64,000 nt of DNA, from NCBI RefSeq assembly GCF_000504305.1, contig NZ_KI632512.1, positions 2,942,220 to 3,006,219 on the forward strand, written 5' to 3'. Under the pieces are notes generated by a model. It was not told the origin of the DNA and searched no databases. It saw nothing but the letters and a program-made list of their open reading frames with translations. The number at the start of each line of letters is the position of its first letter. Positions within the stretch are counted from its first letter, which is position 1. The position numbers and the translations under genes were made by a program. The stretch comes from Nitratidesulfovibrio termitidis HI1 (lineage in GTDB: Bacteria; Desulfobacterota; Desulfovibrionia; Desulfovibrionales; Desulfovibrionaceae). Shown here piece by piece: positions 1-64,000 of this stretch.

Positions 1-948
<948 letters not shown>

Positions 949-1055
949 GTTTTCTTCTCTACACTTCCTTTCCACCCTGTTTGATTACATCTTTCGGTCC
1001 CGGCCGATGTGGCGGCGCTCAATAGCCAGCCTTGCCGGACGGTGACCAGAAATTT

Positions 1056-1174
1056 GTGCTGGTGTCCATGGAGGAGGGGGTACACCCGATCCCATTCCGA
1101 ACTCGGAAGTTAAGCCCTCCATCGCCGATGATACTGCGTACTCTTGCGTGGGAAAGTAGGCCGATGCCAGCACT
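1056..1174 (+). rRNA. 5S ribosomal RNA
   Basis: A 119-nt segment has 5S hallmarks: complementary ends (GTGCTGG at the 5' end, CCAGCAC at the 3' end), the conserved CCGATCCCATTCCGAACTCG core near 1087-1106 and the GCGTGGGAAAGTAGG 3' arm. It lies directly downstream of 23S on the same strand. Boundaries are set from the terminal helix and may be off by one or two bases. Confidence 0.97.
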
Positions 1175-1215
1175 TATTTATCAGGGACGCAACCGCATCC
1201 CGACCCTTCACGCGA

Positions 1216-1245
1216 AAGGCCCCGGTGAGAAATCACCGGGGCCTT
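1216..1245 (+). terminator. Hairpin terminator of the rRNA operon
   Basis: A perfect 13-bp stem (AAGGCCCCGGTGA with TCACCGGGGCCTT) closes on a GAAA tetraloop 41 bases after the 5S gene. The following run is only weakly T-rich, so the position and strength of the stem are the main evidence. Confidence 0.85.
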
Positions 1246-1288
1246 CGTGCGTTTGCAGGCTGGAAACAGGAAAGAGAAACTTCCTGTG

Positions 1289-1585
1289 TCAGTCTTTCTT
1301 TCCTATTGCGTGGTTGTAGTATTCTTCTTGCTCGATGTCGTTAAAGTCAGACATGCGGTTGATTTTATCTAGGAAGTATACAGTGGCGCTGTTATTTGCA
1401 AGAACAAGGTCGTTTTCGACAAGGGTGGAGTGGACAATTATTGCGTTGTTGTCTGCTCTTTCGGCAAAGAATATTCCTTCATCGCTGCAGTGCTTGATCG
1501 CTCGTACAAGTGCCGCAAGGGTCTCTGTGGTTAGGTCTCCGTCACTAAATTGCGAGAACCAGATTTCAAAATCTGTCGTCGGCAT
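1289..1585 (-). CDS. Small acidic protein of unknown function
   Basis: This 98-residue protein is not recognised. It is acidic, has no signal peptide or membrane segment and no cysteines apart from one near residue 33. The start is supported by a strong ribosome site (AGGAGGG, 5 bases before ATG) and by a good sigma70-type promoter about 40 bp upstream. The gene is clearly less GC-rich than its neighbours and sits between the rRNA terminator and a GC-rich intergenic region, which suggests acquisition by transfer. Small, acidic, AT-rich solitary genes of this kind are often immunity or antitoxin-like proteins, but nothing in the sequence shows that here. Confidence 0.75.
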   Translation of the reverse strand: MPTTDFEIWFSQFSDGDLTTETLAALVRAIKHCSDEGIFFAERADNNAIIVHSTLVENDLVLANNSATVYFLDKINRMSDFNDIEQEEYYNHAIGKKD

Positions 1586-1626
1586 ATTATCCCTCCTGCA
1601 ATAATGTGTGGGTTCTTATATTCAAA

Positions 1627-1655
1627 AAAGTATTCATTGTGGCTGGCAGTGTCAA
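1627..1655 (-). promoter_or_regulatory. Sigma70-type promoter for the 98-residue orphan gene
   Basis: Reading the minus strand, TTGACA (1655-1650) and TACTTT (1632-1627) are separated by exactly 17 bases, close to the sigma70 consensus. The -10 box lies about 42 bases before the ATG of the small gene ending at 1289. Confidence 0.7.
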
Positions 1656-2090
1656 CTAGCAAAGAGATGTCAGCGTTTCATTTGGATGCATTGCGTTGAC
1701 TGCGATCACCCCTCTGATGTAAATCTTGAAATGCCGCGCGACTGGCGAGAAAGTGGAGCAACACCACGGGGAAACGCGGCATTCGTCAGCGCCGCTCGCC
1801 TGGGCCGCATCGGACACGATGCCGACAACGACCTTTCCCGCACCGCCGGGAAAGCCTGTCCGGAGGCCGCCCATGTGCTTGTTCATGGTATTTCACGCAA
1901 TCCATTCCCGATTCGACGGCGGTAATGCCGCAGGCGTTCGCGGCGCGGGCAGGTCCTGCGCCTGTCTTGCCGTGCGCGCCAGCCATCCCGCCAGCACCCG
2001 CCTTGCCGCATGCCCCCATTCGGCCGCGCTGCTTCGCCTGGTTCCTGCCGCCATTCGCCCCCTTTCCGGCCTTGTCCGGGGGAGGTCCGC
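1656..2090. other. Intergenic region without a supported gene
   Basis: About 435 bp separate the orphan gene promoter from the transporter start. The only structure noticed is a spaced inverted repeat, AATGCCGCG at 1730-1738 and CGCGGCATT at 1775-1783. Reading frames here are short and lack ribosome sites. Confidence 0.5.
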
Positions 2091-3314
2091 ATGCTGAAGC
2101 GCACCTTGTCCGAATCGTCGCTCTCCGCCCTTGTGGCGGGCCTTGTGGCTGTCATCGTCTCCTACGCCGGGCCTGCCGCGTTGATGTTCCAGGCTGCCGA
2201 GGCCGCCCACCTGACCCAGGCCCAACTGTCCAGCTGGATCTGGGCCATTTCCATCGGCAGCGGTTTGACCGGCATCTGCCTCAGCCTGCGCTACCGGGTG
2301 CCGGTGATCACCGCGTGGTCCACCCCCGGCGCTGCGTTGCTGGCTGCCGGGTGGACGGCCTACAGCTACCCCGAGGCCATCGGTGCGTTCATCGCCGTGG
2401 GCGTGGCCATTACCGTGTTCGGGGTCACCGGGCTGTTCGCCGCGTTCATGGACCGCATTCCCAAGGCCGTGGTGTCGGCCATGCTGGCGGGCATCCTGTT
2501 CCGGTTCTGCGTGGACGTGTTCACGCGCATGCAGGCCGCGCCGTTGCTGGTGGCCCCCATGCTGCTGACATGGCTGGCGGCCCGCCGCCTGGCCCCCCGC
2601 TATGCCGTGTTGTTGCCGCTTCTGGCGGGTCTTGTGGTGGCAGGGACAACCGGTCAGCTGTCGTTCGGCGCGGTGAGCGCCGCGCCCGCCGTGCCGGTGC
2701 TGACCGTGCCCCATTTCACCGTGGGGGCGCTGCTGGGCCTTGGCGTGCCGCTGTTCGTGGTGGCCATGGCCGGGCAGAATGCCACGGGCCTGGGGGTGAT
2801 GCGGGCATCCGGGTACGACACCCCCGGCAGCCCGCTGGTGACATGGACGGGCGTTGCCTCCACCCTGCTGGCGCCGTTCGGTTCGCACGGGGTGAACCTG
2901 GCGGCCATTACCGCCGCCATCTGCACCGGGCCGGAGGCCCATGCCGACCCGGCGCGGCGCTACTGGGCGGGCATCTTCTGCGGCGGGTTCTACGTGCTGG
3001 TGGGCACCTTCGGGGCCACGCTGGTGGGCCTGTTCACGGCCCTGCCGCAGGCGCTGGTGGCCGTGGTGTCGGGCCTTGCCCTGCTGGGGGCCTTTCTGGG
3101 CGGGCTGACCCAGGCCACGGAAGACCCGGTGCATCGGGAAAGCGCCGTCATCACCTTCCTGGTCACCGTATCCGGGGTGAGCCTGCTGGGCGTGGGCTCG
3201 TCGTTCTGGGGGCTGCTGGCGGGCCTGCTGGCCGGGGCGGTGCTGGTGGGACCGCAGGCACGGGTGCAGGCGGCCATTGCCGCGCACGCGGGACGGGCGG
3301 CGGCGCGCAAGTAG
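2091..3314 (+). CDS. benE: BenE-family benzoate/proton symporter-like transporter
   Basis: The 407-residue product is almost entirely hydrophobic, with roughly 11-12 predicted membrane helices, and matches the BenE family, which imports benzoate or related aromatic acids with protons across the inner membrane. Family features visible are an early conserved segment TAWSTPGAALLA near residues 78-89, a helix containing AMAGQNATGLGVMRASGYD near 223-241, and GSHGVNLAAITAAICTG near 264-280. The ATG at 2091 is chosen because GGGGGAGG precedes it and the first helix begins soon after; an in-frame upstream ATG at 2010 would add a non-hydrophobic extension. No aromatic catabolism genes are adjacent, so the substrate is not established by context. 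Confidence 0.85.
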   Translation: MLKRTLSESSLSALVAGLVAVIVSYAGPAALMFQAAEAAHLTQAQLSSWIWAISIGSGLTGICLSLRYRVPVITAWSTPGAALLAAGWTAYSYPEAIGAFIAVGVAITVFGVTGLFAAFMDRIPKAVVSAMLAGILFRFCVDVFTRMQAAPLLVAPMLLTWLAARRLAPRYAVLLPLLAGLVVAGTTGQLSFGAVSAAPAVPVLTVPHFTVGALLGLGVPLFVVAMAGQNATGLGVMRASGYDTPGSPLVTWTGVASTLLAPFGSHGVNLAAITAAICTGPEAHADPARRYWAGIFCGGFYVLVGTFGATLVGLFTALPQALVAVVSGLALLGAFLGGLTQATEDPVHRESAVITFLVTVSGVSLLGVGSSFWGLLAGLLAGAVLVGPQARVQAAIAAHAGRAAARK

Positions 3315-3547
3315 AAGGGATTGTACCCGCGCGGGCAGGGCCTTGCCATGTCTGCGTGGAGGGGCCTTGAAATGACCGGCGGCGTGGACGGGTGGACCGT
3401 TCACGCCGCTGTTGCGTTCATGGGGCTAAGCCGGACGGGAGGGCGGAGGCGGTGCGGCGTTTGCGGTCTTGCCCCGTTGGGGAGGGCAGCTGGCAGGCCC
3501 GTGGGACCACGGCTGCCCGGACGATTCCGTCGGATGATTACTTGCTG

Positions 3548-4765
3548 TCAGGCCGTGGCCTCGCCAAAAAGGGCCTGCTCCATGGCCTCGGTGTCGGCCA
3601 GCACATGGCCCACCAGCGACGAGAACGCCGCCGGGGCCAGCTTCAGGCGGTCCAGTGCTCCGTGCGCGGGCTGGTGCAGTAGCATGTCGCCCGGCATGTG
3701 GTAGCCCAGGGCCACGGCGATGTAGTCGCCAAGGTGCACGTACAGGCCAAGGTTGCTCCAGTTGCGCGCATCCGGACCGTGGTGCGTTGCCGCCGCCTCG
3801 GCCACGGCATCGCCCAGCCTCCAGGCATCCAGCAGACGGCGGCCGATGTCGCAGTGGTCATAGCCCAGCAGTTCGCGCTCTGCCGCCTGGATGGGCATGG
3901 CGCCTTCAAGGGCGCGGCGGGATATCTGGGCGGCCAGGTCCGGCAGGTTGCCCATCAGCAGCAGGTGCCCGATGTCGTGCAGCATGCCCGCAACAAAGGC
4001 CCGACCGGGGTCGGCCCCGCCGCAGGCCACGGCCAGGGCGCGCGCCGCCGTGGCCGCACATGCCGCATGCCGCCAGAAGGTCCGCCGGGCGGTCACGTCG
4101 CGCGGGGACATCAGGCGCATCAGCGAGGCGGCGGTGACCAGGCTGAGAATCTGGCGCATGCCCAGCATCAGCACGGCGCGCTGCACCGTTTCCACGGGCG
4201 CCAGCGGGGCGTGCAGCGGGCTGTTGGCGATGCGCAGCACGGCGGCGGTCAGGTAGGTGTCGTGCTGGATGATGCGCGCCACGTCGTCGGGGGTGGCGTC
4301 GTCGGAGGTCACCAGCGCGCTCAGGCGCTGCACCACTTCCGGCGGGGTGGTCAAGGCCGGGCGGCGGGCCAGCAGCGCGGCCAGCGAGGGTGCGTCCGTG
4401 CGAGGGGTGGGGCGCGGCGCGGCGGAGGCGTCCGCGGACGTGCCAGTGGATGCGCCGGAAGGCTTCCGGACCGTGCGGGGCGTGTCCGGTTGCCCATCGC
4501 GCAGCAGGCGTGTGCGGGCCCAGCCCGCCAGTTCGGCCAGCAACGGATGGGTCAGGTCCACCAGGGCGAAGCGACTGGCCAGTTCCGCGTCCGCCCATGT
4601 GACAGGGGAGTCTCCCTTGGCCGCATCGGGGCGTACGGCGAGACCCGGTCCGTTGTCCGGCTCGGAGCCCGGAGCGGGTTGCGCCGGGTTCGGTGCGGCA
4701 TCAGCCTTCGGGGCGACTGCGGAAGGGGCGGAAGCGCGGGGCTTTCCGCCGCGGAAGAATCCCAT
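3548..4765 (-). CDS. HDOD-domain signalling protein
   Basis: About 405 residues. The N-terminal third is a low-complexity Ala/Pro linker. From about residue 125 an HDOD domain follows (PALTTPPEVVQRLSALV, then DDVARIIQHDTYLTAAVLR), with a retained HD pair in GMLHDIGH near residue 275. HDOD proteins are HD-superfamily relatives often linked to cyclic-di-GMP or chemotaxis control; many have lost catalysis, so the kept HD is worth noting. The start at 4765 (MGFFRGG) is preferred because the longer frame to 4978 lies in sequence of non-coding character, but its ribosome site is weak. It appears monocistronic. Confidence 0.8.
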   Translation of the reverse strand: MGFFRGGKPRASAPSAVAPKADAAPNPAQPAPGSEPDNGPGLAVRPDAAKGDSPVTWADAELASRFALVDLTHPLLAELAGWARTRLLRDGQPDTPRTVRKPSGASTGTSADASAAPRPTPRTDAPSLAALLARRPALTTPPEVVQRLSALVTSDDATPDDVARIIQHDTYLTAAVLRIANSPLHAPLAPVETVQRAVLMLGMRQILSLVTAASLMRLMSPRDVTARRTFWRHAACAATAARALAVACGGADPGRAFVAGMLHDIGHLLLMGNLPDLAAQISRRALEGAMPIQAAERELLGYDHCDIGRRLLDAWRLGDAVAEAAATHHGPDARNWSNLGLYVHLGDYIAVALGYHMPGDMLLHQPAHGALDRLKLAPAAFSSLVGHVLADTEAMEQALFGEATA

Positions 4766-4880
4766 GGGGTAACCGGGTGTGCCGCGCAGTGCGCGGGCAG
4801 AGTGTGTCCGTCTGCCTGACGGATATCCCAGAGCGCCCGGCTTGAAAAGCAGGCACTCGCCGTGTGCGGGACCCAGAACG

Positions 4881-4917
4881 CAGAACGGCTTGCGGACCAC
4901 CCGCAAGCCGATTTCTG
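4881..4917. other. Intergenic hairpin
   Basis: A perfect 10-bp stem (CGGCTTGCGG, 4886-4895, with CCGCAAGCCG, 4901-4910) has a 5-base loop. It can extend by CAGAA/TTCTG with a two-base bulge. It lies in the roughly 400-bp gap (4766-5168) downstream of the acyl-CoA synthetase and upstream of the HDOD gene. No T-run follows on either strand, so a terminator role is uncertain. Nothing else was recognised in the gap. Confidence 0.5.
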
Positions 4918-5168
4918 CGTCATGCAAAGAAAGGAAGGATGTCTGGGTTATTGCACGGGGCGTGCCAAGATGTGGCATGCTGTGTATCTTTTATCCAACA
5001 TAAAGGTATTGCGTGATTTTTTTGGAAAGATCGCGCCATGCGGCAGGCCCGCTCCGCGTGCAGGATGTTGAACCTGCCTTCCCCGGTCCTGGCAGGCGGC
5101 CAAGAAATTTGACCGCCATCGGATGCGGTTTGACCGGCGCTGTTCCGCATCCCACGCGCGGCTGCCGT

Positions 5169-6857
5169 CTATTGTTCCACGTACAGGTAGCGCTTGATCT
5201 TGTGGGTGGGCGTTTTCTCGAAGGGTTCGGTCTGCTCGATGACCTTGTGCAGCCGCGCGAAGGTGGACACCTTGGCGTTTACGTCGTTGCGCAATTCTTC
5301 CAGCAGGGCGGCCACCTTTTCGCGGGCCTTGACGGCGGGCAGGCCGCCGAATTCCTCGTCCAGCCGCGCGTAGTCCAGGTGGATGCGCGCCGCCAGCCTG
5401 CCGTCCAGCTGGAACACCAGCGATTCCATCACGTACGGCGACTGCTGGATGACCGCCTCCACCTCTTCGGGGTAGATATTTTCGCCGCTGGGCCCCACGA
5501 TGACGTTCTTCAGCCTGCCCTTGATGTACAGGTAGCCGTCGCGGTCGAATTTGCCCAGGTCGCCGGTGCGGAACCAGCCGTCGTCGGTGAAGACGGAGGC
5601 GGTGATTTCCGGCGCCTTGGCGTATTCGCGCATCACGTTGGGGCCGCGCACCAGTATTTCGCCCTCGCCGGTGGCCGGGTCGGGCGCGTCGATGCGCACC
5701 TCCACCCCGGTCAGCGGCCAGCCGGTGGCGGTCAGGCGGGTGTCGGCAGGGCCGCAGCCCGCAACCAGGGGCGACGTTTCGGTCAGGCCGTAGCCGATGG
5801 CGTACGGAAAGCCCGCCTCGCGCAGAAAGCGTTCCACGTCGGGCGCGATGGCCGCTCCGCCGATGCAGAAGATGCGCAGCGCGCCGCCAAAGGTTTGCAG
5901 CAGCTTCTTGCCCGCCATCGCGTGCAGTTTGCGCCGCACGAAGGGCAGCCCGTACAGCCGCCGCTTCAGCCTGGTATCGGTGAACTTGGGCAGCACGGCG
6001 GACTTGAATATCTTTTCGATGACCAGGGGCACGGACAACATGGCCGTGGGCCGCACCTGGGCCAGGGCGGGCAGCAGGGCGCGCGCCGTGGGCGGCTTGT
6101 CCATGTAGTGCACGTGCGCGCCGTTCAGCACCGGCAGCACCAGCCCCAGCGTGCATTCGTAGGTGTGCGACAGGGGCAGGATGGACAGCATGCGGTCGCC
6201 GGGGGCAATGCGCACGATGCTTTTCACCGCGTCGGCGTCCCATACGATGTTGCGGTGGGTCAGCACCACGCCCTTGGAATGGCCGGTGGTGCCGGAGGTG
6301 TAGATGATGGCCGCCACGTCGTCCTCGCCCGGCTCTTCCACGGCCAGGTGGGTGAAGCGCATGGCCTTGTCGCGCAGGCGGCGGAATTCACGCAGGCCGC
6401 GCTCCTTCAGTTCGCGCAGCTTGTCGCGCGTGGCGCCCTGTTGCACGGGATGGAAATTTTCTATCTGGATGAGCTCCGGCGGAGTGTCGAACTGGCCGTC
6501 CTCCAGCTTGGGGAACAGCCGCTCGGAGACCAGCACCACCTTGGATTCCGAGTGGCGGATGATGTGGTGCACCGCATCCGCATGGAATTCCGGCAGGATG
6601 GGCACGGCAATGGCGCCCATGGCGGTAATGGCGAAATAGGCGATGCCCCAGTTGGGCATGCTTTCGGACAGGATGGCCACCCGGTCGCCGCGCGCCACGC
6701 CCTGTTCCGCCAGCAGGGCGGACACCGTGGTGGCGTGTTCGAGCAGTTCGCGGAAGGTTACCGGTGTGCCGCCGATCTGCGACAGCGCGGGCTGGTCGGC
6801 GTACAGTTCGGCGCTGCGCTCCAGCACCCGCCTGAGGGTAAGCGTCTGCAACTCCAT
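5169..6857 (-). CDS. Long-chain fatty acid-CoA ligase (AMP-forming)
   Basis: The 562-residue enzyme belongs to the ANL adenylate-forming superfamily and should activate a fatty or related carboxylic acid with ATP and then CoA. Visible motifs in order are the phosphate loop YTSGTTGHSKG near residue 181, the A5-type motif GYGLTETSP near 325, the GWFRTGDLG motif near 405 and the C-terminal catalytic-lysine region PTHKIKRYLY near 550. Length is typical. The start at 6857 is set by the strong GAAGGAG ribosome site 7 bases upstream; an ATG 13 codons earlier lacks one. The divergent neighbour is a Dabb-domain gene. The chain length of the substrate cannot be told from the sequence. Confidence 0.9.
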   Translation of the reverse strand: MELQTLTLRRVLERSAELYADQPALSQIGGTPVTFRELLEHATTVSALLAEQGVARGDRVAILSESMPNWGIAYFAITAMGAIAVPILPEFHADAVHHIIRHSESKVVLVSERLFPKLEDGQFDTPPELIQIENFHPVQQGATRDKLRELKERGLREFRRLRDKAMRFTHLAVEEPGEDDVAAIIYTSGTTGHSKGVVLTHRNIVWDADAVKSIVRIAPGDRMLSILPLSHTYECTLGLVLPVLNGAHVHYMDKPPTARALLPALAQVRPTAMLSVPLVIEKIFKSAVLPKFTDTRLKRRLYGLPFVRRKLHAMAGKKLLQTFGGALRIFCIGGAAIAPDVERFLREAGFPYAIGYGLTETSPLVAGCGPADTRLTATGWPLTGVEVRIDAPDPATGEGEILVRGPNVMREYAKAPEITASVFTDDGWFRTGDLGKFDRDGYLYIKGRLKNVIVGPSGENIYPEEVEAVIQQSPYVMESLVFQLDGRLAARIHLDYARLDEEFGGLPAVKAREKVAALLEELRNDVNAKVSTFARLHKVIEQTEPFEKTPTHKIKRYLYVEQ

Positions 6858-7287
6858 GCAAGCTCCTTCATGTGAGACTTCCCGGATGTACGGCAAAGCC
6901 GGATTCGCCGCAATCCCATGCGACGCGGCGGCAGGCGGGGAATGCGGGGTGTCGCCGTAACGTCACGGGCGGGGACGGTTGGCTGGGCGTTGCAGTGGGT
7001 GGATACAGGATCGGGCAGAACTGAGAAGAGCGAACGGCCGGCTGACGGGGTGCGGGGAGAGCCAGCCATGGGCGCCGGCTGTGAGGAACGACGGGGATGA
7101 ACGGCTGCCGCGCGCAGGCAAGGGGGGATGCGGGGGAAGGTGATGCGTCGTGTCGTGACGGGCCATGCTTTCGTGGAGTGTTGCGGTTGCCCCTGCGGGT
7201 GGGCATGCCTGCACCGGTTGACCACGCAGCCCGTCGTGTCGCATACCGGAGGAACCATCCAAACCCCAACGCCGCACGAGGTTTCCC
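6858..7287. other. Divergent intergenic region
   Basis: About 430 bp between the divergent ligase and Dabb genes must hold both promoters. No convincing -35/-10 pair, operator palindrome or RNA element was identified. Confidence 0.4.
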
Positions 7288-7593
7288 ATGCTCAAGCACA
7301 TCGTCTGGTGGACCCTGAAGGACGAGGCCGAAGGCGCCTCCGCCGCCGAGAACGCCGCCAAGATGAAGGCCATGCTCGACCCGCTCATGGGCAGGATTCC
7401 CAGCCTGAAGGGCCTGGAAGTGAGCACCACCTTCCTCGGCACCACCACCGAGCCGGTGCAGATCATCCTGGTGTCCACCCACGACGACGCCGAAGGGCTG
7501 AAGGCCTACGCCGAACACCCCGAGCACATGCAGTGCGTGGACTTCATCAAGAAGATCGTGGCCAGCCGCAAGGCCATCGACTTCATGGTGTAG
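7288..7593 (+). CDS. Dabb (stress-responsive alpha/beta barrel) domain protein
   Basis: This 101-residue protein fits the single-domain Dabb family, small dimeric ferredoxin-like barrels. The diagnostic opening MLKHIVWWTLKDEA and the later segment HPEHMQCVDFIKKI near residues 76-89 are both present. Family members range from stress proteins to polyketide cyclases, and the role here is not determined. ACGAGG precedes the ATG. It appears to be a single-gene unit, followed by a 9-bp-period repeat. Confidence 0.85.
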   Translation: MLKHIVWWTLKDEAEGASAAENAAKMKAMLDPLMGRIPSLKGLEVSTTFLGTTTEPVQIILVSTHDDAEGLKAYAEHPEHMQCVDFIKKIVASRKAIDFMV

Positions 7594-7725
7594 CGCGCTG
7601 GCCGGGGATGCCCGGCGGTGCCTTTTTCCGGGGGCGGGAGAGCGCGGGCTCTTCCGCCCCGTGTCGTTGCGGGGGACTGGCGGGTTCCGGCCTGCCGGTC
7701 ATGCGGGCGAGCCGGGCGGGCAGAG

Positions 7726-7774
7726 TGAGCCAGTCGCTCCAGTCGAGCCAGTCGAGCCAGTCGAGCCAGTCGCG
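7726..7774. repeat. Intergenic 9-bp tandem repeat (about five units)
   Basis: Unit GAGCCAGTC is repeated about five times with one or two changes per unit, between the Dabb gene and the convergent methyltransferase. It is the clearest non-coding example of a 9-bp-period pattern that also occurs inside several genes of the window. Confidence 0.85.
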
Positions 7775-7792
7775 CCGCCCCGCTGGGCGGAA

Positions 7793-8431
7793 TCAGCGCG
7801 TGCCCGAGGCCACGAAGATGGAAATGCTGGCGCTGGAGCACCCGCAGGCGGACGTGGCGCAACAGGTGCCCCCGGCATCCTCCACGCGCACGTCGTGCAG
7901 ACCGGCTTCGCGCAGCCAGCGGGCCACGTCCTCGCGCCGGAAGCCGGGCCAGCGGTCGTGATGCTCCCGCAGCAGAAAGGTGTTGTCGTGCAGATCCAGA
8001 TCGGTCAGCACCACCCGGCCGCCGGGCCGGACGATGCGGGCCATCTCGCGCAGGGCCGCGCCGGGGTCGTCCGCATGGTGCAGGTACATGTTGGCGAAGG
8101 CGTGGTCCACCGCGCCGTCGGGCAGGGGCAGGGCGTTGCCCTCGCAGACCCGGCAGACCACCGGGGGCAGGCCGGGGCCGCCCGCCGCAAAGGGCTTGCG
8201 CCGCAGCACGTCCAGCATGACCGCGTTGGCGTCCAGCGCCGTGACGGCCACTCCCCGCGCCACCAGCGCCTCGGTGACGAAGCCGGTGCCCGCGCCCACG
8301 TCCGCAGCGGTCTGGCCGGGGGCCAGCGGAGCCCGCACGCAGGCCGCCTCGCGCACGACCTCGGAAAAGAACCCGGCGCGCAGGGTGTCCCAGATGCCCG
8401 CCACGGCATCGAAATAGCCCTTGCATCCCAT
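7793..8431 (-). CDS. Class I SAM-dependent methyltransferase
   Basis: The 212-residue protein has a Rossmann-type methyltransferase fold: motif I is ADVGAGTGF near residues 43-51, followed by the acidic residue in ALDAN near 66, motif IV-like FANMYLHHADDPG near 114 and RIVRPGGRVVLTDLDLHD near 135. The C-terminus is unusually rich in Cys and Ser (CCATSACGCSS near 194-204), possibly a metal or thiol site. The start at 8431 has an AGGAGG ribosome site 7 bases upstream. It is divergent from a LysR gene that may regulate it. The methyl acceptor is unknown. Confidence 0.85.
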   Translation of the reverse strand: MGCKGYFDAVAGIWDTLRAGFFSEVVREAACVRAPLAPGQTAADVGAGTGFVTEALVARGVAVTALDANAVMLDVLRRKPFAAGGPGLPPVVCRVCEGNALPLPDGAVDHAFANMYLHHADDPGAALREMARIVRPGGRVVLTDLDLHDNTFLLREHHDRWPGFRREDVARWLREAGLHDVRVEDAGGTCCATSACGCSSASISIFVASGTR

Positions 8432-8600
8432 TTGCGTCCTCCTGCATGTTTCGGGTGACTCGGATGCCGGAATGTATGCCGGTGGTGCTCGTGCGGCCAT
8501 TCGCATGTTCCGGTGGTGGGTTCGGAAAAGCCGAAGACGGTCAGCCAGCCAGCCAGTCAGCCAGACGGGCGAAAGCCTGCGGTCAGGCTTGGGGAGAAGC

Positions 8601-9566
8601 ATGGAACTCTATCAGTTGCGCACCTTTGCCGTGGTGGCGGACACCGGAAACCTGACACGCGCGGCGGAGCGGCTGCACGCCAGTCCGCCCGCCGTCAGCG
8701 CGCACATCCGCGCGCTGGAGGACGAACTGGGGGTGGGGCTGTTCCGGCGCACGCCGCGCGGCATGGAACTGACCGACGCCGGGCGCGACCTGCGCGAGCG
8801 GGCGGGCACCGTGCTGGCCGGGGCCGAGGAACTGCGGGCGCGCGCCCTGGCTCTGCGGGGCGAACCGGAGGGTGAGGTGACCCTGGCCCTGCACGCGGCC
8901 TCGCACCTGTTGCGGGTGGACGCGGCGCACGCCCTGCTGCGCCAGTCCGCGCCCCGCGTGCGGCTGCGCCTGTCGCGGGCCATGAGCTGGGAAGTGGTGG
9001 CCGACCTGCGATCCGGCAAGCTGGATGCGGGCTTCCTGTATCTGGCGGATCAGGCCCCGGAAGGTGGGGCAGATGGCGGATCGGATGGCGGGCCGTCAGA
9101 AGGCGTGGCCGCGCCGGATGGATTGGCCGTGACGCCGCTGGCCCGGATCGGGCTGCACGTCATCGGACCGATGGAATGGGCGGAGGTGCTGCAATCGGGC
9201 ACCCTGGCCGAGCTTGCGGCCCTGCCGTGGCTGTGGGTGCCCTGCGAGTGTCCGTTTTGTCCGGTGATGGAGCAGCTGTTCGCCGCCGTGGGCGTGGAGC
9301 CCACCGTGGCCGCCGTGGCCGAGCAGGAAGACGCCCTGTGCGCCCTGGCCGCCGGAGGTGCCGGGCTGACGGTGATGGTCGAGGCCGAGGCGCGAGCCGC
9401 CGTGGCCGAAGGCCGCCTGGCACTGCGCGAGCGGCCCGTGGCCCATGTGACCCTGGCCTTCACCGTGCCCGCCGCGCGGGCCGAGGAACCGGCCCTTGTT
9501 GCCCTGCGCGAGTCGGTGCGGGCGGCGTGGGGAGTGAGCGGGGACGTCGCGCCTACAGCAGGCTGA
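8601..9566 (+). CDS. LysR-type transcriptional regulator
   Basis: The 321-residue protein has the LysR N-terminal winged helix-turn-helix (MELYQLRTFAVVADTGNLTR, then ERLHASPPAVSAHIRALEDE and GVGLFRRTPRGMELT) and a C-terminal effector-binding domain. The effector domain carries a CECPFC segment near residue 215. A Gly/Asp-rich linker (GGADGGSDGGPSEG) near 155 interrupts the domain. The ATG at 8601 follows GGGGAG. Divergence from the methyltransferase gene suggests that gene as a target, the usual LysR arrangement. Its 3' end overlaps the convergent hemolysin-III gene by 14 bp. Confidence 0.88.
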   Translation: MELYQLRTFAVVADTGNLTRAAERLHASPPAVSAHIRALEDELGVGLFRRTPRGMELTDAGRDLRERAGTVLAGAEELRARALALRGEPEGEVTLALHAASHLLRVDAAHALLRQSAPRVRLRLSRAMSWEVVADLRSGKLDAGFLYLADQAPEGGADGGSDGGPSEGVAAPDGLAVTPLARIGLHVIGPMEWAEVLQSGTLAELAALPWLWVPCECPFCPVMEQLFAAVGVEPTVAAVAEQEDALCALAAGGAGLTVMVEAEARAAVAEGRLALRERPVAHVTLAFTVPAARAEEPALVALRESVRAAWGVSGDVAPTAG

Positions 9567-10257
9567 CGTAGGAATACATGACCACGAAGTGGCAGAAGCT
9601 GCCCGCCATCACGAACAGATGGAATATCTCGTGGAAACCGAAGTGCCGGAAGCGGTTGGGCCGCTTCAGCGCGTAGATCACCGCGCCCACCGAATAGAAC
9701 GCGCCGCCCGCCACCAGCCAGGCCAGCGCCCCCGCCTGTAGGTTCATGACCAGCGGGTAGATGCCCGCCAGCGCCATCCAGCCCATGCCCAGGTAGATGC
9801 CCGTGGACACCCAGCGCGGCGCGTGCAGCCAGAACACCTTGGTGAAAATGCCCGCCACGGCCACCGCCCACACGCAGCCGAACAGCGACCAGCCCCACGG
9901 CCCGCGCAGCGGGATGAGGCAGATGGGCGTGTACGTGGCCGCGATGTAGACGAAGATCATGGAATGGTCCACGCGGCGCATCAGGCGCACGCCCCGTTCC
10001 GGCAGCGGCAGCCAGTGGTACAGGGTGCTGGCCGTGTACAGCAGCACCATGGACACCCCGAAGACGGAAAAGGTCACCACGTGCCACGGCAGCAGGGGCG
10101 ACGCCGCGCGCACCACCAGCAACACCGTGCCCAGCACGGCCAGCAGCGCGCCGATGCAGTGGGTAAGCCCGCTGACCGGGTCGCGCAGGCTGGCCACCAT
10201 GCGGCGCAGCAGCGGGGCCGACGGAATGGGCGGTGAGGGGTGCAGGGCTGCGGTCAT
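9553..10257 (-). CDS. Hemolysin III / PAQR-family membrane protein
   Basis: The 234-residue integral membrane protein has about seven helices and the motifs of the HlyIII (YqfA) branch of the PAQR superfamily: SGLTHCIGA near residue 29, LYTASTLYHWLP near 71, RRVDHSMIFVYIAATYTP near 92 and the C-terminal HFGFHEIFHLFVMAGS near 205. The conserved His/Asp/Ser residues are those that bind metal in PAQR hydrolases. The start is fixed by GGAGG 8 bases upstream. Despite the name, cytolytic activity is not implied; membrane-lipid homeostasis is more likely in this family. Confidence 0.88.
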   Translation of the reverse strand: MTAALHPSPPIPSAPLLRRMVASLRDPVSGLTHCIGALLAVLGTVLLVVRAASPLLPWHVVTFSVFGVSMVLLYTASTLYHWLPLPERGVRLMRRVDHSMIFVYIAATYTPICLIPLRGPWGWSLFGCVWAVAVAGIFTKVFWLHAPRWVSTGIYLGMGWMALAGIYPLVMNLQAGALAWLVAGGAFYSVGAVIYALKRPNRFRHFGFHEIFHLFVMAGSFCHFVVMYSYVSLL

Positions 10258-10535
10258 GCAGGTTTCCTCCTGGGCGGTGTCTTTTCGGACGGGGTGTGGG
10301 GACGGGGCGCGGCATGCGCGCAAGGCGGGCGGGGATGCCGCGCCGGAATGCCGGGCGGGCTGCGCCGCCCCGTGAAGCTGGCATAGCCGGTTTCCGCCGT
10401 GCCGTCACGTGGCGGGGCCGGTGGGGCGACAGGCATGCGAAAGGGCGAAATGTCCGCGCCCCCGAGCGGGAGCCGCGTGCATTCCGCCCCAGGATGCGTT
10501 GCGTGATGCTTCCGGCCTGTTTTTCGGTGGCCTGC

Positions 10536-11933
10536 CTATTCGGCCTCTGGCCGACCTTCTTCCCTGCCCACGCCCAGCAGGGCCAGGGCAAAGTCGCCGC
10601 CGTCGAAGGGGCGCAGGTCTTCCATCTTTTCGCCCAGCCCCACGAAGGTGATGGGAATGCCGAACTGCATGGCCACCGCCACCACGATGCCGCCCTTGGC
10701 CGTGCCGTCCAGCTTGGTCAGCACGATTTCGTCCACACCGCAGGCCTCGTTGAACAGCTTGGTCTGCGACAGGGCGTTCTGGCCGGTGGTGGCGTCGATG
10801 ACCAGGATGGAGCGGTGCGGCGCGCCGGGGTGCTTGCGTTCCAGGATCCGGCGGATCTTGTGCAACTCTTCCATCAGGTTGACCTTGGTGTGCAGGCGGC
10901 CCGCCGTGTCCACGAACACGATGTCGTAGCCGCCCGCCAGGGCCACGTCCATGGCCTCGAAGGCCACGGCGGCCGGGTCGGACCCGGCGGACTTGGCGTG
11001 AAAGTCGGCCCCCACGCGCCTGGCCCACACTTCCAGCTGTTCGATGGCCGCCGCGCGGAAGGTGTCCGCTGCGGCGATGAGCACCTTCTTGCCCTGCATG
11101 CGGGCGCGGTGGGCCAGCTTGGCGATGGTGGTGGTCTTGCCCACGCCGTTGACGCCGATCATCAGCACCACCTCGGGCGGGGTCACCGCGGCGATGCGGC
11201 GCGGCGCGCGGAAGATGTCCTGCAGTTCCTCGCGCAGCAGGTCGCGGAAGACGGCGGGGTCGTCCGTGCCCGCCTTGCGGGCGCGTTCCTTCAGACGGCC
11301 GGTCAGCTGCATGGCGGGTTCGAAGCCCACGTCGGCCATGATCAGGATTTCTTCCAGCTCTTCCCAGAACTTGTCGTCAATGCGGCCATGCGAGGCCAGC
11401 AGGGCGTCAATGCGACCGGTGATCTGCTCGCGCGTGCGGGCAAGGCCTTCGGTCAGCTTCAGGAACAGTCGGTTGCGTTCGTCTTCCTCGTCCTCCAGGT
11501 CCAGGGCGAGGGCCAGCCGGTACTGCAACTCGGAGCGAAAGTCGCCCACGTAGCGGTAATCCATGGCGGCCAGCCAGCGCCGGAAGTCGGCGATGAAGGC
11601 TTCGCCTTCCGCTTCCGGGGTTTCCAGCGCGGCGAACAGGAAGCGCAGGCGTTCCCACAGAGTGTCGTCCGCCTCGTCCACCCCGGTCAGCACGTGGCCC
11701 AGCCACACCGAAAGGCGCGGCTCGGACTGGCGCAGGGCGCGGGCCAGGTCCGCCCGCCAGGGGGCGTTCTGTGTGCCCGGCGCCGCTGGCGCATCGGGAG
11801 CGGCGGCTTCCGGCGTTGCGGCGGCGTCCTGTGGCGCGGCTGCCGGTGCTGCCGCCGGAGTCGCTGCCGGTTCCGTGGGCGCATCCGTGTCGCGAGGCGT
11901 CCACAATTTCTTGATGGCGCTGAAGAAACCCAT
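10536..11933 (-). CDS. ftsY: Signal recognition particle receptor FtsY
   Basis: FtsY docks SRP-ribosome complexes at the inner membrane through its GTPase NG domain. This 465-residue version has an Ala/Pro/acidic A-domain (to about residue 155), an N-domain helical bundle, and the GTPase motifs GVNGVGKTTT near 263, DTFRAAAIEQL near 290, DTAGR near 343 and TKLDGTAKGG near 405. The C-terminal FVGLGEKMEDLRPFD is diagnostic. The extreme N-terminus MGFFSAIKKLW is an amphipathic membrane-targeting segment. GGAGG lies upstream of the start at 11933. No SRP gene is adjacent. Confidence 0.96.
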   Translation of the reverse strand: MGFFSAIKKLWTPRDTDAPTEPAATPAAAPAAAPQDAAATPEAAAPDAPAAPGTQNAPWRADLARALRQSEPRLSVWLGHVLTGVDEADDTLWERLRFLFAALETPEAEGEAFIADFRRWLAAMDYRYVGDFRSELQYRLALALDLEDEEDERNRLFLKLTEGLARTREQITGRIDALLASHGRIDDKFWEELEEILIMADVGFEPAMQLTGRLKERARKAGTDDPAVFRDLLREELQDIFRAPRRIAAVTPPEVVLMIGVNGVGKTTTIAKLAHRARMQGKKVLIAAADTFRAAAIEQLEVWARRVGADFHAKSAGSDPAAVAFEAMDVALAGGYDIVFVDTAGRLHTKVNLMEELHKIRRILERKHPGAPHRSILVIDATTGQNALSQTKLFNEACGVDEIVLTKLDGTAKGGIVVAVAMQFGIPITFVGLGEKMEDLRPFDGGDFALALLGVGREEGRPEAE

Positions 11934-12342
11934 ATGTCGTCCTCCAGATGTGGGGGAAGTGGCGGTGGGAGCGTGGTTGCGTGACCCGGCCCGTGCACAT
12001 GCCGTCCGGGCGCTGGCGGCGGGCAGGCAACCCGGAACCATGCCGGTCGCGGGGCCGCCACAACTTTGCCCAGAACCCCCGGCGAGTCAAGGTAAGGGGG
12101 CAAGAGGGGCAAGGGGGCGAGCGGGATGGGTGAGGGCAGACCATCAGGGACGGCAGGGCGCAACCCGGACCGTCCGGGAATGGGCATTTCCGCCGCGCCA
12201 TTGCACGGGCGCTCTTTCCATCGCATGGCGCATCGTGTAGGCTGCCGTAAACCGGAAGGTCGATGTGCCGCCGTCCGCCCCGAGCACGGGGCCCCGCGCG
12301 GGCCGAGCCTTCCGAGACAGGCGACGGGGACATGACGCCCGC
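11934..12342. other. Divergent intergenic region
   Basis: About 409 bp between divergent ftsY and the sensor kinase. It should carry both promoters; no clear consensus elements, hairpins or small genes were recognised. Confidence 0.4.
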
Positions 12343-14658
12343 ATGAGCAACACCACCGCCAGCAAAGGACTCTCCGTCCCGGACATCATCAAGGGGCGCT
12401 CGCTGTCGCGCGACCTCACCGTGAGCCTTGTGGTGATGGTGCTGGTGGTGGTGGCGGCGCTGTTTTCGTTCGTCTACGTGCAGATTTCGCGCGACATGCT
12501 GCACGAGGTGGACCGCAAGGCCGACGAATACAGCACCCGCCTGTCCGACATCCTTTCCATTCCCATGTGGAATTTCGACGCGCGCACCATGGACCAGATC
12601 GGTTCGGTGTTCGCGCAGTACGAACTGATCAACGAAATCCACATCGAGGACGCCCAGGGCAACACCCTGTTCCGGGTGCGCAAGGGCGCGGACCCCGACG
12701 CCACCGTGTTTCGCGAACGGGCCGTGCACTTCGAATCCGAGACCATCGGGCGGGTGTCCATGGTGGTCACCCTGCAGGAGTACCGGCGCAGCCTGGAACG
12801 GCTGCTGAAGGCCAGCGCCCTGATCATGGGCAGCGTGCTGGTGGTGCTGCTGGCCTCCACCGGGGTGCTGCTGCGCGTGTTTCTGCGCCGCCCGCTGGAG
12901 GCGTTGCGGTCGGGCATGGACCAGATTGCCCGGGGTGACTTTGCCTATGACATGACCACCATCGCCCATGCCGAACTGGTCCAGATCGCCGAGAATTTTT
13001 CACGCATGTGCAGCCAGGTGGAGCAGCGCGAGAACGAACTGCACGCCATCAACACCAAACTGCAAGACGAGATTCAAAGCCGCCGCCAGACCGAACTGGC
13101 CCTGCGCGCCAGCGAGGAACGCTACGCCCTGGTGGTGGGCGGCACCAGCGACGGCATCTGGGACTGGGACCTCGTCACCAACACCGTCTATTTTTCGCCG
13201 CGCTGGAAATCCATCGTGGGCTACGAAGACCACGAGGTGCCCAACCGCCTGGACGAATGGAAGAACCGGGTGCACCCCGACGACCTGGATACCGTGCTGC
13301 ACGCCCATGACGACTATCTTGCCCGGCGCGTGCCCGAGTTTCAGGTGGAATACCGCATGCGCCACAAGGACGACAGCTACCGCTGGATCCTGGGGCGCGG
13401 CGCGGCCCTGTGGGACGCCAACGGGGTGCCCGTGCGCATGGCCGGGGCCCATACCGACATCACCACCCGCAAGGAAGTGGAACAGGAACTGCGCGAGGCC
13501 AAGAACAACCTCGACAACATCCTGAACGCCATGCCCTCGATCATCGTGGGGGTGGACCAGTCCGGCAGCATCACCCTGTGGAACCGCACTGCGGAACGCG
13601 TCACCAACCAGTCGCGCGACGAGGTGCTGGGCCGCCCCGTGGGCGAGGCCCTGCCCGACTTCGGCTTTCTGCTGGACGAAATCCGCCGCTCCATCGCCGA
13701 GGGCGGCACCATCTCGCTGGACAAGACGCCCGTGGCCGGGCCCGGCGTCACCCGCTACTTCGACATCGTGATCTACCCCGTGGTCTCGCGGGGCAGCTTT
13801 GGCGCCGTGGTGCGCCTGGACGACATCACCAGCCGCATCCGCATCGAAGAAATGATGGTGCAGACCGAAAAGATGTTGTCGGTGGGCGGCCTTGCGGCAG
13901 GCATGGCGCACGAGATCAACAACCCCCTCGGCGGCATCCTGCAGGGGGCGCAGAACATCCAGCGCAGGCTGGACCCGGACTTTGGCCCCAACATGGTGGC
14001 TGCGGAAGATGCGGGCTGCTCCATGGACTCCATCCGGGGCTATCTGGACCGCCGGGGCATCCTGCGCTTTCTGGACGGCATCCGCGAATCGGGCAACCGC
14101 GCGGCCAACATCGTGGCCAACATGCTGGAATTCAGCCGCCGCAGCGAATCGCGCTGGCAGCGGGTGTCGCTGCCCTATCTGGTGGACCGCACCCTGGAAC
14201 TGGCGGCCAACGACTACGACCTGAAGAAGAAATACGACTTCCGGCACATCGACATCGTGCGCGACTTTGCCGCCGATCTGCCCGACCTGCCGTGCATGCC
14301 CACCGAAATCGAACAGGTGCTGCTGAACCTGTTCAAGAATGCCGCCCAGGCCATGCACCTGCGCGGCGAGCGGCCCGACCCGCCGCGCATCTCGGTAACC
14401 CTGCGCCATGAAGGCGGCATGCTGCGCATCGACGTGGCCGACAACGGCCCCGGCATGGAAGAGGACGTGCGGCGCAGGGTGTTCGAGCCGTTCTTCACCA
14501 CCAAGAGCGTGGGCGAGGGCACCGGTCTTGGGCTCTCGGTGTCCTACTTCATCATCACCACCAACCACGGCGGCACCTTTACCGTGGATTCCGAGCCGGG
14601 CCGGGGCACGGTGTTCACCCTGCGGTTGCCGGTGGATCAGCGCCACGTGACCACGTAG
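12343..14658 (+). CDS. Membrane PAS-PAS sensor histidine kinase
   Basis: The 771-residue kinase has two membrane segments (about residues 28-48 and 165-185) flanking a periplasmic sensor of about 115 residues. HAMP, two PAS domains (the first from ALRASEERYALVVGGTSDGI, the second from LDNILNAMPSIIVGV), a HisKA box GMAHEINNPLGG near 525 and an HATPase domain (NLFKNAAQAM, DNGPGM, GTGLGLSVSY) follow. About 30 extra residues lie between the H-box and the second dimerisation helix. It lacks a receiver domain and no response regulator is adjacent, so its partner is unknown. The ATG at 12343 is chosen from the domain start; the ribosome site is weak. Confidence 0.9.
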   Translation: MSNTTASKGLSVPDIIKGRSLSRDLTVSLVVMVLVVVAALFSFVYVQISRDMLHEVDRKADEYSTRLSDILSIPMWNFDARTMDQIGSVFAQYELINEIHIEDAQGNTLFRVRKGADPDATVFRERAVHFESETIGRVSMVVTLQEYRRSLERLLKASALIMGSVLVVLLASTGVLLRVFLRRPLEALRSGMDQIARGDFAYDMTTIAHAELVQIAENFSRMCSQVEQRENELHAINTKLQDEIQSRRQTELALRASEERYALVVGGTSDGIWDWDLVTNTVYFSPRWKSIVGYEDHEVPNRLDEWKNRVHPDDLDTVLHAHDDYLARRVPEFQVEYRMRHKDDSYRWILGRGAALWDANGVPVRMAGAHTDITTRKEVEQELREAKNNLDNILNAMPSIIVGVDQSGSITLWNRTAERVTNQSRDEVLGRPVGEALPDFGFLLDEIRRSIAEGGTISLDKTPVAGPGVTRYFDIVIYPVVSRGSFGAVVRLDDITSRIRIEEMMVQTEKMLSVGGLAAGMAHEINNPLGGILQGAQNIQRRLDPDFGPNMVAAEDAGCSMDSIRGYLDRRGILRFLDGIRESGNRAANIVANMLEFSRRSESRWQRVSLPYLVDRTLELAANDYDLKKKYDFRHIDIVRDFAADLPDLPCMPTEIEQVLLNLFKNAAQAMHLRGERPDPPRISVTLRHEGGMLRIDVADNGPGMEEDVRRRVFEPFFTTKSVGEGTGLGLSVSYFIITTNHGGTFTVDSEPGRGTVFTLRLPVDQRHVTT

Positions 14659-14702
14659 GGCGCCCTGCCTGGCGTGCCTTCCCTCAGCTTCGTTTTTTAT
14701 CG

Positions 14703-14727
14703 ACGCCGCGCATCAGCGCGGCGTTTT
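14703..14727 (+). terminator. Intrinsic terminator of the sensor kinase gene
   Basis: A 9-bp stem (ACGCCGCGC / GCGCGGCGT) with loop ATCA is followed by a T-run, 45 bp after the kinase stop. The rest of the gap up to the porin start at 15022 holds no recognised feature. Confidence 0.85.
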
Positions 14728-15021
14728 CGCGTACTGCCAGCCAGCCGCAGACGCGCGACCCCGCCCCGCTTGCCCGGTGCATTCCGCGCCCCGTTCACCC
14801 CATGTGTCCAAAAGTCCGCAGAACCGCGTCCCCCAACGCGTTCCTTCTTGCCATCATGGGCAAATGTTTCTACATGTTTCCGCTCGGCACTGCACGATGT
14901 GGACAAGGGCGGCCAACAGCCGTCCGCCTTTGGTGCGCGAGGGAACGTGGCCCGGTAACGGGCGGCGTGCGCGCCGGGTCGTCGCACGGCCATTTTGGGC
15001 CGCATGCATATCGGAGGCACT

Positions 15022-16245
15022 GTGTTCCGTGTTCTTCTGGCCGCGCTGCTCTGCGTCGCGGCATGGTCCCCTTTTGCCGAAGCCGCGGGCTTCGCCATGT
15101 ATGAATTCAGTGCGCGGGGCAACGCGCTGGGCGGGGCCATGACGGCCCGCCGTGCCGACCCTTCGTCCATCGCCTTCAACCCTGCCCTGGTCACCCAGTT
15201 GGAGGGCACGCAAACCCTGGCCGGGGTCACCGTGGTGGCGCCGCAGGTGTCCGTGGACGTCAACGGCCACACCACCGACGCGGAATCCAACATGTGGACC
15301 ATTCCGCACGCCTACGCCACCACCCAGATCAACGACAACCTGTTCCTGGGCGTGGGCACCTTTTCGCGCTTCGGCCTGGGCACGGAATACCCGTCCGGTT
15401 GGGCGGGCCGTACCGAGTTGCAGTCGGTGAACATCCAGTCCATGTCGGTGAATCCGGTGCTGGGCGTGCGCCACGGCGATTTCGCGTTCGGCTTCGGCGT
15501 CGAGGCCATGTGGTTCGAATACGATCAGAAGCAGGCAACCGCCGCGATGGGCACGGACATCGACGGACGGGTCAAGGGTGATGCCACGGGCTTTGGCCTG
15601 AACGGCGGCGCCTTGTGGAAGGCAACCGACAGCGTGACCCTGGGGGCCAGCTTCCGCACGCCCATCAAGCAGGACCTGGAAGGCCGGGCCACCTTCGACA
15701 AGAACGGTGCGTCGGTTCCGGCGTCCTGGTTCCGGGACACCGATGCCGAAGGCTCCGTGACCCTGCCCGGCGAGGTGCGCGTGGGCGTGGCGTGGGAGCC
15801 GGACGACCGCTGGAGCGTGGCCATGGACGTGACCCGCACCTTCTGGAGCAGCTACGACGAACTGCGCATCGGCTACGGTGCTCCGCTGGCCCCCGGCGTG
15901 ACGGAAAGCGTGAAGACCACCGAGTGGCGCGACGTGTGGCGGCTGGGCCTTGGCGTGGAATACCGCCTGACCGAGATGGTGGACCTGCGCGCGGGCTACG
16001 TCTACGACTGCTCACCCGTGAATTCCGACCATCTCGACTTTCTGGTGCCCGCCAACGACCGCCAGTTGTACAGCCTGGGCGTGGGCCTGCACGACGGGCC
16101 GTGGCGGGTGGACGTTTCGTACACCTACCTGTGGATCAAGGGCCGCGACGGCGAGGTGGAAGGCGACGGCGGCACCGTCTACGACGTGCGCTTCCATGAC
16201 GGGGATGCGCATCTGCTCGGCCTCTCCGCTGGCTGGGAATTTTAA
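15022..16245 (+). CDS. OmpP1/FadL-family outer membrane transporter
   Basis: The 407-residue protein begins with a signal peptide of about 20 residues, then the mature sequence AGFAMYEFSARGNALGGA, the N-terminal hatch signature of FadL/TodX porins that carry long-chain fatty acids or other hydrophobic compounds across the outer membrane. Alternating beta-strand pattern continues to a terminal Phe, as expected for a BAM substrate. The GTG at 15022 is preferred: GGAGG sits 5 bases upstream and gives a clean signal peptide, while an ATG at 15004 would overlap that site. The FadL-type porin and the acyl-CoA ligase at 5169 could serve the same pathway, but they are not in one operon. Confidence 0.9.
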   Translation: MFRVLLAALLCVAAWSPFAEAAGFAMYEFSARGNALGGAMTARRADPSSIAFNPALVTQLEGTQTLAGVTVVAPQVSVDVNGHTTDAESNMWTIPHAYATTQINDNLFLGVGTFSRFGLGTEYPSGWAGRTELQSVNIQSMSVNPVLGVRHGDFAFGFGVEAMWFEYDQKQATAAMGTDIDGRVKGDATGFGLNGGALWKATDSVTLGASFRTPIKQDLEGRATFDKNGASVPASWFRDTDAEGSVTLPGEVRVGVAWEPDDRWSVAMDVTRTFWSSYDELRIGYGAPLAPGVTESVKTTEWRDVWRLGLGVEYRLTEMVDLRAGYVYDCSPVNSDHLDFLVPANDRQLYSLGVGLHDGPWRVDVSYTYLWIKGRDGEVEGDGGTVYDVRFHDGDAHLLGLSAGWEF

Positions 16246-16246
16246 G

Positions 16247-16375
16247 GGCGCAAGGGTCCTTTTGCCCTCTGTCTTCGTCAGAAGTCTTTTTTATTCCGGT
16301 CACGCACGGAAGAGTGCGCTCCCTGCATAAAAAAGAACTTCTTCCTTGGCAGAGGGCAAAAATCCTCCTTGCGCC
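16247..16375. repeat. Composite palindromic element, copy A
   Basis: The ends GGCGCAAGG and CCTTGCGCC are complementary. Inside them TTTTGCCCTCTG pairs with CAGAGGGCAAAA, so nearly the whole 129 bp can fold into one long interrupted hairpin. It follows the porin gene directly. The same layout and shared words, such as GCCCTCTG and CTTCCTTGGCAGAG, recur in copy B at 56343, with looser matches in copies at 57191 and 16517. Confidence 0.8.
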
Positions 16376-16446
16376 TTCATGCGGGGCGAGATGAGACTCC
16401 CCCATGACTTTTGCAGACACGCCACGAGGCGAGTGAGTGAAAATGG

Positions 16447-16478
16447 AAATGGGAGGAACCGTGAGGTTCCTCCCATTT
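16447..16478. terminator. Perfect 14-bp hairpin in convergent gap
   Basis: AAATGGGAGGAACC and GGTTCCTCCCATTT pair perfectly over 14 bp around a GTGA loop; GGTTTT follows on the plus strand. It lies between two palindromic elements in the gap between the porin and the convergent small gene, so it may stop transcription from either side. Confidence 0.75.
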
Positions 16479-16516
16479 GGTTTTGTGTGTCTTGAGAGGC
16501 CGTTTTCAAATTAGGA

Positions 16517-16671
16517 TTTTTGTTCGTTGGCGAGGAAAACGAGCCTGCCATGAGGGAGTGCGGCAGCCGTTAGGCGAGTCTGCGAGCCTTACGGATGGCG
16601 ACCGCAACGCGTACTCTTGCTGTATTCGACCGAAATGGCAGGCGAAGTTTGACGACGCCAACGGGCAAAAA
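16517..16671. repeat. Composite palindromic element, copy D
   Basis: The ends TTTTTGTTCGTTGGCG and CGCCAACGGGCAAAAA are imperfect inverted repeats, and CCTGCCAT/ATGGCAGG pairs further in. The core at 16552-16606 (GGGAGTGCGGCAGCCGTTA, then TTACGGATGGCGACCGCA) matches, in inverted orientation, the core of copy C at 57260-57319. The element lies just beyond the 3' end of the minus-strand gene ending at 16691. Confidence 0.75.
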
Positions 16672-16690
16672 GACAATTTGAATGCGGCCT

Positions 16691-17185
16691 CTAGATCAGC
16701 TTGTCGAAAATCAGCTTGTACGTGGCGCGGATGTGCAGGGCCAGGCGCAGGCGCAAGGCCTTGGCCTCGGCGTCGCCCAGCGAGAGCAGCGACACCAGGT
16801 GGTGGGCCGCCTCGGAGAAGTCGGTATCACCCTTGTGTTCCAGCATGCCCACGTAGCCGCGCACCTTTTCGACCAGCGCGGCGGCGTCCTTTTTGGCGGC
16901 TTTGCGCTCGGGCGCTTGCTGGAATCGTTCCAGGAATGCTTCGAATATCACTTCGAAGTCGTCCGGGAACGACCTGCGCAAGGCCAGCCGCCACAGGGCA
17001 ATGAACAGGGCGCGCAGGTCCTGCAACGCGCGTTTGCGCCGCAGGAACTGCATGCGTCCGATGCCCATGGCGTCGATCTCCGGCGTGAAGTCGAAGGAAC
17101 CGAGCAGGGCGGCGAAGTTGTCCAGTACCTCGTCGACGGTATAGGCGGGCGATGTGCTCATGCCCGGCAACGGCCCGGCGCTCAT
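16691..17185 (-). CDS. Conserved-type helical protein coupled to DEAD-box helicase
   Basis: This 164-residue protein is mostly alpha-helical, rich in Arg/Leu/Ala, with no signal peptide or membrane segment; I do not recognise a named family. A basic stretch (FLRRKRALQDLRALFIALW) lies near residue 48. Its ATG overlaps the TGA of the upstream helicase gene in an ATGA arrangement, indicating translational coupling and probably a joint function in RNA metabolism. An alternative in-frame ATG eight codons downstream is possible. Palindromic element D lies just past its stop. Confidence 0.78.
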   Translation of the reverse strand: MSAGPLPGMSTSPAYTVDEVLDNFAALLGSFDFTPEIDAMGIGRMQFLRRKRALQDLRALFIALWRLALRRSFPDDFEVIFEAFLERFQQAPERKAAKKDAAALVEKVRGYVGMLEHKGDTDFSEAAHHLVSLLSLGDAEAKALRLRLALHIRATYKLIFDKLI

Positions 17186-20100
17186 TCGGCGTCGGCCTCC
17201 GCATGGTGTGCCGTACCGGCGTCCGCACCTTCGGACGTTGTACCGGCAGGCTTCTTGCGGCGGCGGCGCCTGCGGCGTTTGGCGGGCGTGGCCGCGTTGC
17301 CGGGGGCAGCGTCATTGGCGTCGTTTTCGCCGGACTGGTCGTCGAATTCGTCATCGAACGCGCCGGAACCTTCCAGGGCCTGGGTCAGCACGGGCTGCAC
17401 CGGTGCCGAGCCGGAGGCCGCCTTGGGGGCTGCCTTGGGCTTTGCGGCGGCCTTGCCCCTGGACTGGGGAGACTGGCCAGACTGGCCGGATTGGGCCTGC
17501 GCCTTGGCCCCGGAGGGCAGCCGCTGGCCAAACACACTGCCCACCGACGCAGAGGAGCCGCGCACGTCATCCAGACGGTCGTCGTCTTCGCTCAGGTAGT
17601 CTTCCAGCAGCAGAGGCATGTCGTCGTCTTCGTCCTCGTCCTTTTCGGGGGCCTTGGCGCGGGGCTTGCCCCCGGTCGCGGCTTTGCCCCCGGACGCTGC
17701 CTTGCCCTTCTCGGGACTGTCGGCTTCGGTCTTGCCCCTGCCACGGCGTGCACCGCGTGCAGGCTTGGCGGCTGCGGTATCGTCCGTTGCGTCGGGGGTG
17801 TCGGATGCGGCGCCGGTCGCCTCGGCATCGATGGCTTCCGTTGCAGCGGCGGCAGGGGCAGCCTTGGCCGCCCTGCCACGGGCTGGCCGCGCGGGCTTGC
17901 CCTTGGCGGGCTTGGCTGCGGGAGCATCTTCTGCGTCTCCGTCAGTCGAAGCGGGGGAAGCAGTGGAAGCGGCGGGTGCCCCGGCCTTGGCAGGCCGGGC
18001 GTCCCTGCGCTGCCTGGGGGCGTCGGGCTCTTCAGCTTCGCCGGATTTTCCGGTTGCGCCGGATGCCTTGGGCGTTTCGGGCGCGGCGGTCATGCCGCCG
18101 TCCCGCGCATCGTCTGCGTCGTCCTCGATGCCGTCCAACTGTTCCAGCGGGGCGTCGGCGGCCTGTCCGGCTTCCTGCCCGGCTTCCTGCGCGGCGCGGG
18201 CCTCGGCGTCGCGGCGGCGTTTGCGGCCACGGCCACGCCGCGACCGGCGTCGCCCTTCGCGGGGGGCCTGCCCGTCTTCACGCGGTTCCGCCTGCTGTTC
18301 CGGGCTGTCGCTGCCGGGGGTGTCGTCCGCCGCGGCCACGGCGGGGGCGCGTCCGTCGCGCCGTTCGTCCCGGCCTTCGTCCTTGCGTTCGTCCCGGCGT
18401 TCTTCGCGGCGCTCGTCCTTACGCTCGTCCTTACGCTCGTCGCGGCGCTCGTCACGTCGTTCATCCCGGCGGTCACGGTCGCGGCGGCGTCCGTCGCGTC
18501 CCTCGCGGTCATCACGCCGCTCTTCACGCCGGTCGTCCCTGCGTTCGTCGCGCCGTTCGTCGCGGCGGCGGTCCTGCCGGGGGGCCGGGGCGGTGGCGGG
18601 CATGGGCAGGGCCGCATGCAGGCTTTCCTGATAGTACTGGTCCAGCAGCATGGCCAGCAGCGCAAGCTGCTCGTCGTCCCCGGCCAGGGCACGGGCCAGC
18701 GGCGCAAAGCGCTGCTGCCGTTCGCGTTCCAGCCCGGTGCGGGCGCGCAGGCGCGCTTCCAGCAAGGCGGTCAGCCGGTCACCGGCGATGCGCGCCACCG
18801 ACTCGTCGTCGGGGGTGGGGCGATGCTGGATGTCGATCTTGTAATGCTTGGCGATGCGCTGCAGTTCCAGCTTCTGGATGATGTCCACAAGCGAGATGAC
18901 CGTGCCCGCCGAACCGGCGCGGCCGGTGCGGCCCGCACGGTGAATGTACGATTCGCGGTCTTCCGGCGGCTCGTACAGGATGACGTGCGAAAGGTCGGGA
19001 ATGTCGATGCCGCGCGCGGCCACGTCGGTGGCCACCAGAAAGCGCACTCCGCCCTTGCGCAGGTTGCCCAGCACCTGTTCGCGCTTGGCCTGGGTCAGGT
19101 CCGCCGAAAGTTCGTCGGCATTGTAGCCGAAGCCCTGCAGCACCGCCGTCACGTAGTGCACGTTGGCCTTGGTGTTGCAGAAGATGATGGCCGCCGTGGG
19201 GTTTTCGGATTCGATGATGCGCACCAGCGCCCGGTCCTTGTCCATGGGCTTGGTTTCGCAATACAGGTGCTGCGTCTGGGCCACGTGCACCTGCTGGTGG
19301 CTCAGGCTGAGCATGCGCGGTTCGCTCAGGAACTCGCCCGCCAGGTTCAGCACGTGGGGCGGGTAGGTGGCGGAGAACAGGTACGCGGAAATGCGGCGCT
19401 TGGGCAGGTAGCGCTGGATTTCCTTCATGTCCGGGTAGAAGCCGATGGACAGCATGCGGTCTGCTTCGTCGAACACCAGCGCCCGGATGCGGTCCAGGTT
19501 CATGGTGCGGCGCAGCAGGTGGTCCAGCACGCGGCCCGGCGTGCCCACCACAAGGTGCGCACCGTCGCGCAGGGCGTCCATCTGCTTGCCGTAGCCCACG
19601 CCGCCGTACACGGCGGCCACGTTCAGGCCGGTGCCTTCGAACAGCACGCGGGCCTCGTATTCCACCTGCAGGGCCAGTTCGCGCGTGGGCACCAGGATCA
19701 GGGCCTGCACGGCGGGTTCGTCGGGCGACAGGCGTTCGAGCAGCGGCAGCAGGAAGGCCCCGGTCTTGCCGCTGCCCGTGCGCGACTGCACCATCAGGTC
19801 GCGCTTGGCGAAGATGTACGGCAGGGCGCGGGTTTGCACCGGCATCAGATTGGTCCACCCGGCTCGGGCGGCGGCCTCCTGCATCATGGGCGGCAGGTCG
19901 GCCAGAGTCACCGGGGGCAGCGCGTCTTCGGGCTCGTCGATGCGGGTGATCTCGGCGGCAAGGCGCAGGGCCGGGTCTTCATCGTCCGCCAGGGCGGCGA
20001 CGTCGGTGGCATCGGCGGAGTCTGCGGAAATTGCGGGCGCGGGATCGGAAATTTCGGCGGGAGCGCCTTCGGCAGGGGCGTCGGAAGCGGCCACGGGGGC

Positions 20101-20268
20101 CGGGGTGCCGGGTGTGTCGGCGGCGGTGGTGCCGGGGGCGTCGGGGGATCCGGGGGCGTCAGCGACGGCGGGGGCGGGCACGTCGGAAGCGGCAGGCGCG
20201 GACGAAGGGGTTTCGTCGGTGTCGGCAGCCGAGTGCGCGTCGCCCTCAAGGCGTGGATCGTGAGTCAT
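17182..20268 (-). CDS. DEAD-box RNA helicase with very long low-complexity tail
   Basis: At 1028 residues this is more than twice a minimal DEAD-box protein. An acidic Ala/Pro/Asp-rich N-terminal extension of about 120 residues precedes the core: Q-motif region, SRTGSGKTGAF near 158, PTRELALQ, VFDEADRML near 266, FSATYPP near 297 and HRAGRTGRAG near 441. The region after about residue 545 is low complexity: first a block of repeated RRDER/KDER units (about residues 560-640), then Ala/Lys/Pro-rich and acidic segments, ending in RRRRRRKKPAGTT near 1012. Such tails usually bind RNA or promote condensation. AAGGAA precedes the start. The tail includes an in-frame 9-bp-period repeat (17461-17496). 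The downstream small gene is coupled. Confidence 0.92.
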   Translation of the reverse strand: MTHDPRLEGDAHSAADTDETPSSAPAASDVPAPAVADAPGSPDAPGTTAADTPGTPAPVAASDAPAEGAPAEISDPAPAISADSADATDVAALADDEDPALRLAAEITRIDEPEDALPPVTLADLPPMMQEAAARAGWTNLMPVQTRALPYIFAKRDLMVQSRTGSGKTGAFLLPLLERLSPDEPAVQALILVPTRELALQVEYEARVLFEGTGLNVAAVYGGVGYGKQMDALRDGAHLVVGTPGRVLDHLLRRTMNLDRIRALVFDEADRMLSIGFYPDMKEIQRYLPKRRISAYLFSATYPPHVLNLAGEFLSEPRMLSLSHQQVHVAQTQHLYCETKPMDKDRALVRIIESENPTAAIIFCNTKANVHYVTAVLQGFGYNADELSADLTQAKREQVLGNLRKGGVRFLVATDVAARGIDIPDLSHVILYEPPEDRESYIHRAGRTGRAGSAGTVISLVDIIQKLELQRIAKHYKIDIQHRPTPDDESVARIAGDRLTALLEARLRARTGLERERQQRFAPLARALAGDDEQLALLAMLLDQYYQESLHAALPMPATAPAPRQDRRRDERRDERRDDRREERRDDREGRDGRRRDRDRRDERRDERRDERKDERKDERREERRDERKDEGRDERRDGRAPAVAAADDTPGSDSPEQQAEPREDGQAPREGRRRSRRGRGRKRRRDAEARAAQEAGQEAGQAADAPLEQLDGIEDDADDARDGGMTAAPETPKASGATGKSGEAEEPDAPRQRRDARPAKAGAPAASTASPASTDGDAEDAPAAKPAKGKPARPARGRAAKAAPAAAATEAIDAEATGAASDTPDATDDTAAAKPARGARRGRGKTEADSPEKGKAASGGKAATGGKPRAKAPEKDEDEDDDMPLLLEDYLSEDDDRLDDVRGSSASVGSVFGQRLPSGAKAQAQSGQSGQSPQSRGKAAAKPKAAPKAASGSAPVQPVLTQALEGSGAFDDEFDDQSGENDANDAAPGNAATPAKRRRRRRRKKPAGTTSEGADAGTAHHAEADAE

Positions 20269-20580
20269 GCAGGTTCCTTGTTGGACCGGCTGTGCCGGTG
20301 CGATGTGGCGTCATTCCGGCGAGGGAACGGAACGCCTGTCGTACAGGATAGCAAAGGGTGTGCCTGTTGCGCAAGAACGTGAGAGGTGGTCACCCGGACC
20401 GAACCGGAGTGTCATGGTCCGGGTACGGGACGGGGGCCACGGAGGGCATGGCCACCACGGAGGCATGGGCGACGCGGACGCGGACGCGGCGGGAACAGGA
20501 TGGCCGGTCGGGCATGACGGATGCCGCGAATGGCGGGTGCCGGTGGCGGGGCAGGCGCGTGGAACCTTTGCCCGGCAGGG
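20269..20580. other. Intergenic region between helicase and cobalamin operon
   Basis: About 312 bp lie between the start of the helicase gene and the stop of cbiC, both on the minus strand. This interval should contain the helicase promoter. No hairpin with a T-run, riboswitch or small gene was recognised. Confidence 0.4.
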
Positions 20581-21318
20581 TCATGCCCGGTCGCGCAGGG
20601 CCATTTCCGCCAGGGCGTTGACGGTGGCGGCGGCCAGGGGCGACCCGCCCTTGCGGCCCCGCAGGGCCAGACAGGGCAGACCGTGCGGGCCGTACTGGGT
20701 CAGCGCGGCGGCACGTTCCAGAAACAGCGCCTTGGATTCCGCCGCGTTGACGAACCCCACCGGCATGGCCACCACCAGCGCCGGGGGCGGGCCGCCCGCC
20801 GCCAGGTGGTCCAGCAGGGCCAGCAGCGCGGTGGGGGCGTTGCCCACGGCCACGATGGCCCCGCCCAGCCGGTCGCCCGCCAGTTCCATGGCCGCGCGGG
20901 CGCGGGTGGTTCCGCGCTCGCTCGCGCGTTCCGCCGTGCCGGGCAGGGCGTGCAGGCAGGTCACGGTGCAGCCCAGCGGGTCAAGACGGCGCAGGGGCAT
21001 GCCCGCGCGGGCCATCTCCGTGTCCGTGTAAATGGCGCAGCCCCGGGCAAGGGCGGCCACACCGGCCTCTATGGCCGCATCCGGCAGGTGCAGATGGGGC
21101 AGGATGTCGAAGTCGGCGCAGGTGTGCACCAGCCGTCGCGCCACTTCCCAGGCCCGGCCCGCGAAGGGCTTGGGCTCGCCCGCTTCCTCGTCGATGATGG
21201 CGAAGGAACGGGCCTCTATGGCGTCGGGCGTGAAGGCGGGTTGCAGGCGCGGGTCCGCGTCGACGGAACCTGTTGTGGAAGCGCCACCGTTTGCGGGGGC
21301 GTCGGGGGTCAGGGGCAT
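20581..21318 (-). CDS. cbiC: Precorrin-8X / cobalt-precorrin-8 methylmutase
   Basis: This 245-residue enzyme moves the C-11 methyl group to C-12 of (cobalt-)precorrin-8 to give (hydrogeno)cobyrinic acid in B12 synthesis. Family signatures seen are EARSFAIIDEE near residue 35, an invariant-type His in TCADFDILPHLH near 66, VAVGNAPTALLALL near 160, PVGFVNAAESK near 187 and the C-terminal RGRKGGSPLAAATVNAL. The start overlaps the end of the upstream cbiA by 10 bp, so translation is probably coupled. The product is the substrate of the neighbouring CbiA-type amidase, a consecutive step. Confidence 0.94.
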   Translation of the reverse strand: MPLTPDAPANGGASTTGSVDADPRLQPAFTPDAIEARSFAIIDEEAGEPKPFAGRAWEVARRLVHTCADFDILPHLHLPDAAIEAGVAALARGCAIYTDTEMARAGMPLRRLDPLGCTVTCLHALPGTAERASERGTTRARAAMELAGDRLGGAIVAVGNAPTALLALLDHLAAGGPPPALVVAMPVGFVNAAESKALFLERAAALTQYGPHGLPCLALRGRKGGSPLAAATVNALAEMALRDRA

Positions 21319-23024
21319 GGGATGTCTCCGGGGGCGGCGCAGGCAGCCACGAAGGCGCGCGCCGCAGCGGGGTTGGAGCCGAAATGCAGGTGCACGTACG
21401 AGCCGGATACCGAGCCCGCCGCCAGCCCTTCCGGGCCCAGGAGGGTGCCGGTGCGGTCGCGCAGGGCCCACACAGGCAGGTCAAGTTGGCCAGGCAGGCC
21501 GGAGTGGGCGGCAGGGCCGGGAAGGGTGGCCGGGCCGGGGGCGTCATCCGCTGGCGCGGGTTCCAGATGCGAATAGTGAAATTCGTGGCCGCGCAGCACC
21601 GTGCCCGCCGGGCCGAACGGTGAGGGACGCAGGGTTTCTGCCTCGCGGTAGCCCAGGGCGCGCAGCCGCGCGTCCATGTGGCAGTCGGCAGGCAGGCAAC
21701 CGGTCATGGCGTGGCGGGTGCCGTGTGCGTCGGTGATGGCGCGCAGCAGATACATGAAGCCCCCGCATTCCCCGTGCACCGTGCGCCCTTGCGCGGCAAA
21801 GGCACGTACTGCGGCCAGCATGGGGACGTTGGCGGACAGGCGCGCGGCGTGCAGTTCCGGGTAGCCGCCGGGCAGCAGCAACCCGCCGAGGCCGCGCGGC
21901 AGTTCCGCGTCGTCCAGGGGTGAAAGGAACACCGGTTCGGCCCCGGCCTCTTCCAGCAGAAACAGGTTTTCCGGGTACAGGAACGAGAAGGCCGCATCGC
22001 GGGCGATGCCGATGCGCACCCGGCGCGCCGGGCCTTCCGCCAGATGCGTGGCGGCATGAGGACGGGCGACCGGCGTGGTTGCGGACATCGTCAGGTCTTC
22101 CGGCCCGACGGCGCGTGCGTCGGGGCTGCCGCTCGCGCTGGGGGCGGCGTCGGCAGCGTCGTGACCCCGGCGGTGGGGCGCCATGGCCCCGCAGCGGGCC
22201 AACAGGCTGTCCAGGCTGTGCCCCGCAGCGGCCAGCCCGGCCTCGAACCAGTCGGCCAGCCGCATGGACAGGGCCGTCCATTCCACTTCGTGGGCCTGGG
22301 CCAGCCCCAGGTGGCGCGAGGGCAGGCCAAGGGCTTCGTCGCGGGACAGCAGGCCCAGCAGGGGCGCTTCCGGGCAGTGGGCGGCCAGCGCCCCGCGCAG
22401 CAGGTCGCGGTGGCCGGGGCCGCCCACCCGGTTGCAGACCACCCCGGCAAAGCGCAGGGCCGGGTCGAACCGGGTGTAGCCAGCCACCAGCGCCGCCGCC
22501 GAGCGCGACATGCCGCGCACGTCGGCCACCAGCAGCACCGGGGCGTCCAGCAGGGCGGCCACTTCTGCCGTGGAACCCTGCCCGCCGTCGGCGGATGCGC
22601 CGTCGTACAGGCCCATGACGCCCTCGATGACGGCGATGTCCGGCGCGTTACCGGGTGCGTAATCCGGTGCGGTGGCTGTTGCCGGATCCGGCTGCCGCGT
22701 CGCGGGACCGGTGGCCCCGATGGCGCGGGCGAACGAGCGGCGTACCCCCTCCGCCCCGCACATCCAGCCGTCCAGGTTCCAGCCGGGACGACCGGTGACG
22801 GCGGCATGCAGGCCGGGGTCGATGTAGTCCGGCCCGGCCTTCATGGGCTGCACGCGCAGGCCGCGCCGGGTCAGCGCTGCCATCAGGGCCAGCGTGGCCG
22901 TGGTCTTGCCGCAGCCGCTGTGGGTGCCCGCCACCACAAGGACGGGCATGGGCGCGAGCGGCTGTGTGGGGGAAGGCATGGGCGGTTGCTTGGGCGCCGC
23001 GTCGCGCGCCGCCGGGCGGGTCAT
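21309..23024 (-). CDS. cbiA: Cobyrinate a,c-diamide synthase
   Basis: The 571-residue enzyme amidates the a and c carboxylates of (hydrogeno)cobyrinate using glutamine and ATP. The N-terminal synthetase domain has the P-loop GTHSGCGKTT near residue 33 and KAGPDYIDPGLH near 63. The C-terminal triad-type glutamine amidotransferase domain has the nucleophile Cys in VHGECGGFMYL near 435 and a late His in GSYVHLHFGSNP near 550. A Pro/Ala-rich insert of about 40 residues separates the domains. The start at 23024 forms an ATGA overlap with the preceding small gene; internal Met codons nearer the P-loop are alternatives. cbiA and cobB are names for orthologues in different pathways. Confidence 0.94.
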   Translation of the reverse strand: MTRPAARDAAPKQPPMPSPTQPLAPMPVLVVAGTHSGCGKTTATLALMAALTRRGLRVQPMKAGPDYIDPGLHAAVTGRPGWNLDGWMCGAEGVRRSFARAIGATGPATRQPDPATATAPDYAPGNAPDIAVIEGVMGLYDGASADGGQGSTAEVAALLDAPVLLVADVRGMSRSAAALVAGYTRFDPALRFAGVVCNRVGGPGHRDLLRGALAAHCPEAPLLGLLSRDEALGLPSRHLGLAQAHEVEWTALSMRLADWFEAGLAAAGHSLDSLLARCGAMAPHRRGHDAADAAPSASGSPDARAVGPEDLTMSATTPVARPHAATHLAEGPARRVRIGIARDAAFSFLYPENLFLLEEAGAEPVFLSPLDDAELPRGLGGLLLPGGYPELHAARLSANVPMLAAVRAFAAQGRTVHGECGGFMYLLRAITDAHGTRHAMTGCLPADCHMDARLRALGYREAETLRPSPFGPAGTVLRGHEFHYSHLEPAPADDAPGPATLPGPAAHSGLPGQLDLPVWALRDRTGTLLGPEGLAAGSVSGSYVHLHFGSNPAAARAFVAACAAPGDIPCP

Positions 23025-23278
23025 GCGATGTCGGCCTCGCCGGGCAGGCGGGGGGCGAATTTGGCGGCGATGATGGCCGCGTCCTCGTTCCGCGCCGAAA
23101 CCTGCAATTCCGGCGCGCCGCCGTGGCAGCGGAAGGCGCCGTCCACCATGTCCACGTACCCGGCGGACAGCACGCGGGTGTAGGGCAGCTGTTCGCGCAT
23201 GTCCGCATGGTCCACCCGGTGCGGAAAGATGAACGGCACGGGGTGGCCGGAAAAGTCCTCGAAGATGATGTATTTCAT
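23021..23278 (-). CDS. Small protein leading the cobalamin operon
   Basis: The 85-residue protein (opening MKYIIFEDFSGHPVPFIFPH) is not a family I can name. It has a hydrophobic, aromatic-rich N-terminal half, several His residues and one Cys, and no signal peptide. The start is supported by GGGAG upstream. Its stop overlaps the cbiA start as ATGA, so it is the first gene of a three-gene coupled unit with cbiA and cbiC. That position suggests a role linked to corrinoid synthesis, or to sensing its product, but the sequence alone shows no activity. Confidence 0.8.
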   Translation of the reverse strand: MKYIIFEDFSGHPVPFIFPHRVDHADMREQLPYTRVLSAGYVDMVDGAFRCHGGAPELQVSARNEDAAIIAAKFAPRLPGEADIA

Positions 23279-23704
23279 GCGGGGCTCCCGATGGGTTTGC
23301 CGCATGGTACGGGCTTTGGCGGCGAAGGTCCACAGGCTGCGGAGTGGCGTGGCGCCGTGGTGACGCAGCTGCTGGTGCGGCACACAACAGTGACCGCATG
23401 CGTGCAGGCCGCAAGGCCGCAACAGGCATGCCGCACGCCTTGCGGCACGCGCAATGGCCGTATGGTTCGGACAGGTCGATTCGTGCAGACAATTGCACAT
23501 GGTGTGATGCCGTACCCGTTATTGCGTCAGTGAATACTCTGCATCATCCTCATGGTGCGTGCATCACTGGTTTGTTTCGAGATGCGCCGTGCTGCGCCAT
23601 ATGAAGACGCAACCGATAGAGGTTGACCCCGAAGGAAGGATTATCGTAGGTTCGAAACGAGTTTCGTGCACGCCTCATGTTCATCAAACATCAAAGGAGC
23701 GGCA
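23279..23704. other. Divergent intergenic region, cobalamin operon / mucR
   Basis: About 426 bp. A small perfect hairpin (TGCCGCA, loop CGCCT, TGCGGCA) lies at 23429-23447. I looked for a cobalamin riboswitch upstream of the operon and did not find the B12-box core. Promoters must be here but were not resolved. Confidence 0.4.
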
Positions 23705-24097
23705 ATGACGGAGAATTATCTGAAGGAAGCTCTGGACATCGTGAAGGCGCAGGCCAGTGTCCGGACCATGACCGAAGACGAGATCACCACCATGGTCCGG
23801 CGCCTTGCGGAGGGCATCCGGACCCTGAGCGAAGGTGGTGCGCTGCCCGAAAGCGGCGAGGGCGCCGGGATGGACCCCAAGAAGGCCATCAAGGAAAAGT
23901 CCATCACCTGCTGCGAGTGCGGCAAGTCGTTCAAGATCCTGACCAAGAAGCACCTTGCCACGCATGGCCTCACCCCTGAAACGTACCGCGAGAAGTGCGG
24001 CTACAAGAAGGGCACTCCCCTGGTCTGCAAGTCGCTGCAGCGCGAACGCCGCAAGAAGATGCGCGACATGAAGCTGTGGGAGCGCCGCGGGGCATAG
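23705..24097 (+). CDS. MucR/Ros-family zinc-finger transcriptional regulator
   Basis: The 130-residue protein matches the MucR/Ros family. The N-terminal helical half (to about residue 60) would mediate oligomerisation. The DNA-binding half has CCECGKSFKILTKKHLATHG, a Cys2-His2-like zinc site, followed by LTPETYREKCGYKKGTPLVC and a basic C-terminus. Family members are global repressors that bind AT-rich promoters, which could make AT-rich acquired genes in this genome, including those of the Rhs island, candidate targets; that link is inference. AAAGGAG precedes the ATG by 6 bases. A terminator follows. Confidence 0.92.
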   Translation: MTENYLKEALDIVKAQASVRTMTEDEITTMVRRLAEGIRTLSEGGALPESGEGAGMDPKKAIKEKSITCCECGKSFKILTKKHLATHGLTPETYREKCGYKKGTPLVCKSLQRERRKKMRDMKLWERRGA

Positions 24098-24124
24098 CCC
24101 GGCGAAGCGACCGACAAGGGACGG

Positions 24125-24152
24125 CGCGGGCGATTTGCGGCGCCCGCGTTTT
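24125..24152 (+). terminator. Intrinsic terminator after mucR-like gene
   Basis: The stem CGCGGGCG/CGCCCGCG with an 8-base loop is followed by a run of five T, 27 bp after the stop codon. The remaining 275 bp to the next gene show no recognised feature. Confidence 0.88.
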
Positions 24153-24427
24153 TCATGGTCGGCCCTGAGGTTCCGGTTCCTCCCTCCTTATCCTGGCGGG
24201 CACGGGCGCATTCCGGTGAATGATGCGGATCGTCGCCGGTAAATCGCACTGCCGGCTAAAGTATTGCCCGGCATTCTGCCGATAAGCACCCATGAAGAAA
24301 GGCTCTTGTCAGGAGCCCGCGGGAAATCCTGTTTCTGCTTGTTGGCAGCGATTCCTGATAGCGCTACGCCCGCGTTACGCGCGCCGTGAATCCCGGCGCG
24401 TATTGTTCGTCATCCCTGGGAGGGATC

Positions 24428-26239
24428 ATGTTTCGCAATCTCAGCCTGAAGTGGAAAATCCTCATCGTGGCGCTTGCCGGGCCGGTCATCGTGGCCGCCA
24501 TCATGGCCTGGCAGCGCGTGGACGACATCCGGACCGGGGCTGAAGAGGCGATACTCCAGAAAAGCCGGGCCGTGGTGCTGATGGCCGAGGCCACCCGCAA
24601 CGAGATGGGCCGCAAGCTCGAAATCGGGCTGATGCGCCCGCTGGACGAGTTGCCCAAGGACAAGATCATGGACGCGGTGCCCGTGGTCACCGCCATGCGC
24701 ATGGCCGCACAGAACGCCGCGCAGGCGGGCTACGAATTCCGCGTGCCCAAGGTGCAGCCGCGCAACCCCGCCAACACGCCCACCCCGCTGGAACTTTCGG
24801 CCATGCAGGAGATGGAGCGCGGCAACCTGACGGAAAAGGTCATTCGCACGCCGGACAAGATCTACTATTTCCGCCCCATCAAGCTGACCAAGGATTGCCT
24901 GTTCTGCCACGGCGACCCGGCCGGAACCCCCGACGTGGTGGGCGGCACCAAGGAAGGCTGGAGAGCGGGCGAGACCCACGGCGCCTTCGTGGTCATCAGT
25001 TCACTGGAAAAGGCGCACGAGCAGGTCATGCAGGCGCGCATGGCCGTGGCCGGGTGGACCGTGCTGGTGCTGGCGCTGCTGTTCGCGGTGATCTGGGTGA
25101 TCCTGAACCGGGGCATCATCGGGCCGCTGCTGCGCATTCGTCAGTTTGCCGGGCAGGTGGCCGGGGGCGCCCTGGATGCCCGCGCCGAAGGCGACTACAC
25201 CTCTGAACTGGGCGAAGTGAAGGGCGCCATAGAAACCATGGTGGGCAACCTGAAGCAGAAGATGCAGGAGGCCGACCAGCGCCGGACCGACGCCGACGCC
25301 CATGCCGCACGTGCCGAAACGGCCCTGGCCGAGGCGCGCGAGCAGGAAGCCCGGGTCAACGACCTGTTGCAGCGCATGACCACCGTGGCCGGTGAGGCCT
25401 CTACCATCGCCCAGCAGGTATCGCTGGCGGCAGAGGCGCTGTCCGCCCAGGTGGAGCAGGTTTCCGCCGGGGCCGAGCAGCAGTCCGCGCGCGCGGGCGA
25501 AACGGCCACGGCCATGGAGGAAATGAACGCCACCGTGCTTGAGGTGGCGCGCAGTTCCGGCAGTTCCGCCCAGAGCGCCGACGAGGCCAGATCCAAGGCC
25601 CAGGAGGGCGAGCGGGTGGTCAGCGGCGCGGTGGAGGCCATCAGCCAGGTGCACGAGCAGGCCCAGGCCCTGCAAGGCGAAATGACCACCCTCGGCAAGC
25701 AGGCCGAGGACATTGGCCGGATCATGGACGTGATTTCCGACATCGCCGACCAGACCAACCTGCTGGCGCTGAACGCCGCCATCGAGGCGGCGCGTGCCGG
25801 TGACGCCGGGCGCGGATTTGCCGTTGTTGCCGACGAGGTGCGCAAGCTGGCCGAAAAGACCATGAACGCCACCAAGGAAGTGGGCCAGGCCATCCAGTCC
25901 ATTCAGGCCGGGGCACGCAACAACATCAAGGGCATGGAGACGGCGGCAGCCGCCGTGACCGAGGCCACGCGCATGGCCCGTGAATCCGGCCAGGCGTTGC
26001 AGAGCATCGTGTCCCTTTCCGAGGAAAACTCCGATCAGGTGCGCTCCATCGCCACCGCCGCAGAGCAGCAGTCCGCCACCAGCGAGGAGATCAACCGCGC
26101 TGTGGAGGACATCAGCCGCATTGCCTCGGAAACGGCGGAGGGCATGAACCAGGCCGCCGGGGCCGTGCTGAAGCTGGCCGGGCTGGCCAAGGCGTTGGAA
26201 AGGCAGATCGAGCAGCTGACCAACGGCTCGTCCAACTGA
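24428..26239 (+). CDS. Methyl-accepting chemotaxis protein with periplasmic c-type haem site
   Basis: A 603-residue chemoreceptor. TM1 spans about residues 10-27 and TM2 about 205-228. The periplasmic domain between them resembles the Tll0287/DUF3365 sensor type and contains one haem-c attachment motif, CLFCH, at residues 157-161. HAMP follows, then a full signalling domain with the conserved hairpin tip [20 protein letters not shown]. This layout recalls the redox/oxygen chemoreceptor DcrA of Desulfovibrio, so redox or oxygen sensing is likely. The start at 24428 has GGGAGGG upstream. It is a single-gene unit ending in a strong terminator. Confidence 0.93.
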
Positions 26240-26273
26240 CGTCGACGCCTGGCTACAGGTCCATGACATGATC

Positions 26274-26305
26274 ACGGCCCGCGCCCTTTCGAGGGTGCGG
26301 GCCGT
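26274..26305 (+). terminator. Terminator after the haem chemoreceptor gene
   Basis: ACGGCCCGCGCCCT and AGGGTGCGGGCCGT form a 14-bp stem with one mismatch and a stable TTCG tetraloop, 35 bp after the stop. Confidence 0.85.
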
Positions 26306-26443
26306 TTGCATGGGGCATGCGGGCGTGGTGCGTTGCAGGACGGATTTCCGTGGCGGCGGCGGGGGCGGGAAACGGCGGGAAACCACCGTCCGGAGCGCAT
26401 AAACCCGTGGCGGGGCCAGGCGAAACCGTGTAGGGGAGGAGCC

Positions 26444-26989
26444 ATGTCGCACGTGAAGACCATCCGCGCCATCCGCCGTTTCTGCCTGGACTGCCAGGGC
26501 GGTGTCGCGCGCGAGGTGCGGCTGTGCCCGGACACGGGTTGCGGCCTGTATGCGTGGCGGCTGGCGGGTATAGTGGCTGGCGGGTCCAATGGCGGCAAGC
26601 ATGATCCGGCCGGGGACGGCGATGCCGATGCGCCCGATGCGGCGACCGTGCTGGATGTCTCCATGGTGGCCGGTGCGCCGCTCAAGTCCGCAGCCTCGGC
26701 GGGCAAGTCCGCCACGCACAAGCCAGCTTCGGACCCGCTGCCCGGCGCGCTGCCGCTCATCGCCCAGACCCTGCCCGACGAACGCCCGGTGCGGGCCATC
26801 CGCCGCTACTGCGTTGCCTGCTGCGGCGGCGAACGGGCAGAGGTGCGCACCTGCGACGCCCGCGACCGCTGCGCCCTGTGGTCCTACCGCTTCGGCGTGC
26901 TGCCGGAAACCTACCGCCGGGTCAAGGCGCGCCTGACCGGACCCCGCACGCTGGTGCTGCCGGGGCTGCCCACCGGTACGAACGGGTAA
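26444..26989 (+). CDS. Protein with two copies of a cysteine-cluster motif
   Basis: The 181-residue protein contains the same roughly 35-residue unit twice: IRAIRRFCLDCQGGVAREVR then LCPDTGCGLYAWR near residues 6-38, and VRAIRRYCVACCGGERAEVR then TCDARDRCALWSYR near 115-148. Each unit offers four or more Cys in a CxxC...C...C pattern, consistent with a small zinc-binding or other metal knuckle. The linker is low complexity. I do not know a defined function; similar single units occur in phage and sulfate-reducer hypothetical proteins. GGGGAGGAG precedes the start at 26444. No operon partner. Confidence 0.8.
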   Translation: MSHVKTIRAIRRFCLDCQGGVAREVRLCPDTGCGLYAWRLAGIVAGGSNGGKHDPAGDGDADAPDAATVLDVSMVAGAPLKSAASAGKSATHKPASDPLPGALPLIAQTLPDERPVRAIRRYCVACCGGERAEVRTCDARDRCALWSYRFGVLPETYRRVKARLTGPRTLVLPGLPTGTNG

Positions 26990-27124
26990 TCCCCGCCCCC
27001 GCTCGTGCTCGCTTGCCGACGCCTTTCCGGATGCTTTCCGAAGGGTGTCGGTTTTTTCGTGTCTCCTCCACGCGCGCACGCAGGCCGGGCGGTACAGTCG
27101 CCCGCCGCCGCGCGCCCCGGCCGG

Positions 27125-27940
27125 TCAGGCCACGGGCACGCCCCGGCGCAGCCGGGCGCGGATGTCGGAAAGCTGGTCCTCCATGGCCGAAACGCGGGCC
27201 AGCAGGCGGGCTTCTTCCGTGGTGCGGCGCAGCACCGCGCGCACGGCCCCGTGCTCGAACACCAGACGCCGGTCGGCGGACAGGGCCAGCACCGGGTCGT
27301 GGGTGGCGATGACCACGATCTTGTCGCTGCGCAGCAACAGGTCCAGCGCGCGCCGCTTGTCCACCCCGGCGTTTTCGATCTCGTCGATGAGCAGCACCGG
27401 CGACCAGCTGAGCAGGGCCGCATCGGCAATCATCAGCGCGCGTGACTGCCCGCCCGAAAGCTGGGTGAGGTGCGCGTCATCCCCGAACGGCTCGCCCGCA
27501 AGGTCGTTGGCTGCCGCCAGCACCGCGCGGGCCGTGGCGTCCGGGTCGGGCACGGCGCGGCTTTCGGCGTGCATGCGGATGAACGGCAGCGCGCGCATGT
27601 CCAGCACGAAGTTCATGTTCTGGGTCAGTTGGGCCACCAGCCGCCCTTGCAGGGCAAAGCGGCGGTCGGCGTCGGGGATGGCGTCGTCCAGCAGGATGCG
27701 CCTGCCGGAGGGGGTGTCCGCGTCGGCCAGCGATTCGATGTCGTACAAGAAGCGGCTTTTGCCGGAGCCGGTGGGGCCGAGCAGTGCCGTGACCTCGCCG
27801 GGGCGGAAGGTGACGTCCGCGTGTTCGGCGTGGCCCGACTTGTCGTGCCCGGCCAGCACGGTGAGGGTGCGCAGCACGGGGGCGTCGTTGTCTGCCCCGG
27901 GCGCGGCGGCTGTCGGATCGGGGGTGTGGGTGGACATCAT
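27125..27940 (-). CDS. Orphan ABC-type ATPase
   Basis: The 271-residue protein has a complete ABC ATPase core: Walker A GPTGSGKS near residue 54, the signature LSGGQSRAL near 162, Walker B VLLIDEIENAG near 188 and the switch His in ATHDP near 217. No permease is encoded nearby. It is last in a three-gene operon, its ATG overlapping the stop of the GTPase gene as ATGA. The region after Walker A is unlike typical importer ATPases, with ALQGRLVAQLTQNMNF where the Q-loop is expected. With no membrane partner it may drive a soluble process such as metallocentre assembly; that is inference. Confidence 0.87.
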   Translation of the reverse strand: MMSTHTPDPTAAAPGADNDAPVLRTLTVLAGHDKSGHAEHADVTFRPGEVTALLGPTGSGKSRFLYDIESLADADTPSGRRILLDDAIPDADRRFALQGRLVAQLTQNMNFVLDMRALPFIRMHAESRAVPDPDATARAVLAAANDLAGEPFGDDAHLTQLSGGQSRALMIADAALLSWSPVLLIDEIENAGVDKRRALDLLLRSDKIVVIATHDPVLALSADRRLVFEHGAVRAVLRRTTEEARLLARVSAMEDQLSDIRARLRRGVPVA

Positions 27941-28743
27941 GCGCGCCCCCCGGTTTCGCACGGCTGGCTTGATTCGTTCTGCTCGTCAGGCGTGCGCGAT
28001 GCATCCAGCCCGCCCGCCGCGTAGGCGGCCTCGCCTTCCGGGTCGCGCGCGGGCACGGCGGCGAATTCCGCCTTGCGCACGTTGCCCTTCTGGTAGCGGC
28101 TGCCGATGCGCGTCTCGCTCAGGCAGTACGAGCACACGGCGGCTGGCATGGCGAAGCGCAGCCGCATGTCCGTCACCGTGGCGATGTCCGGCGCGCGGGA
28201 GAGCACCGTGGCCAGTTCCTGGCAGCCCTGCCCGGTCAGCCCGTTGATGTGGCGGATCAGCGCACGGCCGTTCATCTGGCGGATGCGGTGGCGGTACACC
28301 TCGCGTTCCGCCTGCGAGACAAGGTCGCCCTTGGTCACCAGCACCAGGTCCGCCAGGCGCAGCATGGGGCCGATCTTTTCCGGCGCGTCGATGCCCATCA
28401 GGTTGTCCACCACGCACAGGGCCAGCGCCCCGCGCAGGTGGGGCGAGCAGCGGTTGCACAGCCCGGCGGTTTCGATGACGCAACACTCCGCCCCTGTTCC
28501 GGCGGCCCAGTCCCAGGCCTCTTCCAGATTGGTGGCAAAGAAGTGATCCGGGCACAGCCCGCCGGACAGCGCGGCCACGGCGGTGATGCCCGCCGTCGCG
28601 TAGGCGTCCGCATCGCGGGTTTGCAGGCAGTCGAACTTGATCACCGCCGTGCGCACCCCCTGCGCGGCCAGCAGTCCGCAGGCGCGGGAGAGCACCGATG
28701 TCTTGCCGCACGAGGGCGGCCCGGCCACGGTCACGAGGCGCAT
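27937..28743 (-). CDS. G3E-like (HypB/CooC/CobW-type) nucleotide-binding protein
   Basis: The 268-residue P-loop protein has GPPSCGKTS at residues 8-16, VIKFDCLQTRDADAYA near 35, ETAGLCNRCSPHLRG near 91 and VTKGD near 137. The arrangement recalls the metal-chaperone GTPases HypB, UreG and CobW, and the CNRC motif just after the switch region could bind a metal. A C-terminal CSYC pair adds a second possible site. It overlaps the upstream gene by 13 bp and the downstream ABC ATPase by 4 bp, so the three are probably made together. The metal and client are unknown. Confidence 0.85.
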   Translation of the reverse strand: MRLVTVAGPPSCGKTSVLSRACGLLAAQGVRTAVIKFDCLQTRDADAYATAGITAVAALSGGLCPDHFFATNLEEAWDWAAGTGAECCVIETAGLCNRCSPHLRGALALCVVDNLMGIDAPEKIGPMLRLADLVLVTKGDLVSQAEREVYRHRIRQMNGRALIRHINGLTGQGCQELATVLSRAPDIATVTDMRLRFAMPAAVCSYCLSETRIGSRYQKGNVRKAEFAAVPARDPEGEAAYAAGGLDASRTPDEQNESSQPCETGGRA

Positions 28744-29807
28744 GCGGCGTCTCCCTTGCCTTGCGCCTCTCGCGCGTTGACGAGCAGGCGGAATTCGCCG
28801 TTCAGCCGGTCGCGCAGGGCGGTGATGTCCGTCCCGTTGATGTAGTCCCAGCCTATCCACTTGATGGCGGCCCCCTGCGGCAGGCTTTCGGGCAGCGGCC
28901 CGGTCAGCGGCAGGAACCAGCGGGCGCTTTCCAGCTGGCCGAACCCCGTGGCGAAAAAGTCGATCAGCCGGTCCAGCCGGGGGCGGGCCGTGCGCTTGGC
29001 CAGCATGTACAGGGGGCTGGCCGCCGCGCCGTCCTCCGGCCAGACGGTCAGCATGTGGTCCGGCTGGCGGGTGGTTTCCGCAAAGAAGTACGGCAGGATG
29101 TAGATGCCCCCGGCCTGCGGGGCGCCGCCGGACTTGGCCATGCGCGAGGAATGCATGAGCCCGCGCGTGTTGGCGGCAAACCGGGCAACACCCTGCATGC
29201 CGAAGTCCTTGTGGATGGACAGCAGCACCGCGTCGGCCATGTCGTCGCCGTCGCCGCACATGTTCACCTGCCCGGCGTAGCGCGGGTCCAGCAGGTCGGC
29301 CCAGCGGCGCGGTACGGGCAGGTCGCCTAGGCGCTTGCGGTCGATGAGGAAGATGTACGGGGTCAGCCCGTAGACCAGGTAGCGTCCGGCGGGGTCCACG
29401 ATGCCCGCCGCGCGGTGCATGGGGGTGACGCCCTCCGGTTCCGGCGCGGTGAACACCCCCGTGTTGACGAAACGTTCCACGAAGCCGCGCCGGAAAAAGT
29501 CGCCGAAGCCGATGGAGGCGATGACCTGCGGCAGGTGGTCGGGGTCGGTTTCGCGGTACAGCGGGTCGTACGGGTCCACCGAGGTGCAGCCCATGGGGAT
29601 GTGGATGGCCAGGGGATCGCCGTCACCAGCGCCCGTGGCCGCGTGCGTTGCGGCCAGCCCGTCAGCCAGTGCGTTGACGGCGTCCTTCACCGCCAGCTTC
29701 ACCGGGCAGGGCGCGTAGAACAGCAGGTCCGCCGGGGGTGGGGGCGGCTGGCGGTCTTCCTCTCCCATGCGACTTACGGACTGGATGAGGTCGTCGAGGC
29801 TTTTCAT
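28731..29807 (-). CDS. Solute-binding-like protein lacking a signal peptide
   Basis: The 358-residue protein has a type-II periplasmic-binding-protein fold signature resembling iron(III)/ABC substrate-binding proteins (FFRRGFVERFVNTGVF, GLTPYIFLIDRKRLGDLPVP, DLLDPRYAGQVNMCGDGDD). Its N-terminus (MKSLDDLIQSVSRMGEED) is charged and lacks any signal peptide or lipobox, so it should stay in the cytoplasm. The start at 29807 has AGGAG upstream. It heads a coupled operon with a GTPase and an ABC ATPase but no permease, so normal import is unlikely. A cytoplasmic metal- or cofactor-handling role fits better. Confidence 0.8.
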   Translation of the reverse strand: MKSLDDLIQSVSRMGEEDRQPPPPPADLLFYAPCPVKLAVKDAVNALADGLAATHAATGAGDGDPLAIHIPMGCTSVDPYDPLYRETDPDHLPQVIASIGFGDFFRRGFVERFVNTGVFTAPEPEGVTPMHRAAGIVDPAGRYLVYGLTPYIFLIDRKRLGDLPVPRRWADLLDPRYAGQVNMCGDGDDMADAVLLSIHKDFGMQGVARFAANTRGLMHSSRMAKSGGAPQAGGIYILPYFFAETTRQPDHMLTVWPEDGAAASPLYMLAKRTARPRLDRLIDFFATGFGQLESARWFLPLTGPLPESLPQGAAIKWIGWDYINGTDITALRDRLNGEFRLLVNAREAQGKGDAACAS

Positions 29808-29949
29808 GCGGCGGCTCCTGTGTCGGAAGCGACAAAAACGGCGCGTGCAACGCGGCGTGTGCGCCCATGCGACGAAAGTGTCGCGGCGCGGGGCAAGAAT
29901 CCACGACAGCAAGGGGCATGCCGCAGGGCGGCGGCATGGCTCCCGCGCA

Positions 29950-30795
29950 TCAGCGTTGTGCGGTCTCGCGGCGGCGCGCCAGCACTCCCACCAGCAGCGC
30001 CATCCCCAGCGCGGCCAGCCAGCCAAGGCGCAGGGCATGGAATTCCATGGTGCGTGGGGTGCGCGGGGTGGGCTGGGCGGGTTGCTCCTGTTGCCCGGAT
30101 TGTCCCGGTTGTCCAGAGGGGGCGGGTGCTCCCACTGCTGCCGGAGCCCAGGCCCCCAGCCAGTAGTCGGTGCCGGGCACGGCCAGGGTGTAGGCCCGGC
30201 GCGCCTCGGTGCGTCCCTCGCCAAGGTCCGCCGTCCACTCGGTAAAGCCGCCCCCCGCGCGGGCCGTGTCCATCATGCGCTGTACAAAGCGCACCCCGTG
30301 CACATCGGTGGCGCCGCCAAAATCCACGCCGCCCGCATCGGGCAGGGTGGGGGTATGCACGTTCACCGTCCCGCGCGAAAGGAACACGTAATCCCAGTGG
30401 GCGGCACTGGTGCGCACCGGGTCCACCGCGCGCACCAGCAGTTCGCGCCGGGCGGTTTCGTCGGGCTGGGTGGCGGCCAGTTCGCCCAGCGCCTGGGCCA
30501 GCGCGGTCACCGTGGCGGCCAGGCGGCTGTCGCGTGCTTCCGCCAGCAAGGTCTGCTCGCGCGCGGCGGTGACGGCGGACAGCGGCGCCATGGTGCACTG
30601 GGCCAGGAACAGGCCCGCGGCGGCGGGCAGCAAGGCCCGGAAAAAGGCCTGGCCCGACACGTGGCGCGCCAGAAAGCGTCCCGCACGGCAGGCGGCTTGG
30701 CCTGCCTTGGCAGCCAGCCTGCGGGCAAGTTCCGGCAACTGTTCCGGAAAGGGCGGGGGAGACGACGGCGTCGGGGAAGGGGATGGTTGGGGCAT
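29950..30795 (-). CDS. Two-helix membrane protein with single Cache sensor domain
   Basis: About 281 residues. A Pro-rich cytoplasmic start is followed by TM1 (about 52-70), a periplasmic domain (about 70-240) and TM2 (about 250-270) with a very short RRRETAQR tail. The periplasmic part fits a single Cache domain: HWDYVFLSRGTVNVHTPTLP, VRFVQRMMDTARAGGGFTEW and YTLAVPGTDYWLGAW. There is no output domain, so it may be a stand-alone sensor or a receptor fragment that signals through a partner. A 9-bp-period repeat encodes the GQPGQSGQQEQPAQP linker. AGGAGG precedes the start. Confidence 0.75.
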   Translation of the reverse strand: MPQPSPSPTPSSPPPFPEQLPELARRLAAKAGQAACRAGRFLARHVSGQAFFRALLPAAAGLFLAQCTMAPLSAVTAAREQTLLAEARDSRLAATVTALAQALGELAATQPDETARRELLVRAVDPVRTSAAHWDYVFLSRGTVNVHTPTLPDAGGVDFGGATDVHGVRFVQRMMDTARAGGGFTEWTADLGEGRTEARRAYTLAVPGTDYWLGAWAPAAVGAPAPSGQPGQSGQQEQPAQPTPRTPRTMEFHALRLGWLAALGMALLVGVLARRRETAQR

Positions 30796-31054
30796 GGGGG
30801 CCTCCTGTCGGCCCGCACTGTAGCCGGGATGGGCCGCAAGGTGAAGGCTTGGCGGGGGATAAGAGAAAAACTGTCGCAGGCGGTGGGCAGGGGCACGCAA
30901 TCGCATCCCCCGCAGCCGGAAACGCAACCGCCCCGCACAGCCTGCCCCCTGTGGCAACAGGAGGCGGGCGGTACGGGGCGGAAGAAAACAGGGAGAGGGG
31001 GCGGTTTCGCCGTTCGGTCGGGGCACCCTTGCGGGATGCGGACCCGCCAGCGCG

Positions 31055-32590
31055 CTATTCGCCCTTCTTCTTGTGCGACGAGCGGAAGCGCACCCGCATG
31101 GGGGCGTGCTCTATGCGGAACAGCCGACGCAGGGACTTTTCCACGTAGCGGGCGTACGGCGTCTGGATGCGGTCGGCATCGTTGACGAAGAACACGAACG
31201 TGGGCGGGTTGGTCTCTGCCTGGGTCAGGTAGAAGAACTTGGGCCGCAGGCGGCGCACCACCGGGGGCTGATGGCGGGTGAGCACCTCGTCCATGGCCCG
31301 GTTGAGCTGGCCGGTGCCCACGCGCACGTGGCATTCGGCGCGGACGCGTTCGGCCATGGGCAGCACGGGGCCAAGCCCCTTGCCCGACCTGGCGGAAACG
31401 TACAGCAGCGGCACGTGGGGGCAGAATTCCAGCATGCCCTTGAACGAGGCTTCCAGGTCCGGCATCAGCTTGCGCGGCACCAGGTCGATCTTGTTCACCA
31501 GCACCATGAACGGCGTCTTGCGCTCGTCCAGCAGGTCCACCAGGCGCTTGTCCTGCTGGGTGACCCCCTGCAGCGCGTCGAGCACCAGCAGGGTGACGTG
31601 GGCCTTGGTGGTGCTTTTGAGCGAGGCGTTGACGCTGTAACGCTCCACCGAATCGGTGATGCGCGAACGGCGGCGCACTCCGGCGGTGTCCACGAAGGTG
31701 ATGGTCTTGTCGCCCGACTCGAAGCTGACGTCCACGCTGTCGCGGGTGGTGCCCGCCATGTCGCTGACGATCATGCGCTGCTGGCCGGTAAGGGCGTTGA
31801 CCAGCGACGACTTGCCCGCGTTGGGGCGGCCCAGCATGGCCAGGCGCAGGTGGGTGGGGTCGTACGGGGGGCCTTTGGGTTCGGCGGCGGGTTCGCCGTC
31901 TTCCGCTCCCTCGGTGCCCTCGGCGCTGTCCGCGTCGTCTTCTTCGGAAAGGCCGAAATCGTCCTCGTGATCCGACTCCACGCCCTCGCCGTCCTGCGCG
32001 CCTTCTTCCTCGGGCTCATCGGGCAGCATTTCGCGCATTTCGTCTTCCAGCACGCGCACGTTGTGCCCGTGCGCGGCGGAAACGGGCAACAGCGGCAGGC
32101 CCAGGGCGTGGAATTCGGCCAGCATTTCGTCTTCGCGCTCCGCGCCGTCCACCTTGTTCACCACCACCAGCACGGGCTTGCCCGCGCGGCGCAGGTACGC
32201 GGCGAGATGCTCGTCGAAGGGGGTCAGCCCGTCACGACCATCCACCACCAGGCAGATGCCCGCGGCTTCGGCCATGGCGGCCTCGGCCTGGCGCAGGATT
32301 TCCGCCTCGAAGCCCCGGATGCCTTCCGGCCCCTGGGCCACGGCGGCGTGGGCGTCCAGGGTGATGCCCCCGGTGTCCACGATGGCGAAGGTCTGCTTGC
32401 CGCGCGAACGCACCTGGCCTTCCATGCGGTCGCGGGTGACGCCGGGCCGGTCATGGGTGATGGCCCGATTGGCGCGGATGAGCCGGTTGAACAGGGTAGA
32501 TTTGCCCACGTTGGGGCGGCCCACCAGCGCGATCTTGGGCAGATGCGTGGTGACGGGCGCGGACGGGGCGGGGGGCTGGGCTATGGGCAT
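31055..32590 (-). CDS. der: Ribosome-assembly GTPase Der (EngA)
   Basis: Der is an essential tandem GTPase that matures the 50S subunit. The 511-residue protein shows two G domains: the first with GRPNVGKSTLFNRL near residue 24 and NKVDG, the second with GRPNAGKSSLVNALTG near 248, DTAGVRRRSRI and NKIDLV. A KH-like C-terminal domain follows, ending in FRSSHKKKGE. The linker between the G domains is unusually long and acidic (about residues 180-235, rich in Glu/Asp). The start at 32590 has only a weak ribosome site, but upstream sequence is not Der-like. Confidence 0.95.
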   Translation of the reverse strand: MPIAQPPAPSAPVTTHLPKIALVGRPNVGKSTLFNRLIRANRAITHDRPGVTRDRMEGQVRSRGKQTFAIVDTGGITLDAHAAVAQGPEGIRGFEAEILRQAEAAMAEAAGICLVVDGRDGLTPFDEHLAAYLRRAGKPVLVVVNKVDGAEREDEMLAEFHALGLPLLPVSAAHGHNVRVLEDEMREMLPDEPEEEGAQDGEGVESDHEDDFGLSEEDDADSAEGTEGAEDGEPAAEPKGPPYDPTHLRLAMLGRPNAGKSSLVNALTGQQRMIVSDMAGTTRDSVDVSFESGDKTITFVDTAGVRRRSRITDSVERYSVNASLKSTTKAHVTLLVLDALQGVTQQDKRLVDLLDERKTPFMVLVNKIDLVPRKLMPDLEASFKGMLEFCPHVPLLYVSARSGKGLGPVLPMAERVRAECHVRVGTGQLNRAMDEVLTRHQPPVVRRLRPKFFYLTQAETNPPTFVFFVNDADRIQTPYARYVEKSLRRLFRIEHAPMRVRFRSSHKKKGE

Positions 32591-33143
32591 GGCGTTCTCT
32601 GACTGTGGGATGACATGGGATGACGGGAGGGCGGCGGGGCCGCCGCTGGGGCACAGCGTAGCCCGGCGGGGCGCGCCGCGCAATGCGGCACACGGGGCCG
32701 GACGGGTGCGTGCGGAAATTTTCGATGTGCCGGTGGTTGCAGCCGGGGCGCGGGCCTTGTGCGGCGCCTGCGCCGCTGCCTGGCGGGCGTGTCCGCAGCG
32801 CCAGGCGGGAGACCGGCGAGGTTTCGGCGAAGTCTCGGAATGCCGGGCGCGTAACGGGAGTGTGCCCATTACCCCAAGCCCGGCATGATGGCAAGGCCCG
32901 GATAAGGCCTGACGCGGCGTGTCGCGGCCTGATGCCAGTAGCGCGGTGCGGCGGGCAGCGGAGGGGCGGCATTTTCGCGCCATGCGTTGCACCGCTGGCC
33001 GAGTGCGGCTACATTGGCCGCCATGGTGGCGCGGCCTTGTCCGCCTGGCTCACCGTGCCGGATGCGACAGCCCGGCATGACATGCCGGGCCACGCGCCGC
33101 ACTCCCTCCGCTCCCCGTTCGCAAGCCCGCAGGAGGCGCATCC
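32591..33143. other. Divergent intergenic region, der / HTH-PBP regulator
   Basis: About 553 bp of GC-rich sequence. No supported gene, RNA element or terminator was found; open frames here lack ribosome sites and family features. Confidence 0.4.
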
Positions 33144-34166
33144 GTGAAGCAGCTGCTTTCCACCCGCGAGGTGGCCAAGGTGCTCGGCGTCAATGAAAAG
33201 ATGATCTACAGCCTGATCACCGAAAAGGGCCTTCCCGCCACCAAGGTGACCGGCAAGTGGCTGTTTCCCGCGCATCTGGTGGAACAGTGGCTGGAAAACA
33301 ACACCGTGAACCACCCGGAACGTGCGGGCGGCACGGTGCAGCCGGGCGGCGGCGTGCTGGTGGTGGCGGGCAGCAACGACCTGCTGCTGGACAAGGCCCT
33401 GGGCCTGTTCGCGGACCTGAACCCCGGGCATATCGCGGCCTTTGCCAACCTGGGCAGCATGGGCGGCTTGCGGGCCATGCGCGAGGGCCTGTGCCACATG
33501 GCGGCCAGCCACCTGATGGAGGGCGGCCCCGGCCACGCGGCGGAGCCTGCCGCGACCACCGGGCCTGGCGCGGCCACATCGGACGTGGGGCAGGGCGGTG
33601 CAGGCGGAAACGGAGGCGCGGGCGGCAAGTCGGGCCGTGACTACAATTTCGGGCATGCCCGACAAGAGCTGGACGAGGCCCCGGCGGTTGTCAATTTCTG
33701 CATCCGCGAGCAGGGCTATCTGGTGGCCCCCGGCAACCCCAACGCCGTGCGCGACGCGGGCGACATAGTGCGCAAGGGGCTGCGGGTGGTCAACAGGCCG
33801 CTGGGCACGGGCACGCGGCTGCTGTTCGACACCGAGCTTTCCCGCGTGGGGGCGGACCCCCTGCGCATTCCCGGCTACGGCACCGAGGTGCGCCGCCACC
33901 TGGACGCGGGTATCGAGGTGCTGGCGGGCCGGGCCGACGCGGCCCCCGGCATCCGGGCCGTGGCCGGGCTGCTGGGCCTTGGCTTCGTGCCGGTGCAGCG
34001 CGAGCGGTTCGACCTGCTGGTGCCCCGCGCCCGGTACTTCGACCGGGGGGTGCAGCTGTTTCTGGGCATGCTGGTGGATGCGCGGTTCCGTGCCCTGGCC
34101 GACGGCTTCGCGGGGTACGACCTGTCGCGGGCCGGGCGGGTGGTATTTCCCGGCGACGCGCCATAG
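33144..34166 (+). CDS. HTH (excisionase-type) regulator with PBP-like ligand domain
   Basis: The 340-residue protein joins an N-terminal MerR/excisionase-like helix-turn-helix (STREVAKVLGVNEKMIYSL, then KVTGKWLFPAHLVEQWL) to a C-terminal periplasmic-binding-protein-like domain (about residues 70-335). This architecture is known in regulators that sense molybdate, tungstate or related ligands (PBP_like, PF12727); the ligand here is not certain. A Gly-rich insert near 135-160 splits the ligand domain. The start is GTG at 33144 with AGGAGG 8 bases upstream. A terminator follows closely. No molybdopterin or transporter genes are adjacent. Confidence 0.85.
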   Translation: MKQLLSTREVAKVLGVNEKMIYSLITEKGLPATKVTGKWLFPAHLVEQWLENNTVNHPERAGGTVQPGGGVLVVAGSNDLLLDKALGLFADLNPGHIAAFANLGSMGGLRAMREGLCHMAASHLMEGGPGHAAEPAATTGPGAATSDVGQGGAGGNGGAGGKSGRDYNFGHARQELDEAPAVVNFCIREQGYLVAPGNPNAVRDAGDIVRKGLRVVNRPLGTGTRLLFDTELSRVGADPLRIPGYGTEVRRHLDAGIEVLAGRADAAPGIRAVAGLLGLGFVPVQRERFDLLVPRARYFDRGVQLFLGMLVDARFRALADGFAGYDLSRAGRVVFPGDAP

Positions 34167-34207
34167 GCCGAAGAACCGGGGCGCGGGCATGTTCCGCAAA
34201 AATCGCC

Positions 34208-34245
34208 AAGGGGCACTCCGACCAATGTCGTGGTGCCCCTTTTCT
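34208..34245 (+). terminator. Terminator after the HTH-PBP regulator
   Basis: AAGGGGCAC and GTGCCCCTT form a 9-bp stem with a 16-base loop, followed by TTC. It lies 41 bp after the stop and also just past the 3' end of the convergent marR-like gene. Confidence 0.8.
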
Positions 34246-34273
34246 TGTGGATGTGGGCGAGGGTGCGTTGCGG

Positions 34274-35236
34274 CTAGGCCTCGCGTTCCGCATCCGCCGC
34301 GAAGTTTTCCGCCGCGTCGGTGTCGCCGGCTGCGGCAGCGGACGCCTCGGGTCCCATGCCCTGACCGCCGCGCGGACCATGCGGGCCGAAACCGTCATGG
34401 TGACCCCGACCGCCCCGACCGGCCCGACCGCCCCGACCGGCCTGACCGCCCCGACCGGCCTGACCGGCGTGACCACCGCGACCGGCATGCCCGCCGCGCC
34501 CGTTACCACCGTGATCACCGTGTCCGGCCCGGCCATGGCCGCAGCATCCGCCACGTCCATCTTCCGCATCGGCGCGGGCTTCGGGGCCGTGGCCCGCGTG
34601 GCAGCAACCCTGCCCGTGCGGGCCGTGGCCGTGGTGAGCATGCCCGTGAGGGCCATGCCCATGGTGACCGCCGTGCCCGTCATGCGCGTGGGCGGCGGCG
34701 TCTTCGCCTCCGCAGCAGCCGTGGCGGCCCCGGCCATGTCCGTCATGCCCACCATGCCCGTGTCCGCCCATGCGGCGGCAGGCCCCGCCTGCTTCGTCCT
34801 TGGCCTCCAGTGAGGCGATCAGCTTGTCCAGCAGCGCGGAAAGGGCCTGCTGCTCCTCGTCCGACAACCCGGCCAGGGAAGCTTCCGCAGCGTCCTTGCG
34901 GGCCTGGCGCACCTCGTCCACCATGGCCCGGCCCTTTTCGGTCAGGAACACGGCGCTCATGCGCTGGTCTTCCTCGTGGCGGCGGCGTTCGATGCTGCCG
35001 TCGCGCGAAAGCTTGTCCAGCAGTTCGCTGAGGGATGGCGGCTGCACGCGCAGCAGCGCGGCCAGGTCGCGCGGGCTTTGCCCGTCCTGTTCGGCCAGCA
35101 GGGCGAGAACCCGCCCCTGCCCGCGATGCGCGCCGCCGCGCCCCCCATGAGGACCATGCGGGCCGTGCCCCCGGTGCAGCAGGTTCATGCAGTAGTGCAG
35201 TTGGTGAAACAGCTTTTCAGTGGTGGAAATATGCAT
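34274..35236 (-). CDS. MarR-family regulator with histidine-rich metal-binding tail
   Basis: The 320-residue protein has a MarR winged helix in its first ~150 residues (SPRDLAALLRVQPPSLSELL, then DKLSRDGSIERRRHEEDQRM, FLTEKGRAMVDEV). From about residue 155 it carries a tail of about 165 residues rich in Gly and His, with GCC/CCG cysteine pairs and many HGHGPHG-type repeats. The N-terminus also has an HGPHGPHGG stretch. Such tails chelate Ni, Zn, Cu or Co. AAGGAG precedes the start at 35236, and palindromic operator-like sites lie just upstream, suggesting autoregulation. Part of the tail DNA is a 9-bp-period repeat (34402-34473). Confidence 0.85.
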   Translation of the reverse strand: MHISTTEKLFHQLHYCMNLLHRGHGPHGPHGGRGGAHRGQGRVLALLAEQDGQSPRDLAALLRVQPPSLSELLDKLSRDGSIERRRHEEDQRMSAVFLTEKGRAMVDEVRQARKDAAEASLAGLSDEEQQALSALLDKLIASLEAKDEAGGACRRMGGHGHGGHDGHGRGRHGCCGGEDAAAHAHDGHGGHHGHGPHGHAHHGHGPHGQGCCHAGHGPEARADAEDGRGGCCGHGRAGHGDHGGNGRGGHAGRGGHAGQAGRGGQAGRGGRAGRGGRGHHDGFGPHGPRGGQGMGPEASAAAAGDTDAAENFAADAEREA

Positions 35237-35260
35237 GTGTGTCTCCTTGCATGTCTTTGA

Positions 35261-35329
35261 TTAGGTGCCTAACGAGATGGATATGGGCATCCGGCAGGCG
35301 CGGTCAAGGAGAATTCGTTAGGTGCCGAA
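35261..35329. promoter_or_regulatory. Two MarR-type operator-like palindromes
   Basis: TTAGGTGCCTAA (35261-35272) is a palindrome apart from its central TG, and TTAGGTGCCGAA (35318-35329) is a second near copy 57 bp away. Both lie 25-95 bp upstream of the MarR-like start codon on its promoter side. Spacing and symmetry fit autoregulation by a MarR dimer. Confidence 0.55.
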
Positions 35330-35358
35330 ATATTTTCTTGTCGCAACTCCACACAAAG

Positions 35359-35389
35359 GAAGCCTCCGGCTGTTGCAACCGGAGGCTTC
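35359..35389 (-). terminator. Terminator after the M99 peptidase gene
   Basis: GAAGCCTCCGG and CCGGAGGCTTC pair perfectly over 11 bp with a 9-base loop, 34 bp after the M99 stop on the minus strand. T-richness on that side is modest. Confidence 0.75.
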
Positions 35390-35422
35390 TTGCTGTCTTT
35401 CAGGCTGGTTGGATGTCGAAGG

Positions 35423-36991
35423 CTAATACCCCAACAGACTCTCCCGCCCAGCCACCGAAGGCCGCATGTCGCGCTTGCCGGGCTTGGCCCCACCCTCGAA
35501 GCGCACCAGGATCATGCCCGCGAACTTTTCGCCCCGGTACACTTCCACCCGGTAGATGTTGCCCGACTTGTCGATGGAAAAGCGGTTCTGGAAGTCCTTC
35601 TTGCGGATGGGCACGTCGCATTCGCTGTCGTCGCGCGCGTCGGGCCTGGCCACCTGCGCGCCGATGGCGTTGACGCGAAAGCCGTCCACGGGGTGCACGG
35701 TGAAGGTGTCGCGCACGCTGACCATCCTGCCGAAGGGCACCACCATCTTGCGGCCGTCCACGTCCAGCGAGAGCGAGCCGGGGCCGTCGGTGTATTCGCG
35801 CCATTCGGGGGTGATGCGCGTCAGCGCCCGGTTGCCGTAGAACACCCGGTACCCGTCGTTCTCGTCCACCACGGCCAGGATGGGCTTGGTGGCGGTGAAC
35901 GATACCTTTTCGCCCTTCTTGAGCGGGATGTACCCCAGCGAGGCGCGCACGTCGTCCAGCGGCAGGTACAGCCGCTGGTCGAAGAAGGCCACGGCCACGT
36001 CGCTTTCCAGCGCGGCCAGCACGCCGCGCGGGGTCATGGCGAAGTCGCGCCTGAAGCCCACGCCCATCTGGCGCAGGAACGATTCCAGCACCCGCAGGTG
36101 GTAGTACGAACGCTGTTCGGTGGAGAAATCCTTGCTGGCCTCTATGCCGAAGGCAGGCTTGCCGTTGCGGATGGCGAAGAATGTCAGGGTCTTCTCCATC
36201 TCGTGGTCGCCTTCTGCCGTGCGGGTGTTCTTCAGGTGGTATTCGTGCGCGGGGCTCAGCAGCCCCCCGTTGGCCTCGCGCACGGCCTTCTGGGCCATGG
36301 CGGCAAGATCGCCGTGGCGTGCGCCGGGCAGGGCGGCCTGGTCGATGATCACGCTCTGTCCCCAGCGCATGGGGTTGCGCATGGGGCCTTCGTTCTTGGG
36401 CCGATAGAAACCGCTGCCGTCGTGCAGGTTCAGGATGATGTCCACCTGCTTGTCGAGGATGATGTCCTTGATGCGACAGACGGTGTCGTATTCCGGGTCG
36501 TCCGTGCGCAGGGCGGCGAACTTGCGGTTCATGTCGCCGTTGGGCCCGCGCGAGCGCTTGATCATGCTGGGAAAGTTGAGGTTGGGCACCACCCACACCG
36601 AGCCGTTGGTGATGGCATAGTGGGTGACCAGCAGCGATGCGGCGGAGAAGCCGCCCGGCTCGTCGCCCTGTATGCCGCCCACCACCAGTACGGTGGGGCC
36701 GTTGCCGGTGCCCAGCTTGTACAGGTTGAAGTCCAGTTCGGTGTGGCGGGGCGGCGCCTTGGCCAGATCGGCGGCGGTGACGACGGCGGGCGCGGGGCTG
36801 GCCGAAGCCACCACCTGCGTGGTGGCGGGCCGTTTGGCCTGGGCGGGCGATGCCGCCAGCGCGGGCGCGGCGTGCAGGCAGAGCAGCGCGGCAAGACAGT
36901 ACGCCCCGGTGCGGAGGGTGCGGAGGGTACGGAGGATGCGGAAGGCGCGGCGGCGCGCGGGCGGGCGTTGTGCGGTGCGGTGCGTCATCAT
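35423..36991 (-). CDS. M99-family (Csd4/Pgp1-like) peptidoglycan carboxypeptidase
   Basis: The 522-residue protein has an N-terminal export signal (hydrophobic AYCLAALLCLHAAPALA near residues 30-46). Its metallo-carboxypeptidase domain has GGIQGDEPGGF near 104, where Gln and Glu match the unusual zinc ligands of Csd4, then a ligand His in ILNLHDGSGFY near 187, and a likely catalytic Glu in AFGIEASKDF near 285. M99 enzymes trim muropeptide tripeptides in the periplasm and set helical or curved cell shape in Helicobacter and Campylobacter. Two further beta-rich domains follow. Its start overlaps the stop of the M15 gene (ATGA), so the two are co-translated. Confidence 0.88.
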   Translation of the reverse strand: MMTHRTAQRPPARRRAFRILRTLRTLRTGAYCLAALLCLHAAPALAASPAQAKRPATTQVVASASPAPAVVTAADLAKAPPRHTELDFNLYKLGTGNGPTVLVVGGIQGDEPGGFSAASLLVTHYAITNGSVWVVPNLNFPSMIKRSRGPNGDMNRKFAALRTDDPEYDTVCRIKDIILDKQVDIILNLHDGSGFYRPKNEGPMRNPMRWGQSVIIDQAALPGARHGDLAAMAQKAVREANGGLLSPAHEYHLKNTRTAEGDHEMEKTLTFFAIRNGKPAFGIEASKDFSTEQRSYYHLRVLESFLRQMGVGFRRDFAMTPRGVLAALESDVAVAFFDQRLYLPLDDVRASLGYIPLKKGEKVSFTATKPILAVVDENDGYRVFYGNRALTRITPEWREYTDGPGSLSLDVDGRKMVVPFGRMVSVRDTFTVHPVDGFRVNAIGAQVARPDARDDSECDVPIRKKDFQNRFSIDKSGNIYRVEVYRGEKFAGMILVRFEGGAKPGKRDMRPSVAGRESLLGY

Positions 36992-38013
36992 GCGGTGGCG
37001 ACCTTGATGTGCCAGGGTTCGAAGCGGACCCCCAGCATGTTGTCCTGCGGGTAGCGCAGGGTGATGTAGCCCAGTTCCTCCAGCCGCCGGAACACCGGAG
37101 TGGTCGTGAAGGCAGAGGTGAAGTTGCGCGCGCCGTAGCCGCGCTGCCCCACGTCGAAGTCGCCTATGCCGTGGAACGAGTACCCCGGCGGGGCCAGCGA
37201 GCGCGAGGCCAGCGACAGGTTGCCGCCGTTGGTGGAGGCCTTGGTGAGGAACAGGTGGAACTGCTTCATGATGCCGCGCACGCCGGAGGTGAGCACCACG
37301 TCCTCGCCCAGCAGGCGGCGGATGGTTTCCCACGTGGCGCGCGGTTCGCCCTGATAGACGTAGTTGCCCATGCCCGGCACCTTGTACACTTCTCGTGAGG
37401 GGATGGTGGCGGTCAGCGAGTTCAGCGGCTTCATGCCCATGAACCCGTAAGCGGATGCGTCCGCATGGAACAGTTCGTCGATGAGGGCCAGTTCCTGCGG
37501 GCTGAAGGCGCCGACGGCCGGGTAACTCCGGGCCACCCGCACCGCCTCGTCGAAGCCGAGCAGGTAGAAGAAGCCGTGCCCCACGGTGCGTTCCAGGCGG
37601 CCCAGCCTGTCGGTGGCGGCGTGCAGCACGGGAATGCGCTGGGGCGGCAGGGTGATGTCGCTGGGGTGGGGGCTGTCGAACCGGCGCATCTTGAACAGGT
37701 AGTCGCGCACGGCGTCGTCGATGCCGGGGGGGGCGTCCAGGTCGTTGGGGTGGTCCGTCTGCTGGGCGACAAGGTCGTCGTCCTGCGGGGGGCGGGAACC
37801 TTTGGTGCCGGATGCGGGCTGGCCGGACGCCGGGGACGGGGAAGACCCGACGCCCGATGCGCCCGATGCGACTGGCGGGGACGAGGCAGCCCCCAGCGGC
37901 CCGCTGCCGCGCCGCAGGGCGGGGCGTGTTGCTGGTCCGGCAAGGGCGGTGCCCATGGCGGCCAGGTGCAGCGCGCACGCGCACGCGGCGATGAGAAACC
38001 GTCGTCTGTTCAT
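36988..38013 (-). CDS. M15-type (VanY/DacB-like) D-Ala-D-Ala carboxypeptidase
   Basis: The 341-residue exported protein starts with an Arg-rich signal (MNRRRFLIAACACALHLAA). A Pro/Ser linker leads to an M15B-like peptidase domain: the first zinc ligands are in SFHGIGDFDVG near residue 284 (His and Asp) and the last His with the catalytic Glu in RFEPWHIKVA near the C-terminus. M15 enzymes cleave the terminal D-Ala of peptidoglycan stems. Coupling to an M99 carboxypeptidase, which acts on the resulting tripeptides, makes a coherent wall-trimming pair. The Arg-Arg start hints at possible Tat export, but it lacks the full twin-arginine motif. Confidence 0.85.
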   Translation of the reverse strand: MNRRRFLIAACACALHLAAMGTALAGPATRPALRRGSGPLGAASSPPVASGASGVGSSPSPASGQPASGTKGSRPPQDDDLVAQQTDHPNDLDAPPGIDDAVRDYLFKMRRFDSPHPSDITLPPQRIPVLHAATDRLGRLERTVGHGFFYLLGFDEAVRVARSYPAVGAFSPQELALIDELFHADASAYGFMGMKPLNSLTATIPSREVYKVPGMGNYVYQGEPRATWETIRRLLGEDVVLTSGVRGIMKQFHLFLTKASTNGGNLSLASRSLAPPGYSFHGIGDFDVGQRGYGARNFTSAFTTTPVFRRLEELGYITLRYPQDNMLGVRFEPWHIKVATA

Positions 38014-38479
38014 GTGCCCGTTGCGTGCCCCCGAAAGTATGGTCCCGGATGCCGGATGCGCGCTGCGCTGTCCCGGTGGTGTCGCCGTAAGCGACTCCGG
38101 ATGCAGACAGGACGCGGCACGGCTGCGACACGGGATGCGCTTGGCGTGCGGTCCGGTGCTGCCCGAACCTGCTCAGCCAGCCGGATCTGCCGCAGGATGT
38201 ACCGGCAGTGTCCCGCGACGGTTGGATGAAGTCCGGACGGGCCGCGCCCAGCCGCCGTGCGCCGGGGGAACCCTATCCGAAATCCGCGCGGAACTCAAAG
38301 GGCGGGGAAGGCCGTGCATCCAGCGGTACTTGCCTGTGGGAGCCGAAGATCGCCAAGCCGGATGGCACGTCCGGAGTGACCTTCAGTGTGGACAGTACTG
38401 GCAGCACCGGCGGCCCCTGCGCAGGTCGGGACGGGCTATTCGCCGCAGGCGAAGCGGAGGGGGGAGCGTTTCCGCCAAG
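38014..38479. repeat. Gap with Rhs-island junction repeat (copy 1, about 38330-38470)
   Basis: Between the M15 gene and the island, about 38330-38470 matches segments at 42015, 46885 and 49023. Read on the minus strand it has a small hairpin, CCGC..GCGG, then CCCGTCCCGACCTGCGCAGG, GCCGCCGGTGCTG and a stretch ending in CCCACAGGCA. In the copies at 46885 and 49023 this leads to the start codon of an exported protein; here that gene is absent. It marks the left edge of the island. Confidence 0.7.
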
Positions 38480-40213
38480 TTATTCGCGGTTGCCGGGCAC
38501 GCTGGCATGCCACCAGCCGGTCATTGAAGCGGGCCTTGCGTATGGGGAGAAGTCCCAGGCCGCAAGAATTTCGTCCATGTCGGGAGGCAGGGAATCCGGA
38601 TGTTGTCGGTCGTTGGTGTAGTGCCAGTTCCGGGGGGGAGCGTCGTTGTTGCGGTTGTCGTGGAAGAAGGCGTCCACCCTTCCAGAAGGGGCCAGGACGA
38701 TGGCCCCGTATTCCATGGGCTGCCGATCGAATGTGCCCCCGCAGGCAAGGCTGCCAGTGCTGGTGCGTGTGCAACTTGCCAGTAGGTCGCGTAATTGCAG
38801 GTAAAGAGGGGGCGGCAGGATGCCCGCCAACTGGGCGGCCACGCCGGGCATGGTGTAGACGGTGTCAGCCGGAAGACCGTCAAGATGCGCAAGCCCGGTA
38901 AAGGGCCGCATCGGTGCCCCTGCCCGGTGAGCCGGACCGGGGAGGCTGTTAAAATACACATAGGCCGGGTATTCGGGGCCGTCATCGTTCGTGGGCGCAG
39001 GGGGGACGAGGCCGTTGCTGAACGGGGCGCGCCATGTCTCACAGGCGGGCTGAGAATCCGGGCAGGTGGAGACGGTCAGCACGTCGTTTTCATTGTACCA
39101 TTCCCGGTGGAGCGAACCTGCAACCGTGCCGTGTTCTCCGTTGCTGGCAGCGTACGTGCCGGTGAAGACCGCAGGGCCTTCTTCGGATTGCCGCGCGGTG
39201 ACATCGAACAGCCATGTACGGTTCTTGGCGTCGCCAGCCATGGTCCAGCGCGTGGTGGAGGTGGCAGACACTGGGCGCCTGCCTTGCCAGAAGGCAAGAG
39301 CCGTCCAGTCCGGAGCGGAGGCAGGTGATGGCGGGGTAACTGCCTTTACCCTTGGGGCACTGGCGTGCAGCCACGTTGTTGCGGACAGGACGAGGGGCGG
39401 CCAACCGTCGAAATCCCAGATATCCACCAGTTCATTCAGGTCCGGGGGTAGCGAGTCCGGATGCTGCCGGTCATTGGTATAGTGCCAAGCAAGGTTGCGG
39501 ATGCGCCCATTGTCGCGTGAACCGTAGAAGAACACATCCACCCTGCCGTATGGGGCGACAAGCAGCGCCCCATACAACACCTGTTGCCGGTTGAAATGGC
39601 CGCCGCAGGCAATGCCGCCTCTGCTGGTCCGGGCGCACTGTCCTTCCATTTCCTGAAGCAGCAGAAAATGCGGCGGGGGGAGGATGTACGCCAGTTGAGC
39701 GGCAACACCGGGGATGGTGTTGAAGTCCCTTCCGCCATGCTCGAAGAATTCGTCCATGCCGGAGAACTGCGTTTGAGAAGGCGGCTCCCCTGCGTCAGCG
39801 GCGGCAGATGGGGGCGCAGCAGGACGAAAATCCGGAAAGGGCGGCATGGGGTGGGTTGCATCCGGGGAGTAGCGTATACAGGCGGGTGCGTTCCTGGGGC
39901 ACATGTATCCGTCTGTTGCGGATACACCGGCATGCCACTTTGGTATGTCCCAGAAGACAACGGGAATGGGGCTTTCGTTCGCGGGCGTGTATGTTCCGCT
40001 GTATACGCCGCACCTGTCTTCCGTCTGCTTCGACATGACGGAGAGGCCGGGGGCAAAAGTTCCGGCAGGCATCCTTGCGGAGTTCCATTCCCGTATGATG
40101 GTCGGCACATGCGGGGTGGAAACGTTCAGGCGGTCACGCGCGGGCGCCGTGGTGGGAAAAAGGCAGTGCAGCAGGAAGACGATGCCGAGCAGGCGGGCGA
40201 GGGCATGGGGCAT
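38480..40213 (-). CDS. Exported two-unit protein, candidate immunity to lysozyme-like Rhs toxin
   Basis: The 577-residue protein has a signal peptide (ARLLGIVFLLHCLFPTTAPA). It contains the same unit twice (about residues 60-280 and 340-570): a beta segment (GTYTPANE, GTYAASNGE), a CPxxxxAC pair, then MPGVAAQLAGILPPP, a CGG turn, an APSGRVDxFF strand and WHYTNDRQHPDSLPPD. The second half of each unit recalls Ivy-type lysozyme inhibitors (cysteine loop followed by a VLxSPxG strand), but this is by eye only. It directly follows a lysozyme-like toxin-tip fragment, as its paralogue at 42094 follows a full toxin. Its last 50 codons are nearly identical in DNA to those of that paralogue. Confidence 0.72.
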   Translation of the reverse strand: MPHALARLLGIVFLLHCLFPTTAPARDRLNVSTPHVPTIIREWNSARMPAGTFAPGLSVMSKQTEDRCGVYSGTYTPANESPIPVVFWDIPKWHAGVSATDGYMCPRNAPACIRYSPDATHPMPPFPDFRPAAPPSAAADAGEPPSQTQFSGMDEFFEHGGRDFNTIPGVAAQLAYILPPPHFLLLQEMEGQCARTSRGGIACGGHFNRQQVLYGALLVAPYGRVDVFFYGSRDNGRIRNLAWHYTNDRQHPDSLPPDLNELVDIWDFDGWPPLVLSATTWLHASAPRVKAVTPPSPASAPDWTALAFWQGRRPVSATSTTRWTMAGDAKNRTWLFDVTARQSEEGPAVFTGTYAASNGEHGTVAGSLHREWYNENDVLTVSTCPDSQPACETWRAPFSNGLVPPAPTNDDGPEYPAYVYFNSLPGPAHRAGAPMRPFTGLAHLDGLPADTVYTMPGVAAQLAGILPPPLYLQLRDLLASCTRTSTGSLACGGTFDRQPMEYGAIVLAPSGRVDAFFHDNRNNDAPPRNWHYTNDRQHPDSLPPDMDEILAAWDFSPYARPASMTGWWHASVPGNRE

Positions 40214-40297
40214 GGGGTACCGCTTCGCTGGTTGAGGCACCGCGCGGAAGGGGAGCCGGTATCCGCGCGGCGCGCTTTGTTTTGCGTACGCCTTTTC

Positions 40298-40510
40298 CTA
40301 TTTTTGACGTTCGCGGGAGATTTCGTCAAGCAGCATGGCTTCGACATGACGGCGTGATGCATAACCGTCGTTGCAGTTGCGTAGTCTGTTGCTGGCAGTC
40401 TCCCAATCTTGCACCTTGATCGCGTTCCAGACAGGTTTCAGTTTGCCCGTTGCTGCACCAGTTGTCCCATATTGGTAGGCAATGGAGCTGACGACGGTCT
40501 GAGCCTGAAC
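40298..40510 (-). pseudogene. C-terminal fragment of lysozyme-like Rhs toxin tip
   Basis: About 70 codons match the end of the Rhs protein at 43912: QAQTVVSSIAYQYG, KLKPVWNAIKVQDWETA, RLRNCNDGYASRRHVEAMLL. This is the C-terminal lobe of a T4-lysozyme-like domain. The catalytic lobe, Rhs core and any convincing start are missing; an upstream ATG at 40588 is in unrelated AT-rich DNA. It lies 84 bp upstream of the candidate immunity gene, the same order as the intact pair. It is best read as a displaced cassette remnant. Confidence 0.78.
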
Positions 40511-40658
40511 TGGTTGTGCTGAGCTAGCGTTAGCTTGGCAGTGGTGGTATGTTCCTATATATGTAGCCGAATGGGGTGCCGCGCGCATTGGGATCTGGGG
40601 TGTTGTCGTTCTAGGATTTTTGTTTGGAATTATGTCAACGATGCAGTGGTGTTAGGCG

Positions 40659-41096
40659 ATGGGGGCTGTCGTGAAAAGGTTCAAGTACAATGCTTTGATG
40701 TTTCAACGTGCCACAATAGTATTGCTTGTTCTTGTTGATCATTTCGTGTGGTATTTTGCAGGATTTTATAATGATGTGAATTCGTATTATATAGTAGCAG
40801 TTGAACTCCTACGCATAGCTGCGATAGTTTTCGCGTTTTTGTATAAAGACAATTGCGGTATTGGGAAAATTCTTACAGGAATGATTCTATATTCGTTTTT
40901 TCTGGCATTCGTAAACTGGTATGGAATTAGCAATTCATATTATGGGCTGCACAAACGCACCGTGACAAATATGTTATATTTTAAAAAATCACCAGAGATA
41001 GAGTTTGAAAATTTATGGCCATCTTTTTTTGCATGTGTTTATCTTCAAGTCATATACCTCGCATATCGATATGGAGAAAAGAAAGGCGTAAAATAA
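40659..41096 (+). CDS. Small multi-pass membrane protein, candidate immunity (paralogue 1)
   Basis: The 145-residue protein has about four hydrophobic helices and is encoded by strongly AT-rich DNA. It is homologous to the product at 49529: VWYFAGFYND aligns with FWHFAGIFAA, and MILYSFFLAFVN with MVYSLFMFFVS, followed in both by Lys-Arg and a final helix with Cys. Both genes converge on an Rhs toxin tip of the same class with a hairpin between. The start is uncertain: ATG at 40659 has a weak site, and a GTG at 40671 follows a G-rich one. Immunity to a membrane-acting or imported toxin is inference from this recurrent pairing. Confidence 0.75.
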   Translation: MGAVVKRFKYNALMFQRATIVLLVLVDHFVWYFAGFYNDVNSYYIVAVELLRIAAIVFAFLYKDNCGIGKILTGMILYSFFLAFVNWYGISNSYYGLHKRTVTNMLYFKKSPEIEFENLWPSFFACVYLQVIYLAYRYGEKKGVK

Positions 41097-41099
41097 ATA

Positions 41100-41126
41100 T
41101 GGCCACCTTCCGCTAGAAGGTGGCCA
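41100..41126. terminator. Bidirectional terminator between membrane protein and Rhs fragment
   Basis: TGGCCACCTTC and GAAGGTGGCCA form a perfect 11-bp stem with loop CGCTA, exactly between two convergent stop codons 36 bp apart. AT-rich sequence on the left would give a T-run for minus-strand transcription. Confidence 0.88.
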
Positions 41127-41131
41127 CGGCA

Positions 41132-41983
41132 TTACTTGTCGACAAATTTGCCGTTTCCCGCGTCTCTGGGATGCTTTGCCGGATCCCATTCCTTACTTTG
41201 CGATTGCGGGCGGTCAGCTTTGTCCTTTTCTCGTCTTTCTGCGATCTTTTCAAAGGCGTAGCTAATCGGTTGAAAATGGTCGGCTGCCAACGTCCCCGTG
41301 GCGAACCCGCGTGCGCGGGAACCCGCCTCCTCCTGCATTTTGGCGATGCCTTCCTTCTTTTCCTTGCTTCCGTATGGGTATGACCACCACGGGCGCAGGC
41401 GCTTCAAGATGCCCTCTCCCTCCAGCCCCAGCGGGTCGAAGGCGCTGACCGGGTCGTCCACGCAATAGTCGTAGGGGTCGTGGTCGCCGCCGGTGTCGCC
41501 CAGCGGGTCGGGCGCGGTGAAGCGTCCGGTGCGCGGGTCGTAGTCGCGAAAGCCGAAGCGCACGAGGCCGGTGTGCCGGTCCACCAGCCCCCCGGCAAAG
41601 CCCAGCGGCAGGAAGAAGTACGGGCAGGTGTCCAGCAGCGGGTTGCCGAAGCTGTCGTATTCCATGCGCTTCACCACGCGGCCATCCGGGGCCAGCAGCG
41701 CCTTTGGCGTGCCCACCTGGTCGCACCCGATGCGGAAGGTGACGGAATGCTGCGGCGTGGCGGGTTCCCCGGCCTTGCGGAAGATGGACGGGTCCAGCAG
41801 GTTGCCGTCCAGGCTGTCCAGCGCGGGGCCGCGCACGGTGACCGCCTCTGGCACGCGGCCCCCGCCGTAATGAAAGGTGTAGTCCGAGCCGGTGCGGTGG
41901 TCGCGGAAGCGGGCCAGGCGCAGCGGGTCGAGCCACTGGTATTCCTCGCTGGGCGCGTGGTTGCGCAGCACCATGAAGGGCAT
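41132..41983 (-). CDS. N-terminally truncated Rhs core with RPWWSYPYGS-type toxin tip
   Basis: From an internal ATG (MPFMVLRNHAPSEEY) this 283-residue frame contains the second half of the Rhs core (RFGFRDYDPRTGRFTAPDPL and the cleavage-type end FDPLGL near residue 190), then a tip with LRPWWSYPYGSKEKKEGIAK and a C-terminus ending WDPAKHPRDAGNGKFVDK. The frame upstream reaches a stop within 90 bp, where Rhs sequence is joined to a junction repeat at about 42022. It is therefore an orphan Rhs-CT, probably silent unless recombined onto an intact N-terminus. Its tip shares the RPWWSYPYGS block with the Rhs gene at 50005 but diverges after it. Confidence 0.8.
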   Translation of the reverse strand: MPFMVLRNHAPSEEYQWLDPLRLARFRDHRTGSDYTFHYGGGRVPEAVTVRGPALDSLDGNLLDPSIFRKAGEPATPQHSVTFRIGCDQVGTPKALLAPDGRVVKRMEYDSFGNPLLDTCPYFFLPLGFAGGLVDRHTGLVRFGFRDYDPRTGRFTAPDPLGDTGGDHDPYDYCVDDPVSAFDPLGLEGEGILKRLRPWWSYPYGSKEKKEGIAKMQEEAGSRARGFATGTLAADHFQPISYAFEKIAERREKDKADRPQSQSKEWDPAKHPRDAGNGKFVDK

Positions 41984-42014
41984 GCCGTGCTGCCCGAAGC
42001 GGTAACGGATGATG

Positions 42015-42088
42015 TACTCAGCACCGGCGGCACCTGTGCAGGTCGGGACGGGTTATTTGCCGCAGGCGATGCGGAGGGGACGTTGCGG
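42015..42088. repeat. Rhs-island junction repeat (copy 2)
   Basis: On the minus strand: CCGCATCGCCTGCGG (a 5-bp stem hairpin), CAAATAACCC, GTCCCGACCTGCACAGG and GCCGCCGGTGCTG, then an abrupt switch into Rhs core sequence. It begins just past the stop of the exported protein at 42094. The break shows recombination between the junction leader and an Rhs core. Confidence 0.75.
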
Positions 42089-42093
42089 GCGCA

Positions 42094-43842
42094 TTATTCG
42101 CGGTTGCCGGGCACGCTGGCATGCCACCAGCCGGTCATTGAAGCGGGCCTTGCGTATGGGGAGAAGTCCCAGGCCGCAAGAACTTCGTCCATGTCGGGGG
42201 GCAGGGAATCCGGATGTTGCCGGTCGTTGGTGTAGTGCCATGAGGCCACCGGCCCATCGGGGGACGGATTATGAAAAAAGACATGGATGATGCCGGTGGG
42301 GCGCAGCAGGACTGCGGCATAAGGCATTTGTTCATGCTGGGCAAAGCTTCCGCCGCAGGAGAGAGAGCCGCTTTCGAGCATAGTGCATTCGGCGTCAAGG
42401 CGTTGCATTAGCGCTAAGTGTGGTGGCGGCAGGATGTCCGCCAATTGCTCGACTACTCCGGGGACCGCGAAGATGGCGTTGACCCATCGGCCATCAAGGC
42501 GTTCCAAGTCGGGCAGGGGGCGAACGGGTGGGGACGTCCATTGGGCTTTTTCTGGGGTACTGCTCATGTACACATGGGAAGGATACTGGGGGCCGGAGAA
42601 ATTCTGGGTCTGGGGCGGGGCAAGATCGTTGGTGATTTCCGTCCGCCACGGAGTGCATACGGATTCGGTAGATGGGCAGGCATAAATGTCGACCAGGTCG
42701 ACTTCGGAGTCCCAGTCTTTCAGGATCGAGCCAGTGACCGGGACGTTTTCTCCGGTGCTGTCCGTATAGGAACCGGAGAAAGATGCCGTGCCGTCCGGGG
42801 TTTGTCTGGCGACGACATCGAAGCGGACTTCTCCGGATTTTACATCTCCAGAGAGAGTCCATCGAGCCGTGAACATTGGCGGAGATGGGGGAAACACCTG
42901 TATGCCGGGATTCACCTGCGCTTTCACGGAGACAGCAGGGAGACTGGGCGATACGGCGTTTACGTGCAACCAGCGAGTGGCAGAGGTGTCAAGCGGTGGC
43001 CAGCCATCGAAATCCCATGCCTGTATCAGTTCCTCCATGTCGGGCGGGAGTGATTCCGGACGATTTCTGTCTGTCGAGTAGTGCCAGGCAAGATTCCGGA
43101 TTCGCCCGTTGTTCCGCGAACCGTAGAAGAAGACGTCAATCTTCCCTGTGGGCGCAACGACAACGGCTCCGTACAGGATATGCTGTCGTTCAAAGTAGCC
43201 GCCACAGACGATGCTGCCCAGGCTGGTCATGGAGCACTGGGCCTGAAGGTCCTGCAATAGTAGAAAATGCGGCGGTGGCAGGACGTTTGCCAGTTGGGCT
43301 GTGAGCCCTGGCAAGGTGTTGATGGTCCATGCGGGTTGCCCGTGCAGGCGTGCGAGTCCGGGATAGGGGGGAGGCGTTTGGGGTGACCAGGCAGGTTTGG
43401 GCGGAAATGGGGTCTTGGCCGTATCGTTACGCAGTGTCTCCGTTACGATGTACGGCACCCTCCCGTCCGGGGAGGATTCCTGCGCATAGGATTCTGCTTC
43501 AAAGAACGCACACGGTTGCGTTGTGATGGGACAGATATAGCCTGATACCATTGGAGGTGATGCGTACCACATTGGGGTATACCATCCCGCCACAGGTGCA
43601 GAAGCTCCTGTGGCGTCCGTGTATGTTCCGACATATACGGCGCTGCTGTCATCCGCAGTTTTCGCCATGACGTCGAGGAAGGCATCCTGGCCACCAGGAT
43701 GCACCGTGTACGCCCAATGATGTACCGTTGTGGATACGTTGGGTGCAACGACGTTATGCTTGCGGCTTCCCATGGCGGTACATGGCCAGACAAGGATAGC
43801 CGCAAGGCAGAGCGAAAGCGCGTGGAGGAAAATGCGGAGCAT
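42094..43842 (-). CDS. Exported two-unit protein, candidate immunity partner of lysozyme-like Rhs
   Basis: The 582-residue protein has a signal peptide (LHALSLCLAAILVWPCTAMG) and two homologous units. Each unit has a GTYTDATG/GSYTDSTGE strand, a Cys pair (CPITTQPC, CPSTESVC), then LPGLTAQLANVLPPPH or VPGVVEQLADILPPPH, a CGG loop, a VVVAPTGKIDVFF or VLLRPTGIIHVFF strand and WHY(S/T)xDR. It starts 69 bp after the stop of the Rhs toxin at 43912 on the same strand, the standard toxin-then-immunity order, and would reach the periplasm where a lysozyme acts. Resemblance to Ivy inhibitors is suggestive only. Paralogues are at 38480 and 47133. Confidence 0.75.
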   Translation of the reverse strand: MLRIFLHALSLCLAAILVWPCTAMGSRKHNVVAPNVSTTVHHWAYTVHPGGQDAFLDVMAKTADDSSAVYVGTYTDATGASAPVAGWYTPMWYASPPMVSGYICPITTQPCAFFEAESYAQESSPDGRVPYIVTETLRNDTAKTPFPPKPAWSPQTPPPYPGLARLHGQPAWTINTLPGLTAQLANVLPPPHFLLLQDLQAQCSMTSLGSIVCGGYFERQHILYGAVVVAPTGKIDVFFYGSRNNGRIRNLAWHYSTDRNRPESLPPDMEELIQAWDFDGWPPLDTSATRWLHVNAVSPSLPAVSVKAQVNPGIQVFPPSPPMFTARWTLSGDVKSGEVRFDVVARQTPDGTASFSGSYTDSTGENVPVTGSILKDWDSEVDLVDIYACPSTESVCTPWRTEITNDLAPPQTQNFSGPQYPSHVYMSSTPEKAQWTSPPVRPLPDLERLDGRWVNAIFAVPGVVEQLADILPPPHLALMQRLDAECTMLESGSLSCGGSFAQHEQMPYAAVLLRPTGIIHVFFHNPSPDGPVASWHYTNDRQHPDSLPPDMDEVLAAWDFSPYARPASMTGWWHASVPGNRE

Positions 43843-43911
43843 GGCAACCTTCTATCCGATGTGCCCCGCAAGAGTTTTTACGAGGCACATCGGCAAAGAA
43901 ATATAGCGGTG

Positions 43912-46539
43912 CTATTTCTTTTGGCCTGCCCGAGGTATTTCGTCAAGCAGCTTGGCTTCAACGTGTCTTCGTGATGAGAATCCATCGTTGCAAGTCCGTA
44001 GCGCGTGGCTGGCGGAGCCCCAGTCATGAGCTTTTATGGCATCCCAGACAGGCTTCAGTTTTCCAGATGCCATGCCGCCTACACCATATTGATATGCTCC
44101 GGAACTCAGTACCGTCTGTGCCTGGATGGGGAGATTGTCGAAGCTGCCGCCTTCATCGGCTGAAGGAGTTTCTTTGTCAAAACGTTGCCGTGTAGCGTCC
44201 TGCCTTTTTTCTATGGCTATGCGTGATAGTGTATAGGCCTGCTCTCCCGTCAGCCGCGGATAGGTTCCAGTCTCGACAACGTAGCGCTCAAGTGCTTTTT
44301 GGGCTTGCCCTCTGTTTAGTTGCGCGAATTGTGCGAGCATTCTTGATGAGGTATCGCCATCAGGCGAGTTGATGCGGCGTTTGTATTCGGCAATGTCCGC
44401 GTGTGTCATATGCTGTGAGTCTACGCCAAGCCCAAAGGCAAGTGAGCTATTACCTGTGGAAAAGCTTGGTGTTGGATTTTCCCAGTTGCCACTTTCCAGG
44501 CTTCCCTCAAGAAAGGTCAGGGTTGCATACAAATGGCCGATGGGGTCGCTTTCAAGATGGTTTTGCTTGATGCGGTCCTTAAGCAAGTCATATTTTTTTT
44601 GACCGATTTTTTCAGGTGCAGTTTGCGGGGAAGGGGTGGGCTGCCCCGAATCGTTACTGGCCATCAACAGGTTTTCGGCATACGGCGATCTGCCGTCATT
44701 GTAGTGCGGCAAGGTGCGGATTTCTGCTCGCCCCGAGCCGCCGCGTCCCAGCGGCGGGGTGTAGCCTTCCGAGGGCCGGGGGCGCTGTTCGGGATAGAGC
44801 CGGGAGTCCGGAGGCTGCTCGTCGTTCAGTAGCTGCTGGCCGGATCTGCCGGTGGGGAGGCCAAGGATGAGTTCATCGCCACGTCTTGGGCCGAACGGCT
44901 TGAGAATCACTTCGCCAGGGTAAATGCCGGGGCGTACCCGTGGGGGATGCGTCAGGCTGCCCTCCGGCAGAGGGAGCACGGGCTGGCGGTGTTCGAGCGT
45001 CATGGCTCCACCGCCATGGGAGAAGGTGAACGTGCCGTCCGGGTTGCGTGGGTGTTTTGATTCGTCCCACCCCTGACCGATGATGGCTTCCCCGATGAGC
45101 CCCAACGGGTCGAAGGCGCTGACCGGGTCGTCCACGCAATAGTCGTAGGGGTCGTGGTCACCGCCGGTGTCGCCCAGGGGGTCGGGCGCGGTGAAGCGTC
45201 CGGTGCGCGGGTCGTAGTCGCGAAAGCCGAAGCGCACGAGGCCGGTGTGCCGGTCCGTCAGCCCCCCGGCAAAGCCCAGCGGCAGGAAGAAGTACGGGCA
45301 GGTGTCCAGCAGCGGGTTGCCGAAGCTGTCGTATTCCATGCGCTTCACCACCTTGCCGTCCGGGTCCATCAGGACCTTTACCGTGCCCACCTGGTCGCGT
45401 CCGATGCGGAAGGTGACGGAGCGCGGCGGTGGGGCGGCCTCCCCGTCCTTGCGGAAGATGGACAGGTCCAGCAGGTTGCCGTCCAGGTTGTCCAGCGCCG
45501 GGCCGCATACGGTGACGGCCTCGGGCACGCGGTCGCCGCCGTAATGAAAGGTGTAGTCCGAGCCGGTGCGGTGATCGCGGAAGCGGGCCAGGCGCAACGG
45601 ATCGAGCCACTGGTATTCCTCGCTGGGCGCGTGGTTGCGCAGCACCATGAAGGGCATGCCGTTGTCGCCGAAGCGGTAGCGGATGATGTCGCCCCCGGGC
45701 AGCACCACCGAATCGAGAGCCACGGGCGCAAGCTGGTCATGGAGATCATGGGGATGATGGGGATGATGAGGGGCGTGGGGACGGTAGGGGTCGGGGGAGG
45801 CAGAGGGTGCGCCCCCGGCGGCGTTGCCCCCATTTGCATAGTAAAACCACGTGCTGGAGCGCCCTTCCTCCCGGCAGCGCAGCGTGCCGTCCGGGGCGTA
45901 CATGTAGCGCGCCCGGCCCGCGCGCACGAGGCGGCCCGTGTTGTCATAGGCAAAGGCGCGCTCCGTCTCCATCAGCCGCAGCGCGTCGCGCGACATGCCG
46001 GGCAGCGGGTTCACCCTTGCCGTGATGCGCTGGCCCGCCGTGTTGTAGGTGTAGCGTTCCGCCCCCTGGCCGTCGCGGCGCACCTCGGTCAGGTGGCCGC
46101 GTTCGTCGTGGGTGTAGTCGTAGCTGGCGGCGCGCCCGCCGCAGCGTTCCTGTTTGGCGCGCAGCCTGCCGTCGGGCGAGAAGGCGCACTGCACGTCCAG
46201 CGCGGGGGGGATGGCGCCGGACTGGGGAGCGGTGGCAGAGGCGGCGGACCCGTCCGTCCCGCCGGGGGCACCCTCGGCGCGGGAATGGGGCGTGTGGGGT
46301 GCGGGCATGGCGAAAGCTCCGGAAGCGGGGGGAGCCGCCGGGAATGCGTCCGCGCCGTACCCCGGCCCGGCAGGCACAGTCCCTCCGACAGGCACTGCCC
46401 CTCCGGCGGGCGCGGCCCGCTCGTCGCGGGGGCGCTTGGCGAATACCACGGTGCGCAAAAAGTCTTCGGTGGACATGGCCTGGGGTGAACGCTGGGCAGG
46501 GGCGCGACGGGATGCGCGCCCGCGTGTGGATGCGGACAT
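43912..46539 (-). CDS. Short Rhs protein with T4-lysozyme-like C-terminal toxin
   Basis: The 875-residue protein starts at MSASTRG (AAAGGAAA upstream), with no signal peptide, PAAR or TcdB-like region. A Pro/Ala/Gly-rich segment leads to only a few YD-type repeats (YDYTHDERGHLTEV, YTYNTAGQR, FAYDNTGRL). The Rhs core ends with DPRTGRFTAPDPLG and FDPLGL near residue 520. The variable tip opens with GWDESKHPRNPDGTF. Its last 200 residues resemble T4/pesticin-type lysozyme: a candidate catalytic Glu in TFLEGSLES, then SSLAFGLGVDSQHMT aligned with the TIGIGH motif, and QTVLSSGAYQYG with KLKPVWDAIKAHDW. The tip would cut peptidoglycan. The next gene encodes an exported candidate immunity protein. 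Confidence 0.85.
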   Translation of the reverse strand: MSASTRGRASRRAPAQRSPQAMSTEDFLRTVVFAKRPRDERAAPAGGAVPVGGTVPAGPGYGADAFPAAPPASGAFAMPAPHTPHSRAEGAPGGTDGSAASATAPQSGAIPPALDVQCAFSPDGRLRAKQERCGGRAASYDYTHDERGHLTEVRRDGQGAERYTYNTAGQRITARVNPLPGMSRDALRLMETERAFAYDNTGRLVRAGRARYMYAPDGTLRCREEGRSSTWFYYANGGNAAGGAPSASPDPYRPHAPHHPHHPHDLHDQLAPVALDSVVLPGGDIIRYRFGDNGMPFMVLRNHAPSEEYQWLDPLRLARFRDHRTGSDYTFHYGGDRVPEAVTVCGPALDNLDGNLLDLSIFRKDGEAAPPPRSVTFRIGRDQVGTVKVLMDPDGKVVKRMEYDSFGNPLLDTCPYFFLPLGFAGGLTDRHTGLVRFGFRDYDPRTGRFTAPDPLGDTGGDHDPYDYCVDDPVSAFDPLGLIGEAIIGQGWDESKHPRNPDGTFTFSHGGGAMTLEHRQPVLPLPEGSLTHPPRVRPGIYPGEVILKPFGPRRGDELILGLPTGRSGQQLLNDEQPPDSRLYPEQRPRPSEGYTPPLGRGGSGRAEIRTLPHYNDGRSPYAENLLMASNDSGQPTPSPQTAPEKIGQKKYDLLKDRIKQNHLESDPIGHLYATLTFLEGSLESGNWENPTPSFSTGNSSLAFGLGVDSQHMTHADIAEYKRRINSPDGDTSSRMLAQFAQLNRGQAQKALERYVVETGTYPRLTGEQAYTLSRIAIEKRQDATRQRFDKETPSADEGGSFDNLPIQAQTVLSSGAYQYGVGGMASGKLKPVWDAIKAHDWGSASHALRTCNDGFSSRRHVEAKLLDEIPRAGQKK

Positions 46540-46670
46540 GGCATTTCCTTTGGTTGATGGTGGAAATGCCGCACCCGTAGCATGCGGGTTTCGGCTCGGC
46601 GTTGCCGCAACAGGGCCGCAGCGGGGTGGGGTGGCCGTCCGGAGGGTGTACGGCCATGGTGTTCCCCGGA
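46540..46670. repeat. Upstream region shared by both full Rhs genes (copy 1)
   Basis: This segment and 52255-52372 are nearly identical, including the ribosome site (AAAGGAAA on the minus strand) and an inverted GCATGCGGG/CCCGTAGCATGC-type motif. It presumably carries the Rhs promoter, so both toxins should be expressed alike. Confidence 0.8.
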
Positions 46671-46733
46671 TGCGCACGACTCGCTCCCGGGGAACTTCCG
46701 GCATCTCCGGGCGCCCCGACCGCCATCACGGCA

Positions 46734-46877
46734 TCACTCGGACGCCCCCTGGAACAGTGACTGTTTCTTCCTCTTCGGATAACCGCCGCCTCCCGCCCCA
46801 CATCCGGCCATGGCAAGGCTTGCGGGCAGCCAGAGCAAAAGTAGAAGCGCGAACAGGAACGAGCGGGGGGTACGCAT
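46734..46877 (-). pseudogene. Truncated copy of the exported-protein signal peptide
   Basis: The 47-codon frame begins MRTPRSFLFALLLLLWLPAS and matches the signal peptide of the protein starting at 49022 (MRTPHPFLFALLLSLWLPAS). It then diverges to AGCGAGGGG and a basic tail and stops. The upstream leader is also shared with that gene. It may be a decayed immunity gene, although the AMAGC segment could act as a lipobox and make a tiny lipoprotein. Confidence 0.6.
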
Positions 46878-46884
46878 GCGAAAC

Positions 46885-47035
46885 CTGCCTGTGGGTGCTG
46901 GAAGTTGCCAGGCCATGTCGAATGTCAGGAATGACTTCCAGTACTGGCAGTGCTGGCAGTATTGGCAGCACCGGCGGCCCTGCGCATGTCGGGACGGGTT
47001 ATTGGCCGCAGGCGATGCGGATGGCGTGTTGCGGG
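46885..47035. repeat. Rhs-island junction/leader repeat (copy 3)
   Basis: On the minus strand the order is hairpin CCGCATCGCCTGCGG, CCAATAACCC, GTCCCGACATGCGCAGG, then a 9-bp-period stretch (CAGTACTGG-like units, 46938-46973), then CTTCCAGCACCCACAGGCAGG leading to the ATG of the truncated gene. It matches the leaders at 38330, 42015 and 49023. Confidence 0.75.
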
Positions 47036-47132
47036 ACGCATGAGAGCGCGAAGGGGAACAATACCGTCCGGGGCACCCTGCGGCACCCCCTGTCAGGGGC
47101 TGAGGCGGCTCGCAGGTCTGGCCTGGTGCAGT

Positions 47133-49022
47133 TCAGGGGGCGGTGTTCCGCTTTTCGCCTGCTGGCATTGCGTCGGTCTTGGTTGGCAGTTCGCCCTCCG
47201 CCGCAAGCAGGGCGCTGACATGGACCCACGGAATCTTCGTGCCGCGCGGCACGCCCCACAGGCGCAGCACCTTGGGCAGGTGCTTGTTCATGTACCCGGT
47301 GAAGGTTGCGGCGTTGGCGGTGTCGTTGGTGTAGTGCCACGCGCGGGGAATGGGGTTGCCCGGCGCGGTGTGGACCAGCACATCCAGCCGTCCCTTGGGC
47401 GAGACGAACAGGGCCATGTTTATTTCCGGACGCTGCTCGCTCTCTCCCGCGCACACGGCTCCGTTGCGGTCGCCGAGGCAGTCGCCGGGGTGTCCCCCTG
47501 TCGGGGATTCCTTGCGGTTGGGGGCGAGGGGCAGCATGGCCATGGTGGAAACCAGTTCATACACGGCGGGCGGCAGCATGGCGGCAAGGCGCTGCGCGAA
47601 ACCGGGGATTTCCAGCAACTGGTCATGGTGGAAGAATTTCTGAAACTCCCGGAGCTTGACCGGCAACGGCGTCAAGAACGGGGGAGGGATGGACGGCGCA
47701 GCGTTTTCCTGCCCGGGCGTGGGTTCCGCACGGCACAGGCGGAACGGGAGTTCCTCGAGGGAGGGCGATTGCTGGGTGAAGCCTGCCCGCGAGCATTGCG
47801 TGTCAAAGGCATCGGCTTCCCATTGGATGCAGTTGTCGCCTTGCCCCGCGCACTCCCACAGGCGCATGCCCCGCGCGGAGGGCCACCACTGGCTGAACAC
47901 CCCGCCTGCAATGGCAACGGGAGGCTGCCCCTGCCGGGTGCTGACGCCCGACCCGGTGAAACGTCCTTCCTCGTCGGCCAGCCCGCGCATGGTCACGGTG
48001 ACGGCGGTGCCGTTGACGGTGCCGGTCCAGGTGCGTTGCTCGACCCGCACCGGCATGACCGGCGAGGCCGGGTTGGCCAGGGGGCTGTGCTGTGTGGACA
48101 GCGGGCCGAAGTGCAGCCACGGTGTGGCGGGGTGCATGGGGTCGCCGTCGCTGGGATGGAGTTCCCACAGTCGGACGGCCTCTTCGATATCCCCGGGCAT
48201 CCTGTCGATGTCTTCGGTATCGTTGGTGTAGTGCCATGCGATAGGGCATGTCGGCCAGCCCGCATCGAATATCAGAACGTCCACGCGCCCCTGCGGGCTT
48301 ACCGCCAAGGCCGCAGGGTGGGTGACCCAGCCGGAACTGTGGCCCGCGCAGAGCAGGTTGCCCTGCGAGCCCATGAAGCAGGCAGGGTCCTTGTCGCTGC
48401 TGAAGCCCGCGATGCCTTCGTAATGCTCCGGCGACAGCATGCCGACCAGTTGCTCCGCAAAGCCGGGCATGGAGTTGGGGGTCCAGTGCTGTGACTTGTC
48501 CGCAAAATGCTGTGGGGGCACAGGCAGCGGGCGCACGGGGGCCGGGACAGGCGGAGGAAGCGGGGTTTGCCGAATGAGGCGGAATGCGAATGTTGGTTCC
48601 TGTCCCCATGGGGCGCTGTCGATGTACCCGTCGTGGGCGCGGTAGTCCGTGGGCGTCTCCCATCCGACATGAGCATACCAGTTATGGCACTGTGCTTCAC
48701 CCGGAGGGCATTCCCTCAACCGCATGCCGGAGACCCACCACAGGGCGAAAATTCCGCCTGACACGCGGCGCGGCGGGCGGCCCTGCTGGGTGCAGACGCC
48801 GGACCCCACGAAACTGCCATCCTTGTTGGTCCAGCCGCGCATGGTCAGGGTGGCGGGTTCGTTGTCCAGCGTGCCTTCCCAGGTCCACTCCTCGAAGCGG
48901 AGCGGGAACGTCGGTTCCCGTGGGTCGGCAAGGGGCGCTTTTTCCCAGGCGGCCATGGCAAGACTTGCGGGCAGCCAGAGCGAAAGCAGAAGCGCGAACA
49001 GGAACGGGTGGGGGGTACGCAT
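47133..49022 (-). CDS. Exported two-unit protein, third candidate lysozyme-immunity paralogue
   Basis: The 629-residue protein has a signal peptide (FLFALLLSLWLPASLAMA). Two units are visible: FVGSGVCTQQGRPPRRVSGG and FTGSGVSTRQGQPPVAIAGG strands with Cys pairs, then MPGFAEQLVGMLSPEHY and IPGFAQRLAAMLPPAVY, LLCAGHS and AVCAGES loops, AVSPQGRVDVLIF and FVSPKGRLDVLV strands and WHYTNDT. It is diverged from its relatives at 42094 and 38480. The start at 49022 gives a clean signal peptide. A 24-codon remnant of a lysozyme-like toxin tip lies about 95 bp upstream, in the order seen for the intact pair. It is now an orphan immunity candidate. Confidence 0.72.
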   Translation of the reverse strand: MRTPHPFLFALLLSLWLPASLAMAAWEKAPLADPREPTFPLRFEEWTWEGTLDNEPATLTMRGWTNKDGSFVGSGVCTQQGRPPRRVSGGIFALWWVSGMRLRECPPGEAQCHNWYAHVGWETPTDYRAHDGYIDSAPWGQEPTFAFRLIRQTPLPPPVPAPVRPLPVPPQHFADKSQHWTPNSMPGFAEQLVGMLSPEHYEGIAGFSSDKDPACFMGSQGNLLCAGHSSGWVTHPAALAVSPQGRVDVLIFDAGWPTCPIAWHYTNDTEDIDRMPGDIEEAVRLWELHPSDGDPMHPATPWLHFGPLSTQHSPLANPASPVMPVRVEQRTWTGTVNGTAVTVTMRGLADEEGRFTGSGVSTRQGQPPVAIAGGVFSQWWPSARGMRLWECAGQGDNCIQWEADAFDTQCSRAGFTQQSPSLEELPFRLCRAEPTPGQENAAPSIPPPFLTPLPVKLREFQKFFHHDQLLEIPGFAQRLAAMLPPAVYELVSTMAMLPLAPNRKESPTGGHPGDCLGDRNGAVCAGESEQRPEINMALFVSPKGRLDVLVHTAPGNPIPRAWHYTNDTANAATFTGYMNKHLPKVLRLWGVPRGTKIPWVHVSALLAAEGELPTKTDAMPAGEKRNTAP

Positions 49023-49117
49023 GCTGAGCCTACCTTGGGTGCTGGAAGTTGCCAAGCCATATCGCATGTCCGGAGTGACTTCCAGCACCCGGTGGCACCC
49101 GCGCAGGTCGGGACGGG

Positions 49118-49192
49118 TTATTTGCCGGTATGTGTGGCGGGGATGCGTTTCAGCAGTTCCGCTTCGGCATGACGGAAGGTCGGAGTTGCGGG
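49118..49192 (-). pseudogene. Tiny remnant of a third lysozyme-like toxin tip
   Basis: Between two stops, 24 codons read PATPTFRHAEAELLKRIPAT and end HTGK. RHAEAELLKRIP aligns with RRHVEAKLLDEIP at the end of the intact toxin and RRHVEAMLLDEIS in the fragment at 40298. The match is short, but its position just upstream of an exported immunity-type gene is the same in all three cases. Confidence 0.5.
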
Positions 49193-49528
49193 CTATTGCG
49201 TATCGCATGGAAAGGCGCTGTTGACAGGGGGAGGATGTTCTGAGCCAGGAGCCCGCATTGGAGAGTTGTTTCTCAGGGGCATGGATTGTTGGCTTGCGTT
49301 GTCTCATTATCAAATATATAAAATGTGAATGCATGGTCGAAAAGTTCAGATTTGCGAAGGGGCGTATGGAGACGCTCAGAGAAAAAGCGATAGCCGTGCT
49401 GTTGATGATTTTTGTGATTGTTGAAAAATGGAAAGAAAGCGGCGTGCTGTGGCGCCGTATTTTTCTGTCCATCTTAGTGTATTGTAAGGAGTATACTTTT
49501 CGTAGATCATTTTCGACTGGAGGATGTA
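49193..49528. other. AT-rich intergenic segment
   Basis: About 336 bp with a sharp change to AT-rich sequence from about 49290. It must contain the promoter of the membrane protein gene at 49529; a TATACT-like -10 box lies near 49495. An overlapping 95-codon frame (49258-49545) was not accepted as a gene. Confidence 0.4.
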
Positions 49529-49930
49529 ATGGATTCTATGCGTAAAAAACGCATCGTCATTTTTGGTATTTTTTTTTCGGAATGTATCTTTTGGCATTTT
49601 GCAGGGATATTTGCCGCTGCACACGATGTATATGTGTATTTATTTGTTATTTTTTGGACAGTTGTGATGTGCGTGACAATTGTGAAGGCAAATGATGTAA
49701 AGAAGATGAATGGTGTTTTATCAGCTATAATGGTATATTCTTTGTTTATGTTTTTTGTTTCTGCAAACAGTATGGTTCCATATTATAAGATGAATCCGTC
49801 AAACCCTGTAGTAAATATATTTTTTTTCAAGCGTGATGCAGGTATTGTTTTGGGTTCAGGAGGTGCTCTTGAAGCGTTTGTGTGTTGTATATACCTAATT
49901 ATACTGTCTAAATTTTTTCGAACACAATAA
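49529..49930 (+). CDS. Small multi-pass membrane protein, candidate immunity (paralogue 2)
   Basis: The 133-residue protein has about four hydrophobic helices, including FGIFFSECIFWHFAGIF and MVYSLFMFFVS, with a final FVCCIYLIILSKFF. It is a clear paralogue of the product at 40659, in equally AT-rich DNA. TGGAGGATGTA gives a strong ribosome site. It converges on the Rhs gene ending at 50005, separated by a 19-bp perfect hairpin. Convergent placement is unusual for Rhs immunity genes, which normally follow the toxin on the same strand, but the repeated association supports the assignment. No enzyme motif is present. Confidence 0.78.
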   Translation: MDSMRKKRIVIFGIFFSECIFWHFAGIFAAAHDVYVYLFVIFWTVVMCVTIVKANDVKKMNGVLSAIMVYSLFMFFVSANSMVPYYKMNPSNPVVNIFFFKRDAGIVLGSGGALEAFVCCIYLIILSKFFRTQ

Positions 49931-49952
49931 CGTTCATAGAGTGATTGTTTTT

Positions 49953-50003
49953 AAAAGATGTCTGGCGTTGCGGAATGTTATGTAGCAACGCCAGACATCT
50001 TTT
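49953..50003. terminator. Long bidirectional terminator between membrane protein and Rhs gene
   Basis: AAAAGATGTCTGGCGTTGC pairs perfectly with GCAACGCCAGACATCTTTT over 19 bp around a 13-base loop. It sits between two convergent stops, with A/T runs at both edges so that it can act in both directions. Confidence 0.92.
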
Positions 50004-50004
50004 A

Positions 50005-52254
50005 TTATTTGCCGTTGGTTTTTCTTGTATTTTGTTTGGAATTATTTTTTTTCCTGTTTTTGATTTCACTTCTGATGTGATTTATTCCATAATCAAGAGC
50101 CATTTGTTGGCCATTTGGTGAATTAATACCAATGTTGTGAATTGTTTTTCCCCAGGTATTAAGTTCGGGCTTTAATGCATCTTGCATTTTCGCAATTCCT
50201 TCCTGTTTTTCTTCGCTGCCATATGGATATGACCACCACGGGCGTAATTGCTGTGCTATTTCGTGTACCTTTGTGTCTACGTTGTCTTTGGTCTTCTCGC
50301 TATCGGTATCCGGAGCATTTTTCCCGGACTCCATGGGTGTTGCATCAGCCAGCAACAGGTTGACGGCGTACGGCGCTCTTCCGTCACGGAAGTATGGTCT
50401 GTTACGGCTTATTCCTCGCTCTGGGCCGCCAGGACCCAGCGGCTGGAAGCCGTCCTTCGAAGGCATGGGGCGGTTTTCGGGGGAGAATCTTGAGTCTGGA
50501 GCCGGTTGGCCGTTCGGGGGCTGCACGCCGGGAGCGACGGGGAAGGTGCTGGCGATGAGTTCCTCGCCATGCCTTGGGCCGAACGGCCTGAGAAGCAGTT
50601 CGTCGGCGTAGATGCCGGGGTGTGCGCGCGAGGGGAGCGTCAGGCTGCCCCGCGGGAGAGACGGCATGGGGTGGCGATATTCGAGCGTCATGGCGTCGTC
50701 ACCGTCGGCGAAGGTGAACCTGCCGATGGCGTCGCGCGGGTGCTTGGATTCGTCCCATCCTCTGGCGGCAACGGATTCGCCGATGAGCCCCAGCGGGTCG
50801 AAGGCGCTGACCGGATCGTCCACGCAATAGTCGTAGGGGTCGTGGTCGCCGCCGGTGTCGCCCAGCGGGTCGGGCGCGGTGAAGCGTCCGGTGCGCGGGT
50901 CGTAGTCGCGAAAGCCGAAGCGCACGAGGCCGGTGTGCCGGTCCACCAGCCCCCCGGCGAAGCCCAGCGGCAGGAAGAAGTACGGGCAGGTGTCCAGCAG
51001 CGGGTTGCCGAAGCTGTCGTATTCCATGCGCTTCACCACGCGGCCATCGGGGTCCAGCAGCACTTTCGGTGTGCCCACCTGGTCGCACCCGATGCGGAAG
51101 GTGGCGGAACGCTGCGGCGCGGCGGGTTCCCCGTCCTTGCGGAAGATGGACAGGTCCAGCAGGCCCCCTTCCAGATTGTCGAGTGCCGGGCCGCATACGG
51201 TGACGGCCTCGGGCACGCGGTCGCCGCCGTAATGAAAGGTGTAGTCCGAGCCGGTGCGGTGGTCGCGGAAGCGGGCCAGGCGCAACGGGTCGAGCCACTG
51301 GTATTCCTCGCTGGGCGCGTGGTTGCGCAGCACCATGAAGGGTATGCCGTTATCGCCGAAGCGGTAGCGGATGATGTCTCCGCCGGGCAGCACCACCGAA
51401 TCGAGAGCCACGGGCGCAAGCTGGGCATGGGGATCATGGGGGTCATAGGGACTGTAGGGATCGGGGGAGGCATGGGGTGCGCCCCCGGCGGTGTTGTCTC
51501 CATTGTCCCCGTTGCCCCCGTTGGCCCCATTGCCATAATAAAACCATGTGCTGTTGCGCCCTTCCTCACGGCAGCGCAGCGTGCCGTCCGGGGCGTACAT
51601 GTAGCGCGCCCGGCCCGCGCGCACGAGGCGGCCCGTGCCATCGTAGGCAAAGGCGCGCTCCGTCTCCAGCATCCGCAGCGCGTCGCGCGACATGCCGGGC
51701 AGCGGGTTCACCCTTGCCGTGATGCGCTGGCCCGCCGTGTTGTAGGTGTAGCGTTCCGCCACCTGGCCGTCGCGGCGCACCTCGGTCAGGTGGCCGCGTT
51801 CGTCGTGGGTGTAGTCGTAGCTGGCGGCGCGCCCGCCGCAGCGTTCCTGTTTGGCGCGCAGCCTGCCGTCGGGCGAGAAGGCGCACTGCACGTCCAGCGC
51901 GGGGGGGATGTCGCCGGACTGGGGAGCGACGGCAGAGGCGGCAGCCCCGTCCGTCCCGCCGGGGGCACCCTCGGCGCGGGAATGGGGCGTGTGGGGTGCG
52001 GGCATGGCGAAAGCTCCGGAAGCGGGGGGAGCCGCCGGGAATGCGTCCGCGCCGTACCCCGGCCCGGCGGGTGCCGCCCTTCCGGCAGGCACAGTCCCTC
52101 CGACAGGCACTGCCCCTCCGGCGGGCGCGGCCCGCTCGTCGCGGGGCCGCTTGGCGAATACCACGGTGCGCAAAAAGTCTTCGGTGGACATGGCCTGGGG
52201 TGAACGCTGGGCAGGGGCGCGGCGGGATGCGCGCCCGCGTGTGGATGCGGACAT
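50005..52254 (-). CDS. Short Rhs protein with RPWWSYPYGS-type toxin tip
   Basis: The 749-residue protein starts at MSASTRG with the same AAAGGAAA site as its relative at 43912. About the first 510 residues are nearly identical to that protein (low-complexity start, few YD repeats, Rhs core ending TGRFTAPDPLG and FDPLGL). The tip begins GWDESKHPRDAIGRF, then diverges, and has LRPWWSYPYGSEEKQEGIAK about 75 residues from the end, followed by a lysine/asparagine-rich AT-coded terminus. The tip fold is not recognised. It lacks PAAR, VgrG and signal sequences. Its convergent neighbour at 49529 is the candidate immunity gene. Confidence 0.83.
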   Translation of the reverse strand: MSASTRGRASRRAPAQRSPQAMSTEDFLRTVVFAKRPRDERAAPAGGAVPVGGTVPAGRAAPAGPGYGADAFPAAPPASGAFAMPAPHTPHSRAEGAPGGTDGAAASAVAPQSGDIPPALDVQCAFSPDGRLRAKQERCGGRAASYDYTHDERGHLTEVRRDGQVAERYTYNTAGQRITARVNPLPGMSRDALRMLETERAFAYDGTGRLVRAGRARYMYAPDGTLRCREEGRNSTWFYYGNGANGGNGDNGDNTAGGAPHASPDPYSPYDPHDPHAQLAPVALDSVVLPGGDIIRYRFGDNGIPFMVLRNHAPSEEYQWLDPLRLARFRDHRTGSDYTFHYGGDRVPEAVTVCGPALDNLEGGLLDLSIFRKDGEPAAPQRSATFRIGCDQVGTPKVLLDPDGRVVKRMEYDSFGNPLLDTCPYFFLPLGFAGGLVDRHTGLVRFGFRDYDPRTGRFTAPDPLGDTGGDHDPYDYCVDDPVSAFDPLGLIGESVAARGWDESKHPRDAIGRFTFADGDDAMTLEYRHPMPSLPRGSLTLPSRAHPGIYADELLLRPFGPRHGEELIASTFPVAPGVQPPNGQPAPDSRFSPENRPMPSKDGFQPLGPGGPERGISRNRPYFRDGRAPYAVNLLLADATPMESGKNAPDTDSEKTKDNVDTKVHEIAQQLRPWWSYPYGSEEKQEGIAKMQDALKPELNTWGKTIHNIGINSPNGQQMALDYGINHIRSEIKNRKKNNSKQNTRKTNGK

Positions 52255-52824
52255 GGCATTTCCTTTGGTTGATGGTGGAAATGCCGCACCCGTAGCATGC
52301 GGGTTTCGGCCCGGCGTTGCCGCAACAGGGCCGCAGCGGGGTGGGGTGGCCGTCCGGAGGGTGTACGGCCATGGCGCTTGCCGGATGCGCACGGCGCGCC
52401 GCGTCGCACCGCAGTGTCTGCCCGCCACCACGGCGGCTTCCGTCCACCTCCGCCAGTATCCTGCCCGCATCCTGCCAACATCCGGGCGGCATCCGGCCCG
52501 CATCCCCTCGCCATCCCACCGTCATCCGGTGTTCCCCCCTTCGGACAACCGCCGCCCCCGTCCTCCCGCTCCCCTTGGCCGCGCCCCCACCTGTCCGCTC
52601 CCCCGTTCCGGCCCCCGTTCCACCCCGTCGCGTCTTGACCTTGCCGGGTGGCTTGATTAGCGTGGCACGTCTTCACACCACGCGGTGCGCCGGGGGCCCG
52701 GCGCGCCATATTCGTCACCACACAGGCGTGGCCGTGCCGCCATCGCTGGCCGCCATGCGCCCGCCAGCGCGGCCCGCCAACGTGCCCCGAAACACGCGGG
52801 GCGTACATCCGAGAGGTAGGAAAC
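52255..52824. other. Divergent region between Rhs gene and ilvE
   Basis: About 570 bp. Positions 52255-52372 repeat the segment upstream of the other full Rhs gene. Around 52440-52530 a degenerate run of short CATCC/CGGCATCC units is seen. Beyond that a promoter-like pair precedes ilvE. No gene is supported; this is the right edge of the island. Confidence 0.6.
52635..52663 (+). promoter_or_regulatory. Possible sigma70 promoter for ilvE
   Basis: TTGACC and TAGCGT are spaced by 17 bases, about 160 bp before the start codon. The -35 box is good and the -10 box weak, so this is a candidate only. Confidence 0.35.
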
Positions 52825-53748
52825 ATGGTCCAGAAAGCGGAAACCATCTGGTTTGACGGCAAGCAGGTGCCCTGGGACGAAGCCAACGTGCACGTGCTGA
52901 CCCACACCCTGCACTACGGCGTGGGCGTGTTTGAAGGCATTCGCGCGTACAGGTGCGCCGACGGCGGGTCCGCCGTGTTCCGCCTGCGCGAGCACATGCA
53001 GCGCCTGCTGAACTCGGCCAAGATCCTGCGCATGGTCATTCCCTATACCGTAGACCAGCTCGTGGGCGCCGTGGAAGAAACCCTGAAGCGCAACAAGCTG
53101 GCCGAAGGCTACATCCGCCCCCTGTCGTTCGTGGGCGCGGGCGCCATGGGCGTGTACCCCGGCGACAACCCGGTGCAGACCATCATCGCCGCCTGGCCCT
53201 GGGGCGCCTACCTTGGCGCCGAAGCGCTGGAACACGGCATCCGCGTCAAGACCAGCTCGTTCTGCCGCCACCACGTCAACGCCATGATGACCAAGGCCAA
53301 GACCTGCGGCAACTACGTGAACTCGGTGCTGGCCAAGATGGAAGCCAAGGCCGACGGCTACGACGAAGGCCTGATGCTGGACACCCAGGGCTTCGTGTCC
53401 GAAGCCACGGGCGAAAACATCTTCATCGTGCGCGGCAAGCTCATCAAGACCACCCCGCTCACCTCGGTGCTGGACGGCATTACCCGCAACAGCCTGATCA
53501 CCCTGGCCCGCGAACTGGGCTACGAAGTGGTGGAACAGCAGTTCACCCGCGACGAACTGTACATCGCGGACGAGGCGTTCTTCTGTGGCACCGCCGCCGA
53601 ACTGACGCCCATCCGCGAAGTGGACCTGCGCGTCATCGGCCAGGGCACCGCCGGTCCGGTGACCAAGCACCTGCAGGGCGAGTACTTCAAGGCCGTGAAG
53701 GGTGAAAACCCGGCCTACGCCCACTGGCTGCACCGCTATACCATCTAG
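52825..53748 (+). CDS. ilvE: Branched-chain amino acid aminotransferase
   Basis: IlvE makes the final transamination to valine, leucine and isoleucine in the cytoplasm with PLP. The 307-residue protein has class-IV features: [16 protein letters not shown] near residue 27, [15 protein letters not shown] near 95, the PLP-lysine region [20 protein letters not shown] near 155, [12 protein letters not shown] near 192 and the late [16 protein letters not shown] near 252. Length is typical. GAGAGGTAGGA supports the ATG. It lies just outside the Rhs island, followed by a 9-bp-period intergenic repeat and dnaX. Confidence 0.95.
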
Positions 53749-53814
53749 GGTCCGTCCGTGTATGATCGCCGCACGCCGGGCGCCCGTCCCGGCGTGCGGC
53801 GTGCGTTACGGCCC

Positions 53815-53879
53815 GGAAACCCCGGTAGCCCAGACAATCCGGACAGCCCGGAAGCCCCAGAAGCCCCGGATACCCCGTA
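53815..53879. repeat. Intergenic 9-bp-period degenerate repeat
   Basis: Between ilvE and dnaX, units resembling AGCCCGGAA/AGCCCCGGA recur about seven times with a 9-base period. It resembles the run at 7726 and the coding examples. Confidence 0.7.
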
Positions 53880-53988
53880 GCGTAGCGCTTTCACTGCCCC
53901 ACGGCACGCACCAACCCGCGCCCCGTCCGGCGTCCCGTCCTTCCGCGCGAAGGCGGGCGGGACAGGCGGCGCAGCAGGCCCGCACGTC

Positions 53989-56004
53989 ATGAGCAATGCC
54001 CCCCTCACCGCCAGATACCGCCCGCAGACCTTCGCCGAGGTGGCCGGGCAGGAGACGGTAAAGGCCATCCTTTCCCGCGCCGCGGCGGAAGACCGTGTGG
54101 CCCCCGCCTACCTGTTCAGCGGCACGCGCGGGGTGGGCAAGACCACCATCGCCCGCATCCTGGCCAAGGCGCTGAACTGCGAAAAGGCCCCCACCGGCGA
54201 GCCGTGCAACACCTGCGAGCAGTGCCGCAAGGTGGTGATGGGCAACCACGTGGACGTGGTGGAAATCGACGGCGCGTCCAACCGGGGCATCGAGGACGCC
54301 CGCCGCCTGCGCGAGGCCATCGGCTACGCGCCCATGGAAGGCCGCTACAAGGTCTTCATCATCGACGAAGCCCACATGCTGACGCGCGAGGCGTTCAACG
54401 CCCTGCTGAAAACGTTGGAGGAACCCCCGCCGCGCGTCACCTTTGTGCTGGCCACCACAGAGCCGCACAAATTTCCCGTGACCATCATCAGCCGCTGCCA
54501 GCACTTCACCTTCAAGCGGCTGCCCGAAAACGAGCTGGAAGCCCACCTTGTCGGCGTGCTGACCCGCGAGGGGCAGGACTTCGACCCGGCGGCGGTGCGG
54601 CTTATCGCGCGGCGGGCCGCGGGCAGCGTGCGCGATTCCATGTCGCTGCTGGGCCAGGTGCTGGCCCTTGGTGGCGACCGCCTGACCGTGGAAGGCGCGC
54701 GCGGCGTGCTGGGCCTGGCCGGGCAGGAACTGTTTTTCGAGGTGATGCAGGCCCTGGCCTCGCAGGATTGCGTGGCGGTGTCCGCCGTGGTGCGCGACCT
54801 GCTGGACAAGGGCGTGGACATAGGGTTTTTCCTGCGTGAACTGGCTGCTACCTGGCGCAACCTGTTCATGCTGCGCCAGGCGGGCGAGGCCGCCCTGCCC
54901 GCGCTGGACCTGCCGGAAGAAGAGGCCCGCCAGTGGCTGGAATGGGCCCCGAAGTTCGAGATTACGCACATCCACGCCTGCTGGCAGATGACCCTGGAAG
55001 GCCAGCGCCGCGTGCTGACCAGCCTGGAACCGGCCATGGCGCTGGAACTTCTGCTGCTGAACCTGGCCATGCTGCCGCGCCTTGTCTCGCTGGAGCAGCT
55101 GTCGCGCGGCGGCGGGGCTGGCCCCGCTGGCGGTTCGGGCATGCCCGGCGGGGGCGCGGGGGGCTACGGCTCCATGCCGCCCCGTCAGGGCGGTCATGGG
55201 GGACAGGGCGGCTATGGTGCCCAATCCGCTCAATCCGTCCAAGCGAGCCAATTCGGCCAATCCGCCCAGTCTGGCGAATCGTTCCCGCAGGCCCAGCCGC
55301 CGCAGGGCCGGTATCCCGGCCCGGGGCAGGCCCGGCCACAGGCCGCGTCGTCGGTATCGTCCATGTCTTCGTCGTCCGGCGTGCCCGGTGCGTCGGGCGT
55401 GCAGGCCTCGGGCGGCTTTCACCGCCCGGAGCATGCGGCCCCGGCGGCGGTCCCTGCTCCTTCGGGCGGCGGGGCTGACACCTCGCTGCCGTGGGATGAC
55501 GTGCCGTATCCCGCGCCCGGCGCGAATGCTGTGCCCGGCGGCCCCGCAGTGACGGACACCCCGCGTGCCGCTGACGTCCCTTCTTCGGGCGAGGCATTCG
55601 ACACATCTGCATCCGGCGCAGCCGCATTCGGTCCTCAGGGCGACGCCACGTGGGACGGCTTCGTGCGCTACTGTTCGGAACGCAGCAACGGCGGCAACGG
55701 GCTGTCCGTGCTGGGGCAGGCGCGCGGCCGCATGGACGGCGCCCGCCTGATCGTGGAAACGCGGTTTCGCACCCAGTACGAGCACCTCTGTTCCACCGGC
55801 AACCAGACCGCCCTTGCAGAGTACGCCCGCGCCTACTTCGGCGACGGGACCACGGTGGAGGTGCTGCCCCCCACCACCCGCATCAAGACCCCCTCGGAAC
55901 TGCGCGCCGAGGCCGAACGGCACCCCGCCGTGGGCCTGCTGCGCGAGCAGTTCGGGGCCACCATGCTGTCCTGTCGGCCCCTGTCCGACAGCCCGCTCCA
56001 ATAG
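53989..56004 (+). CDS. dnaX: DNA polymerase III subunit tau/gamma
   Basis: DnaX forms the clamp-loader core and links the replicative polymerases. The 671-residue protein has the AAA+ domain: ARYRPQTFAEVAGQE at residue 8, Walker A GTRGVGKTT near 45, a four-Cys zinc module (C..C..C..C from LNCEKAPTGEPCNTCEQC), Walker B FIIDEAHML near 125 and sensor-1 TTEPHKFP. The region 370-560 is low complexity, including an in-frame 9-bp-period repeat giving QSAQSVQASQFGQSAQS. The C-terminal domain IV/V part follows. ybaB and recR lie downstream in the classic dnaX-ybaB-recR order. The ribosome site is weak. Confidence 0.95.
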   Translation: MSNAPLTARYRPQTFAEVAGQETVKAILSRAAAEDRVAPAYLFSGTRGVGKTTIARILAKALNCEKAPTGEPCNTCEQCRKVVMGNHVDVVEIDGASNRGIEDARRLREAIGYAPMEGRYKVFIIDEAHMLTREAFNALLKTLEEPPPRVTFVLATTEPHKFPVTIISRCQHFTFKRLPENELEAHLVGVLTREGQDFDPAAVRLIARRAAGSVRDSMSLLGQVLALGGDRLTVEGARGVLGLAGQELFFEVMQALASQDCVAVSAVVRDLLDKGVDIGFFLRELAATWRNLFMLRQAGEAALPALDLPEEEARQWLEWAPKFEITHIHACWQMTLEGQRRVLTSLEPAMALELLLLNLAMLPRLVSLEQLSRGGGAGPAGGSGMPGGGAGGYGSMPPRQGGHGGQGGYGAQSAQSVQASQFGQSAQSGESFPQAQPPQGRYPGPGQARPQAASSVSSMSSSSGVPGASGVQASGGFHRPEHAAPAAVPAPSGGGADTSLPWDDVPYPAPGANAVPGGPAVTDTPRAADVPSSGEAFDTSASGAAAFGPQGDATWDGFVRYCSERSNGGNGLSVLGQARGRMDGARLIVETRFRTQYEHLCSTGNQTALAEYARAYFGDGTTVEVLPPTTRIKTPSELRAEAERHPAVGLLREQFGATMLSCRPLSDSPLQ

Positions 56005-56022
56005 AACCATCCGGAGGAATCC

Positions 56023-56334
56023 ATGCGCGGTATGAACGACCTCCTGCGCCAGGCGCAGGTCATGCAGACCAAGATGAGCAAGCTTCAGGCCGAAATGGCC
56101 GAACGCACCCTTGAAGCCACCAGCGGCGGCGGCATGGTCAAGGTGACCGTATCCGGCAAGCAGGAAGTGAAGGCCATCGTCATCGACCCCAAGGCCGTGG
56201 ACCCCAGCGACGTGGAAATGCTCCAGGATCTGGTGCTGACCGCCGTCAACGAAGGGCTGCGCCAGGCCAAGGAGATGATGGAGAAGGAGATGGGGGCGCT
56301 TACCGGTGGCCTGAAAATGCCCGGCCTCTTCTAG
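56023..56334 (+). CDS. ybaB: YbaB/EbfC nucleoid-associated protein
   Basis: The 103-residue protein belongs to the YbaB/EbfC family of small dimeric DNA-binding proteins. It shows the helical start MNDLLRQAQVMQTKMSKLQ, the beta region GGGMVKVTVSGKQEVKAIVI and the C-terminal AVNEGLRQAKEMMEKEM. CCGGAGGAA provides a strong ribosome site, 18 bp after the dnaX stop, so it is in the dnaX operon. Palindromic element B lies directly after it, before recR. Confidence 0.95.
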   Translation: MRGMNDLLRQAQVMQTKMSKLQAEMAERTLEATSGGGMVKVTVSGKQEVKAIVIDPKAVDPSDVEMLQDLVLTAVNEGLRQAKEMMEKEMGALTGGLKMPGLF

Positions 56335-56342
56335 GAGACGCC

Positions 56343-56471
56343 GCCACAAGGGGGCTTTTGCCCTCTGCCTGCGTCAGAACGCCTTTTTGCTCCGGTCGAG
56401 TACGATAAGAGTACACTCCCTTCACAAAAAGGCGTTCTTCCTTGGCAGAGAACAAAATCCCTCCTTGTGGC
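56343..56471. repeat. Composite palindromic element, copy B
   Basis: The ends GCCACAAGG and CCTTGTGGC are complementary. Inside, TTTTGCCCTCTG faces CAGAGAACAAAA, and AGAACGCCTTTTTG pairs with CAAAAAGGCGTTCT. The 129 bp fold into one interrupted hairpin between ybaB and recR. Layout and shared words match copy A at 16247. In this position it could weaken readthrough into recR or protect upstream mRNA. Confidence 0.82.
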
Positions 56472-56576
56472 TACGCCTCCTGCGGTGTCCCCTGCGCATC
56501 CTGTCGCGCGGCAACTGTCCCAGAGCCTCTGCAACGACTGGAAAAACCGATTTCCGCAATGTAACCCGGAGTGTCC

Positions 56577-57182
56577 GTGCAGCGACTGCCCGAACCGTTG
56601 AAGGCGCTGGTGGAGCAGCTCTCCCGGCTGCCCGGCCTTGGCCCCAAGTCGGCCCTGCGCCTTGCCATGACCCTGCTGAAGTGGCCTGCCAGCGAAACCC
56701 GCCGGTTGGGCCGCGCCGTGCATGATCTGCGCGACAACCTGCATCTGTGCGGGCGCTGTGGCGCGTTGACCGACGTGGACCCGTGCGGCATCTGCACCGA
56801 TCCGGCCCGCAGCGGCGAAACGCTGTGTCTGGTGTCGGAGTGGGATTCCATGCTCACCCTGGAAGAGGGCGGCTTCTACAAGGGCCAGTACCTCATCCTT
56901 GGCGGCCTGCTGGCCCCGCTGGACAACCTGCATGCCGATTCGCTGGAACTGGACCGGCTGACCAAAAGGATGGCCGAGGGCACGGTGCGCGAGGTGGTCA
57001 TGGCCCTTGGCACCACCGTGGAGGCGGAAAACACCGCCACCTACATCCGCAACATGATCGCCCGGCAGTACCCGCAGGTGCGTGTGACCCGGCTGGCCCA
57101 GGGCATTCCGCTGGGGTCCGAGGTCAAGTTCATGGATCGGGAGACGTTGCGGCAGTCCATGCAGTACCGCCAAGACCTGTGA
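56577..57182 (+). CDS. recR: Recombination mediator RecR
   Basis: RecR acts with RecO (and RecF) to load RecA at gaps. The protein of about 201 residues has the helix-hairpin-helix start RLPGLGPKSALRLAMTLL, a four-Cys zinc finger (CGRCGALTDVDPCGIC near residue 58) and a Toprim domain with CLVSEWDSMLTLEE near 84 and ILGGLLAPLD near 105. Two GTG starts are possible, at 56571 and 56577; the second is chosen because CGGAG lies 5 bases upstream. It completes the dnaX-ybaB-recR cluster. Confidence 0.93.
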   Translation: MQRLPEPLKALVEQLSRLPGLGPKSALRLAMTLLKWPASETRRLGRAVHDLRDNLHLCGRCGALTDVDPCGICTDPARSGETLCLVSEWDSMLTLEEGGFYKGQYLILGGLLAPLDNLHADSLELDRLTKRMAEGTVREVVMALGTTVEAENTATYIRNMIARQYPQVRVTRLAQGIPLGSEVKFMDRETLRQSMQYRQDL

Positions 57183-57190
57183 CGAAGCTA

Positions 57191-57366
57191 CATACGGCGT
57201 CTTTTCGCCCTCCGGCCGCGTCAGGCTCGTCCCGTGCGACGGTCGCTAAGGAAGCGCTCTGCGGTCGCCATCCGTAATGCTCGCGCGAGCGCTCGCATAA
57301 CGGCTGCCGCACTCCCCTCGCCCGGAACTCGCCTTCCTTGCCGGAGAACGAAAATCTTGCCGTATG
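57191..57366. repeat. Composite palindromic element, copy C
   Basis: The ends CATACGGC and GCCGTATG are complementary; CGCCCTCCGG faces CCGGAGAACG. The core 57260-57319 holds TGCGGTCGCCATCCGTAA, a GCTCGCGCGAGC palindrome and TAACGGCTGCCGCACTCCC, matching the core of copy D at 16552 in inverted orientation. It follows the recR stop directly. Confidence 0.8.
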
Positions 57367-57420
57367 CACGCTTCGTCCTAATTGCCGTTCGGCAACAGTG
57401 TTGAAGAAAGAGCAGAACAA

Positions 57421-57459
57421 CAACCCCGCCCGCCTCCGTAAGGAAGGCGGGCGGGGTTG
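57421..57459. terminator. Strong bidirectional terminator after recR
   Basis: CAACCCCGCCCGCCT and AGGCGGGCGGGGTTG form a perfect 15-bp stem with a short loop, followed by TTTA on the plus strand and preceded by AACAA. It sits between recR and the convergent HEAT-like gene. About 150 bp beyond it hold nothing recognised. Confidence 0.9.
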
Positions 57460-57607
57460 TTTACATGCGATGTGGATGTCGCGGGCCTGTCCGGTTCTGT
57501 TCGGGGTGGCCGTCAATCAAGGGGGTCCGGGGGAATATGTTCCCCCGGCGGGGTACGGGGCGGAGCCCCGTTTTCCATTTGTCGCGGTCTTGCCCGGCGG
57601 CAGCCGC

Positions 57608-58363
57608 TTACGCCGCCGTGCCCTTGGCGTCCGCGTCGGGCGTGGCGTTGCCCGTGGGCGGTTGGCACTGGGCCTCGATGCGCTGGGCCGCGCACTGGGC
57701 CAGTTCGCCCACGGTGCAGAGCAGCAGGCGTCCGCGTTCGAAATGTTCCACCGGGGCGTCGCAGGTGCGCAGTTCTCGCAGTGCGGGCAGGGCTTCGGGC
57801 GTGGACAGCACGCCAAGGGACCAGGCCGCCGTGCCGCGCGCGGGCAGGTCGCAGTCGGCCAGGCCAGCCAGCAGGGCGGGCACCGCCGTTTCGACAAAGC
57901 CGGGCAGGTCGGGCCGTTCCTGGGCAAGGCGGCCTATGGCCCAGTACACGCCGCGCCGCAGGGGGGCGTGGTCGCAGTAGTTGTCGTCCTTGCCCGTCTC
58001 TCGCACGTACGAGACGAGGATGCGGTGGTATTCGTCGGCCAGCCGGGGGTGGCAGGCCAGTATTTCGCCGAAGGCTTCCGGGATGCCCCAGCCGATGTTT
58101 CCCGATTCCTCGTTCATGTGCCACATCAGGCGGCGCATGATGATGCGGGCGTCTTCCATGTTGGCGTCGGCGATGCGCGCCACCACCCGGCCCAGGGCCA
58201 CCACGGCGCGCCATTTGGCCTCGCCGCCCAGCAGCAGGGATGACAGCAGCGGCCCCACGGCTTCCTTGCCGGGCAGGTTCACTATGTCGTCCAGATGTCT
58301 TTCCCACTCGGCGGAAGCGAGCAACGCGCGCAGGTGGGTCTTCAGCGATCTGAAGCGGGGCAT
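57608..58363 (-). CDS. HEAT-like repeat protein
   Basis: The 251-residue soluble protein is made of helical repeats of the HEAT/PBS-lyase type: LLSSLLLGGEAKWRAVVALGR near residue 39, LMWHMNEESGNIGWGIPEAF near 78, LRRGVYWAIGRLAQERPDL near 132 and RGTAAWSLGVLSTPEALPAL near 168. Such scaffolds mediate protein contacts; no catalytic motif is visible. The segment EESGNIGWGIPEAFGEILA is typical of a HEAT-like family common in sulfate-reducing Desulfovibrionaceae, from memory. AAAGGAGGA gives a strong ribosome site 5 bases before the start at 58363. Confidence 0.8.
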   Translation of the reverse strand: MPRFRSLKTHLRALLASAEWERHLDDIVNLPGKEAVGPLLSSLLLGGEAKWRAVVALGRVVARIADANMEDARIIMRRLMWHMNEESGNIGWGIPEAFGEILACHPRLADEYHRILVSYVRETGKDDNYCDHAPLRRGVYWAIGRLAQERPDLPGFVETAVPALLAGLADCDLPARGTAAWSLGVLSTPEALPALRELRTCDAPVEHFERGRLLLCTVGELAQCAAQRIEAQCQPPTGNATPDADAKGTAA

Positions 58364-58967
58364 GCTCTCCTCCTTTCCCGTGTCGTGGCGGGCGAAGGAT
58401 TCACCCGACCGTGCAGCGTACACCATAACAAGGTGAGCGCCTGATGCAAACCCGGCCCGTTTCCATCTTGTCGGGGCAGGTTCGGGGCCGCACGGTCCAG
58501 CCCGGCCTGTTTGGCCTCTCAGCCCGCCTGGCCTGCTCGGCCCGATTCGCCCGCATCAGCCTGCGTGGGGCCGGGGGCGCTCGTGTCCGGCGGGCATCCG
58601 GCGAGGCGTCCGGTGAGGCGTCCGGCGAGGCGTCCGGTGAGGCGTCCGGTGAGGCCTCTGGCTTTTTTGGATTTCCTGATATGTCGGGTCCATTCATGCG
58701 CGCCGAGCGGCATGCCCCCCCATGGGCGGTTGCGGGCCTCGCCTCGTTGCGTGCCCCATGGCGATTGGCTATGCTGCCCGGAAATTCGATATTCTTCCGC
58801 CAGACGGCCCAGAGGCTCCGCATGTCCAGCGCCGCAGTCCGTACCTCCAGCATCGCCGTCCTCCGGGCGCGTGTGGCGGCGTGGCGTGGCACGGGCCGGT
58901 GCCCAGCCGCGCGGCCACGTGTAGCATCCTCGTTCTCCTCCTCCGTTCGTTTTTCCCCCACCCGCCC
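58364..58967. other. Intergenic region upstream of hybrid kinase
   Basis: About 604 bp between divergent genes. It contains a 12-bp tandem repeat (listed separately). A 175-codon open frame crosses it, but it lacks a ribosome site and reads as low-complexity repeat, so it is not accepted as a gene. Confidence 0.45.
58595..58654. repeat. Five tandem 12-bp repeats
   Basis: The unit CGTCCGG(C/T)GAGG is repeated five times, almost perfectly, upstream of the hybrid histidine kinase. If translated in the plus-strand frame it would read (ASGE)n. Copy number may vary between strains. Confidence 0.9.
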
Positions 58968-61900
58968 ATGATCGGCCTCCTGCGCACCCACCTTGCGCGC
59001 TGCTGGGCGCGTTTTCCGCTGCGGCATTTTCTGTCGCGTGCGGTGCCGCCCGCCCCTGGCCTGCGCCTGCGGATGGTGGGGTGGTGTTTTCTGGTCTGCC
59101 TGTTGCCGCTGGGCATCGTCAGCGCGGTGTTCGTGCAGGTGACCACGGTGCAGACCGACAGCTATCTGCATGCACAGGGGCGTACCCTGGCCGATGCGGC
59201 CTCGTTGCAGCTCACCCGCCTGTCGCGCACGGCAGAGGCCCTGGCCCGCGTGGTGGCCGGGTTGCGGGTGGAATATGACGGCGACATGCCGGGCCTGCGC
59301 CTGCGCCTGTCCGAACTGCACGGCCTGTGGCCCCGCGCCTGCATCGAGGTGTTCGACATGGGCGCCGAGCCCGTTGTGCGCCTGTTGCCTGCCGGTGGAG
59401 GGGCGGACGGTCCCGGGGGCGGGGTGACCCCCAACGGCGCCACCACGGACGGAGCGTTGATGGTGCGCCAGGCGTTGCGCGGGCTGTCGAGGCGCGACGT
59501 GTTCCGGTCCGCCGACGGTCTGGCCATCAAGGCGGTGGTGCCGGTCATCGTGCCGCTGGAGCAGGCGGGCCCGCGCCCCGGCGGGGGAATCCGGCGGCCC
59601 CTGCCCGCGCCCATGGGCCCGGCGGCCCTGCCGGAATCGTCTTTGGGCAGTGCGCCCCCCCTGTCCCCATCGTCCCCGTTACCCGAGCAGGTGGCCCCAT
59701 ATACGCCGTTTGCCTCCGATGCGGAGGAAATCACCGGCAGGGTGGATATGGAAGGGCTGGCGGCCCGGCAGCACGGACGCATCGTGGGGGCGGCGGTGGT
59801 GTCGTTCCCCATGAACCGCTCATTGTTGCGCGGGCTGGGGGATGCGGTGCGCGCCGATGTGGCCGTGTTCGATCTGGGCGGCGAACGACCGCGCGGCACC
59901 CTGTTTCCCGGCGACGGCACCGCCGACGTGGCCGACTGGCCGGACCGGCCCGACCTTGCGCAGGGAGCGCCGCCCGGTGGCCTGGCTGGCGGGCGTGCTG
60001 CGGGCGGGGCGCATTCCGGCGGCGGCGTGTCCGGCGGCACGTTTGGCGGCGGCCTTTTCGGCGGGGGGGGCCTGCTCGGCTGGCCGGGCGGTGGCGCTTC
60101 GTCCGGCCAGCCGGGCAGGGCGCAGGGTTTCGGGCTGGGGCCGGGCTTCGGACAGGGGCAGAGTCTGCCCTTTCTGCAGCGGTACGAACAGGTGGCGGGC
60201 AAGCCCTATCTGGTCAGCTACCAGCCCCTGCCGGGGGGCAGCGGCATGCCCGTGGGCGCGCTGGCCGTGTTCGTGGACGTGGGGCCGCAACGCTCGCGGC
60301 TGCGCACCGCCGTGGAATACACCCTGCTGGCCGCCGTGGTGGCCCTGGGACTGTCCGTGTGCACGGGCTTTCTCATCGCCGACCGGGTGGTGCGGCCGCT
60401 GCACGAACTGCTGCACGCCATCCGGCGCATTTCGCTCGGCAATTACAGCGAACGACTGCCCCCCGCGGGCATGGCCGAGATCGGCCAGCTGGCCCAGGCC
60501 GTGAACCACATGGCCTCCACGCTGGAGGAAAACCGCACCAGCCTGCTGGGCGCGCTGCAGGAAAAGGTGGAGTCGGGCGAGCGCCTGGCCCGCGCCAACC
60601 GCGAACTGGAGTTGCTGAACTGGGAACTTACCCGCGCCCAGGCCAATTACCGGCGCATTTTCGAGGAATCGGCGCAGGGCATCTACCAGTCCACGCCGCA
60701 GGGGCGCTTTCTGCGGGTGAACCCGGCCATGGCGCGCATGTTCGGCTATGCCTCGCCGTACGAGATGGTGTCTTCCGTGACGGACATCGGCGAGCAGTTC
60801 TACGTGCGCCCCGGCGAGCGCGAGGAACTGCTGCGCCGCCTGCGCCAGGAAGGACGGGTATCGCTGGAAACCTGCCTGCGCAGGCGCGACGCCAGCGTGG
60901 TGCACGTGGCGCTGACCGCCCGCGCGGTGACCGGCGAGACCGGCGAGCAGTTGTACATCGAAGGCGCGGTGCACGACATCACCGAGCGCGTGGAACGCCA
61001 CCGCGCCGAGCGCGAGCGCGAGGCTGCCGAGGCGGCCAGCCGCGCCAAGACGCAGTTGCTGGCCCGCATGAGCCACGAGGTGCGCACCCCGCTCAACGCC
61101 CTGCTGGGCATGGCCGACGTGCTGGGCCGCACCCCCCTGGAGCCGGAGCAGCGCGATTATCTGGACGTGCTGCGCAGTTCCGGCCATTCGCTGCTGGCGT
61201 TGCTGAACGACGTGCTGGACTTTTCGCGCCTGGAGGCGGGGCGGGTGGTGCCGGAGCGGGTGGGCTTTCGCCTGGGCGAGATCATGGAGCAGGTCTGCCG
61301 CCAGATGGAACCCGCCACCGGTACGGACGGGCGCGCCCTGCGCCTGGACTGGGCCGTGCTGCCCGGCGTGCCAGACGATCTGGTGGGCGACCCGCTGCGG
61401 CTGCGCCAGATTCTGGGCAACCTGGTCTCCAACGCGGTGAAGTTCACCCCCGCCGGGCGGGTGATGGTGCTGGCCCAGCCCGCCGACGGCAACGTGCCGG
61501 GCCGTGACGCCCGGCCGGATGCGGTCCGGGCGGTGCAGGGCGCCTCACCCTGCCGCATGCCCCCCGGCAGGCGGATGGAAGTGCTGTTCTCCGTGGCGGA
61601 CACGGGCATCGGCATTCCGCCGGAACACCAGGACGTGGTGTTCGAAAGCTTCATGCAGGCGGATTCGTCCATCACCCGCCAGTACGGCGGCACCGGGTTG
61701 GGGCTGTCCATCTGCCGGGCGCTGGTGGATATGCTGGGCGGCACCATCTGGTTGGAAAGCGCCCCCGGCAGGGGCACCACCGTGTATTTCACCCTGCCCA
61801 TGCAGCCCGTCGGTGAAGGCGCCTGCGGAACGGCCCTGGAGGAGGCTTGGGGGCTTGATGCCCTCGATACCCGTGATGCCCTTGATGCTTTTGATGCCCC

Positions 61901-62669
61901 GGTCTCTCCGGCTGCGCAGGGTTCCCCGGTTGGGGCAATGGCGCAGGCCGCTTTGGCCAACGCACGGCCCGGCGATCTGCCCGATTCGCCCGATGTGGCT
62001 GATGTGGCCGATTCAGTGGATACGGTCGATTCGGTCGCGCTGGAAGGCGTGGCCGCTGCCAGTCCCACCGGTCCCGCCGGTCCAACCGGTCCCGCCGGGC
62101 AGGCCGGTTCCAGCGGGCAGGCCGAAGCTCCTGCCCCGCCAGATCTGCCGGATGCGCAGCCGGGTTACCAGGAACCGGGTCCGCTACGGCCCCTGTCCAT
62201 CCTGCTGGTGGAGGACAGCCCCAGCAACCGGCTGCTCTTTTCACTGTACCTGCGCGGGCGTCCCTGCGCCATCACCGAGGTCCACAACGGCGAGGAAGGC
62301 GTGGCCGCCTACGCCGCCGGGCAGTTCGACCTGGTGTTCATGGACATCGAGATGCCGGTGATGGACGGGTATCGGGCCACGCGGGCCATCCGCGCCCTGG
62401 AACGCGAGCAGGGCCTGCCGCACACGCCGGTCATTGCCCTGACGGCGCACGTGGTGGGTGAATTCCGCGACGATTGCGCGGCGGCGGGGTGCACCGGTTT
62501 TCTGGCCAAGCCCTTTTCGCGCGGGGAATTGCTGCGCTGCATGGCCCGCCACTGCGGGGGCGGCGAGGCGGGGGGCGATGGCTGGTCGGCAGGAAGCGGC
62601 CTTGCCGATGGTGGGGATTGTGCAGCCGGGGCGGATTCCCGGGCAGGGCAGGCTGGCCGGTCCGGATAA
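58968..62669 (+). CDS. Large membrane hybrid histidine kinase
   Basis: About 1233 residues. TM1 lies near 40-60 ([18 protein letters not shown]); a large periplasmic region (about 60-445) of the double-Cache type contains Gly/Pro-rich inserts; TM2 lies near 450-470. HAMP, one PAS domain ([20 protein letters not shown] near 565), HisKA with [15 protein letters not shown] near 698, HATPase ([23 protein letters not shown]) and a receiver domain with phosphoacceptor Asp in [14 protein letters not shown] near 1125 follow. No Hpt domain, so phosphotransfer must use another protein. Two 9-bp-period repeats (61856-61901 and 61981-62112) code the linker before the receiver. The start is uncertain, without a clear ribosome site. 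Confidence 0.9.
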
Positions 62670-62812
62670 TCCGGTCGTTGCGGGTGTACTGGCCCTGCGG
62701 GTGATCTGTCGGCAGGGCCGGATGGCCGGTCTTGTCGGCAGGTTGGGGGCATCGGGCCCGGCGGCGGCCGGGCGGCTTGCTCCCTTGCTTCAGGGGGCCG
62801 GGCGCGAAGGGC

Positions 62813-64000
62813 TCAGCGCAATCCGGCCACGGCCAGCACCACTTCTGCCGCCATGCGTCCACCGCCACGGCGGGGGGCCATCCATTCCTCGAAGCGATGG
62901 CGTATCACCTCGCGTTGCAGGGGGCTGCGCAACTGTTGCAGCAGGGCCTCCGCCAGGGCATCGCCGTCGGCCACCTCGGCCAGCAGACCGGCCTCGGGCA
63001 ATCCGTCACCCACCCAGGCGAAATTCTCGCGCGATGGCCCAACGCAGGGCACCACCCCGTGCGTCAGCGGTTCCAGAAAGTTCTGGCCGCCCAGCCGGGC
63101 CAGCGAGCCGCCCACGAACACGGCGGAGGCGCTGGCGTACAGCGCGGCCAACTCGCCGAACACGTCCCAGACCAGCACCGTGCCGGGCGCGGACGCATCG
63201 CCGGAAGGCGGGGCCGTGCGCCGCGAGCGCAGTTCCCAGGGCAACCCGGCCTGCTCCAGCGCGTTCACCCAGGCGGGCACGCGGTGCATGTGGCGAGGGG
63301 CCACGGCGATGTCCGCGTCGGGACGTTCCCGGCAGATGCGCTCGACGACTGGCAGCAGGGCGGCTTCCTCTTCCTCGCGCACCGATCCCAGCACCACCAG
63401 CGGGGCGGCAGCCCGCAGCACCGTGCCCGCAAGGCCAGTCGAGCCCGTTGCGCCAGTCGTGCCAGTTGGGCCAGACGCACTGGTTTCCGGCAAGGCCCGG
63501 TCGAACTTGATGTTGGGCATGACCGAGGTGCGGTCGTGCCCGAACAGCAGGCCGAAACGCTGGGCGTCGTCGGGCGAGATGGCGGCGATGCGCGCCGGGG
63601 CCAGCCCGCGCCAGAAGTCGGGGGTGAGCAGATATCCGGCCAGGGTGCGCGGGGTCATGCGCCCGTTGACCACGGCCACGGGAACGCCCCGCGCCGCGCA
63701 GGCGGACAGCAGGCCGGGCCACAGCTCCGTTTCCAGCAGGGCCACGGCGCATGGGCGGGCCTGGTCCAGCGCGCGGCGCATCAGGCCCGGCTCGTCAAAG
63801 GGAAAGTAGCGCACCTGCACCCGCAGGCCGGGGCGGTGTGCGGCGGCCCAGTCACGGGCCTTTTCCAGCACCTCCACTCCCTGCCGGGTGCATGAGGTGA
63901 GCAGTACGGAGAACTCGCTGTCCAGATGGCGCAGCAGTTCCCACGCCAGATACGCTTCACCGCCGGAAGCCGCCTGCACCCACAGCCGGGCCGCCTCGGC
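62813..64000 (-). CDS. waaA: 3-deoxy-D-manno-octulosonic acid (Kdo) transferase, partial
   Basis: WaaA (KdtA) adds Kdo to lipid A precursor on the inner face of the inner membrane, from CMP-Kdo. The 5' end lies beyond the window; about 395 codons are present. The GT-B features are VQAASGGEAYLAWELL near the start of the visible part, LLETELWPGLLSAC, VVNGRMTPRTL, VLGSVREEEEAALL and the C-terminal VFVGGSLARLGGQNFLEPL with GPSRENF. An in-frame 9-bp-period repeat (63431-63480) encodes SGPTGTTGATGSTG between the two lobes. It shows the organism makes lipopolysaccharide. Confidence 0.93.
   Translation of the reverse strand, partial: AEAARLWVQAASGGEAYLAWELLRHLDSEFSVLLTSCTRQGVEVLEKARDWAAAHRPGLRVQVRYFPFDEPGLMRRALDQARPCAVALLETELWPGLLSACAARGVPVAVVNGRMTPRTLAGYLLTPDFWRGLAPARIAAISPDDAQRFGLLFGHDRTSVMPNIKFDRALPETSASGPTGTTGATGSTGLAGTVLRAAAPLVVLGSVREEEEAALLPVVERICRERPDADIAVAPRHMHRVPAWVNALEQAGLPWELRSRRTAPPSGDASAPGTVLVWDVFGELAALYASASAVFVGGSLARLGGQNFLEPLTHGVVPCVGPSRENFAWVGDGLPEAGLLAEVADGDALAEALLQQLRSPLQREVIRHRFEEWMAPRRGGGRMAAEVVLAVAGLR

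Follow-up and report, generated by a model that had tools for sequence, protein, structure and literature searches.

Organization and conservation of the operon

In the 64,000-nucleotide stretch of the Nitratidesulfovibrio termitidis HI1 genome that was analysed (hereinafter the window), an operon on the minus strand at 27125-29807 comprises three genes with overlapping ends, coding for a solute-binding-type protein (SBP), a GTPase and an ABC ATPase. The first gene (28731..29807, minus strand) specifies a putative cytoplasmic SBP-type protein of 358 aa (P0001), which displays an FbpA-like fold from residue 25 and is without a signal peptide. The second (27937..28743, minus strand) encodes a HypB/UreG-class GTPase of 268 aa (P0002) with CPDH, CxRC and CxxC motifs, and the third (27125..27940, minus strand) an ABC ATPase without a permease, whose length of about 271 aa (P0003 minus 7 residues) follows from taking as its start the ATG that overlaps the GTPase stop (ATGA). 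A sequence-only reading of this DNA had described just such a three-gene operon, and its open reading frames, Pfam domains and linkage are all confirmed here, as are, from the ORF coordinates, the stop/start overlaps of 13 bp (SBP/GTPase) and 4 bp (GTPase/ABC). The complete trio was recovered in all 18 loci of the first homologue search, the SBP match being weak in L020, and again in 21 of 21 loci that were fetched later, one of them a Fusobacterium record; this linkage indicates that the trio is not a chance assembly. As gene predictions called by length are greedy and noisy in GC-rich loci, the own-clade neighbours were rechecked by tblastn. The trio is unusual and apparently absent from the literature: our search found no description of it, and the regulon tables of TunR (2013) and TaoR (2019, cited in PMC10102598) may list it.

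Two palindromes lie upstream of the operon, TGTCG-N4-CGACA at 29821..29834 and GCGAC-N6-GTCGC at 29869..29884, each of which is kept in L004 and L005. As the mark of a regulon the former was rejected, with 5 places in the genome against 5 for the reversed control; its spacing differs from that of the CooA consensus in the portion of the source available to us (PMC545781). One genomic copy of TGTCG-N4-CGACA is situated between genes that by eye are nifV- and nifH-like.

Features of the encoded proteins

The SBP-type protein belongs to the PF13343 (SBP_bac_6) family (Pfam; 208.2 bits versus a gathering score of 24.6), and its AlphaFold2 model (pLDDT 89.7) finds its best PDB match in 8k7n (Z 20.0, 3.2 Å, 278 residues). 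The claimed lack of a signal peptide is borne out by hydropathy: in 46 of 46 cytoplasmic-type SBPs the top 12-residue mean over residues 1-40 does not exceed 2.06, whereas among 23 FecB/SsuA-type control SBPs from the same loci (first 60 residues scanned) it is at least 2.43 in all but one. By this comparison the trio SBPs do not bear the export signal of an extracytoplasmic SBP. Two residues, Cys34 early in the binding-protein fold (29706..29708, minus strand) and His219 (29151..29153, minus strand), are invariant across 35 type I SBPs; type II SBPs do not keep the histidine and keep the cysteine in part. In other lineages a DUF1858 domain stands in front of the SBP (Pfam, both of two SBPs scanned), and none was found on the N-termini of three ABC ATPases scanned in the same way. 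An N-terminal domain common to the SBP and the ABC ATPase in those lineages was rejected, since the hhalign match (61.5%, 30 columns) was too weak.

The GTPase is a member of the cobW/HypB/UreG family (PF02492, 44.2 bits versus a gathering score of 20.7), and it falls well short of the NCBIfam cut-offs both for HypB (TIGR00073; 41.4 bits versus 121.2) and for UreG (TIGR00101; 21.5 bits versus 204.2). Its closest neighbours, by structure as well as by sequence, are UreG (5xkt, Z 17.3) and HypB (2hf8, Z 16.9). Six cysteines and histidines, C64, H67, C96, C99, C204 and C207, do not vary among all 79 homologues compared. They map to the CNRC (residues 96-99; 28447..28458, minus strand) and CSYC (residues 204-207; 28123..28134, minus strand) motifs reported earlier, where R98 is as constant as the flanking cysteines, and to a third metal-type motif missed in that account, CPDH (residues 64-67; 28543..28554, minus strand), which is present in all 79 and aligns with the CPH of UreG. 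The structural model is weak at the Cys/His stretches (pLDDT <50 at 65-68 and 199-210). The ABC ATPase scores 47 bits with ABC_tran, above the curated Pfam cut-off, and is intact, displaying the importer-ATPase motifs: a Walker A GPTGSGKS, LSGGQ, and a Walker B followed by ENAG.

Genomic links to molybdenum and tungsten

Pointers to a cargo come from relatives of the operon. The Mo/W riboswitch RF01055 lies directly upstream of a GTPase-ABC-SBP arrangement in L095 and of a GTPase-ABC-DUF364 arrangement in L116, and it also heads a FecE-FecB-FecC-SBP-GTPase-ABC run in L095. In total there are 8 matches in 6 of the 54 loci scanned, with none in the window and none in a set of 7 loci, five of these being from its own family. 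DUF364, found in 4 trio loci, has a genome context that includes tungstate and molybdate proteins, according to the available part of the source (PMC2954201). Molybdopterin oxidoreductases occur near the trio in L051 and L114 (Pfam), with cluster relatives in L055 and L110; formate dehydrogenase-like genes were read by eye in L109/L110, and TonB-receptor-like proteins, likewise named by eye, stand beside the type II trios of L151 and L153. In the window itself, a gene on the plus strand at 33144..34166, 3.3 kb from the operon, encodes a regulator with HTH_17 and PBP_like domains (Pfam) that we term TaoR-type on the basis of the TaoR domain make-up (PMC11980592); such a regulator is also found near the trio in L004, L005, L157 and L158. 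This gene is a possible link of the trio to tungsten/molybdenum, and because of its proximity we lean weakly towards Mo/W as the cargo of the window's operon.

Across genomes, the co-occurrence of Mo/W markers with the trio is weak: MoeA is found in 38/44 carriers versus 24/36 non-carriers (p 0.058) and AOR in 35/44 versus 22/36 (p 0.086). The comparison takes 44 of 70 carriers, 26 with only the third subtype being left out, and non-carriers chosen by handle number together with all own-family non-carriers seen, which is not a random draw. A positive fitness value in chlorate has been reported for both moeA and aor (PMC10102598). Six of the 44 carriers, including G622 and G758 with their Hcp-adjacent trios, have no MoeA, and Mo/W as the sole cargo was rejected on this account; the absence of MoeA from some genomes of the hybrid-cluster protein (Hcp) branch implies that Mo/W is not the cargo everywhere. 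In the riboswitch-linked branches, the cargo is probably Mo/W, as an oxyanion or in pterin-bound form.

A putative cytoplasmic metal-delivery machine and its alternatives

The ferric-binding fold without a signal peptide, together with a GTPase closest to UreG and HypB, points to import-type parts with a cytoplasmic function, their substrate probably being a metal. To this extent the proposal that import components were reused for a soluble metal-related task stands, while the nickel, CO dehydrogenase (CODH) and hydrogenase targets attached to it lack support. Given the linkage of the genes, the sequence-based location, the folds, the invariant residues and the Mo/W riboswitches seen with some relatives, we consider there to be an even chance that the trio is a soluble cytoplasmic machine that captures a metal, as such or as a small complex, and passes it to an enzyme. 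That all three proteins would form one complex, the direction of the transfer and the cargo are each inferred.

Several alternatives bear on this reading. The SBP and the ABC ATPase could belong to a membrane importer with its permease encoded elsewhere, the SBP serving as a trap on the inside. No FecCD-/BPD-type permease gene is present in the window's operon or in the 23 kb around it, consistent with the earlier observation that the ATPase has no membrane partner, nor in 24 own-clade loci (386 kb). On the other side, one of 8 further own-clade loci has a FecB-FecCD-ATPase set 0.8 kb from the trio, and a permease of these types lies somewhere in the fetched stretch of 17 of 37 main-type loci outside the clade (counted over 77 GTPase places, the L058 GTPase not having been extracted and L020 being omitted as a duplicate of L094). 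A permease consistently adjacent in relatives, which had been named as grounds against a soluble role, is thus wanting in the 24 own-clade loci and encountered in a part of the others. However, most loci with a nearby importer possess an ATPase belonging to it besides that of the trio, indicating that there is more to the trio than an importer minus its permease; with the SBP also devoid of an export signal, we judge the importer explanation improbable. We give still less credence, indeed very little, to the trio supplying hydrogenase or CODH with nickel as a chaperone, the role that had been suggested from the sequence alone. The likeness of the GTPase to HypB/UreG, the HypD/HypE-type genes found next to it in a single group of Desulfovibrio loci, and the presence of CODH in 7/8 Desulfovibrionaceae carriers versus 2/9 non-carriers speak for it. 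Against it, neither HypB (29/44 carriers versus 20/36 non-carriers, p 0.37) nor CODH (21/44 versus 11/36, p 0.17) is enriched overall, and both are missing from 12 of the 44 carriers, with a CODH gene near the trio in one genome alone (some 7 kb off), so that hydrogenase, CODH, corrinoid or nickel genes as shared neighbours, and nickel enzymes as the common target, find no support. Moreover, the genome has a separate HypB (4207184-4207813), and the trio GTPase reaches 41 bits where the hypB cut-off is 121.

A service to Hcp or to nitrosative-stress defence, by iron supply or repair of the Fe-S-O cluster under HcpR-type control, is unlikely in our estimation. Hcp is in the trio operon or within about 4 kb of it in 8 loci from two phyla; CRP-family genes are found in 10 loci; and exact copies of GTAACnnnnGTTAC, given as the HcpR2 consensus in the part of PMC1274295 at hand, precede the trio by 77 and 87 bp in L107 and L108. 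Full-length Hcp is present in 40/44 carriers versus 17/36 non-carriers (p 2e-5), and in 23/27 versus 6/22 in the Bacillota-phylum set. The SBP has a ferric-binding-protein fold, and G622 and G758 possess the trio and Hcp without HypB, CODH or MoeA; in this Hcp-linked branch, for at least these two genomes, the cargo must, by gene content, be other than Mo/W. Yet G611 and G778 have the trio without Hcp, that of G778 lying under a Mo/W riboswitch, and Hcp is absent near the trio in the 24 own-clade loci. Upstream of the own-clade operons, none of the HcpR motifs (HcpR2, FNR-like HcpR1, Desulfovibrio-type) gave a match at p <=0.05. Hcp is also widespread in anaerobes, the samples are phylogenetically uneven, and three motifs compared with some 70 upstream regions should yield a few matches at p ~0.01 by chance alone. 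There is a slim chance, finally, that the trio is a sensing or homeostasis module, in which the cytoplasmic SBP domain would sense an oxyanion, as may the PBP-like domains of TaoR and of a MoeA fusion, and the NTPases would gate enzyme loading or storage. The nearby TaoR-type regulator with its PBP-like domain, 3.3 kb off, is in keeping with this, as are a MoeA open frame of the same genome that matches the PBP-like part of the regulator and the PBP-like domain borne by DvH MoeA (DVU0951), as stated in the accessible part of PMC10102598. The invariant Cys/His residues of the GTPase, in contrast, suggest metal transfer, and Pfam detects no DNA-binding or signalling domain in the trio.

Returning to the metal-delivery machine, we propose that the cargo would sit in the cleft of the SBP-type protein, with Cys34 and His219 as candidate ligands, and that the ABC ATPase would spend ATP to open or unload this protein, much as importer ATPases do but free of the membrane. 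The GTPase would then take the metal via its CPDH, CxRC and CxxC residues and release it to the target on GTP hydrolysis. More tentatively, an SBP and an ABC ATPase relocated to the cytosol may constitute, with the GTPase, an undescribed ATP- and GTP-driven cofactor loader, whose receptor changes with the cargo, namely Mo/W in the riboswitch branches and iron or the hybrid cluster in the Hcp branches. If so, SBPs and ABC ATPases would serve metallocofactor delivery besides transport, and an unassigned maturation machine, encoded near Hcp and formate dehydrogenases, would be common to anaerobes from at least three phyla. Mo-versus-W sorting or hybrid-cluster building in anaerobes would then also become directly testable in a genetically tractable Desulfovibrio.

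Comparison with known systems

The trio GTPase has its fold, its GTPase motifs and a UreG CPH-type site in common with the nickel-insertion GTPases HypB and UreG. Unlike these, it has CPDH in place of CPH together with additional CxRC and CxxC motifs, lies far under the hypB and ureG cut-offs, and has an SBP together with an ABC ATPase for partners; in one group only is the trio adjoined by hydrogenase-maturation genes. SufC-type ABC ATPases are soluble and serve cofactor assembly without a permease, a likeness that extends to the trio as a permease-less ABC ATPase in putative cofactor assembly; in contrast to SufC systems, no SufB/SufD partner is seen, and the ABC ATPase is accompanied by the SBP and the GTPase. 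Some trios are adjoined by importers of the FecCD type that lie under Mo/W riboswitches, MolBC-A (a molybdate importer in the available part of PMC4031551) being of this type, whereas the trio itself has neither a permease nor an exported SBP. The ferric-binding proteins FbpA, SfuA and KfuA of FbpABC importers resemble the trio SBP in overall fold (Z 20.0). The latter, however, lacks their signal peptide and operonic permease, and is distinguished by the invariant Cys34 and His219 and, in some relatives, by a DUF1858 domain in front.

The operon and its solute-binding protein

The operon (window positions 27125-29807, minus strand) encodes a trio of proteins on that strand, namely a solute-binding protein (SBP; P0001, 358 aa, PF13343, SBP_bac_6), a HypB/UreG-class GTPase (P0002, 268 aa, PF02492) and an ABC protein (P0003, ABC_tran). 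Direct reading of the sequence confirmed the gene overlaps claimed in the sequence-only reading, 13 bp for SBP/GTPase and 4 bp (ATGA) for GTPase/ABC. The ABC protein retains Walker A, LSGGQ and Walker B, the last followed by ENAG. Directly downstream, on the opposite strand (26306-26989, plus), lies the gene for a 227-aa protein matching no Pfam family, with a Cys-rich stretch occurring twice (AIRRFCLDCQGG... and AIRRYCVACCGG...). Elsewhere in the window, a MarR-family regulator (34274-35236, minus) has a long His/Gly/Cys-rich tail, possibly metal-binding, and a 23S rRNA gene (3' part) and a 5S rRNA gene precede a ZMP/ZTP riboswitch (1728-1812, plus).

The AlphaFold2 model of the SBP (35 sequences, pLDDT 89.7) finds its top VIA-align matches among ferric-binding proteins: 8k7n (Z 20.0, 3.2 A, 278 residues), then 1xvy (19.9) and 3od7 (19.7), scores within 1 being ties. 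The alignment to ferric-binding proteins starts only at residue 25, residues 1-24 forming an additional helix and linker rather than a signal peptide. Hydropathy served as a control: the 46 cytoplasmic-type SBPs scored at most 2.06, and 22 of the 23 FecB/SsuA-type SBPs encoded at these loci reached 2.43 or more. Together, these observations bear out the proposed lack of a signal peptide, and the SBP is, judging from its sequence, cytoplasmic. Two SBP relatives scanned from the Bacillota-phylum set carry an N-terminal DUF1858 domain; by eye, the Fusobacterium and several other sequences start in a similar way. Cys34 and His219 are invariant across 35 type I SBPs.

Gene neighbourhoods and subtypes

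The GTPase profile matched 20 of 395 genomes in the N. termitidis phylum, 50 of 398 in that of a Bacillota MAG and 32 of 99 in the N. termitidis family. SBP-GTPase-ABC is also present in one Fusobacterium vincentii record (NZ_CP084075.1), filed as a 2.1 Mb plasmid; this record looks chromosome-like, with a single annotated feature. Of the 77 GTPase places in our neighbour survey, 62 belong to the main type. Beyond the window operon's own clade, the SBP lies in the same-strand run at 30 of 38 main-type places, and the DUF364 clade among these has none in the run. The absence of an adjacent permease held within the own clade, where none of 24 loci has a FecCD or BPD permease, but not throughout: one of eight further own-clade loci, L162, carries a FecB-FecCD-ATPase set at a distance of 0.8 kb, and among 37 loci outside the clade a permease occurs in the same-strand run in eight and elsewhere in the stretch in nine. 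Where importer and trio occur together, the importer generally comes with a separate ATPase in addition to that of the trio.

Type II trios are adjoined or followed by TonB-receptor-like proteins (by eye) in L151 and L153. Beside those in L056 (10259-12049, minus) and L112 lies a radical SAM protein (PF04055), whose C-terminal part appears FecB-like by eye. In L050, the trio and a FecB gene are followed, a few hundred bases further downstream, by the gene for NifH (PF00142; 6231-7091, minus). A third subtype (15 rows) splits from the remainder in the tree built from 78 GTPases; after its ABC-GTPase pair, the place of the SBP is mostly taken by an Fe-S protein (PF04060 in the one scanned), as in L122-L133 and L059-L061, and the survey found neither SBP nor permease cluster in its runs. 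This set is a system separate from the trio.

Candidate cargoes

The sequence-only reading suggested metal delivery or metallocofactor insertion, with nickel enzymes among the targets to check. The case for nickel is at its strongest within Desulfovibrionaceae, where CODH occurs in seven of eight trio carriers versus two of nine non-carriers. Across all genomes compared, HypB is present in 29/44 carriers versus 20/36 non-carriers and CODH in 21/44 versus 11/36. Twelve of the 44 carriers have neither, which speaks against them as the common target. In one genome (G277), CODH is encoded some 7 kb away from the trio (L048, 16955-18835, minus); no such gene was seen near it in the relatives G213 and G391.

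Several neighbourhoods point to molybdenum or tungsten. The Mo/W riboswitch RF01055 has eight matches in 6 of 54 loci scanned, and none in the window. In L095 one copy lies upstream of GTPase-ABC-SBP and a second heads the run FecE-FecB-FecC-SBP-GTPase-ABC; in L116 it precedes GTPase-ABC-DUF364 and, again, FecC; in L112 and L113 it stands before a FecB gene. The genome context of DUF364 includes tungstate and molybdate proteins, according to an excerpt of PMC2954201. Molybdopterin oxidoreductases are encoded in L051 and L114, and relatives from their cluster in L055 and L110. A TaoR-type regulator gene (HTH_17 + PBP_like; domain make-up as in an excerpt of PMC11980592), a possible link to tungsten or molybdenum, lies 3.3 kb from the window operon, and four relatives likewise have such a gene close to the trio. 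A MoeA open frame in the N. termitidis genome (G000:C1:2297586-2299475) also matches the PBP-like part of this regulator. The association of the trio with MoeA (38/44 carriers versus 24/36 non-carriers, p 0.058) and AOR (35/44 versus 22/36, p 0.086) is weak. We reject Mo/W as the sole cargo, as MoeA is found in only 38 of 44 carriers and is missing from G622 and G758, whose trios lie near Hcp; these two, and G749 as well, lack MoeA, HypB and CODH altogether.

Hcp itself adjoins the trio or lies within about 4 kb in eight loci, seven from the Bacillota set and one from the phylum of N. termitidis. In L107 and L108, the exact HcpR2 consensus, as it appears in an excerpt of PMC1274295, precedes the trio, and Hcp follows. 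Any Hcp occurs in 42/44 carriers versus 27/36 non-carriers (p 0.010), and full-length Hcp in 40/44 versus 17/36 (p 2e-5); carriers G611 and G778 have none. Either the cargo varies by branch, or it is something common to Mo/W and Hcp biology.

Comparison with known systems

We found no description of the trio in the literature searched, a scope outside which the key regulator papers lay. The GTPase scores below both the hypB and ureG cut-offs, and its structure model is poor over the Cys/His stretches. All 79 GTPase sequences share C64, P65, D66, H67, C96, R98, C99, C204 and C207. Taken together, the findings are better explained by a soluble machine handing on a metal or cofactor than by an importer or by a nickel chaperone. 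The structural matches of the GTPase are led by UreG (5xkt, Z 17.3) and HypB (2hf8, 16.9; 4lps, 16.5), with MeaB lower (15.7), and its sequence profile likewise retrieves UreG and HypB. In the profile alignment, its CPDH motif corresponds to the CPH of UreG, a site that binds nickel, and the title of 5xkt names a nickel complex.

Follow-up and report, generated by a model that had tools for sequence, protein, structure and literature searches.

The immunity gene of ionophoric colicins lies, as a rule, on the opposite strand, converges on the toxin gene and has its own promoter (PMC9517006). The Rhs protein Tse5 of P. aeruginosa is a pore-forming T6SS effector, and its immunity protein Tsi5 has two predicted membrane segments (PMC9637101). 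CDI ionophores of the CdiA-CT EC93 group combine a variable C-terminus with polymorphic cognate membrane immunity proteins, and five-helix bundles are predicted for the group (PMC11630599). In these last two systems, membrane antidotes accompany membrane-acting tips (PMC9637101, PMC11630599). MuF toxins of temperate phages are polymorphic toxins encoded in the phage morphogenesis region (PMC5576092). Their MuF domain is N-terminal to the toxin. No paper on Rhs immunity in Desulfovibrio was found in a literature search.

The pairs described here were found in the window, which is the whole stretch of 64,000 nucleotides of Nitratidesulfovibrio termitidis HI1 that was analysed, and in related genomes. 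As in the pore-forming colicins, a small multi-helix protein of the inner membrane is the predicted antidote, and its gene, opposite in strand to that of the toxin, leaves space for a separate promoter, a resemblance that concerns only how the systems would work. Unlike the colicins, the pairs have no match to Pfam immunity or colicin families (0 of 13 members of the membrane family match the colicin and microcin immunity models at E 0.01) and no sequence or fold match in the PDB; the tip is 70-95 residues long without the large helical pore domain and hydrophobic hairpin of the colicins, and its chassis is a chromosomal Rhs or prophage protein. The C-terminal Rhs tip and the integral-membrane immunity protein are shared with Tse5/Tsi5, whereas here four helices are predicted, the genes converge and no T6SS sheath gene was found. 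Many Rhs effectors are delivered by a T6SS. The sheath gene VipA/TssB was absent from 11 genomes, including eight of the nine carriers (G024 was outside the search), while the E. coli control was matched; T6SS delivery of the Rhs tip was rejected on the basis of these eight carriers. A polymorphic toxin with a variable C-terminus and polymorphic immunity is also the pattern of the CDI ionophores, but the tips here are shorter, were modelled as two long helices at a pLDDT of 60 and are not carried by CdiA. The CDI ionophore domain, at the end of CdiA, is characterised by a glycine zipper. Carriage in a phage morphogenesis region recalls the MuF toxins; however, no MuF domain was reported by Pfam, and the prophage-borne tip is part of a protein of about 112 residues encoded after an internal virion protein. 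The window Rhs ORFs have the core and variable C-terminal domain that define Rhs polymorphic toxins, and the carriers in the second genus (g17) are without an Rhs core.

The reading favoured here, with a probability of about two in three, is that each pair consists of a polymorphic antibacterial toxin and its cognate immunity protein, with a predicted membrane-active tip and a predicted integral-membrane antidote.

Convergent pairs in the window and the genome

The two pairs of the window consist of the following features.

49529-49930, + strand: membrane protein a, 133 aa; predicted four-helix integral membrane immunity protein (AlphaFold2 and family membership)
49952-50004, no strand: inverted repeat a, 20-bp perfect with a 13-nt loop, between both stops; probable terminator for both convergent genes
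50005-52254, - strand: Rhs protein a, 749 aa, intact, with Rhs-associated core (TIGR03696 6.8e-17, over the cut-off)
50005-50268, - strand: toxin-like tip a, last 87 aa of Rhs protein a, VHEIAQQLRPWWSYPYGSEEKQEGIAKMQ...
40659-41096, + strand: membrane protein b, 145 aa; paralogue of membrane protein a
41100-41126, no strand: inverted repeat b, 11-bp perfect, between both stops; probable terminator
41132-41983, - strand: Rhs fragment b, 283 aa; end of the core plus tip, N-terminus absent; displaced (orphan) tip
41132-41419, - strand: toxin-like tip b, last 95 aa of Rhs fragment b, GEGILKRLRPWWSYPYGSKEKKEGIAKMQ...WDPAKHPRDAGNGKFVDK

The earlier note had described two tail-to-tail pairs of an Rhs tip and an AT-rich membrane-protein gene in this island, and both were recovered at these positions. 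The sequence LRPWWSYPYGS.EK.EGIAKMQ is common to the Rhs ORFs 50005-52254 and 41132-41983, which includes the block LRPWWSYPYGSxEKxEGIAK reported before, and TIGR03696 scores above its cut-off in both ORFs. The stops are separated by 74 nt in pair a (49529-49930 / 50005-52254) and by 35 nt in pair b (40659-41096 / 41132-41983). The membrane genes, at 133 and 145 residues as first described, have a GC content of 33-35% in a window of 67%, and within Rhs protein a the tip has 37% compared with 71% for the core. A direct two-sequence comparison of membrane proteins a and b gives merely 23% identity (E 4e-6), but intermediates in the genome and its relatives join them into one family, which upholds their proposed paralogy.

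The 11-bp repeat (41100-41110/41116-41126) is as long as first reported; the other, given as 19 bp, measures 20 bp (49952-49971/49985-50004), and both are perfect. A folding energy of -37 kcal/mol was obtained for the intergenic stretch of pair a with 12 nt on each side. The hairpins are probably ordinary terminators. A role as a special or fixed element of the module was rejected, since their length and sequence vary and they are missing at the 13-nt gaps of the type d pairs, including the fourth pair of this genome. No sigma-70-like site was found on the + strand upstream of 49529 in a promoter scan, so it is the gene order that suggests that the antidote has its own promoter. The earlier note was reasonable in calling convergence unusual for Rhs immunity, although a classical parallel exists in the pore-forming colicins (PMC9517006).

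What had been counted as two pairs in the window proved to be four in the genome, with membrane proteins of about 135-150 aa. The additional pairs lie near G000:C1:1944864-1946413 and 2459650-2460900, about 1 Mb and 0.5 Mb away. The tip block gave three places when searched against its own genome; each membrane protein as query gave the same three, and the second one added a weak fourth, which was confirmed by an HMM built from three membrane proteins. Next to this fourth membrane gene lies an Rhs fragment whose tip, NVAPFWAPYGSKEKQRVQEIL, is divergent. Two of the Rhs carriers of the four pairs are fragments and a third is frameshifted.

Five Rhs cores, 89-100% identical and with differing tips, were found in the genome. 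Four of them have this tip and the membrane partner. The fifth (43912-46551, - strand) is without a membrane partner and ends in a pesticin-like tip (Pfam Pesticin E 2.3e-4, below the curated cut-off). Its downstream neighbour is on the same strand, so that convergence goes with the membrane antidote here.

That neighbour region holds a gene for a large secreted protein directly behind the pesticin-like Rhs (42094-43842, - strand), which could be its immunity protein. It belongs to a family of about 580-650 aa, apparently secreted and repeatedly found beside Rhs genes (47133-49091, 42094-43842 and 38480-40240, - strand; L031:5853-7859; L035:1197-3032), with internal repeats of WHYTND...MP/LPPD motifs and no match in Pfam or NCBIfam. 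One such gene lies downstream of each window Rhs gene on the same strand, and related genes flank the fourth pair and its counterpart in G024, as would be expected if the large secreted proteins (47133-49091, 42094-43842, 38480-40240) were the true immunity proteins and the membrane protein had some other function, for example export of the tip. This assignment is very unlikely: no copy is present in the stretches examined at pair c, G025, G023, G024a or g17, where the membrane protein is always found; the pesticin-like tip is a more plausible partner for the secreted proteins; and neither polymorphism nor tandem arrays are expected of export genes.

In two species, frame changes at different places interrupt the Rhs carrier of the third pair type (L004:7344-9322 and L032:5447-7097, both - strand), and the tip and membrane gene are still open in both. 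Two small proteins, the first a predicted lipoprotein, are encoded beside the third pair (L004:5510-5986 and 6048-6386, both - strand). Their relatives again lie beside the pair in G025, and they are possibly orphan immunity genes for other toxins.

Distribution of the tip and the membrane protein

An HMM for the membrane protein and another for the tip were built only from sequences of this genome and run separately against 288 genomes of the family. Nine genomes were matched by each, and the two sets are identical. If genomes were independent, which they are not, such agreement would arise by chance about once in 3e16 (288 choose 9). Four carriers belong to the genus of the window (g1), where presence is patchy (4 of 8 listed members have neither gene), and five to the second genus, g17. 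The two genes are side by side in all nine, in 14 pairs that are tail to tail without exception (14/14). An extra gene, IS30-like by its sequence, lies between tip and membrane gene in G042, with the convergent orientation unchanged. All 20 membrane genes found (19 intact, one broken by a stop) are tail to tail with a tip or in tandem beside one, so the homologues do not occur mostly away from tips. No intact tip without a membrane partner was seen in the genomes searched.

Broader HMMs were applied to a phylum sample of 395 genomes; two were matched, the same two by both models and already known as carriers, and no new carrier appeared in this sample. A scan of genome contigs with the pattern [RS]PWWxYPYG gave three Desulfovibrio-labelled records, and the named records among the carriers bear the same label; two Streptomyces matches were judged to be chance frames. 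The g17 membrane protein was unmatched in plasmid and phage collections, as was the g17 tip protein in the phage collection. Among viral contigs the tip alone was found, in two proviruses that end near it; the membrane proteins gave no match there, and their 13-member alignment is too divergent for a pattern search.

The dN/dS ratios of the membrane genes, about 0.1-0.5, indicate purifying selection. The pairing is more than chance because such selection acts on these genes and because the tip and membrane-protein HMMs, searched independently, agree on 9 of 288 genomes. The functional link proposed from the repeated pairing is supported, and it is a link to the tip and not to Rhs as such: the Rhs protein with the pesticin-like tip is without the partner, and the non-Rhs tip of g17 has it. 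Tip and membrane gene do travel together on AT-rich segments, as a cassette passenger (a hitch-hiker, or a lysis or holin gene) with no functional tie to the tip also would. Such a passenger is hardly credible, however, given that selection keeps the gene, that the partner is retained, always tail to tail, across the change from Rhs to prophage chassis, and that the membrane gene has been duplicated independently of the tip.

The g17 tip is carried by a protein of about 112 residues (MGGGRGGGFFAGTDGWRASEAFARGTLVAAA...LRPWWSYPYGHPEK...) whose gene still faces the membrane gene. Its N-terminus was found only in the five g17 genomes, and no Pfam or PHROG family was matched by the protein. The gene stands at the end of a podovirus-like prophage that encodes terminase, head-tail adaptor, major head and tail proteins, and it comes after the genes for an internal virion protein and a DUF4417 protein (the Pfam match was made on L059, a relative of G044 among the viral contigs). 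In five related Desulfovibrio species this prophage (L061-L063, L036-L040) has one and the same conserved chromosomal gene as its neighbour, which would be expected of an element that is old and inherited vertically. The gene transfer agent Dd1 is known from D. desulfuricans, and a gene transfer agent or a killing particle is possible for the g17 element. The tip gene of G044 (L040:7667-8036, - strand) has a change of reading frame in a run rich in A, immediately after PYGHPKKNKK, by frameshift mutation, phase variation or assembly error.

Distances between tip C-termini and between their proximal partners are correlated (Mantel r 0.86 for all pairs, 0.96 in g1, and 0.68 with p 0.026 in g17), a co-variation to which shared descent of the linked cassette contributes, since cassettes inherited as a unit co-vary without direct contact. 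Extra membrane genes in tandem are present in G024 and in four g17 genomes (G044, G054, G092 and G093), and a broken copy is present in G023. The distal copy of G093 is 84% identical to the proximal copy of G054, compared with 66-75% to the proximal copies of other species. G023 has an open Rhs pair and, behind it, a displaced Rhs fragment that has its own pair. Tandem copies and displaced fragments are the orphan-module pattern of polymorphic toxin loci. Exclusive pairing, co-variation and tandem extra copies fit toxin and immunity.

Predicted structures and proposed mode of action

The tip comprises the last 70-95 residues, in which a conserved block of about 25 residues with the consensus [LV][RA]P[WF]W..PYG[SH].EK is followed by 30-70 variable residues. 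The tips are net basic and have moderate amphipathic stretches. No hydrophobic hairpin, long hydrophobic helix or strongly hydrophobic segment was found in them, and no enzyme-like conserved residues beyond the W/P/Y/G block. The two helices modelled for tip a are of low confidence. A PDB sequence search with the tips returned only noise, and the family has no match in Pfam, NCBIfam, PHROG or the PDB. A pore is not evident, because the tips are without a hydrophobic hairpin or long hydrophobic helix and their fold is poorly predicted.

The motif WD[EP][SA]KHPRD..G[RK]F directly follows the Rhs core in some tips and stands at the extreme C-terminus of others (41135-41190 in the window; about 50700-50760 in Rhs protein a). 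A shortened form, DHPRD...GKF, ends the fourth tip. The motif is possibly a recombination seam or a small functional element.

Membrane protein a was modelled by AlphaFold2 with helices at residues 3-24, 33-52, 57-81 and 110-131 (mean pLDDT 82). The loop 82-109 is of low confidence in the model and belongs to the regions that vary most between g17 paralogues. The N-terminus, the second loop and the C-terminus contain basic residues, so that by the positive-inside rule both ends would lie inside and the variable loop outside. The family has no match in Pfam, NCBIfam, PHROGs, PDB sequences or PDB folds; DUF5964, DUF2568 and DUF2678 were rejected as its identity, each being a weak match to one member.

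In the proposed mechanism the toxin would be the last 70-95 residues of the Rhs protein, that is, the conserved block and the variable, mostly basic and probably helical stretch, and the immunity protein would be the small four-helix integral membrane protein from its own convergent gene. Since the predicted place of the antidote is the inner membrane and no enzyme-like motif is seen in the tip, the tip would most likely attack a rival at or within this membrane; depolarisation is one example of such an action. The membrane protein would block its cognate tip in the inner membrane, as for pore-forming colicins and CDI ionophores. Toxicity, immunity, the membrane target and delivery into other cells are what we infer for the pair.

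Small membrane proteins can exclude related phages in phage settings. The g17 tip gene stands at a podovirus-like prophage end behind an internal virion (ejection) protein, and the tips are without clear membrane-spanning segments; both observations suit a tip that hits another envelope or cytoplasmic target and a membrane protein that bars its entry at the inner membrane, like a superinfection-exclusion protein. The Rhs chassis shows no evident phage injection, yet keeps the same partner, and the tips have no enzyme-like conserved residues except the W/P/Y/G block, which makes a barred entry unlikely. A small toxin that would act at the inner membrane, with its membrane-embedded antidote, is the most economical reading and the one retained.

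Implications for Desulfovibrio and its relatives

The pairs would add a toxin family and an immunity family that are nameless in the libraries searched. They may also represent a novel class of toxins, very small and directed at membranes, with a convergent four-helix antidote, shared by Rhs proteins and a vertically kept, podovirus-like Desulfovibrio element and maybe borne by particles, which would be a weapon against kin without the antidote; this broader proposal is speculative and rather doubtful at present. In the reference survey of polymorphic toxins, genes on the same strand were taken as operons and genes in head-to-head order were examined (PMC3482391), and an antidote that lies tail to tail with its Rhs tip has an order that operon-based surveys could miss. 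If membrane antidotes of Rhs toxins are convergent as in the ionophoric colicins, while the pesticin-like Rhs tip of this genome has its likely partner on the same strand, the way in which uncharacterised tips act may be predictable from gene order itself. The cassette occurs both on Rhs proteins and on a prophage protein, which offers a natural experiment on the part played by the delivery chassis.
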